From positions 1-28,286 of the IMG/VR virus record IMGVR_UViG_3300042914_001657: a stretch of DNA of 28,286 bases, one strand, 5' to 3'. This document shows positions 1 through 28,286 of the stretch, in pieces (the stretch's first letter is position 1; every line of letters begins with the position of its first letter). Below the pieces are notes generated by a model. The model was given only the letters and a program-made list of their open reading frames with translations, was not told the origin of the DNA and ran no database searches. This DNA comes from a virus. Position numbers and translations under genes: made by a program.

Positions 1-2740
1 CTTCGGAACGGGTTGGACTGCTGACGGGTATATCATCGTCGAGGGCGGTTACCGCTTCGATGAGACCGGAACATGGGAGAACTTGCCCGTAGCGTGGAAC
101 CATGCAGACCAAAACCCAGACGCCTATGTTCAAGGAACCACCACCGATGCGATAGAGCTGAGAAGTGCCTTCTCGACCTCGGCTACTGGCTATGACTCAG
201 AGGTTATCACGTGGCAATCTGATGCGTTCATGATCGTACCGCAGATGACCAAGAAACTCACAAGGATTCAGACCGATTATGAGGAACTGGTTTACCGCTC
301 TGGATTCCAAGGAGTACGGCGTTGGGACTTCTCATTCACGGGCGAAGAGCTTGATTGTACTTCTGAGCCAATAGACCCCGGCACGACTTCAAGCGTATAC
401 ACAAACACTTACCCAAGCAAAACCGAGATTCTTGCCAATGTGAGGGACACAACCCACGCTCTCGAGGATGTATTCGGCGTGACCACCTACTCACCCGCCG
501 GAGTATCTTATCAACGCTCATGGGCGGGTCAATTCTCTTACGGCTCCGATGGGGCAAATTCACGCTTTGGGGTTGACCAGTACGATACCGCCAACCTACC
601 TCCCTATCATTCGTTCGGAGGTGCTCAAGGGTGGAGGTCTAACTTCATGGCGTGGACTTCTCCGGGCTGGCTAATGTGTCCTTGGTTCCCTCCAAATACC
701 GCTTCTACCTCCGTTCGGTGGGACTTGCTTGGAGCCGATTCCGACATTGACTATTGGTTCAAGATTCGCCAGCAGTACGGTTATCACCCATCACTCCCTA
801 GCGGTGAGAACACACTTCACCGCATAAACGTTGAGAGTGATTTAATCAATCAGAACGCCTTGAACGGGGTAACGCTTGCCGCCTTCGACCTTCCTTGTTG
901 GTGGGGCGTATCTCGAACAAACATCTTGAATCAATCGGACTGGCTGACCTCGGTTACCACAAACGCAAGTACCTCCTCTCGCTGGTCTTTCTGGGACGGA
1001 ACCTCAGCGGGTGTCGGCTCGGTGACGGCTACTGATGTCACCTTGACAACGGGTGATGCTATTGAGTTCGCAATGGCTTCATACACGGTTTACCCGTTCA
1101 TGTACCCGACCGTCTGCGATCGTATCGCCATTAACTGGACAGACCCAAATATTGCTACCGTGAATTGCTATGCGGTTGGCTATGATAACGAGAAGGTTCT
1201 AATTGGCTCGACGGTAGCAACGCACCGAATACCAGCGGGGAGAGCTTCTAAGTGGGCAACAAGTGGCGGTCAAGACTTCGGGGCGGGATACCTTACCGAT
1301 GAGTACCAACGGGTCAAGAATCCCAGCAGTAAGGACATCTCAGCAACCGTAGCGAGCGATGTAAACCTCATCACCAACTATGCCCTCTTGCCCGGCTTTG
1401 CTTGCTCGAAGATTCGCTTTGAGATTACACGGGTCAACCCAGCAAACCCCGTAAGCATTAAACACCCGACCTTCTACCTCGCACCGATTGAGGACGCTAA
1501 GGTGTTTTACGAGACGGGCAGAATATCAACACTTCTCTTCGCTGATGGAAACGCTATCAGATACGGAACTCTGAGCTTCTTCAACTACACCACCAAGGCG
1601 GCCATCTCTACCCCTCTTCCCGCTGACATTGAGTATGCCCCGACCATTGGAGATTGCTGGGCTTTTGAGAATTGCTTCTTCCGAGCAAGGGATGCCCTTA
1701 CCGACCTCTCGACAAGGCTCGCTGCTGAGTTTGTTCTTAACGAGGAATATACGATCGTTAAGCACCTCTGGACGAACCCCGATGATGAGATCACAAGTAT
1801 CTCTGGAGTTTGGTACGGTGATAACTCCCCGGTCTTTTGGTATGGCAATACCTACCGCTCTATCCCGCCAATGAACCTCTTCCCAGAGAAGGAGAGAACG
1901 AAGGCGGCAGATTGGCTTCCAACGGGTACGAGAATGAGCCAGATGGTGAGCTATGCGACTGGCAAGCACCCGTTCATTGTTCCCTCGACAACTACCGCCC
2001 CAGAACTCAAGCTCGGAGCGGGAGCCAACTTACTAACGCCAGTAACCTCGGTGACGGGTTGGAAAGTTTCGAGTTGGTCACCCACGCCGAATAACAATGA
2101 GGGGTATGACTATTCGCTCTGGTGGAGCGGGGTTGAATGGATTAAGGTACGACCGTGGCGGGGCTTCTTTAACGTTCTCGACTTTCTTTCTCACGGTTGC
2201 CGACTGAGTGCAGATATAGACTTTGCAAGCAATGTCCATGTAAGAGCGTTCGCAGACAACGCCGGGAACGTCCTCATATACAAGGCGGACAATACCCTTG
2301 CGTTTAGCTTGGTAAATACGTTGGCTCTAAATGCCACTTCCGCCTCTATCCGCATTGATCGTCAATCCAACGACCAGAAGTTATACCTAGTGGTCGAAGA
2401 TGAACCAGATATTAAACTCTATGTCGGCGACTCAGCCGAAGGAACCTTTACACTCATGAGAACAATAGCAACGGGCAAGAAGCCTATTATCGTTATCGGG
2501 CGGGATGGGAACCGCTATATCTATTGGCTTGATGGTACTTCAATCAAAGGTGAGAAGACAGACCGAGCAGACACTATTCTCGCCACGGGCTTTACGGTGG
2601 TTGCGTCCGGCGTAGATGATGAGTGCATGGCGGTGGATGAGGACGTGTACGATGGCGGGAAGCGGCGGTTAGTCCTCTTCGATGTTGAGAGTGGGAGTGT
2701 GATTCAACGCACCTCAGAAGACGGCGAGACCTTCATATAA
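1..2740 (+). CDS. Large tail protein, N-terminus cut by window edge
   Basis: The frame is open from position 2 to the stop at 2738-2740, giving about 912 visible residues, so the true start lies before the window. I recognise no catalytic domain. The protein is rich in Trp, Tyr, Thr and Ser and looks beta-rich. Its last ~170 residues read like repeated beta-propeller or beta-sandwich strands (GNRYIYWLDGTSIKG, then a final RTSEDGETF). That ending style is seen in phage tail-tip or host-recognition proteins. It sits directly before fibre-type genes, and the tape measure is at the far right of the window, so on a circular map this is a late tail gene. The tail assignment is an inference from context and composition; the exact role (central fibre, baseplate hub or receptor-binding component) is unknown. 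Confidence 0.6.
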   Translation, partial: FGTGWTADGYIIVEGGYRFDETGTWENLPVAWNHADQNPDAYVQGTTTDAIELRSAFSTSATGYDSEVITWQSDAFMIVPQMTKKLTRIQTDYEELVYRSGFQGVRRWDFSFTGEELDCTSEPIDPGTTSSVYTNTYPSKTEILANVRDTTHALEDVFGVTTYSPAGVSYQRSWAGQFSYGSDGANSRFGVDQYDTANLPPYHSFGGAQGWRSNFMAWTSPGWLMCPWFPPNTASTSVRWDLLGADSDIDYWFKIRQQYGYHPSLPSGENTLHRINVESDLINQNALNGVTLAAFDLPCWWGVSRTNILNQSDWLTSVTTNASTSSRWSFWDGTSAGVGSVTATDVTLTTGDAIEFAMASYTVYPFMYPTVCDRIAINWTDPNIATVNCYAVGYDNEKVLIGSTVATHRIPAGRASKWATSGGQDFGAGYLTDEYQRVKNPSSKDISATVASDVNLITNYALLPGFACSKIRFEITRVNPANPVSIKHPTFYLAPIEDAKVFYETGRISTLLFADGNAIRYGTLSFFNYTTKAAISTPLPADIEYAPTIGDCWAFENCFFRARDALTDLSTRLAAEFVLNEEYTIVKHLWTNPDDEITSISGVWYGDNSPVFWYGNTYRSIPPMNLFPEKERTKAADWLPTGTRMSQMVSYATGKHPFIVPSTTTAPELKLGAGANLLTPVTSVTGWKVSSWSPTPNNNEGYDYSLWWSGVEWIKVRPWRGFFNVLDFLSHGCRLSADIDFASNVHVRAFADNAGNVLIYKADNTLAFSLVNTLALNATSASIRIDRQSNDQKLYLVVEDEPDIKLYVGDSAEGTFTLMRTIATGKKPIIVIGRDGNRYIYWLDGTSIKGEKTDRADTILATGFTVVASGVDDECMAVDEDVYDGGKRRLVLFDVESGSVIQRTSEDGETFI

Positions 2741-2777
2741 CCAATTCAACTCTTTAGAACGTCTTAATGGTAAAGAT

Positions 2778-3236
2778 ATGGCAAGTGTAAATAAAATAAT
2801 TGATGGTGGCTTTAGTAACATCATTCAGACAAGAGCACCTTTCGAGAGTGTTGAGGGAACTTGGAACCCCGTGATGACCTCGCCGGGTGGCACTCTTAAC
2901 TTTAACACCTCAATAGTGAGTGGATATTACCAAAAAGTCGGCAACCTTGTACATATCTCATTCGCCTTTAGCGGAAACGGTTTTAATCCAAACGGGGAGA
3001 GCGGCAACTTGCAAGTTGGTGGGCTTCCATTCCCCATTGGCTCGGTCGGTGATGGCCCTCCCTCTCTTGGCGTTGCTTATTCAACCACCGATACTATCGA
3101 CTCTTGTGCGGCGTGGGCAAACGGCTCGGTGCTCAACCTTATTCACAATCATACTTTCGTCAATGTCTCGGTAGTAGGCAATGGTTCAAACTTCACCGTG
3201 TACGGCTCTCTGAGCTACTGGGTGGCAACAATATAA
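2778..3236 (+). CDS. Tail fibre / receptor-binding type protein
   Basis: This 152-residue protein contains, from about residue 27, the pattern EGTWNPV, then SGYYQKVGNLVHISFAFS, then LQVGGLPFPIG. The order G-T-W-x-P-V, Y-x-K-x-G-N-x-V and a closing G-L-P-F is a recurrent signature of phage tail-fibre C-terminal beta domains. The rest is Gly/Ser/Asn-rich and ends in a YGSLSYWVATI strand. It follows the large tail protein by 37 bases and precedes two further structural genes. The likely role is host-surface contact. The family resemblance is from memory of the motif, not a search. The upstream GGTAAAG is a weak ribosome site close to the ATG. Confidence 0.65.
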   Translation: MASVNKIIDGGFSNIIQTRAPFESVEGTWNPVMTSPGGTLNFNTSIVSGYYQKVGNLVHISFAFSGNGFNPNGESGNLQVGGLPFPIGSVGDGPPSLGVAYSTTDTIDSCAAWANGSVLNLIHNHTFVNVSVVGNGSNFTVYGSLSYWVATI

Positions 3237-3272
3237 GTTCTCTCACGTCTTTTAAGTAAAGGTCTCTAACTC

Positions 3273-3596
3273 ATGGCATATAACAACGTAGCAAAGCGAA
3301 ACTCAGTCACCGTCGATTCGACAACTCCTATCAAGATTTTTGACACCAACACTGCTACCCGAATTGGTTGGCGGGTGGTCTTGCCTACTTCGATCACGGC
3401 GGGAGTGGGCGTTCGCTTCCAAGTACAAACCGCTGGGTCAACCGCTCCAACAAAGGCTGATATGCTTCTTGGTTGCTCGGCTAGAGGTGAAGCGGGAGCA
3501 TTGGTGGTAGATGGAGCTTCCTCTTCTCTTGACATCTACGCCGTTCTTGAGAGCGGTGCATCTATCACGCTCAAGGGCGAGGAAATCTTAAGTTAA
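3273..3596 (+). CDS. Small structural protein, probably beta-sandwich
   Basis: The protein has 107 residues and no recognised family. It alternates short hydrophobic strands with Thr/Ser/Gly turns (NSVTVDSTTPIKIFDTN, GVRFQVQTAG, SITLKGEEIL), which suggests an all-beta virion protein. AAAGG nine to ten bases before the ATG is a reasonable ribosome site. The stop overlaps the next start by one base (TAATG), so the two are translationally coupled. Its place among fibre genes suggests a tail or decoration component; that is an inference. Confidence 0.55.
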   Translation: MAYNNVAKRNSVTVDSTTPIKIFDTNTATRIGWRVVLPTSITAGVGVRFQVQTAGSTAPTKADMLLGCSARGEAGALVVDGASSSLDIYAVLESGASITLKGEEILS

Positions 3597-4501
3597 TGTT
3601 TCAACCCGATTTAACGCAAGTTGAGTACACGTGGCAACCAGCGGGAGTTACTAAATCTAACACTTTCACGGCTCAAAATATTTTTGTATCGCCGACGACG
3701 ACCACCGCTGGGGCGGTGTTTCAAGCAACTGGAACTATTTCGGCTATTCCTACAGTTGATGCCAATGCCATTGCACTGTTTCAAGGCACTGAAGCAGTGG
3801 TTTCACACGTCATGTGGGCATCGTCTGGTGCTCCAAACCATGTATATTTCAGACGCAACAATGGCACCTATGCATCACCGACAGCTATTGCAAACGCTGA
3901 TATTTTAGGTAGTGTTCAATGGCAAGGGCGAGGTGCGACAACCTTTGGCTCAACTGTTCAAGCACAAATCCGTGCAGTAGCAAATGAGAATTTTACGGAT
4001 TCATCAAAAGGCACAAGGCTTGAATTTTATACGACTTTAGCGGGAACAAATTCATCAACGTTATCATTGTCAATGATTGGTGGATTTGCTTCATTCACTG
4101 GACAATGCGTTGCGACAAGCTATCAACTAGACAATAGTGCTGGAACCACCAGAACAATTTTCTTCAGAACATCTAGTTCTACACGTTGGACTTTTGTAGC
4201 AAACGCAACTGCTGAAACTGGAAGCAATGCCGGGAGCAATTTTGAAATAAGCAGATGGTCTGATACACAAGTATTCCTTGGATTTGTGATGCAAGTCACA
4301 CGTTCAACTGGTGACATTACCTTTAACGGTGGTGGTGGCATTACATCCTTTGCAGCCAACAAAATACAGATTACAACTGCTCAAACCCCAGCGACTTCTG
4401 CGGCGGCTGGTAACGCTGGCGACATCGCTTGGGATGACACTTACCTCTATGTCAGAATGTCTACGGGTTGGCGACGAATTGCTCTTGGAGCGGCGTTCTA
4501 A
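3596..4501 (+). CDS. Tail fibre protein
   Basis: This 301-residue protein begins with a short N-terminal region (TQVEYTWQPAG) that may attach to the tail. The middle is Ser/Thr/Asn-rich, with GTRLEFYTTLAGTNSSTLSL, a phrase typical of fibre shaft regions (GTRxEFxT). The end has TPATSAAAGNAGDIAWDDTY followed by LYVRMSTGWRRIAL, the A-G-x-x-G-x-I-A-W-D motif of many phage fibre termini just before the tip. No catalytic motif is visible. Codons between about 3720 and 4380 are clearly richer in A and T than in the neighbouring genes, which fits recent exchange of a host-range module. TAATG coupling with the upstream gene supports the start. Confidence 0.7.
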   Translation: MFQPDLTQVEYTWQPAGVTKSNTFTAQNIFVSPTTTTAGAVFQATGTISAIPTVDANAIALFQGTEAVVSHVMWASSGAPNHVYFRRNNGTYASPTAIANADILGSVQWQGRGATTFGSTVQAQIRAVANENFTDSSKGTRLEFYTTLAGTNSSTLSLSMIGGFASFTGQCVATSYQLDNSAGTTRTIFFRTSSSTRWTFVANATAETGSNAGSNFEISRWSDTQVFLGFVMQVTRSTGDITFNGGGGITSFAANKIQITTAQTPATSAAAGNAGDIAWDDTYLYVRMSTGWRRIALGAAF

Positions 4502-4517
4502 GGAGTAAAATAAAGTC

Positions 4518-4694
4518 ATGGTCAAACTAGAACTTACCACCGAACAAGCTCAACTACTCGTTACCGTTATTGATTCGGCACCTTTCAATGGAACGGTGGG
4601 ACAAGCAAACGAGGTGTTCAACGCACTTCAACAAATTCTCGACATTCGCAACCAACTGGTTGCACAACCAAAGGAAGAAGAAGATGGCTCTTGA
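4518..4694 (+). CDS. Small acidic protein of the tail module
   Basis: A 58-residue protein beginning MVKLELTTEQAQLL and ending KEEEDGS. It is mostly helical in character, with an amphipathic segment ANEVFNALQQILDIRNQL. Small proteins of this type (LTxEEAxxLLxLL...) are common near phage tail-fibre genes but have no assigned function. AGGAG directly after the upstream stop, about 12 bases before the ATG, can serve as ribosome site. Its last codons (AAG GAA GAA GAA) double as the ribosome site of the next gene, which it overlaps by 11 bases. Confidence 0.65.
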   Translation: MVKLELTTEQAQLLVTVIDSAPFNGTVGQANEVFNALQQILDIRNQLVAQPKEEEDGS

Positions 4695-4944
4695 AATTAA
4701 AATTGAAACAGCGTTTGGCGTAGATGTCATGTACCATCGGCTGGTTGAAGTTCACTACGACTTCAGAACCAAGGCTGGCAATGCGGTACTTGCTTGCTAC
4801 AAGGACAAGGCAGCGAGAACGGCAGACAAAGCACCTCTCACCAATTACTCGGTGGTGCTAAATGATGTTGTTGATCTCGACGCTGAAAATGTTTACAAGG
4901 CAATCAAGCTCGACGAGAACTTCGCCAAAGCGAAAGACGTTTAA
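4684..4944 (+). CDS. Small unknown protein closing the tail module
   Basis: This is an 86-residue protein starting MALEIKIETAFGVDV. The ATG at 4684 is preferred over earlier in-frame starts because GGAAGAAGAAG lies immediately upstream and because the earlier part overlaps the preceding gene in another frame. The middle (RLVEVHYDFRTKAGNAVLAC, then YKDKAARTADKAPLTNYSVV) looks like paired beta strands. Comparable small proteins sit downstream of fibres in many phages, but the function is unknown. It is the last gene before the + strand terminator at 4970. Confidence 0.65.
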   Translation: MALEIKIETAFGVDVMYHRLVEVHYDFRTKAGNAVLACYKDKAARTADKAPLTNYSVVLNDVVDLDAENVYKAIKLDENFAKAKDV

Positions 4945-4969
4945 CAACTTCTCTCATATCCTCTACCCC

Positions 4970-4996
4970 AGCCCTCTTCGGAGGGCTTTCTATTTT
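4970..4996 (+). terminator. Rho-independent terminator of the tail operon
   Basis: AGCCCTC and GAGGGCT form a 7-bp stem closed by a TTCG tetraloop, followed by TTCTATTTT. It lies 25 bases after the last rightward gene and faces the end of the leftward operon, as expected for a convergent junction. Confidence 0.85.
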
Positions 4997-5017
4997 ACGA
5001 GGCTCAGATAAACGGAA

Positions 5018-5039
5018 CCCCACCTTTTAAGGGGTGGGG
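5018..5039 (-). terminator. Probable terminator for the leftward operon
   Basis: CCCCACCTT, TTAA and GGGGTGGGG form a stem of seven strong pairs extended by two G-T pairs. Read on the minus strand it is followed by TTCCGTTTATC, a weak T-rich tail. It lies about 55 bases past the last leftward gene. Confidence 0.5.
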
Positions 5040-5094
5040 CAATGACCAACACAAACAAACGCTTTCAACACGTTCAATAAGATTATACGATACT

Positions 5095-5559
5095 TTAGAG
5101 CATATCGACTTCCATATCTCGGACATCTATGTAAGCATTGTTGCGAAGTACACGCTCGACCTTCTTCGAGTCCTTCCAAGTTAGGCTCTCACGGTACTCA
5201 ACTTGGGGCAGAATATCCCCGTAGTGGTTGCTCACCTTGAGGATACAATCCACATCTTCAAGCCCTATGAGAATAGAAAAGCCAACGCCAAGAGCCTTGC
5301 CCGTGGCTACCCCTTGCTTCATCTTCTCCTCGGTGATGATATAGCTTCCGTACTTTTGCAACTTCGCTAACTCCATATCTCGGCACTTCGCCTCAAATAC
5401 CGTTTTAATGATTCCGTTCTTGGTGAGAATCCCGTCGAGCGGGGCATACTCAAAAGATGAGGTAGCGGCCTCCATTCCGTACCTCTGGGCCACTCGCTCA
5501 ATCATCTCATTCTGCCTCTTGATGTTGGCGACTTGTAGCGGGCTATCGCCTCTTATCAC
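5095..5559 (-). CDS. PD-(D/E)XK nuclease-like protein
   Basis: A 154-residue protein from a GTG at 5559, chosen because AGGAG lies seven bases upstream; a TTG eight codons earlier is the alternative. Near residue 42 it has APLDGIL, followed by VFEAKCRD at about 55-62. A D-(x13)-E-x-K arrangement on adjacent beta strands is the metal-binding core of PD-(D/E)XK endonucleases. A conserved-looking downstream stretch (KYGSYIITEEKMKQG, then ALGVGFSILIGL) fits the rest of that fold. It is the last gene of the leftward operon and overlaps the small membrane protein gene by 17 bases. It could be an exonuclease partner of the ERF annealase or a host-DNA nuclease; neither is shown by the sequence. The fold is an inference from the motif. 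Confidence 0.6.
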   Translation of the reverse strand: MIRGDSPLQVANIKRQNEMIERVAQRYGMEAATSSFEYAPLDGILTKNGIIKTVFEAKCRDMELAKLQKYGSYIITEEKMKQGVATGKALGVGFSILIGLEDVDCILKVSNHYGDILPQVEYRESLTWKDSKKVERVLRNNAYIDVRDMEVDML

Positions 5560-5686
5560 GCTTCCGCTCCTTGTAGGTGGCAATGCCTAGGTAGAAGACG
5601 ATCACAAACACAAGGCACTCAATGGCGAGGGAGCCAAACAGCAAGGTAAGTTTCTCGGCTTGTGTCCACGCTTGTTCTTCATTCAT
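5543..5686 (-). CDS. Single-span micro-membrane protein (47 aa)
   Basis: The product begins MNEEQAWTQAEKL, has one hydrophobic segment of about 20 residues (LAIECLVFVIVFYLGIA) and ends in a very basic tail (YKERKRDKRR). By the positive-inside rule this would be an N-out/C-in inner-membrane protein. It overlaps the upstream gene (ATGAATGA) and the downstream GTG start, with GGGAG just before the ATG. I do not recognise a family. Context suggests an early accessory protein that acts on the host membrane, but that is a guess. Confidence 0.6.
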   Translation of the reverse strand: MNEEQAWTQAEKLTLLFGSLAIECLVFVIVFYLGIATYKERKRDKRR

Positions 5687-5897
5687 ACTCCCAACCCTCT
5701 CTCATTGCGACCGCTACCAAGTCATTGCCCGTGATAATATCGAGGCTCTCTTTGGTGCTGAACTTCGATAAGCCAAACATCCCGCCAACGTGTTGCTTAT
5801 AACTTTGAGGGTAGTCCCCGCTGATGTTATTGGCTCGGTAGTCGGTGTTAAGATTGAGCCAACCAAGGGCTTTCAATGCCCTCAAGTAATCACTCAT
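5679..5897 (-). CDS. Small unknown protein (72 aa)
   Basis: The ATG at 5897 is chosen because it overlaps the upstream stop (ATGA) and is preceded by GGAGAAGA; longer in-frame versions run through two upstream genes in another frame. The protein begins MSDYLRALKALGWLNLN and continues with a polar, Gly/Ser-rich stretch (KQHVGGMFGLSKFSTKESL). No domain is recognised. It is part of the eleven-gene leftward operon. Confidence 0.55.
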   Translation of the reverse strand: MSDYLRALKALGWLNLNTDYRANNISGDYPQSYKQHVGGMFGLSKFSTKESLDIITGNDLVAVAMREGWEYE

Positions 5898-5989
5898 TCT
5901 TCTCCAAACTCCTCTACCGAAAGAAAGGCAAACGATAGGATGAAGAAAGCTACTAGGATAAAGACCAAGATGCCAAGGACAATCTTCAT
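5894..5989 (-). CDS. Single-span micro-membrane peptide (31 aa)
   Basis: The product is MKIVLGILVFILVAFFIL followed by a short segment and the acidic end VEEFGEE. Almost the whole N-terminal 23 residues form one transmembrane helix. A strong ribosome site (GGAGGAGAAGAA) abuts the ATG, and the gene overlaps both neighbours by the ATGA pattern. These signs argue that it is translated despite its size. Function unknown. Confidence 0.6.
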   Translation of the reverse strand: MKIVLGILVFILVAFFILSFAFLSVEEFGEE

Positions 5990-6174
5990 TTCTTCTCCTC
6001 CCATTCCCATCCAAGGAGCAGTCGTGCCATGCTTCGATGTAACCAGCTTGGTTTAGCCTTAACACGAACGTGGAACGACTTTGTGATTACCCATTTGCCA
6101 ACGTACGGAAACCAATTTATTCCATCTATATCTTTGTTTGAATAGGTGATTGGTTCAATCGGTTGCCAATTCAT
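5986..6174 (-). CDS. Small unknown protein (62 aa)
   Basis: Starts MNWQPIEPITYS at 6174 behind GGAGGAGAAGAA. The opening W-Q-P-I recalls short phage proteins of the DUF551 type (W-x-P-I-x-x-x-P), but the rest (INWFPYVGKWVITKSFHVRV) does not clearly continue the match, so I do not assign it. It ends WEWEEKK, where the last codons are also the ribosome site of the next gene. Confidence 0.5.
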   Translation of the reverse strand: MNWQPIEPITYSNKDIDGINWFPYVGKWVITKSFHVRVKAKPSWLHRSMARLLLGWEWEEKK

Positions 6175-6251
6175 TTCTTCTCCTCCGCTGGTGGTTCTGT
6201 CTCCCATATCCAACCATTATCGGTTGGTCGCAATATTCCTAAAATCTTCAT
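6171..6251 (-). CDS. Very small peptide (26 aa)
   Basis: MKILGILRPTDNGWIWETEP followed by PAEEKK. It is supported by GGAGGAGGA directly before the ATG and by ATGA overlaps with both neighbours, so it bridges the two flanking genes exactly. No function can be given. A possible alternative is that it is only a translational relay between neighbours. Confidence 0.4.
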   Translation of the reverse strand: MKILGILRPTDNGWIWETEPPAEEKK

Positions 6252-6685
6252 TCCTCCTCCCATTTTGTATACGTTTCGGGGATTTCCATTTCTCTCCATT
6301 CAGACATAACTTTGTGCCAAAGCCCAATAGGTATACAATTGGTTGACATGGTTGTTCCCGCACATTGAGATTCAAAACCAGCTTCATTCCCGTCTGCATC
6401 ATGCCAAGGTGCATCACCCCAACCAAATAAATGATTCATTATCACTTCGATGGTAGGGTCTTTTAATTTAGGTGATTTTAACCAAACTTCATACCATGCA
6501 AGCGAAGTGGCACACTTAAATTTTTTACCGCACCATTGACATTCTACTTCCATAAGCAGAACCCAATCATTGTAGATTTCGGCGGTGTCTTTTGGATTGA
6601 ATTCGTAATACCTTGGAACTCCGTGTTGGTCAATCCAGTTTGGTGTTCCAAGTTTTTCTCTAATATCTTTGTAAAGTGGGTACAT
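6248..6685 (-). CDS. Unknown protein with Cys pairs (145 aa)
   Basis: A Trp-rich protein (MYPLYKDIREKLGTPNW...) containing ECQWCGKKFKC at about residues 48-58, and further single Cys residues near 108 and 117. A C-x2-C-x4-C pattern may hold a metal, but no known zinc-finger family is recognised. Its codon choice is more A/T-rich than most of the window, like the tail fibre and mom genes. The start follows GAGGA and overlaps the upstream stop by one base (TAATG). The stop overlaps the 26-aa peptide gene. Confidence 0.6.
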   Translation of the reverse strand: MYPLYKDIREKLGTPNWIDQHGVPRYYEFNPKDTAEIYNDWVLLMEVECQWCGKKFKCATSLAWYEVWLKSPKLKDPTIEVIMNHLFGWGDAPWHDADGNEAGFESQCAGTTMSTNCIPIGLWHKVMSEWREMEIPETYTKWEEE

Positions 6686-7035
6686 TATTCCTCATCCTCC
6701 AAGATTTCAACGCAACGGAACTTTGCCTTCTTGTTATTCTGGTAAGCAAACCCATCGTCTAAGCAATACAACGGATGCCACTTCCCATCGTACATAACAA
6801 ACGTTGCATCAAACTCAATCGGCTTCGGCTTAAACTTCCGAAGGCATCTGATGCCAAGGGCGAAGAATGCCTCTTGTGGAATGTTTGCCCATTTGTTTTC
6901 ACCTACTAAAATGTCAATCCAACCGAAGTCGACAGAACGTTCAACTAAGCCGTCTCTTTCCTTTATCTCAACAACGCACCCATTGATTTCAACGTGGGTA
7001 GCAACATCAAGACTACATTCTTCCCATTGAATCAT
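6685..7035 (-). CDS. Unknown protein (116 aa)
   Basis: Begins MIQWEECSLDVATHVEINGC and ends VEILEDEE. It has alternating strand-like segments (VDFGWIDILVGENKWANI, FDATFVMYDGKWHPLYCL) and no recognised motif. It overlaps its upstream neighbour by ATGA and its downstream neighbour by TAATG, so it belongs to the coupled leftward operon. Confidence 0.55.
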   Translation of the reverse strand: MIQWEECSLDVATHVEINGCVVEIKERDGLVERSVDFGWIDILVGENKWANIPQEAFFALGIRCLRKFKPKPIEFDATFVMYDGKWHPLYCLDDGFAYQNNKKAKFRCVEILEDEE

Positions 7036-7139
7036 CTAAACCACTTCCGCAATGCTTGCCAGAAGCTCGTTCTAGGCGTCTTAACTGCCTCCCCCTTATC
7101 GGAAGAGGGAGTGCCGAATAGAAGGTCAGAGAGGCTCAT
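7032..7139 (-). CDS. Small basic peptide (35 aa)
   Basis: The product starts MSLSDLLFGTPSSDKGEAV and ends FWQALRKWFR, a strongly basic amphipathic end. It overlaps both flanking genes by ATGA and fills the gap between them exactly. GGGGAAG lies a few bases before the ATG. The opening F-G-T-P-S-S is common in short phage proteins of unknown role. Function unknown. Confidence 0.45.
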   Translation of the reverse strand: MSLSDLLFGTPSSDKGEAVKTPRTSFWQALRKWFR

Positions 7140-7480
7140 AACTTCCCCGCCCTCCAAAGATTGTCACAATGGCTATAAAACTCACTCTTGAACAGCTTAA
7201 GTGTATCACTAAGCTCCTTCTTATATCCAACGCCCTCTTGATGACAACTGATAAGCCACGCCTTGAGCTTGCAGTAGTCAGCGGTAGCAAGTGCAAAATC
7301 CTCGTCATCATGACTACAGTTCAAAAGCACCCAGTACCGCAAGAAGCCTTCTACCACTTCGGGCGAGATCGTGAGTACCTCGGTGTTCTCAACAGCCCCC
7401 GAATCTCGGAGGCTAACGAATGTCGAGGTATCGGTGAAGTCTCCCTCGGTGTACCGCTCAATGTGGAAGAAGAAGTTCAT
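7136..7480 (-). CDS. Unknown protein (114 aa)
   Basis: Begins MNFFFHIERYTEGDFTDTST and continues with an acidic helical region (SPEVVEGFLRYWVLLNC, then DDEDFALATADYCKLKAWL). It contains several Cys and His residues but no regular metal motif. It overlaps the first gene of the operon by ATGA. No family recognised. Confidence 0.55.
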   Translation of the reverse strand: MNFFFHIERYTEGDFTDTSTFVSLRDSGAVENTEVLTISPEVVEGFLRYWVLLNCSHDDEDFALATADYCKLKAWLISCHQEGVGYKKELSDTLKLFKSEFYSHCDNLWRAGKL

Positions 7481-7917
7481 AGTGACACAACCTCAAAGCT
7501 CTTACCAGTTGCGACCTCAAAGAAGTCACGGGCAAAGGCTTGAACCAAGGCAATTTGAACGAATGACAATTCTGGTGGGAGGCTAATAAACCAATTATTG
7601 TTCAAATTGTCTGGAGTGCCGGGGATCTTCCATTTTTGAATGTTTAACCATTCTTCAAACATTTCTTGAGTCAAAGAAGGCATCTCTGTAAGGTCTTCCC
7701 AGTCAAACATGGCGAGAGGGTCATTCATAAACTCGTCCCACTCCTTGAGGTCTTGTTCAGCCGATAAGCCGTCACCCGTGTACGGTGGCTCACCGCATCC
7801 ACTTTCTGAGTTGAAGTACCCGCTATGTGATGAGTGGTCACCGTGTTTGGCAGTGTGGTCTGTCTCGGTGAGAATTGCGTCCCACGCTTCCTTCAGTTTG
7901 AGTTGTTTTTGTGTCAT
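7477..7917 (-). CDS. Unknown acidic protein, first gene of leftward operon (146 aa)
   Basis: The ATG at 7917 is chosen over an upstream in-frame ATG because AAGG lies eight bases before it and because the longer form would run into the promoter region. The protein starts MTQKQLKLKEAWDAILTE, has a His/Ser/Gly-rich segment (HTAKHGDHSSHSGYF) and a Trp/Glu-rich middle (DLKEWDEFMNDPLAMFDWED), and ends with a more hydrophobic helix (FVQIALVQAFARDFFEVATG). It may be a host-takeover or inhibitor protein given its early position and acidic nature. That is an inference; no family is recognised. Confidence 0.55.
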   Translation of the reverse strand: MTQKQLKLKEAWDAILTETDHTAKHGDHSSHSGYFNSESGCGEPPYTGDGLSAEQDLKEWDEFMNDPLAMFDWEDLTEMPSLTQEMFEEWLNIQKWKIPGTPDNLNNNWFISLPPELSFVQIALVQAFARDFFEVATGKSFEVVSL

Positions 7918-7928
7918 TTTTGAAACCT

Positions 7929-7946
7929 TGTCAGCCGTTGCCGACA
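7929..7946. promoter_or_regulatory. Imperfect palindrome at leftward transcription start
   Basis: TGTCAGC, CGTT, GCCGACA form a 7-bp inverted repeat with one wobble pair. It lies between the TATACT box and the ATG of the leftward operon, close to the predicted start of transcription, so it may be an operator or a hairpin in the leader. Confidence 0.35.
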
Positions 7947-7951
7947 GAAAT

Positions 7952-7992
7952 AGTATATCAGCAATTATTCCACTTTGCACAAAATTATTCAA
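7952..7992 (-). promoter_or_regulatory. Candidate promoter of the leftward operon
   Basis: On the minus strand, TTGAAT is followed after 17 bases by AATAAT; a further TATACT at 7957-7952 can act as -10 with TTGTGC 19 bases upstream. Either choice starts transcription upstream of 7917. The two alternatives cannot be separated by eye. Confidence 0.45.
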
Positions 7993-8015
7993 AATTGTAT
8001 AAAATTGTGTATACT
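7975..8015 (+). promoter_or_regulatory. Rightward early promoter with phased A-tracts
   Basis: TTGCAC and TATAAA are separated by 17 bases (7975-7980, 7998-8003), and a second box TATACT (8010-8015) lies six bases before the ATG of the HTH gene. Three AAAATT blocks begin at 7981, 7991 and 8001, exactly 10 bp apart, as in intrinsically curved promoter DNA. The motif AAAATTGT occurs at 7991 and 8001 and again in the 13.3-kb promoter region. Confidence 0.6.
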
Positions 8016-8021
8016 AGGCTC

Positions 8022-8192
8022 ATGGTTAGAAAAGACCAAATAGCAGAAGAGGTACTGAGGTTACGGGCGTTGGGTGTACCAGCGGTTCGTATAGCTAACG
8101 ATCTCGGCATCCATCGGAACACGGTGGGAAACATCGTTAAACGAACCACCGAACAAGAACAATCAGAAGAGCAATCTTCACCGACCAACTAA
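8022..8192 (+). CDS. Small helix-turn-helix DNA-binding protein
   Basis: A 56-residue protein beginning MVRKDQIAEEVLRLRALGVP. Residues 18-40 (VPAVRIANDLGIHRNTVGNI) form a clear helix-turn-helix of the resolvase or sigma-region-4-like type: A-x-x-L-G-I-x-x-x-T-V. The C-terminus is Glu/Gln/Ser-rich and probably disordered. Upstream in-frame extension is rejected because it would run through the promoter; the ATG lies six bases after a TATACT box with no clear ribosome site, so the mRNA may be leaderless. As first gene of the rightward operon at a divergent promoter it is a good candidate regulator of both directions; binding sites are unproven. Confidence 0.75.
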   Translation: MVRKDQIAEEVLRLRALGVPAVRIANDLGIHRNTVGNIVKRTTEQEQSEEQSSPTN

Positions 8193-8198
8193 CAAACA

Positions 8199-8744
8199 AT
8201 GAGCCAATACAACATAATTGACAACCTCTTAGTAGACACCGAGACCGGAGAGGTTCTTGGGAACGCCATCTCGGACGCTGGGGAAATCAGCAGCCAAACC
8301 GCACTCGAAGCCATCCTTGAAAAGATTGCAGACGTAGAAGGACGCTTGGCCGCTCAACAGTTAAGACACCAAGCCATTCTGGAGAACTGCCGAAAGCTCG
8401 AGGTACGCACCGCTTCATACCTTGCCTACCTCAAAGCACAATACGAACCGCATATCGAGGCATACGCCAAGACCAGACTTGAGGGGCAGAAGTCCAAGAC
8501 ATTGACCACGCCGTTCGGCTCGGTCTCCTTCCGCACCGTTCGAGGTGGGTTGAAGGTAGTAGACCCAAGCCTTGCTCTCGACTACGCTCAACTCAATGGC
8601 TTTACCAACGCAATCAAGGTTACCGAGTCATTCCAGATTAGCAAGCTCGACCCCGCTCAAAGAGAACTAATTGAGGCAAAGATGCCAGACGGCTTCGAGT
8701 ACTCACCCGACCGAGAAGCAATGAGCATTAAGGTGATGGCATGA
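8199..8744 (+). CDS. Gp157/Gam-like host-nuclease inhibitor or recombination accessory
   Basis: This 181-residue protein has a helical first half (TALEAILEKIADVEGRLAAQ, then continuing coiled coil) and a second part with TPFGSVSFRTVRGGLKVVD. The pairing of a long coiled coil with a P-F-G-x-x-S-x-R strand is the layout of siphovirus Gp157 and Mu Gam-like proteins, which bind DNA ends or block host nucleases. It is followed at once by an ERF annealase (ATGA overlap), the usual partner. No ribosome site is visible before the ATG, only six bases after the preceding stop, so translation may depend on coupling. The Gam/Gp157 assignment is by motif memory. Confidence 0.65.
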   Translation: MSQYNIIDNLLVDTETGEVLGNAISDAGEISSQTALEAILEKIADVEGRLAAQQLRHQAILENCRKLEVRTASYLAYLKAQYEPHIEAYAKTRLEGQKSKTLTTPFGSVSFRTVRGGLKVVDPSLALDYAQLNGFTNAIKVTESFQISKLDPAQRELIEAKMPDGFEYSPDREAMSIKVMA

Positions 8745-9406
8745 GATTGGCATTAAAGGTTCTCAAGGTGAGCCAGTCCATCGGGTGCGTTGAGAAGAAC
8801 GGACTCAATGCCCACTTCAAATTCAAGTACCAAGCGTGGGACGATGTTTTGCTAGCAGTCAGAAATGCTTGCGTTGAGCATGGTGTTCAGATTACGCCAA
8901 ACTTGCTTAACTATATCAAGCATGATGCCCAGCACGTAGTTGTAGAAATGAAGTTCACCGTTAGAGATGCTGAGTCAGACCAGCAAGACGAGTTTGTTTG
9001 GTTCGGCGAAGCAAAAGGAAACGATGACAAGTGTATACAGAAGGCTATCACCTCATGCACCAAGTACGCCCTCTTAAAGTACTTCATGATTCCGATTGTT
9101 GATGACACCGACCCAGACGGTGACGCCCCGAAGAAAGCCAAGGAAGAGCCAACCAAGGTAGACCTTCCCTCCGCTCGCTCGGTCTTCACTCGAAAGGTTT
9201 ACAATGACTGGGTGAGCATCGGAGGGACACTGAGCCAGTTTGAGCAACTCAAGACCAAGCTGGCAAGCATCAAGTTCCCGACCAAGGCGACCGACCTCAT
9301 AAACCATGCAATGGCAGAAGAGGGATGTACGACCGTCGAGGAAGTTTACCGATGGATAGCCAGCACTCACAAGGAACTTACCCACCCGTTCAAACTTGAA
9401 GATTAA
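8741..9406 (+). CDS. erf: ERF-family single-strand DNA annealing protein
   Basis: 221 residues. The N-terminal domain (about 1-130) shows the ERF pattern: KVSQSIGCVEKNGLN, FKYQAWDDVLLAVRNACVEH, then WFGEAKGNDDKCIQKAITSC and KYALLKYFMIP. The Y-x-x-A-T/S-x-x-x-K-Y-A-L-L-K block and the final D-T-D-P-D-G acidic turn are characteristic. ERF proteins anneal complementary single strands and drive phage recombination and genome circularisation. The C-terminal ~80 residues are helical and linked by a Lys/Pro-rich hinge. The gene starts by ATGA overlap with the Gp157-like gene and is followed by SWIM, SSB and RusA genes, a coherent recombination set. Confidence 0.85.
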   Translation: MRLALKVLKVSQSIGCVEKNGLNAHFKFKYQAWDDVLLAVRNACVEHGVQITPNLLNYIKHDAQHVVVEMKFTVRDAESDQQDEFVWFGEAKGNDDKCIQKAITSCTKYALLKYFMIPIVDDTDPDGDAPKKAKEEPTKVDLPSARSVFTRKVYNDWVSIGGTLSQFEQLKTKLASIKFPTKATDLINHAMAEEGCTTVEEVYRWIASTHKELTHPFKLED

Positions 9407-9641
9407 ACTAGTTGATGTAGTAGACGGCGAGGCACTCTTTATTGTAAGCTCCCAGACCACTTGGGGGCTTAGCTACGAAGTCTTCATAAACCAACACGGG
9501 CAGACCACTTGTGAATGTATGGACGCAAGCTGCCGAAAGAAATCACCTCACTTCGTTGACCTCATACAAGGCAACAACAACCACGCTTGCAAACATATGC
9601 GAGCAATAGCAAAGGAACTAAGAAGCAATGAGCCTCAATAG
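9396..9641 (+). CDS. SWIM-type zinc-finger protein
   Basis: An 81-residue protein with TTCECMDASC near residue 37 and NNNHACKHMRAIAKEL near residue 60. C-x-C, a spacer of about 23, then C-x-H is the SWIM zinc-binding signature, so zinc binding is well supported. SWIM domains bind DNA or protein and in other organisms act with recombinases. Its place between ERF and SSB, overlapping both, suggests a recombination accessory. No ATG or GTG exists near the N-terminus; the best start is TTG at 9396, inside the end of the ERF gene. Confidence 0.7.
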   Translation: MKIKLVDVVDGEALFIVSSQTTWGLSYEVFINQHGQTTCECMDASCRKKSPHFVDLIQGNNNHACKHMRAIAKELRSNEPQ

Positions 9642-10032
9642 GATAACACTCGTAGGGCGTCTCACGAGAGACCCAGAACTCAGAACCACCTCGACCGGAA
9701 AGGATGTCGTGGAGTTCTCTATCGCCGTCAATAAGCGGATTAAACCTCAAGAGGGAGCGGACGCCGACTTCTTCCGGGTCAAGGCTTGGGGGCAGACCGC
9801 CGGCTACGTTGGGGAGTATATCGGTCGTGGCAGATTGGTAGCAGTAGACGGCCGTCTGGAGTCCCGCAAGTACACCGACAAGGACGGCAATCCTAGGGAA
9901 ATCGTGGAGATCGTGGCAGATAATGTAAACGCCCTCGACCGACCAAGAGATGACGCCGAACCAAGGCAAGAAGCAAGAGGCAAGGCAAAGCCCGCTCCAG
10001 ATGCCTATAATCCCTTTGAGGATGAGGATTGA
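9628..10032 (+). CDS. ssb: Single-stranded DNA-binding protein
   Basis: 134 residues with the OB-fold opening SLNRITLVGRLTRDPELRTT, then FSIAVNKR, DFFRVKAWGQTAGYVGEYIG and VDGRLESRKYTDKDG. These match bacterial-type SSB closely. It covers single strands during replication and recombination and would load or exchange with the ERF annealase. The C-terminus ends APDAYNPFEDED: the Pro-Phe pair that normally is the last two residues (docking site for host repair proteins) is internal and followed by four acidic residues. It overlaps the SWIM gene by 14 bases and the next gene by TGATG. Confidence 0.95.
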   Translation: MSLNRITLVGRLTRDPELRTTSTGKDVVEFSIAVNKRIKPQEGADADFFRVKAWGQTAGYVGEYIGRGRLVAVDGRLESRKYTDKDGNPREIVEIVADNVNALDRPRDDAEPRQEARGKAKPAPDAYNPFEDED

Positions 10033-10271
10033 TGCAAGAAACCAACCTCTTAACCGAGAAGGTTCAAGAGCTTGAAATTGCTATGAAGAACTCAACATGT
10101 GTAGAGGCTATGGCGATGGCGGGAGTGCTGACAGCGACTAAAAAGAAGCTGGCCGGAACTACCACGGGTATCAACATTAACCCCGGCAGATTATCACCTC
10201 AAGACCGAAAGGTGGAGAGTTTACGGATGAAGGAGCATTGGAATGGATGTACAAGCATTGATGACCTCTGA
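10032..10271 (+). CDS. Small unknown protein of the recombination operon
   Basis: 79 residues from the ATG that overlaps the SSB stop (TGATG). The first half is helical (TEKVQELEIAMKNSTCVEAM, then AMAGVLTATKKKL), the second half polar and ends MKEHWNGCTSIDDL. No domain is recognised. The operon position suggests replication or recombination support. The AAGGAG near its end serves the RusA start. Confidence 0.6.
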   Translation: MQETNLLTEKVQELEIAMKNSTCVEAMAMAGVLTATKKKLAGTTTGININPGRLSPQDRKVESLRMKEHWNGCTSIDDL

Positions 10272-10629
10272 GCAATCGGTGGCGGTTCCCATGCCACCAA
10301 GCACGAACACTCTCTTTATCAACATTCCCGGACGTGGACGGGTGAAGAATGGTAAATATCGCACTTGGCAACTCGAAGCTATCCCAATCTTGAGAACCAG
10401 CCTTGAGCCAATCCAAGGAGCAGTTAAGATGCACTACCACCTTACGCTTGGAACCTCTTTCAGAGGTGACATCAGCAACCGCATAAAAGCCCTTGAGGAT
10501 GCGGTGGTTGAGGCGGGAATAATCGAAGGTGATACTCATCGGATCGTGAGCGAGATTCTGATAACCAGAGATTATATCTCTGGAAAGAATTCGTATATCA
10601 TTCTCAGAATTGCGAAAGCTGGGATATAA
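10243..10629 (+). CDS. rusA: RusA-like Holliday junction resolvase
   Basis: 128 residues. VPMPPSTNTLF near the N-terminus, YRTWQLEAIPIL, then FRGDISNRIKALEDAVVEAG followed by IIEGDTHRI are the ordered blocks of RusA-type endonucleases, which cut four-way DNA junctions. D76, K82 and D97 fit catalytic or structural positions. The usual pattern G-D-x-D-N has Ser78 in place of the second Asp here. The ATG at 10243 is chosen because AAGGAG lies seven bases upstream; an ATG at codon 7 is possible. It overlaps the preceding gene by 29 bases. Confidence 0.8.
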   Translation: MDVQALMTSEQSVAVPMPPSTNTLFINIPGRGRVKNGKYRTWQLEAIPILRTSLEPIQGAVKMHYHLTLGTSFRGDISNRIKALEDAVVEAGIIEGDTHRIVSEILITRDYISGKNSYIILRIAKAGI

Positions 10630-10630
10630 T
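10601..10630 (+). promoter_or_regulatory. Candidate promoter before the structured leader
   Basis: A consensus TATAAT at 10625-10630 overlaps the RusA stop codon; a poor -35 (TTCTCA, spacing 18) lies upstream. It would start transcription just before the structured region at 10637. Confidence 0.4.
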
Positions 10631-10636
10631 AAGGGT

Positions 10637-10737
10637 GGCTCCTTGGGGCGGCGGTTTATCCTTCGACCAATGCCCCGAACAAAGCCAAAAAACTCAAGGG
10701 TGGAAGCTCGAAGTAGCTCCGAGCGGAAGCCCTTAAG
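10637..10737 (+). ncRNA. Structured leader or small RNA before the replication gene
   Basis: This gene-free 107-base gap contains nested inverted repeats. TTGGGGC (10643) pairs with GCCCCGA (10672) around an inner GGT/ACC helix and a symmetric 3x3 internal loop. GGCT (10637) can pair with AGCC (10683) around it. CTCAAGGG (10693) pairs with CCCTTAAG (10730) with one mismatch, enclosing a GGAA-type 5x5 internal loop and a GCTCG/CGAGC helix. The ribosome site GGAAG sits in that internal loop and the GTG start in the outer stem, so it could control translation. I know no named RNA family with this shape. Confidence 0.45.
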
Positions 10738-11669
10738 TGAGCTACATCATGAGAAAAGATAACCTAGACGCCAATGCGTCATTAAAAACATCTACTCCTA
10801 TTGGCTGGTACAAATGGTACAGCCGTGACTTCTGGGCATCTATGACCGTTCGGTCAATGTCACCAATAGCCCGAAGCATTTACCGTGACCTCCTAGACGT
10901 TCAGTTTGAACATGGTTGCCTTCCACCCAAAGAAAGATTCATGCGGGCTTTGGGATGGTCTGAAACAGACTGGCAAGAGTTCGAGCCATATCTTGAAGAG
11001 TGCTTCCCTAATGGCATGAATCCAAAGATGGATGAGATTCGCCAACAAGCTATTGAGGATCGTGAGAAGCAAATACGAGCCGGAAAGAAATCGGGTGAAG
11101 CACGTTCAAGCATGGGAAAATCTGAACCTAAAACGAACAACCGTTCAACGGATGTTCAACGCACGTTCAACGGATGTTCAACGGATGTTCAACAAGTGTT
11201 GAACCAAACAGAAACAGAAACAGAAACAGAAACAGAAACAGAAACAGAAACAACTAAAGTTAAGAAGGATGCTGACGCACCTTCCTCTCGAAAGGGAAAG
11301 GTTGATTTTCTCTCTTTGGCTCAAGAGGCGGGGTTCGAGGATGATATGTTCTTGAAGGCATGGAGTGAGTTTGTCGAGCATCGAAGGGAGATTAAGCACC
11401 CCATGAGCGAACGTGCAGCCAACTTGATTCTTGCCAAGCTCAAGAAGTTTTCGGTGGAGATTGGGGTGGAAGCCATCAACCGCTCAATCTCTAGCGGGTG
11501 GCGGGATGTATTTCCAGAAAAGGCGAATATCCAAACTAGGAAATCAAAGCCATTCGGGAAACCCTCAAGGCTCGGCTCGGCTCTTGAATACTATTCGGAC
11601 AACTTGGAAGAGATTCGGGCCACCAAAGCCATTGATTCTGATATTATTGATGCGGAGATCGTGAGCTGA
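10737..11669 (+). CDS. DUF1376-type phage replication protein
   Basis: 310 residues. The N-terminal domain (about 20-115) has WYKWYSRDFWASM-like spacing, then MSPIARSIYRDLLDVQFEHG and LPPKERFMRALGWSE, the DUF1376/YdaU pattern of phage replication proteins. A low-complexity linker (about 120-180) contains two copies of STDVQ and a (Thr-Glu) run. A C-terminal domain (about 190-275) is helical, with FLKAWSEFVEHRREIKHPMS and a W-R-D motif, and resembles helicase-loader C-termini. The GTG at 10737 is supported by GGAAG seven bases upstream; ATG at 10749 is the alternative. The linker DNA holds iteron-like repeats, so the protein is the likely initiator acting at an origin within its own gene. Confidence 0.7.
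   Translation: MSYIMRKDNLDANASLKTSTPIGWYKWYSRDFWASMTVRSMSPIARSIYRDLLDVQFEHGCLPPKERFMRALGWSETDWQEFEPYLEECFPNGMNPKMDEIRQQAIEDREKQIRAGKKSGEARSSMGKSEPKTNNRSTDVQRTFNGCSTDVQQVLNQTETETETETETETETTKVKKDADAPSSRKGKVDFLSLAQEAGFEDDMFLKAWSEFVEHRREIKHPMSERAANLILAKLKKFSVEIGVEAINRSISSGWRDVFPEKANIQTRKSKPFGKPSRLGSALEYYSDNLEEIRATKAIDSDIIDAEIVS
11143..11204 (+). repeat. Five 11-bp iteron-like repeats plus inverted copy
   Basis: GTTCAACGGAT occurs at 11143, 11165 and 11176, with variants GTTCAACGCAC at 11154 and GTTCAACAAGT at 11187, all head to tail. An inverted copy GTTGAAC follows at 11198. The 11-bp period is not a multiple of three, so the repeats are not forced by the protein; it is about one helical turn. 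The position matches the lambda origin, which also lies in the linker region of its initiator gene. Confidence 0.7.
11206..11254 (+). repeat. GAAACA hexanucleotide repeat
   Basis: Seven perfect GAAACA units (11211-11252), preceded by a partial unit, encode a Glu-Thr run in the linker of the replication protein. The top strand has no T across the array. Gain or loss of one unit keeps the reading frame. Confidence 0.9.
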
Positions 11670-12211
11670 TGCAGAAGAATAAATACACCAAGGATTGTCT
11701 TTACGTTATCTGCCTTCTGGTAGATGGAGGCTTCAATACATACGGCGGGTTTACGGGTGAGCAACTTGAGGCGAAGGCGTTAATCTACTCGACGATACTT
11801 CTTGAAGATGCCGACATGGATAACGAGATTATCAAGTTAACGGGCATGAGGTACTTGAAGGGCGAGGTAACGGTATACCGTGATGGTTGCCACGTTCCAG
11901 TATCCCACGACTTCCCAACGGCTCCCGAATTCTACCAAGCGTGTAAGCAGACGTATTCAGCTCTCTATCGGAACATCGTTATTGGCGAGACCGAGCGAGA
12001 CGGTATACCATACGCTCATACCCTCAAGGTGCGTCGAGACCTCGACCCGAACACTTTGGACATGATGGTTAAGAATGAGCGGCGGCGGCTTGGCTTGAGG
12101 ATTGATGAGAAGTCCAAGCCACTGAGCCACGATCAAGAACGCAAAGCCAGCGAGATAATTCGGCGGGTGTTTGGTGACGCTCCCAAGCTCAACAAGGACG
12201 GGCAAGAATGA
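11669..12211 (+). CDS. Unknown replication-operon protein, possible helicase loader
   Basis: 180 residues starting MQKNKYTKDCLYVICLLVDG, coupled to the replication gene by TGATG. The middle has an aromatic/Pro stretch, SHDFPTAPEFYQACKQTY, which recalls the F-P-P-S-x-x-E-F-x-x-L-C segment of lambda P-type helicase loaders. The end is basic and helical (KNERRRLGLRIDEKSKPL). There is no Walker A motif. Its position directly after the putative initiator fits an O/P-like pair, but this is only an inference. Confidence 0.5.
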   Translation: MQKNKYTKDCLYVICLLVDGGFNTYGGFTGEQLEAKALIYSTILLEDADMDNEIIKLTGMRYLKGEVTVYRDGCHVPVSHDFPTAPEFYQACKQTYSALYRNIVIGETERDGIPYAHTLKVRRDLDPNTLDMMVKNERRRLGLRIDEKSKPLSHDQERKASEIIRRVFGDAPKLNKDGQE

Positions 12212-12396
12212 GCTTTGAGGAAGCGGTGAAGGTGCTCGAGGGCAAGGGCTATCGAGTCCATGCCACGGTTACCGAGCCGAGCGGGTTGCGGTCTATCCTC
12301 TTCACCCGTAAGGGCAAGATGAAGCAAGCCTCGGAGCTGACGGTTATTGCCCTCGCTCAGAGCTACGAGCAACCAAGCATGGAGCTTGATGGGTGA
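12208..12396 (+). CDS. Small unknown protein (62 aa)
   Basis: Starts MSFEEAVKVLEGKGYRVHAT by ATGA overlap with the previous gene. A helix followed by strands (TVTEPSGLRSILFTRKGK) and a final helix (ASELTVIALAQSYE) gives a compact small domain without a recognised family. It is near the end of the rightward early operon. Confidence 0.55.
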   Translation: MSFEEAVKVLEGKGYRVHATVTEPSGLRSILFTRKGKMKQASELTVIALAQSYEQPSMELDG

Positions 12397-12497
12397 CTAC
12401 CTCAGAGAAGATGCGGGGTGCTTTCATGAGCAACGGACGGGGAGCACTCCCAACCCAGATAGAAAGAGCAACGGTGCGAAGCGTCGAGCAAGGATGA
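12393..12497 (+). CDS. Possible small protein (34 aa), GTG start
   Basis: The frame begins with GTG inside the preceding stop (GTGA) and ends with TGA inside the next ATG (ATGA): MTTSEKMRGAFMSNGRGALP, then TQIERATVRSVEQG. The exact fit of both junctions matches the coupling used throughout this genome. The competing reading is an ATG at 12389 in the next gene's frame, giving one 72-residue protein. The choice is uncertain. Confidence 0.35.
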   Translation: MTTSEKMRGAFMSNGRGALPTQIERATVRSVEQG

Positions 12498-12607
12498 TTG
12501 TTATTGGCTCAGAAACCCATGAAAGATGGTGGCTCGATGTCGAGGCGGGAATGTTAAGGCTTGAGGTTATCCAAGAAGTTCTCAGAGTTCGCTACGGTCG
12601 TAAATAG
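12494..12607 (+). CDS. Small unknown protein (37 aa)
   Basis: MIVIGSETHERWWLDVEAGM followed by a helical basic end (VIQEVLRVRYGRK). It starts by ATGA overlap at 12494; the same frame stays open up to an ATG at 12389, so a 72-residue version is possible. It is the last gene before the shared terminator. Confidence 0.45.
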   Translation: MIVIGSETHERWWLDVEAGMLRLEVIQEVLRVRYGRK

Positions 12608-12609
12608 AA

Positions 12610-12633
12610 AAGCCCTCCAAGTGCGGAGGGCTT
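12610..12633. terminator. Bidirectional terminator between convergent operons
   Basis: AAGCCCTCC and GGAGGGCTT form a 9-bp stem with a six-base loop. On the minus strand it is followed by TTCTATTTA (a strong tail, since the stem ends in TTTT there); on the plus strand by the weaker GAGTCTTTAT. It separates the early operon from the leftward genes. The stem core AGCCCTC/GAGGGCT is shared with the terminator at 4970. Confidence 0.8.
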
Positions 12634-12652
12634 GAGTCTTTATGAGGTGGTC

Positions 12653-12787
12653 TTAGTCATACATGGCGTTCTCAATGAGCTTAATGATCGTACCTCTGAT
12701 GGAGCCTTGTTCCTTAAGCCACTTGACCATGTGGACGGGGAGCCAGAAGCAAATCTGGCGGGCGTCCTCGGAGATTGGAGCGGGCAT
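12653..12787 (-). CDS. Ribbon-helix-helix-like small regulator (44 aa)
   Basis: Starts MPAPISEDARQICFWLPVHM at 12787, sharing one base with the upstream stop (TAATG); a longer version is rejected because it overlaps that gene. A short strand (RQICFWLP) followed by two helices (HMVKWLKEQGS and RGTIIKLIENAM) is the Arc/CopG ribbon-helix-helix pattern. Such proteins bind operator palindromes as dimers. The palindrome at 13267, upstream of this operon, is a natural candidate site for autoregulation. Confidence 0.55.
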   Translation of the reverse strand: MPAPISEDARQICFWLPVHMVKWLKEQGSIRGTIIKLIENAMYD

Positions 12788-13029
12788 TATTTGACACCTC
12801 CCACGAAGAGCCAGAGAATGAAGAGGGCAACGGTGAAGATACCGAAGGCGAATGAGGCTACCTTGTCCCAATCGGTTACCCGTCTGTATCGCTTTGGCTC
12901 GGCTTGGAGCTGGCGGGATTCAATGATTCGCTCCATCACCTCATGGCGGAAGCGATCTTGATCGTGGAGGTTCTCACCCTTCTTTGGAGTGCGAAGGTCG
13001 GCGAAGTAGTTTTGTTCTTGTTTGTTCAT
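12787..13029 (-). CDS. Small membrane protein with C-terminal anchor (80 aa)
   Basis: A polar, charged N-terminal part (MNKQEQNYFADLRTPKKGEN, then RHEVMERIIESRQLQ) is followed by one transmembrane segment near the end (FAFGIFTVALFILWLFVGG). Such a tail-anchored layout puts the soluble part in the cytoplasm. AAGGA upstream of the ATG supports the start. Function unknown; the leftward, separate operon suggests an accessory or host-interaction role. Confidence 0.6.
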   Translation of the reverse strand: MNKQEQNYFADLRTPKKGENLHDQDRFRHEVMERIIESRQLQAEPKRYRRVTDWDKVASFAFGIFTVALFILWLFVGGVK

Positions 13030-13053
13030 TTTGTTTGTTCCTTGTTGGTTGGT

Positions 13054-13071
13054 GGGGAGGTTGCCCTCCCC
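13054..13071. other. Intercistronic hairpin
   Basis: GGGGAGG, TTGC, CCTCCCC form a 7-bp stem; on the minus-strand transcript the loop is a GCAA tetraloop. No T-rich tail follows. It lies between two leftward genes and may be an RNA processing or stability element, or an attenuator. Confidence 0.55.
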
Positions 13072-13079
13072 GTTGGTTC

Positions 13080-13253
13080 TTACTTAAGCATAAGTTTGAG
13101 TTCTTCGATTTCTTGTTCCCATTTCTTGATTTCTTGGTTCATTGCTTGGTATCGGCTATCTGAGAAGTCTAGGTGCATCATGTGCATTAGGTTGGCTTTG
13201 ATTGACCACTTGTTGCTTTTGATTACTGCTTTGATTGCGTGTGCGTTGTTCAT
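13080..13253 (-). CDS. Small Lys/Met-rich protein (57 aa)
   Basis: MNNAHAIKAVIKSNKWSIKA, a Met/His-rich middle (LMHMMHLDFS) and a Lys/Glu helix at the end (KKWEQEIEELKLMLK) that could form a coiled coil. GGAACAAACGAA precedes the ATG; nearly the same sequence precedes the start at 13029. It is the first gene of the leftward group. No family recognised. Confidence 0.55.
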   Translation of the reverse strand: MNNAHAIKAVIKSNKWSIKANLMHMMHLDFSDSRYQAMNQEIKKWEQEIEELKLMLK

Positions 13254-13266
13254 TTCGTTTGTTCCG

Positions 13267-13282
13267 TATCACCGTGGTGATA
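13267..13282. promoter_or_regulatory. Operator-like palindrome
   Basis: TATCACC, GT, GGTGATA is a 7-bp inverted repeat with a two-base centre. It lies between the leftward -10 candidate and the first leftward ATG, a typical repressor position. Confidence 0.5.
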
Positions 13283-13287
13283 TAGAT

Positions 13288-13293
13288 ATTATA
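13288..13293 (-). promoter_or_regulatory. Leftward -10 box candidate
   Basis: The minus strand reads TATAAT here, with TATAGT slightly upstream. No convincing -35 is visible 16-18 bases upstream. Confidence 0.35.
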
Positions 13294-13326
13294 GACTATA
13301 CTTATTCCAAAAGATACTATATTGTG

Positions 13327-13362
13327 AAAAATTGTTGAAAATAATTAAAAATAGCGTAAAAT
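13327..13362 (+). promoter_or_regulatory. Rightward late promoter with phased A-tracts
   Basis: TTGAAA (13335-13340) and TAAAAT (13357-13362) are 16 bases apart. Runs of four or five A begin at 13327, 13338, 13347 and 13358, so their centres are about 10 bp apart. AAAATTGT at 13328 repeats the motif found twice at 8 kb. The predicted transcript has a ~90-base leader with GCTATC/GATAGC pairing. A second box, TATAGT at 13448-13453, lies six bases before the endolysin ATG. Confidence 0.55.
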
Positions 13363-13459
13363 CTGAATATCGCCTTGCTATCGGCTACTAGAAATAGCTC
13401 GTTCAGACCGTGATAGCGAATCCCTTTATATAACTTTCTCAGTCTTTTATAGTGGTTCC

Positions 13460-13996
13460 ATGAATAACGCTCAAGCAATTACCGAGGTTCGAGCTATCTT
13501 GAATCGGCGTTATCAGAATTACAACCAACTTCCCAACCCAGAGCGGGTGCTTCTTGCCGCCGCCGTTCTCGCTGATGACATCCAAGTTAGAGAGGTGGGC
13601 GGTAACAATAAGGGAGAATGGGTTGAGGCGATATTAGAGGGGGTCAAGCTCGGAGAAGGTTATCCTTGGTGTGCAGCGTTTATTGAGTTTTGTTGCGATG
13701 TAGCGGGCTTTACTGCTGGCCCCACCGACCGAGCCTCTGCCGCCGTTGATTCATGGCTGACGTGGGCAAAGATGGAAGGGAGGGTTACCAGCAACCCGAA
13801 GCGTGGAGACTTATGCCTCTGGAAGCGGTCAACGGGTAACCATATTGGTATAGTCACCGATTTGACGATCACGAGTGTGATGAGCATTGAGGGTAACACC
13901 ACGCCGGGGGCTACGGGCAACCAGCGAGATGGTGGAGGGTGCTATCGACGTACACGCCTCAGAAACTCTTGGACGCACTTTATTTCACTAGGATAA
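13460..13996 (+). CDS. CHAP-domain endolysin
   Basis: 178 residues. After a helical N-terminus (about 1-45), REVGGNNKGEWVEAILE leads to the catalytic Cys in YPWCAAFIEFCC (Cys71). GNHIGIVTDL carries the catalytic His128, and SIEGNT holds the third polar residue (Glu144/Asn146). This Cys-His order is the CHAP amidase/endopeptidase fold, which cuts peptidoglycan cross-links at lysis. There is no signal peptide, so export should need a holin; two small membrane proteins follow. GDLCLWKR is the usual strand before the His. No separate cell-wall-binding domain is seen. Confidence 0.85.
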   Translation: MNNAQAITEVRAILNRRYQNYNQLPNPERVLLAAAVLADDIQVREVGGNNKGEWVEAILEGVKLGEGYPWCAAFIEFCCDVAGFTAGPTDRASAAVDSWLTWAKMEGRVTSNPKRGDLCLWKRSTGNHIGIVTDLTITSVMSIEGNTTPGATGNQRDGGGCYRRTRLRNSWTHFISLG

Positions 13997-14002
13997 TCAA
14001 CC

Positions 14003-14233
14003 ATGGCAACTGAACCACCAAGTAACGACTTCTTCACCGGCTTATCTGGCTTTCTCTCAAGTACCTTCGGCTGGTTATCAACCGTTATTCTTGGCATCTT
14101 CGGGGGCGGCAAATTGCACCAAAGAATAGTACAGCTTGAAAAGGACTCGGAGGGGCTTTCTGGTCTCGCCGTACAAGTGGCAAAGATAGAGGCGAAGATA
14201 GACATTCTCCTCGACGACCGTAAACGGGGGTAA
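14003..14233 (+). CDS. Candidate holin or lysis membrane protein
   Basis: 76 residues. An N-terminal hydrophobic segment (FFTGLSGFLSSTFGWLSTVI then LGIFGGG) is followed by a helical coiled-coil tail (HQRIVQLEKDSEGLSG, VAKIEAKIDILL) and a basic end (DDRKRG). One transmembrane span plus a coil directly after an endolysin suggests a holin or antiholin. The stop codon TAA at 14231 is in the same frame as the following metallophosphoesterase, with no stop or usual start in between. Confidence 0.55.
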   Translation: MATEPPSNDFFTGLSGFLSSTFGWLSTVILGIFGGGKLHQRIVQLEKDSEGLSGLAVQVAKIEAKIDILLDDRKRG

Positions 14234-14236
14234 CCC

Positions 14237-15100
14237 ATCAACAATATCAAGACAACTCTTGAGATAACAGCCAAAGAGCCAAAAGCCCGACTTGGACTAC
14301 TTTCTGACCTCCACTTCGGAGCCTCTTGTATGGTCAAGCCAGCCTTGAAGTACGACCTTGAAAGAATGGCTGCCAGCAACTGCCGAATCGGGATTAACGG
14401 CGATGTATTCGACTTTATCCTCCCTTCAGACCTTAAACGGTTCGACCTCGACGCTCTTGATCGTGAACTACTCCAAGGTGGACTCAAGCCGATTGATGCG
14501 GCGATTGAAATGGCTTACGAGTTTCTCAAGCCCTATGCCCACCTCATCGAGTTTATAGGCATCGGCAACCACGAAGCCCACGTCTCCAAGAGGCATCATA
14601 TAGACGTGATGTCTATATTGCTCTACCGTCTCAACCAACTCCCCAACGTAGAGATAAAGGCGGGCGGTTGGTGCGGGTATTGGAACGTTACTCTCAAGCG
14701 GCAAACTCGCTTAACGAACTTCTTGATGTATCGCCACCACGGAGCGGGCGGGGCGGCTCCAGTCACCAAGGGCATCATTGACTTTCAGAGAATGTTAGCG
14801 TGGCAAGGGGACGTAGACGCACTTTGGATTGGTCACAAGCACAACAAGTTTGTTGATCTCGCCACTAAGATGGAATACCGCACCAAGAGAAACGAGGCAC
14901 GAACCAAACAAGTCACTTGTATTATGACTGGAAGCTACCTCTCGACCTACGGAACCGAGGCGGGAACCAATCCGAGTTATGCTCAAGCGTGGAATCTTGC
15001 CCCTCAGCAGTTTGGCGGTGTCATACTTGAATTGTCACAGAGAGAGTTTTATGTCGGCAAAGAGCAAACAGTTACCGTACAATGTACGGCTATCTTGTAA
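14237..15100 (+). CDS. Metallophosphoesterase with non-standard start
   Basis: All calcineurin-like phosphoesterase motifs are present in order: LLSDLHFG (D-x-H), NGDVFDF (G-D-x-x-D), GIGNHEAH (G-N-H-E), YRHHG and WIGHKHNK (G-x-H). The first motif (14300-14320) lies upstream of the first ATG in this frame (14330), so a start there would remove two metal ligands. The frame is open back to the TAA at 14231 but contains no ATG, GTG or TTG. The best candidate is ATC at 14237, six bases after GGGGG, giving 287 residues; readthrough of the TAA is the alternative. It probably acts on phosphodiester bonds, perhaps DNA. The substrate is unknown. Confidence 0.75.
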   Translation: MNNIKTTLEITAKEPKARLGLLSDLHFGASCMVKPALKYDLERMAASNCRIGINGDVFDFILPSDLKRFDLDALDRELLQGGLKPIDAAIEMAYEFLKPYAHLIEFIGIGNHEAHVSKRHHIDVMSILLYRLNQLPNVEIKAGGWCGYWNVTLKRQTRLTNFLMYRHHGAGGAAPVTKGIIDFQRMLAWQGDVDALWIGHKHNKFVDLATKMEYRTKRNEARTKQVTCIMTGSYLSTYGTEAGTNPSYAQAWNLAPQQFGGVILELSQREFYVGKEQTVTVQCTAIL

Positions 15101-15112
15101 GGGAACCTAACA

Positions 15113-15301
15113 ATGAATGAACTAGTAAAGAAAATAATTGCCGGAGCATTATCCGGCTTCGTCTCGGCGTTTCTCGTTGACCTCAATGCTTGGAAGAGCA
15201 ACGAGGCAATGGAGCACTTCAACTATGCCTTAGCTATCAAAAGATGGCTAGCGGGTGCGGTGAGCGGAGCCTTGACGGGGCTTGGGTTCGGTCAGCTATG
15301 A
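15113..15301 (+). CDS. Small two-span membrane protein, holin candidate
   Basis: 62 residues with two Gly/Ala-rich hydrophobic segments, IIAGALSGFVSAFLVDLNAW near the start and RWLAGAVSGALTGLGFGQL at the end, joined by a polar loop. AAGGGA precedes the ATG. Similar small Gly-rich proteins occur in lysis regions of siphoviruses without proven function. It may be the holin or a partner of the membrane protein at 14003. Confidence 0.5.
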   Translation: MNELVKKIIAGALSGFVSAFLVDLNAWKSNEAMEHFNYALAIKRWLAGAVSGALTGLGFGQL

Positions 15302-15486
15302 ACGCCAACTTCCGCATCGGCTTTAATCTTGGCGGGTTGCTAAAGAACGTTGGGGTATTCGTGGTGAAGGTATCTCAAGAGGACGGAGAGCGGATTATCA
15401 TGGTCTGCGACCAGCTCAGAGTTGCGTTGATTCTAGCGGGGCAAGGGGTGCTTGCCGACCGCTTGATTGCTGAGTTCAGAAAATAG
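15298..15486 (+). CDS. Small unknown protein (62 aa)
   Basis: MNANFRIGFNLGGLLKNVGV then alternating hydrophobic strands (FVVKVSQEDGERIIMVC) and a helix ending LADRLIAEFRK. The ATG at 15298 overlaps the preceding stop (ATGA), which fixes the start; upstream extension runs through the previous gene. No family recognised. Confidence 0.55.
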   Translation: MNANFRIGFNLGGLLKNVGVFVVKVSQEDGERIIMVCDQLRVALILAGQGVLADRLIAEFRK

Positions 15487-15493
15487 GTATTCT

Positions 15494-16006
15494 TTGATCG
15501 TGGCAAATCTCGCATCTCAAAAGATTGAGACCGTTCCAATAGGAACACTTAAGCATCACCCGAAGAACCCAAGAAAGGGAGATGTTAAAAGCATCACCGA
15601 GAGCATTGAGCACAACGGGTTTTATGGGGTCGTGGTGGCTCAGAAGTCTACTGGCTACGTCTTAGCGGGTAACCATCGCATGATGGCGGCGAAGGCGGCT
15701 GGCTTGGATTCTCTTCCCGTGGCTTATGTTGACGTAGACGATGCAACCGCCCTTAAAATACTACTTGCCGATAACCGCACCAATGACCTCGCAACCTACG
15801 ATAACAAGGAGCTTGCGGAGTTGCTTGCAGATGTCAGCAATACAATCGGGCTGGATGGGACGGGCTTTGATGAGGCGTTTTTAGATGGTCTTATTGGTGA
15901 GATGTCGACACCTAACTTTGCTCCCGGCACAGAAGATATGCAAGGAAGACTTGACCAGAAGAAACCGTGTATTTGCCCGGAGTGTGGACATGAATTTACG
16001 ACTTGA
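15494..16006 (+). CDS. ParB-like nuclease-domain protein with zinc ribbon
   Basis: About 170 residues. HHPKNPRKGDVKSITESI, then HNGFYGVVVA, GYVLAGNHRMMAAKAAGL and ILLADNRTNDLA are the ordered blocks of ParB/Srx N-terminal domains, including the G-N-H-R turn. The C-terminus has CICPECGHEF, half of a zinc ribbon (C-x2-C plus a preceding Cys). Such proteins are frequent next to phage DNA-modification genes and terminases. It overlaps the mom gene by 17 bases. TTG at 15494 is preferred because AGG lies six bases upstream; GTG at 15500 is equally reasonable. The role in modification or packaging is inferred from context. Confidence 0.75.
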   Translation: MIVANLASQKIETVPIGTLKHHPKNPRKGDVKSITESIEHNGFYGVVVAQKSTGYVLAGNHRMMAAKAAGLDSLPVAYVDVDDATALKILLADNRTNDLATYDNKELAELLADVSNTIGLDGTGFDEAFLDGLIGEMSTPNFAPGTEDMQGRLDQKKPCICPECGHEFTT

Positions 16007-16679
16007 TTGGGCAACTCATCAAGCGGCAAAGTATGCCGTTGAACATTGGCATTATTCAAAGTCTTTACCCGGGGCCGATAAAGTTTATGTTGGTGTTTGG
16101 GAAGATGACATTTTTATTGGGTGTATCATTTTTAGCCGTGGAGCTACTCCGCATTTAGGTTCGCCATTTGGGCTAACTCAATTTGAATGTACTGAACTCA
16201 CCCGAATTGCTTTGAACAAACACATTGCGCCAGTATCCAGAATTATATCAATAGCAATTAAATTCTTAAAGAAACAATGCCCCGGACTAAAATTAATAGT
16301 TTCTTTTGCTGACCCAACACAAAATCATCATGGAGGCGTGTACCAAGCTGGGAATTGGGTTTATTGTGGCCAAAGTCAATCATCAACATTTTATAAAATA
16401 AATGGCAAGATTACTCACCCTAGAACTTTGGGAAGTCGAGGATTAGTTCAAAACATTAACGGTGCTCGGATGTTAGATTCAAAAGCAAAAGCAATCAAGA
16501 TGGAAGGTAAACACCGATATTTGATGCCACTAGATGAATCAATCAAACCTATGATACAATCGTTATCAAAGCCATATCCCAAGCGTCCGAAAGAGCACGA
16601 GCCCGATACCCTCGGAATTCGTGGGCGGTGCGACTCCGACCCGGACGCTCCAAATTTACAAGATGAGGTGGCAGAATGA
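15990..16679 (+). CDS. mom: Mom-family DNA adenine modification protein
   Basis: 229 residues from ATG 15990. The Mom/GNAT-like pattern is clear: VEHWHYSKSLPGADKVYVGV, FIGCIIFSRGATPHLG, ECTELTRIALNKHIAPVSRI, GLKLIVSFADPTQNHHGG then VYQAGNWVYCGQS. The phage Mu Mom protein changes adenine in DNA to a carbamoylmethyl-adenine form, protecting the genome from host restriction. This copy is full length and keeps the S-F-A-D-P and Y-Q-A-G-N-W blocks. Codons are clearly more A/T-rich than in flanking genes, so it probably came in by transfer. It sits just before the terminase genes, so packaged DNA could be modified beforehand. Mu also needs Dam sites and Com; neither equivalent is seen here. Confidence 0.85.
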   Translation: MNLRLDWATHQAAKYAVEHWHYSKSLPGADKVYVGVWEDDIFIGCIIFSRGATPHLGSPFGLTQFECTELTRIALNKHIAPVSRIISIAIKFLKKQCPGLKLIVSFADPTQNHHGGVYQAGNWVYCGQSQSSTFYKINGKITHPRTLGSRGLVQNINGARMLDSKAKAIKMEGKHRYLMPLDESIKPMIQSLSKPYPKRPKEHEPDTLGIRGRCDSDPDAPNLQDEVAE

Positions 16680-17122
16680 AGTACACGCCTCCAGTAGTCG
16701 AGCAGATATGCAACCTTCTCAAGGGTGGAAACACCCGCAAGACCTCAGCGATTGCGGCGGGTATCAGCGAAGAAACCTTCTATACATGGATGAGAGAGAA
16801 ACTTGAGTTTTCTGAGTCCGTTAAAAAAGCGGAGGAGATTGCGGTCGCTAGGAATGTTGCTATCATCAATAAGGCGGCGGGTGATACATGGCAAGCGGCG
16901 GCATGGTGGCTGGAGCGTAGACGCCGGGACGATTTTGGAAAGCATGACAAGGTAGATATTAACGCAACAGTCAAGGATGTAACCGCACTTAATGAACGTG
17001 AACTTAACGCCGAAATCTTTAGACTCCTTAGCATTACCGGAACGGCAACGATTGCTGGAAATGCTGAGGATGAAGCAACCGTTCTCGGACTGGTATCAGA
17101 CAACGAAGCCGAAACACTATAG
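16676..17122 (+). CDS. terS: Small terminase subunit
   Basis: 148 residues. An N-terminal helix-turn-helix (NTRKTSAIAAGISEETFYTW) for recognising the packaging site is followed by a central helical oligomerisation region (ESVKKAEEIAVARNVAIINK, then WQAAAWWLERRRRDDFGKHD) typical of small terminases. The C-terminal ~45 residues lie in the overlap with the large subunit gene and are acidic. It starts by ATGA overlap with mom. Confidence 0.8.
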   Translation: MKYTPPVVEQICNLLKGGNTRKTSAIAAGISEETFYTWMREKLEFSESVKKAEEIAVARNVAIINKAAGDTWQAAAWWLERRRRDDFGKHDKVDINATVKDVTALNERELNAEIFRLLSITGTATIAGNAEDEATVLGLVSDNEAETL

Positions 17123-18383
17123 TTACCCAAGGCACGTTGAGTACCTTTGCGAGATCGTAGACAAGACGATTAAGGGCGAGTACCAGAATGTGGCTATCTC
17201 CCTTCCTCCGGGTCACGGCAAGAGCCAGACCATTACCACGAGGCTTCCTATTTATTGGGGCATGAGGAACCCACAAGATGCGATAGTGTTTACGGGCTAC
17301 TCTCAAGACTTCGCCGACCGCAACCTCAGCAGACCCGCCAGAGAGCTTGCCAAGGAGTTAAACATTCTTGACGAGTCTTCTAATGCGATGAGTGAGTGGA
17401 GGTTGACCAACGGTGCGAGATTGGTTGCCCGTGGCGTTGGCTCAGCTCCAACGGGTATTAACCCTATATCCTTACTTGTATGCGATGACCCGATCAAGGA
17501 TAGGATGCAAGCCGAGAGCGAGACAGAGCGGAATAACATCTGGGACTGGTGGACTGGCTCGGTGGTTCAACGGTTCTTCCCTCGAACGAAAGCCTTTGTG
17601 ATTGCGACCCGCTGGCATCATGATGACTTGATTGGACGGCTGAAAGCCCAAGGCGATGATAGCTGGACGTTTATTAACCTTCCCGCCATTGCAGAAGAAG
17701 GTGACCCGCTCGGAAGGGCTGAGGGTGAAGCATTGTGGCCGGAGGTCAAGCCCCTTAACTTTCTTGAGGCCGTCAGAAGGCAGATGGGAGAGTACAACTT
17801 TCAAGCCCTCTTCCAAGGTAACCCAAGCCTTCGAGATGGTGCAATCTTCAAGGTGGACAAGGCGAGCTTTATTGATGAGCGGGAGTTGCCTCCGATGGTG
17901 GAGCGGGTGAGGAAATGGGACGTGGCAGCGAGCTCTGGAAAGGGTGACTATACAGCGGGTGTACTGGTTGGGAAGGATGCCAACGGGCGTTACTATGTCC
18001 TCGACGTTCAACGCTTCCAAGAAGGAACCGATGCGAGAAATCAACGGATGTTAGCCACCGCAAGACAAGACGGTACGGCGGTGAGGGTAGTGGTTCCCGA
18101 AGATCCCGGCTCAGCGGGTAAAGACCAAGCCCTCGCTTACCTTCGGCTCTTGAGTGGGTTTAACGCCAAGGCGGTAAGGGAGACGGGGAGTAAGGAGACC
18201 AGAGCGGACGGTATTGCATCACAATTCAACGGTGGTAACGTCTCTCTTATTAGGGCTAACTGGAACACCGCCTTTATAGAAGAGCTTAGGCAATTCCCCA
18301 CGGGCAAGCATGATGACCAAGTGGACGCTTTGGCGGGAGCCTTTAATGAATTGGTGAGTAGCAATAATGTTTGGAATTGGTAA
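16992..18383 (+). CDS. terL: Large terminase subunit
   Basis: 463 residues. Walker A is LPPGHGKS at 71-78 and Walker B is ISLLVCDDP at about 159-167, forming the ATPase motor. The nuclease half has KWDVAASSGKGDYTAG (first Asp), YYVLDVQRF and the late HDDQVDALAGAF, the RNase H-like metal site that cuts concatemers. The motor moves DNA into the prohead through the portal encoded next. The start at 16992 lies 131 bases inside the small-subunit gene, but the residues read there (FSDWYQTTKPKHYSYPRHVE) look like a true terminase N-terminus, so both frames appear coding. ATGs at codons 24 and 27 are less likely starts. Confidence 0.9.
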   Translation: MNVNLTPKSLDSLALPERQRLLEMLRMKQPFSDWYQTTKPKHYSYPRHVEYLCEIVDKTIKGEYQNVAISLPPGHGKSQTITTRLPIYWGMRNPQDAIVFTGYSQDFADRNLSRPARELAKELNILDESSNAMSEWRLTNGARLVARGVGSAPTGINPISLLVCDDPIKDRMQAESETERNNIWDWWTGSVVQRFFPRTKAFVIATRWHHDDLIGRLKAQGDDSWTFINLPAIAEEGDPLGRAEGEALWPEVKPLNFLEAVRRQMGEYNFQALFQGNPSLRDGAIFKVDKASFIDERELPPMVERVRKWDVAASSGKGDYTAGVLVGKDANGRYYVLDVQRFQEGTDARNQRMLATARQDGTAVRVVVPEDPGSAGKDQALAYLRLLSGFNAKAVRETGSKETRADGIASQFNGGNVSLIRANWNTAFIEELRQFPTGKHDDQVDALAGAFNELVSSNNVWNW

Positions 18384-18386
18384 CGC

Positions 18387-19742
18387 ATGAGATTATTTGG
18401 ACTTGAAATTAGAGCAGTCGGGCGGGAGCCACGGAACCGAGACCAACAATTTACCGGGCTACCCTTTGTCGGTGGAACATCTACGATGGGCGGCTATCTC
18501 CGATACGGGGCAACAGACCGCAACTGGCGAACCGAGGCGGGGCAAATTGAAAGCAATTCGACGGTAGCTATTGGACTTGGTAAAATCGCTCAGAAGGTGG
18601 CTCAAGCCAAGTTGACCGTTAAAACCATTAACCCAGACGGGAGTTACTACTACAAGCCAGACCCACGGCTCTTCTCCTTTACCGCACCGATGCCGGGACT
18701 TGATGAGGCAACCATACTCAAGGCGATTGCGTGCCCTCTCAAGGTATACGGCAATGCCTACCTTCTCAAGAGGCGTAGTAAGACGGGCTTTCTTATTGGC
18801 TTGGCTCCGCTCATGCCTTGGCAAGTTGTGCCGAAGTCTGATATACATATTGACGGTACGCCGAATAACGGGAACGAGTTAATCACCCGATACCAGATAA
18901 CACCCTACGGAGGCGGTGCGATGTTCTACGCCGCTCCTTCTGAGATTATCCATTTTCGAGACGGCATGGTAGACGTGGCAAACCCAGCCCTTGGGATGTC
19001 CCCATTGATGGCCGCCCTTCGCCAAGTGGTCACCGATAACGAGGCGAGCAACTACGCCGCTACCTTGATGACCAATATGGGTATCCCCGGCGTTATCTTC
19101 TCGCCGAAAGACCCTAATGCAATGGAGCCAACGCAAGAGCAAAGAAAGTCTATGCGTGATCGTTGGCAATCCTTCTCAAGAGATAGACGAGGGCAAGCGA
19201 TGGATTTGCCGGGAGCGTTCGAGATTACACGGGTTGCAATGTCACCAACAGACATCAAAGCCATTGAGCAAAAGGTGCATACTATGACCGAGCTTCTTGC
19301 CTCGCTCGGTGTTGACCCTATGATTGTTGGACTTCCTAGCGACTCCAAGACCTACAACAACATCTCAGAGGCTAGAGAGATATTTATTGAGGACACAATC
19401 TTATCCTTGCTCTCCGTTATCTCAGCGACCCTTGACAAGGCGTTTGCCGATGAGGGGTTAGGGCTTAAGCCAAATGAGTTTCTCGCCTTCGACCCAAGTG
19501 TGTACCGTGAGCTCGATGAGGACATAAGTGCCAAGTACACAAGGGCAGAATTGGCGTTCAAGGCGGGAGCCTCTACCCGTGGAGAGTTTAGAAAGGCTCT
19601 CGGATTCCAAGACGACTTGGCAGACCCTCGAACGTGGTTCGATATGAACGCACTAGCCTCACCGCTCCCAACCACCCGAAGCATTAAGAAGTACGATAAG
19701 AGCCAGTTTAGACGGCTCGAAGATATTCAACTTGAAAGCTGA
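18387..19742 (+). CDS. Portal protein, HK97 family
   Basis: 451 residues. SNSTVAIGLGKIAQKVAQAK, PLKVYGNAYLLKRRSKTGF, SEIIHFRDGMVDVANPALGM and SPLMAALRQVVTDNEASNY are the ordered blocks of HK97/SPP1-like portals (H-F-x-D/G followed by G-x-S-P-L). TYNNISEAREIFIEDTILSL is the stem/wing region. The C-terminal 30 residues are basic and disordered in look. The portal forms the DNA entry ring and docks the terminase. It lies between terminase and MuF-like genes as usual. Confidence 0.9.
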   Translation: MRLFGLEIRAVGREPRNRDQQFTGLPFVGGTSTMGGYLRYGATDRNWRTEAGQIESNSTVAIGLGKIAQKVAQAKLTVKTINPDGSYYYKPDPRLFSFTAPMPGLDEATILKAIACPLKVYGNAYLLKRRSKTGFLIGLAPLMPWQVVPKSDIHIDGTPNNGNELITRYQITPYGGGAMFYAAPSEIIHFRDGMVDVANPALGMSPLMAALRQVVTDNEASNYAATLMTNMGIPGVIFSPKDPNAMEPTQEQRKSMRDRWQSFSRDRRGQAMDLPGAFEITRVAMSPTDIKAIEQKVHTMTELLASLGVDPMIVGLPSDSKTYNNISEAREIFIEDTILSLLSVISATLDKAFADEGLGLKPNEFLAFDPSVYRELDEDISAKYTRAELAFKAGASTRGEFRKALGFQDDLADPRTWFDMNALASPLPTTRSIKKYDKSQFRRLEDIQLES

Positions 19743-20455
19743 TGCCTTGTAACCATATCACCGAAAGCACCGCAAGGAAGCTCACCTTTATACCCAAGGT
19801 GGTAGAAATTCGTGCGATGCCAGCCGCCTTTGATAAGCCCGGTCGGAGCTATCAAAAGTGGTATGCCGATATGCTGAACTTCAACTGGAACACCGCTAAG
19901 AACGCAAGCAAGCGATTGGTAAACGGTGGCAACGTTGAGGCATGGGCAGACAACTTCTTTGATGCAATACTCCAAGCGAACGCAAACAGTCATTGGATAG
20001 GGCGGGACTTGGTAAGCCTTGACTCGACCAGCTTTGAGGAACTGGACATTCTAGCAGCCAGAGCGATTGCAGACGATGACGCCGAATACCTTCAAGGGTT
20101 TATTGATGACATCCTCGACGGGCGATACACAGATGAGGACGGCGAGTTAATGCTTGACCAAATCCTCAACCGCCAAAAGCTATACATGGGCAAAGCGAGG
20201 GGCATAAGTGCTCAAGCCTCGGTGGACAATCTTGATCTCGAAACAGAAATAACTTGGGTGTTGGGAGGTGTTGAGAAACATTGCTCAGATTGTCCACGGC
20301 TGGCAAGCATCTCACCGTACTTCAAGGATGACTTGTTCACGACCCCCGGAGCTTGTGACACCCCTTGCCTTGGGAACTGTAAGTGCCACCTTGAATTCGA
20401 GATAGGCGGTAAGAAGGTGCAGACAATAAAACCCGTAACATTGGAGAATGATTGA
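19742..20455 (+). CDS. MuF-like minor head protein
   Basis: 237 residues. The end has the conserved Cys pattern VEKHCSDCPRLASISPYF followed by PGACDTPCLGNCKCHLEF, i.e. C-x2-C and a later Cys cluster, typical of phage Mu gpF/SPP1 gp7-like C-terminal domains. These minor head proteins sit near the portal and help head assembly or DNA ejection. The first part is helical. Start and end overlap neighbours by one base each (TGATG). Confidence 0.75.
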   Translation: MPCNHITESTARKLTFIPKVVEIRAMPAAFDKPGRSYQKWYADMLNFNWNTAKNASKRLVNGGNVEAWADNFFDAILQANANSHWIGRDLVSLDSTSFEELDILAARAIADDDAEYLQGFIDDILDGRYTDEDGELMLDQILNRQKLYMGKARGISAQASVDNLDLETEITWVLGGVEKHCSDCPRLASISPYFKDDLFTTPGACDTPCLGNCKCHLEFEIGGKKVQTIKPVTLEND

Positions 20456-21603
20456 TGGCAGAGAATATAATGGTTCCCCCCGTAGGTGTTCAGAGAGCGT
20501 GTAAGCGTGGTCTGGTGATGTTTGAGGAAGGCAAGGGCGGGGACGGACTTGAGCCAGCCACCATCAAAGAGGCTCGCTCGATGGCACGAGGTGAGGAACA
20601 GACCGAGGCAAAGATACGCAAGGGTAACCGATGGTGGGCAAGAAATGCCAGATTCCTTGATGAGCCAGAGGACAGCCCAGCAATGGTGGCCGCCCTTCTT
20701 TGGGGAGGCGAGCCGGGTATGAGATGGTTCAAAAGGGCATACGAGTACGTCCTAAAAGAAGAGAAGTCTTTACAAATGAATTTTAATACAAGACAAGAAC
20801 GCCAATTCGAGCTACGAATGGAAGGGGCAGAAGCCTCTAACGGTGGACTCAAGGGCATGGCACTCAAGTACGGGGAACTGGATTCTTATTGTTCCGTATT
20901 CGCTCCCGGCTCAGCCACCGCCGCCCTTCCCGACTTCGTGGCAAACGGTTCCTTCCTTGAATCTCATGATGCTGACGATCTCGCCATTGGCTATATTAAG
21001 TCAGCAACAGATAACGGCGTAGGCGTTGAGGTTGAGGTGGAGTATCATTCAACCCCAGCCGCTAAGGACGCCCGAACCGTAGCTCTTGAGCGATTGGCTG
21101 CTGGTAAGAAAGTGGGCTTGAGTATCGGCTTCACAATTGGCGACTACCTCGAATTTGAGAACGGAGAAGAGATGCTCCGAATGGTTGACACCTTGGGCAT
21201 GGACAAGAACCTCTTTAATGTCGAGTCCATCCGCAAGTGTAACCGTGAGTGCTACTTGATTATGCGACTGGCGAAAATCTATGAGGTAAGCCAAGTCAAC
21301 TTCCCGGCGGTTCCAGAATCGGAAGCCTCGGAAGTGCGAAACAGTTTGAAGGGTGCTCATGCTGGCAAATCCTTCGCAGACGAACTCTCCTCCGTTCTTG
21401 ATGCGGTTGAGATGGTCACAACCAGAGCGACCGAGGTCTTAGCACTTCGAGAAGCTCACGACAAGACACTAGGCAAAGCGACCCTTGAGCGGTTAGAAGC
21501 GATTCGGAGCAATCTGAATGAGCTACTAACCCGAGCAAATGAGCCAACGGTTCAAGAGCTTCAAGCGGTTAAATTCGCCCAGTTGGAGAAACTACTGAAA
21601 TGA
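20455..21603 (+). CDS. Prohead protease with extra N-terminal domain and scaffold tail
   Basis: 382 residues in three parts. Residues 1-105 hold a separate domain (VPPVGVQRACKRGLVMFEEG, SMARGEEQTEAKIRKGNRWW, ALLWGGEPGMRWFKRAYEYV); this W-G-G-x-x-G-x-x-W domain occurs in other phage head-protease proteins, function unknown. Residues about 115-280 are the HK97-type serine protease: ALKYGELDSYCSVFAPGS, FLESHDADDLAIGYI (catalytic His) and KKVGLSIGFTIGD (catalytic Ser). Residues about 300-382 are a coiled-coil tail that could serve as scaffold. The enzyme trims capsid subunits during maturation. ATG at 20455 overlaps the preceding stop. Confidence 0.8.
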   Translation: MAENIMVPPVGVQRACKRGLVMFEEGKGGDGLEPATIKEARSMARGEEQTEAKIRKGNRWWARNARFLDEPEDSPAMVAALLWGGEPGMRWFKRAYEYVLKEEKSLQMNFNTRQERQFELRMEGAEASNGGLKGMALKYGELDSYCSVFAPGSATAALPDFVANGSFLESHDADDLAIGYIKSATDNGVGVEVEVEYHSTPAAKDARTVALERLAAGKKVGLSIGFTIGDYLEFENGEEMLRMVDTLGMDKNLFNVESIRKCNRECYLIMRLAKIYEVSQVNFPAVPESEASEVRNSLKGAHAGKSFADELSSVLDAVEMVTTRATEVLALREAHDKTLGKATLERLEAIRSNLNELLTRANEPTVQELQAVKFAQLEKLLK

Positions 21604-22811
21604 AATCTAACCAAGAACTCAACCAACAGTTGAGCGAAGCGGTAAGTTTTGTTGATGCGACCCGAAGCGAATACGCCGGCAAGAAAGTTATGCCCGCTGA
21701 CGTGGAAGCTCGATTCGACAAGGCAGTAGCCGATATGCTCGACGCTAAAAAGGAGCTTGAACTACGCTCCCAAATCGACAACGCACGATCCTTCCAAATG
21801 GCAGAGGGTAACAACCCGTCCATCATGGGTGGCAACGCTCAAGATAGCAAGCAAGAAGACGCTCTTGTTCGAGCATGGAGAGGCTACCTTCGAGGTGATA
21901 ATAGCCAGCTCGCACAAATCCGAGCCGCTCAGCAAGTTAACCCGAACACTGCGGGTGGCTTCCTTGTTCCTAACGCGATTGCTCAAGAGATTATCAAGCC
22001 GGTGGATAATCCAATCTTCATGCGACAAATCTCCAATGTTCAGCAAATCAATGCGAACGTTGCGATTCCTCGACAGAACACAAGGTTGACCGCTTATTGG
22101 CAAGGCGAAACAGAGACCGCAGTTACCTCCTCGGTAGCAGTTGGTCAACGAGACTTCAAACCTCACCGAGTGACCGTTCGAACTTCGGCTTCCAGACTCT
22201 TGATTGACCAGTCGGTTATCAACGTCGAGCAATGGCTTGGCGGCGAACTCGACTACGCTTCTCGATTGAAAGAGGAAGATGCGGCGATGCAAGGCAATGG
22301 CGTTGGTCAATGGCTCGGCATCTTCACCGCTTCTGCTGATGGTATCCCGACTTCAAGAGACGTTGAAACCGCTGGCGTTGGAACCATTGCGGCTGATGAC
22401 ATCATCTCAACGATCATGAACGTAAAGGCAACTGTACGAAACCTCGGTAGCTGGGTTGGCTCTCGCCAATTCGTCACCGCCGTTATGAAGCTCAAAGACT
22501 CCGCAAACCAGTACATCTTCACAGAGTCTGCTGGCATCGGTAACGTTCTCGCCGTTGGTACTCCTATGTTCCTCAAGGGGCGACCTTTGTATGAATCGGA
22601 AAGTGCTCCAACCGCTCTTACCACTGGAACTTATGCGGCCGTATTCGGAGACTTCAACTTCTACCGAATTTACGACTTCATGAACCTCTCGGTACAAGTG
22701 CTCGACCAAGACCCATACGCATCAAACGGTGAGTACGGTTATGTCATGCACAAGTTCTCTGATGGTGCTCCAGTCCTTGACGAAGCGTTTAGCCGCTTGA
22801 AGGTGAAATAA
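21600..22811 (+). CDS. Major capsid protein, HK97 fold
   Basis: 403 residues. A charged helical delta domain (about 1-95) precedes the mature protein, which begins near NPNTAGGFLVPNAIAQEIIK. That G-G-x-L-V-P N-arm, then RQISNVQQINANVAIPRQNT, TVRTSASRLLIDQSVINVEQ and the late GDFNFYRIYDFMNLSVQVL are typical HK97-type capsid blocks. The protease upstream would remove the delta domain. The two genes overlap by ATGA. A stable icosahedral shell is assembled from this subunit. Confidence 0.9.
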   Translation: MKSNQELNQQLSEAVSFVDATRSEYAGKKVMPADVEARFDKAVADMLDAKKELELRSQIDNARSFQMAEGNNPSIMGGNAQDSKQEDALVRAWRGYLRGDNSQLAQIRAAQQVNPNTAGGFLVPNAIAQEIIKPVDNPIFMRQISNVQQINANVAIPRQNTRLTAYWQGETETAVTSSVAVGQRDFKPHRVTVRTSASRLLIDQSVINVEQWLGGELDYASRLKEEDAAMQGNGVGQWLGIFTASADGIPTSRDVETAGVGTIAADDIISTIMNVKATVRNLGSWVGSRQFVTAVMKLKDSANQYIFTESAGIGNVLAVGTPMFLKGRPLYESESAPTALTTGTYAAVFGDFNFYRIYDFMNLSVQVLDQDPYASNGEYGYVMHKFSDGAPVLDEAFSRLKVK

Positions 22812-22812
22812 C

Positions 22813-23268
22813 ATGGCAACATTCAACGAATACCAAATCGTTACCGTCTTCCCAGATGCCACCGCCGCAACCACTAAAGGGCTTGCCGCTGGTACAACTG
22901 ACGTTAACTCTTCGACAATCGACTGCTTGGGTTGCTACGCTCTCAACGTGGTTATCGACCTCGGTGCGGTTACTTCTACTGGTGTTGGTACATTCCAACT
23001 TCAGCGAAGCGATAACAACTCTTCGTGGGCAAACATCACCGGAGCGACTTACGCTTGGACAGATGCGGACACCAACAAGACGGTAACCATTGCTCTCTCT
23101 GAGTTGACAAATCGGTACATCCGAATTGTTACCGACCGAGGAACCGCCAATACCGTTATCAGCGGTATCAAGGCGTACATCTCTCCACGAGCAGTTGCGG
23201 TTACTCAAGCGACCGGAGCCAACCAGAACGCCGCTCAACCAGTAGTGGTTGCTGGCTCCTACCTCTAA
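22813..23268 (+). CDS. Probable capsid decoration protein
   Basis: 151 residues, Thr/Ala/Asn-rich and all-beta in appearance: DLGAVTSTGVGTFQLQRSD, SWANITGATYAWTDADTNK, TVTIALSELTNRYIRIVTDR. The strand pattern F-Q-L-Q-R-S-D-N-x-x-x-W is like beta-sandwich (jelly-roll) virion proteins. It follows the capsid gene by one base. A shell decoration role fits position and fold but no family match is claimed. Confidence 0.55.
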   Translation: MATFNEYQIVTVFPDATAATTKGLAAGTTDVNSSTIDCLGCYALNVVIDLGAVTSTGVGTFQLQRSDNNSSWANITGATYAWTDADTNKTVTIALSELTNRYIRIVTDRGTANTVISGIKAYISPRAVAVTQATGANQNAAQPVVVAGSYL

Positions 23269-23274
23269 GAACGA

Positions 23275-23877
23275 ATGGCATATATCACCACCACCGACTT
23301 GAATACCTACCTTGTAGCGAAGGGCTTTGTAGATGACGATCTCGAATCGGCAGACCTTACACGGCTCCTAAATACAGCTATCGAAGAATGGGAGAAGTTG
23401 GTGGGGGTGACGCCATTTCAAGCCGTCTCAAGCACCAAAACCTTTGATGTAAGAGACATCCAAGCAGACCGGAGGGGTTATATTCTTGACCTCTCCGTTC
23501 CCTTGTCAGCCGCTCCAACCTTAGTTAAGAGTGGCGTAGAAACGGGCAACGTCGGGCAGACGATAAACCAGTACGATGATTGGCTACTACCCGATTACTC
23601 AGCCCCGTACAATCAACTTATCTTCAGAACCAAGCCATCCTTTCGACTTGAGGTAACCGCCCCGTGGGGGTATATGTCCTCGGCTTCTATTGGCGATCCA
23701 ATCAATGACGCCATTCTATACCTCGTATCTGCGAGAGTCATGGAGGAGAATGACGGCAAGCAAGGGCGGGTCTCACGTCTCAAAACGGGTCTTGTTGAAA
23801 TGTCCATGCCCGATGATTCAAGCGAAATCTTCCGCAAGAGGGCTAGATTCATTGCCAAGGGCTATAGACTTTCATGA
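23275..23877 (+). CDS. Head-tail connector (gp6-like adaptor)
   Basis: 200 residues. It begins MAYITTTDLNTYLVAKGF with a helical bundle (TRLLNTAIEEWEKLVGVTPF) and has a beta insertion in the middle, then PINDAILYLVSARVMEENDG and a C-terminal helix. This order is the HK97 gp6/SPP1 gp15 adaptor pattern, which forms a ring below the portal. It is followed by stopper and tail-end genes as expected. Confidence 0.65.
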   Translation: MAYITTTDLNTYLVAKGFVDDDLESADLTRLLNTAIEEWEKLVGVTPFQAVSSTKTFDVRDIQADRRGYILDLSVPLSAAPTLVKSGVETGNVGQTINQYDDWLLPDYSAPYNQLIFRTKPSFRLEVTAPWGYMSSASIGDPINDAILYLVSARVMEENDGKQGRVSRLKTGLVEMSMPDDSSEIFRKRARFIAKGYRLS

Positions 23878-24218
23878 GCGTACCACTCAAACCTCATACC
23901 TTCCGCATCTTCCTCCAAGAGGCTCGAATTGTTGCCAATCAAGTTATCCAAGGCTACGACCCTTTGGAGCCGGGGCAATCGGTGCGGGGATGTGCTCAAC
24001 ACCTCTCACCGTCTGCCTCTTATGATGCCTTCGCAAGAGAGGTTAACAACGGCTTTGCCTTCTATTTTGACCCTTCCGATATGAATAAAAGCGTAACGCA
24101 AGTGGGCGGGACGATTGAGTATAACGGCGACCTTTACGCCATTGAGAAAGTCCAAACTAACGAGCAAGGAATTGCCACCGACCATATAGCGGTGTACGCC
24201 GTACAAGTGAGACACTAA
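23874..24218 (+). CDS. Head closure / stopper protein
   Basis: 114 residues, coupled to the connector by ATGA. The beta-rich sequence (FAFYFDPSDMNKSVTQVGGT, IEYNGDLYAIEKVQTNEQG) with Y-x-G-x-x-Y-x-I-x-x-V matches the small beta-barrel stopper type (SPP1 gp16-like). It would plug the portal channel after packaging. Assigned by position and pattern. Confidence 0.55.
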   Translation: MSVPLKPHTFRIFLQEARIVANQVIQGYDPLEPGQSVRGCAQHLSPSASYDAFAREVNNGFAFYFDPSDMNKSVTQVGGTIEYNGDLYAIEKVQTNEQGIATDHIAVYAVQVRH

Positions 24219-24655
24219 TGCCGCATTATACTTCCCTCTTTAATGCTATCGCCGCTCATATAAAGACGGCGTGGGACGTTGAGACCACATCAGCGGGTAG
24301 AGCAGCCAAACCAACGCCTCAACTTCCAAGAGCGGTAGTTACGCTTGAGAGTTGTGATCGTAACCAAGCCGGAAGAAGCGTCGAACAAACATGGACGTTC
24401 ACGATTGGCGGGGAGTTCGCCTTGCCATTAACGCCCGACCCTCAGCAGTTTATAGCGAATCAAGCCGAGGCTCTTATTGACCTTCTCACTCCGTTCTCGG
24501 AAAGTTCTGGAAGTATTCCCACGGTTCCGGCCGCTTTCGGTGGCGTTGGCTACCAGCCCTTTGTAACAACGTGGACGCCTATACCAATGGATGACGCCGA
24601 CAACTCTTGTGGCGTCTTAATTACCTTCACGGTGAGGACTACCGTATGGCAGTAA
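24218..24655 (+). CDS. Tail terminator / completion protein
   Basis: 145 residues starting MPHYTSLFNAIAAHIKTAWD. A helix followed by long strands (LPRAVVTLESCDRNQAGRSV, EQTWTFTIGGEFALPL, GVLITFTVRTTVWQ) is the usual alpha/beta layout of tail terminator proteins, which cap the tail tube. It overlaps both neighbours (TAATG start; ATG of the next gene inside its end). Confidence 0.5.
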   Translation: MPHYTSLFNAIAAHIKTAWDVETTSAGRAAKPTPQLPRAVVTLESCDRNQAGRSVEQTWTFTIGGEFALPLTPDPQQFIANQAEALIDLLTPFSESSGSIPTVPAAFGGVGYQPFVTTWTPIPMDDADNSCGVLITFTVRTTVWQ

Positions 24656-25179
24656 AACGAACCCCGACCCAAAGCTACTTTGCGACTATTGAGAAGTTCA
24701 AGAAGATGAACGCCACGATGGACGAGGGAGCAGCCGAGATTCAGAAGTCCCTAGACCGTGACCTCAATGAATTCACAAGCGGAGCCAGCCCAAGCGGGAA
24801 AGCCCGCCTCAAGTGGTTACGCAAGTTGCGCCACCCTTACGGGCGGGGAATGAGTTCAAGTGCTTCGACGCCTACGGGGAGAAAGCGGGGAGCGGGACGC
24901 AAGGGTAAAGCCCCAACACTTCCCATCGGACAGATAACGGGAGGGCTACGAAGAGCCAAGTTTACCAAGCTCTCGAAGGCGAATCAAAAGTATACAATCA
25001 CGGCGGGATTCAACAAGGGTGCAAAAGGTGCTCTCTTCGCCGTCTTACCTTTTGGAACTAACAAAATGGTTGGGAGAGGTCTTTGGGCTCCAACCGAGAA
25101 GGGAGCTTTAGGGAAGCGAGTAAAAGCCTACCGAAAAGCCTTCCGAGATACATTTATCACAAAGAATAGACAGCCATGA
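24646..25179 (+). CDS. Neck or tail-assembly protein, gp10-like
   Basis: 177 residues from ATG 24646, which lies just inside the upstream end; a longer version would overlap it too far. A helical start (YFATIEKFKKMNATMDEGAA) leads to a very basic, Gly/Arg-rich middle (STPTGRKRGAGRKGKAPTLP) and a beta end with ALFAVLPFGTNKM. The A-x-x-x-x-F-G-T ending recalls HK97 gp10-family neck proteins. The basic middle may touch DNA. Confidence is limited. Confidence 0.5.
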   Translation: MAVKRTPTQSYFATIEKFKKMNATMDEGAAEIQKSLDRDLNEFTSGASPSGKARLKWLRKLRHPYGRGMSSSASTPTGRKRGAGRKGKAPTLPIGQITGGLRRAKFTKLSKANQKYTITAGFNKGAKGALFAVLPFGTNKMVGRGLWAPTEKGALGKRVKAYRKAFRDTFITKNRQP

Positions 25180-25940
25180 AATACGCCGCCGGAGACTTAA
25201 CAGCCTACACCCTCGGAGGGACATCGTACCTTGCCGACTTTACCAACGTCAGCTTTAAGGTTGGCGTCAAGACTGAGGAGGGCAAAGCGGGAGCCGCTCG
25301 CCATGCTCAATCTACCCCAGTTAAGAGAATGTTTGAAGCTAAGACCGAGATCATGCGAACGGTAACAAGCACTCGCCAAACATCTCTTACCGTTACCGTT
25401 GCCTCGATTGTTGCAAGCGTCACCGCTAAGCTACGCTCATGCACGATCAACGTAACAACAGCTTCTCAAGAGTGCTCAGCACTTGCGGACGGCTTCGAGA
25501 CTTACCAAGCCACTGGCACCAAGTTTACTGGCTCGGGTGTCCTTCAAATCTTGGACGCTGACACAACTACGCTGATGGAGACGGTAAACAATGCTACTCT
25601 CTCTAGCGTTGAGACTACGTTATCTTTGAGCGTTGGTGGCGTGGTGCTGGTGCTTCCAATCACCTTGACCTCTGCCGAGATTGCGACTGAGCGAGATGGG
25701 CTTATTCTTGTTAACATTGAGTTTGAGCAAAGAGGTACACCGACCACGGTTAGCGGTTCAACCCTTCTCACCTCGGTTCTCACGGGTACTACCTTGATTG
25801 CGTTTGTAGCGACTATACAAACAATCGGAACTTACACTGGCTCCACGCTGATTGACTCGGCAACCTTCACGGTTCCAGAGCAAGGGATTGTGACCGAGCA
25901 GTACAACTTTAAGGGACTTGGTACTCTCGTTAAGTCGTAA
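25176..25940 (+). CDS. Major tail tube protein
   Basis: 254 residues, Thr/Val/Ser-rich and strongly beta: SYLADFTNVSFKVGVKTEEG, TSLTVTVASIVASVTAKLRS, YQATGTKFTGSGVLQILDAD, GLILVNIEFEQRGTPTTVSG. Size, composition and position just before the chaperone frameshift pair fit the tube subunit that polymerises around the tape measure. A final T/S-rich part (about 195-254) could be a surface domain. Confidence 0.7.
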   Translation: MKYAAGDLTAYTLGGTSYLADFTNVSFKVGVKTEEGKAGAARHAQSTPVKRMFEAKTEIMRTVTSTRQTSLTVTVASIVASVTAKLRSCTINVTTASQECSALADGFETYQATGTKFTGSGVLQILDADTTTLMETVNNATLSSVETTLSLSVGGVVLVLPITLTSAEIATERDGLILVNIEFEQRGTPTTVSGSTLLTSVLTGTTLIAFVATIQTIGTYTGSTLIDSATFTVPEQGIVTEQYNFKGLGTLVKS

Positions 25941-25951
25941 GGTAACCTTAC
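25937..25951. other. Small inverted repeat after the tail tube gene
   Basis: GTAAGGT, A, ACCTTAC is a 7-bp inverted repeat covering the tail-tube stop codon; as RNA it would form a GTAAG/CTTAC hairpin. It could lower expression of downstream genes compared with the abundant tube protein. Confidence 0.35.
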
Positions 25952-25975
25952 AAATAATTGTTAGGAGAACGAACA

Positions 25976-26092
25976 ATGGCAAAAGAAGAAAAGGTACAAG
26001 AACTCGGCGGCGGCTTCAAGCCCGTCAACTGCGAACCAGAAGTTAAGGAAGAAGTGAAGCCCGCCAAGGATGAGGCGAAAGAAGACGTATGA
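25976..26092 (+). CDS. Small charged protein (38 aa)
   Basis: MAKEEKVQELGGGFKPVNCE, then PEVKEEVKPAKDEAKEDV. It is almost all Lys, Glu and Pro after the start, so probably disordered. TTAGGAGA upstream of the ATG is one of the best ribosome sites in this part, and the stop overlaps the chaperone start (ATGA). It may be a real peptide or mainly a device to deliver ribosomes to the next gene. Confidence 0.6.
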   Translation: MAKEEKVQELGGGFKPVNCEPEVKEEVKPAKDEAKEDV

Positions 26093-26541
26093 TAGGCGAC
26101 CTCGTTAACAAGGTGCTTAAGATGTCCGCACCGCCCTCCGATGAGATAGAATTAACAATCATTGAGGGCGTGAAGATTAAGTTCCGAATCTTGGTAGACA
26201 TGGAAGAGCGGATGAAGGTCGAGGAGGAAGTCATTCGGTGGGCAAAGGGCTTTGCGGCCTCGGTTGAGCGTGGTGCGGTTCTGGATGCTTGGAAAGAGGT
26301 AGCGACCGATAACCTCGCAATTCTTGCTCAAGTTAAGATGCTGGCGATGCTCTCATTGACAGACGATTTTAAGAGTGAGTTAGCTTGGATGACGATTGCA
26401 AAGCGGGCGGCTCCAGTCTTTGCGGGAACGGTTACAGCACTTGACCAAGCGGCGGCAAATAAGGCGTCAGATTATGCGGTCTTCTTGGAGGGAAAAGGCT
26501 CCTTGAAGGAGACCCCAATTACGCCCAAAAGTGCCGAGTAG
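26089..26541 (+). CDS. Tail assembly chaperone, short form (gpG-like)
   Basis: 150 residues (MIGDLVNKVLKMSAPPSDEI...), helical, with FRILVDMEERMKVEEEVIRW and LAILAQVKMLAMLSLTDDFK. It lies between tube and tape measure genes, the place of lambda G. Near its end the frame passes the slippery heptamer G-GGA-AAA at 26490-26496. Short and long forms would coat the tape measure during tail assembly. Confidence 0.75.
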   Translation: MIGDLVNKVLKMSAPPSDEIELTIIEGVKIKFRILVDMEERMKVEEEVIRWAKGFAASVERGAVLDAWKEVATDNLAILAQVKMLAMLSLTDDFKSELAWMTIAKRAAPVFAGTVTALDQAAANKASDYAVFLEGKGSLKETPITPKSAE

Positions 26542-26666
26542 CAGTAGATGTATACGGTGAGTGGTTCGACGATCTCGACAACCACCGAAAGGTAAGAGTG
26601 TTGCAGATATGTGCTTTGAATGAGGTTTGCCCCAGACAGCCTCAGCAAGTGATAATGGTAGGTTAA
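26089..26666 (+). CDS. Tail assembly chaperone, -1 frameshift form (gpGT-like)
   Basis: Slipping back one base at 26496 opens a frame of 56 codons that ends at 26664-26666, three bases before the tape-measure ATG. The extension reads RLLEGDPNYAQKCRVAVDVY, then GEWFDDLDNHRKVRVLQICA and a short end, and looks like a real domain. The full product would have 192 residues. Lambda makes gpGT in the same way, and the T part binds the tail tube subunit. Confidence 0.75.
26490..26496 (+). promoter_or_regulatory. Slippery site for -1 ribosomal frameshift
   Basis: GGGAAAA stands in the correct phase (G GGA AAA) of the chaperone frame and fits X-XXY-YYZ; lambda uses GGGAAAG. No strong downstream hairpin is evident by eye. 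Confidence 0.8.
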
Positions 26667-26668
26667 AA

Positions 26669-28177
26669 ATGGCAAGCGTAGTAGTAGAACAAGTAGTAAG
26701 TATGTACGAGCTTGACGCTTCCAAGTATAAGGCGGGAGCGGCTAGCGTGGTTGGTGCTTCAAAGCAAGCAACAGACGCCGCTAAAAATGTTGGTTCCAGT
26801 TCCAGTTCACTTAGACAAAAGCTCAAGGGGTTGGGTGATGACCTCGGGGTTCTTGGTCAAGGCTTTGGCATACTTACGGCGGGAGCGGCGGCACTTATTG
26901 CACCCTTCGCCATTGGTGGCAAGAAAGCCGTTGACACCGCTATTCAGTTTGATACCCTTAACCGCTCTCTCACAGCGATTGTCGGTTCTGGAGCACGAGC
27001 CTCACAAGTGCTTGGATTCGTTGACGAGTTAGCCATTCCCTCCATCTTTGACACGGCGACACTTGGAGAGGCGGCAAAGCTCCTTGAGGCGTTCGGTCTT
27101 AAAACGGAAAGGTTCCTTCCGATTGCTGAAAAGCTCGGGACGGTCTTTGGTGGCAACGCTGAAAGTTTAACCTCGTTTATCTCGGCTCTTGGCTTCATTC
27201 GGTCGGGTCGGTTCGGTGAGGGCTTTGAGTCATTGGCAAGAGGTGGCGTTAGCCGTGAAGCGTTGACCGCTAGAGGGCTAACTTTTGATAAGGGTGGATC
27301 ATTCACCGGAACGGTTGAGCAAGCGTTAACAGCGGTTGAGGCGGTAGTAAATGACAAGTTCGGCAAGTTGGCTGATGAGATGGCATCCGGCCCAGCGGCT
27401 AAGTTGGCAAGTCTTGGAGATGCCTTTAACCGAGCGATGAGGCAAATAGGCGTCCCACTTGTTGAACGTCTACTTCCTTTTGTTGAACGTATAGCGGCGG
27501 CACTTGGGAACCTCGGAGAAGCCAACGTATTCGGCGATGCTATTTCTGGCTTTCTTTCTGGGCTTGGTGCGGTTCAAACATCGACCCTAGACGTAGAGGA
27601 CTCTCTTTTGAGATTGGCTGCTGGCTTTGTTGGATTCGGTACATTCCTCGGCAACTTCTTCGAGGGAATGATGATGACTATAAAAGCCGTCTTGAAGACT
27701 ACTATTGTGGGGCGGTTAGTATCGGGGCTCTTTGATAGTAAGGGCGGAGGGGTTGGGAACTTCTTTAGAGACGCCTTCGGGATAACGGCGGCTGAGGAGT
27801 TTTACAGCAACTCACGCCAAAGAATGAACACCTTAGCAACCAAGCCAACGGAGACCGTAGCGGATAACCTCGCAACCAGTCTAGGGGCAAAAGCCGGAGG
27901 CACTCCACCACTTGAGGAGATTGCCCAGAATACAAGAATTACAGCCGAGAACACCGAGAAGCTAGCAAACCTTCAAGACCGGGTACTCGGCGGCGGTTCA
28001 CTCGGAAGTCGTGGTTTATCCAGACAAGAGTTGAGCGACATTCAGACGGGCAGAGGGGCAAGTGGAACCCGTGAGATCAAGACTATTCTTGTTGAGCTTG
28101 GAGTTGCGATTGAGCGGGGCATGAGCAGAACAGCGGCGAGAGCGATTGGTAACAATGTCTCACGGCGGGAGGTTTAA
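26669..28177 (+). CDS. Tape measure protein
   Basis: 502 residues from ATG 26669, preceded by TAGG; a longer in-frame start is rejected since it would overlap the frameshift extension. A Lys/Ala helical start (KYKAGAASVVGASKQATDAA), hydrophobic segments (FGILTAGAAALIAPFAIGGK, LAAGFVGFGTFLGNFFEGMM) and a Gly/Ser/Arg end are typical. FDTLNRSLTAIVGSGARASQ is the conserved block of this family. It sets tail length and enters the host membrane at ejection. At this length a short siphovirus tail is expected. Confidence 0.85.
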   Translation: MASVVVEQVVSMYELDASKYKAGAASVVGASKQATDAAKNVGSSSSSLRQKLKGLGDDLGVLGQGFGILTAGAAALIAPFAIGGKKAVDTAIQFDTLNRSLTAIVGSGARASQVLGFVDELAIPSIFDTATLGEAAKLLEAFGLKTERFLPIAEKLGTVFGGNAESLTSFISALGFIRSGRFGEGFESLARGGVSREALTARGLTFDKGGSFTGTVEQALTAVEAVVNDKFGKLADEMASGPAAKLASLGDAFNRAMRQIGVPLVERLLPFVERIAAALGNLGEANVFGDAISGFLSGLGAVQTSTLDVEDSLLRLAAGFVGFGTFLGNFFEGMMMTIKAVLKTTIVGRLVSGLFDSKGGGVGNFFRDAFGITAAEEFYSNSRQRMNTLATKPTETVADNLATSLGAKAGGTPPLEEIAQNTRITAENTEKLANLQDRVLGGGSLGSRGLSRQELSDIQTGRGASGTREIKTILVELGVAIERGMSRTAARAIGNNVSRREV

Positions 28178-28286
28178 TGCCACGTCCAGAGTTTGATGTC
28201 ACCATTGACGGAGCACAAGCGAGACAAGCGAGAGATCGTATCGGTTTCTCAGCGGGTGGAGACGACTTCAACACGGGTTCTTTCTT
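28177..28286 (+). CDS. Start of next tail gene, cut by window edge
   Basis: Begins by TAATG overlap with the tape measure: MPRPEFDVTIDGAQARQARD, then a Gly/Asp-rich stretch, with 36 codons visible. Position suggests a distal tail or tail-tip protein. Too little is visible to name a family. Confidence 0.55.
   Translation, partial: MPRPEFDVTIDGAQARQARDRIGFSAGGDDFNTGSF

Follow-up and report, generated by a model that had tools for sequence, protein, structure and literature searches.

A phosphoesterase gene of a tailed phage that very probably starts at a conserved AUC or AUU codon

Where does translation begin in a phage gene that has no ATG, GTG or TTG codon ahead of the first metal-binding motif of its enzyme? 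The question is raised by a 28,286-base record of an uncultured tailed phage (IMG/VR IMGVR_UViG_3300042914_001657), here called the window, in which terminase, portal, capsid and tape measure genes are recognized using PHROGs. The metallophosphoesterase frame is open from the CCC at 14234 to the TAA at 15098–15100. Upstream it ends at the TAA (14231–14233) of the preceding gene, which is in the same frame, with only TAA and CCC between the two. The codons after this stop read CCC ATC AAC AAT ATC AAG, and the first in-frame ATG (14330–14332) comes only after the first metal-binding motif, SDLHFG (14303–14320), which ends 10 bases short of it. The initial annotation had pointed out these features, together with a GGGGG (14226–14230) ahead of the ATC at 14237, and direct reading of the sequence bears it out on each. 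It left three choices: a start at this ATC, readthrough of the upstream stop that fuses a membrane anchor to the enzyme, or a sequence error.

The local gene order is that of a lysis region: an endolysin gene with a CHAP domain (13460–13996), and then, transcribed rightwards, a small membrane-protein-like gene (14003–14233) and the phosphoesterase gene (14237–15100). The upstream gene, which is kept in 11 loci, codes for a 76-residue protein that has a single hydrophobic segment and a charged C-terminal region. Its earlier description as holin-like agrees with the position beside the endolysin gene, but the family searches give it no holin match: Pfam returned nothing and the PHROG matches stayed at noise level.

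The product read from the ATC is 287 residues long and, judged by its metal motifs and the matches of its predicted fold, is a calcineurin-like metallophosphoesterase. It matches phrog_7339, annotated as 'DNA repair exonuclease' (PHROGs E 4.2e-17), as do 20/20 members of the enzyme family. Unlike calcineurin-like metallophosphoesterases generally, the phage enzyme matches no Pfam or NCBIfam model above noise, and sequence searches of the PDB also gave no match. A structure model read from the ATC (pLDDT 81.6) has fold matches in the PDB to DNA polymerase D, YfkN, Mre11 and SapH, all of them calcineurin-like phosphoesterases or subunits with that fold (probability 1.00); the model includes a predicted strand at residues 4–9 (pLDDT ~93), just after the ATC, followed by the first metal motif. 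The metal motifs D-x-H, GD, GNHE, HHG and GHKH are common to the phage enzyme and to the calcineurin-like enzymes, including those with the Mre11 and DNA polymerase D fold. In SDLHFG, residues S23, D24 and H26 are invariant in 20 homologues, with residues 24 and 26 being the first metal ligands, and the homologue alignment shows D56, N111, H112, H168, H200 and H202 to be invariant as well. Cellular genomes and annotated phages contain only distant homologues. Distant homologues in L019, L074–L077 and L079–L083, from viral contigs and from MAGs labelled Planctomycetota, proteobacterium, Bacilli, Alphaproteobacteria and Nanoarchaeia, have an ATG start near the aligned position.

Closer relatives were found by searching IMG/VR, and 14 loci from 12 metagenomes cover the start region (L001–L012, L014 and L015); together with the window these amount to 13 distinct AUC/AUU sequences. 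All 14 loci have a stop codon, CCC, and then ATC or ATT at the same place, with a strong Shine-Dalgarno sequence before the stop. Among the 13 distinct sequences the proposed start codon (14237–14239 in the window) is ATC in eight, ATT in five and ATG in none; it is retained down to 75% amino acid identity, and C and T interchange at its third base between near-identical proteins. The upstream stop is TAA in eight sequences, TAG in two and TGA in three. The relatives also differ at many synonymous sites (pS ~0.5 across the set), which, with the stop codon differences, marks them as independent sequences. The CCC (14234–14236) is invariant in 13/13, unlike the seven conserved proline codons in the body of the enzyme, none of which is invariant and all of which vary in the third base. 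The start column contains only ATC and ATT, whereas ATA turns up in at least one sequence at 15 of 16 conserved isoleucine columns, so that it does not behave quite like an ordinary isoleucine codon. L005 and L011 lie on one 31.5-kb contig (IMGVR_UViG_3300044613_001775, contig positions 30585–31448 and 667–1530), which carries a copy of the phosphoesterase locus at each end; the two copies differ slightly and start with ATT and ATC, and a mosaic or closed-circle assembly of two strains may be the reason. A pattern search of viral contigs for GGGGTRRCCCATHAANAANATH returned 17 stretches, of which L023, L032 and L034 are chance matches without the enzyme.

The search for a normal start in homologues, which had been proposed as a check, has a divided answer: the close relatives have none, but more distant homologues do have one at the ATC column, being ATG in L018, L070 and L071, and TTG in L017, L066, L067, L069 and L072. 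L070 is a direct counterpart of the window, with the same stop-NNN-start layout and an ATG (GGGG-TAG-TGC-ATG-AAC-AAC-ATC, against GGGGG-TAA-CCC-ATC-AAC-AAT-ATC in the window). Wherever starts can be aligned in other genes of these phages, the codon is ATG, with one GTG. In the tree a single AUC/AUU clade is not rejected (p-AU 0.16), and AUC/AUU may have arisen once or more often.

The codons ahead of the first ATG carry the signature of a translated sequence. For codons 2–31 dN/dS is 0.057 in the close set and 0.155 across all sequences, while the rest of the gene, the body of which is intact, gives 0.039 and 0.075; substitutions upstream of 14330 number 88, 61 and 150 at codon positions 1, 2 and 3, a coding pattern. 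Since codons 2–31 are under purifying selection, we take them to be translated. Among the forward-strand genes of the window only the phosphoesterase gene has a coding signal well upstream of its first ATG, GTG or TTG, and no further genes with such non-NUG starts were found on that strand; several reverse-strand frames also tripped the test, and were discounted as antisense shadows of forward genes.

A Shine-Dalgarno sequence, GGGGGU (14226–14231, rightwards), overlaps the last sense codons and the first stop base of the upstream gene, and its pairing ends 5 nt before the ATC. The predicted duplex with the 16S tail is −10.0 kcal/mol, a value that, like the others given here, assumes the common 16S 3' end; it ties for second strongest among 23 sites checked in the window. 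The AUC/AUU relatives tested have pairing energies of −10 to −11 kcal/mol, and the ATG and TTG homologues −2.6 to −8.3 kcal/mol. The GGG of this sequence and the CCC at 14234–14236 are predicted to form a small hairpin, but not one better than in shuffled sequence, and the CCC is a poor fit as part of an extended Shine-Dalgarno sequence, as its first C would lie opposite an A in the 16S tail. By its conservation the CCC behaves like fixed RNA and not like a proline codon, although as one codon it carries limited weight.

These comparisons strongly support the first of the three choices. We conclude that the phosphoesterase very probably starts at the non-canonical AUC at 14237, or AUU in some relatives, and is not fused to the upstream gene. 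The ATC/ATT codon is read as a real start because ATG and TTG sit at the same column in outgroups, the Shine-Dalgarno sequence is strong and well placed, and the following codons are under selection at the protein level. The comparative sequence evidence thus supports the conserved ATC/ATT as the start position, with translation including the codons right after it. Two points weigh the other way: the triplet also codes for isoleucine, and the column alone does not separate a start from a translated isoleucine; and all of the AUC/AUU sequences have the same-frame, 3-nt relation to the upstream stop.

The second of these points is what recommends readthrough of the holin-like gene's stop, which would yield a phosphoesterase anchored in the membrane, alone or in addition to one started at AUC. 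In 13/13 AUC/AUU sequences the two genes share a frame and a single codon separates them, and every upstream stop is followed by a C, which is generally thought to weaken termination. We nevertheless consider this reading improbable. The identity of the stop is not conserved, with TAA, TAG and TGA in different relatives, and a translated linker would hardly be CCC in every case when the conserved proline codons of the enzyme all vary, nor would an internal isoleucine be expected to avoid ATA; the variable stop and invariant CCC together favor an initiation site over a linker. The shared frame extends to L070 but is lost in several ATG/TTG homologues: in L017, L018 and L066–L072, except L070, the enzyme begins at a TTG or ATG of its own and is out of frame with the upstream stop. 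Readthrough would also leave no role for a Shine-Dalgarno sequence stronger than in relatives, and the window contains no tRNA gene. The membrane-anchored fusion put forward in the initial annotation is therefore not supported, though a small amount of leaky readthrough may occur beside initiation at AUC.

Initiation at the ATG at 14330, with the upstream codons untranslated or the gene decayed, has in its favor only that this is the first in-frame canonical start, and we regard it as very unlikely. The product would be without its first beta strands and the Asp and His of the first metal site, purifying selection acts on codons 2–31, and the family does not conserve the ATG (the methionine is leucine or glutamine in L018, L066 and L070), so that it is an internal methionine and not a plausible start; decay is at odds with an otherwise intact gene and a dN/dS of 0.04–0.08. 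The third choice, that a normal start was lost to a sequencing or assembly error, could apply to any single metagenomic contig, but its probability here is negligible and it is refuted by the independent relatives, whose 14 loci, from 12 metagenomes, have the same layout while differing at synonymous sites and in their stop codons. A reassigned stop codon is ruled out, as all three stops end genes in the window and all occur at the junction in relatives, as is a frameshift from another frame: the upstream gene already shares the frame, and other frames have no start that leads into the gene.

If translation starts at AUC 14237, the codon would be read by initiator tRNA as (formyl-)methionine, with the GGGGGU inside the end of the upstream gene positioning the ribosome there and 3 nt separating the upstream stop from the start. 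Initiation at the AUC would be inefficient, whether by ribosomes that have just finished the upstream gene or by ones that the Shine-Dalgarno sequence recruits; coupling to upstream translation is probable, and the product would be an intact, separate enzyme kept at a low level by its weak start codon. Output is probably sensitive to IF3. A more speculative component is that the invariant CCC could close the small hairpin over the Shine-Dalgarno sequence, to be opened by terminating ribosomes. Unless low expression is selected, it is hard to explain that the lineage has not returned to ATG. It is conceivable, though we hold it only tentatively and think it rather unlikely, that selection maintains AUC/AUU as a means of regulation, along with the Shine-Dalgarno sequence, the invariant CCC (and its possible hairpin) and the stop 3 nt upstream; enzyme output would then be tied to how much the upstream gene of the lysis cassette is translated and to the host IF3 level, and little enzyme would be made until late in infection.

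Conserved non-canonical starts are already known in infC, sigR, cvfC1 and ccpN, and the phage enzyme would add a case that is well supported by comparison. The infC gene, encoding IF3, starts with AUU in E. coli, AUC in Streptomyces and AUA in S. aureus, and has a good Shine-Dalgarno sequence and a start that limits initiation (PMC5472188, PMC13009471, PMC1805508). The phage gene resembles it in having a conserved start of this type in place of AUG, GUG or UUG together with good Shine-Dalgarno pairing, but infC is cellular and represses itself through its own product, whereas the phage enzyme has no known feedback and is probably coupled to the upstream gene. In S. aureus, cvfC1 (AUU), ccpN (AUA) and infC (AUA) combine conserved non-canonical starts with unusually strong Shine-Dalgarno pairing, and cvfC1 and ccpN reporters give ~10% of AUG output, with ccpN reaching as much as 30% in rich medium (PMC13009471). 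The pairing of a weak conserved start with a strong Shine-Dalgarno sequence is similar in the phage gene; cvfC1 and ccpN differ in being cellular and in having an extended Shine-Dalgarno sequence that reaches towards the start, whereas in the window the pairing is by a strong core, which is longer in the TGA relatives, and the start lies 3 nt past a stop. The Streptomyces sigR gene has a GUC start and is repressed by IF3 (PMC5472188), and is also a case of a rare start codon in an operon limiting the amount of one protein, but with GUC and a regulator, and with IF3 repression measured, where the phage gene has AUC and an enzyme, and an IF3 effect would be expected by analogy. IF3 disfavors non-canonical start codons (PMC5472188), and excess IF3 also lowers re-initiation in E. 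coli, with the clearest effect where there is no Shine-Dalgarno sequence (PMC2268962).

The open-licence part of the literature that was searched yielded no phage example of a conserved non-canonical start. Conserved non-NUG starts are rarely documented, and the one proposed here would be a known but rarely recorded way to keep a protein scarce; if it is IF3-sensitive, a phage gene would join infC and the few cellular genes that so far are the main known cases of this control. With gene callers restricted to ATG, GTG and TTG, the enzyme would be truncated and lose its first metal site. The case suggests that similar genes are hidden in phage genomes. The series of ATG, TTG, ATC and ATT at one column, with matching Shine-Dalgarno strengths, makes a trade-off between start codon and Shine-Dalgarno sequence testable.

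Elsewhere in the window, the terminase (16992–18383) is nearest, among annotated genes in the phage collection, to those of Microcystis phages (48% identity) but the capsid protein is nearest to that of a Streptomyces phage (31.5%). Directly 3' of the phosphoesterase gene is a gene for a second small hydrophobic protein (15113–15301, 62 residues), which is kept in relatives; the enzyme gene is flanked on both sides by membrane-protein-like genes. Gene content differs between the window and L016 just past the lysis region: in L016 the downstream ParB-like gene (15467–16006 in the window) is followed by a DNA methyltransferase-like stretch that is seemingly absent from the window.
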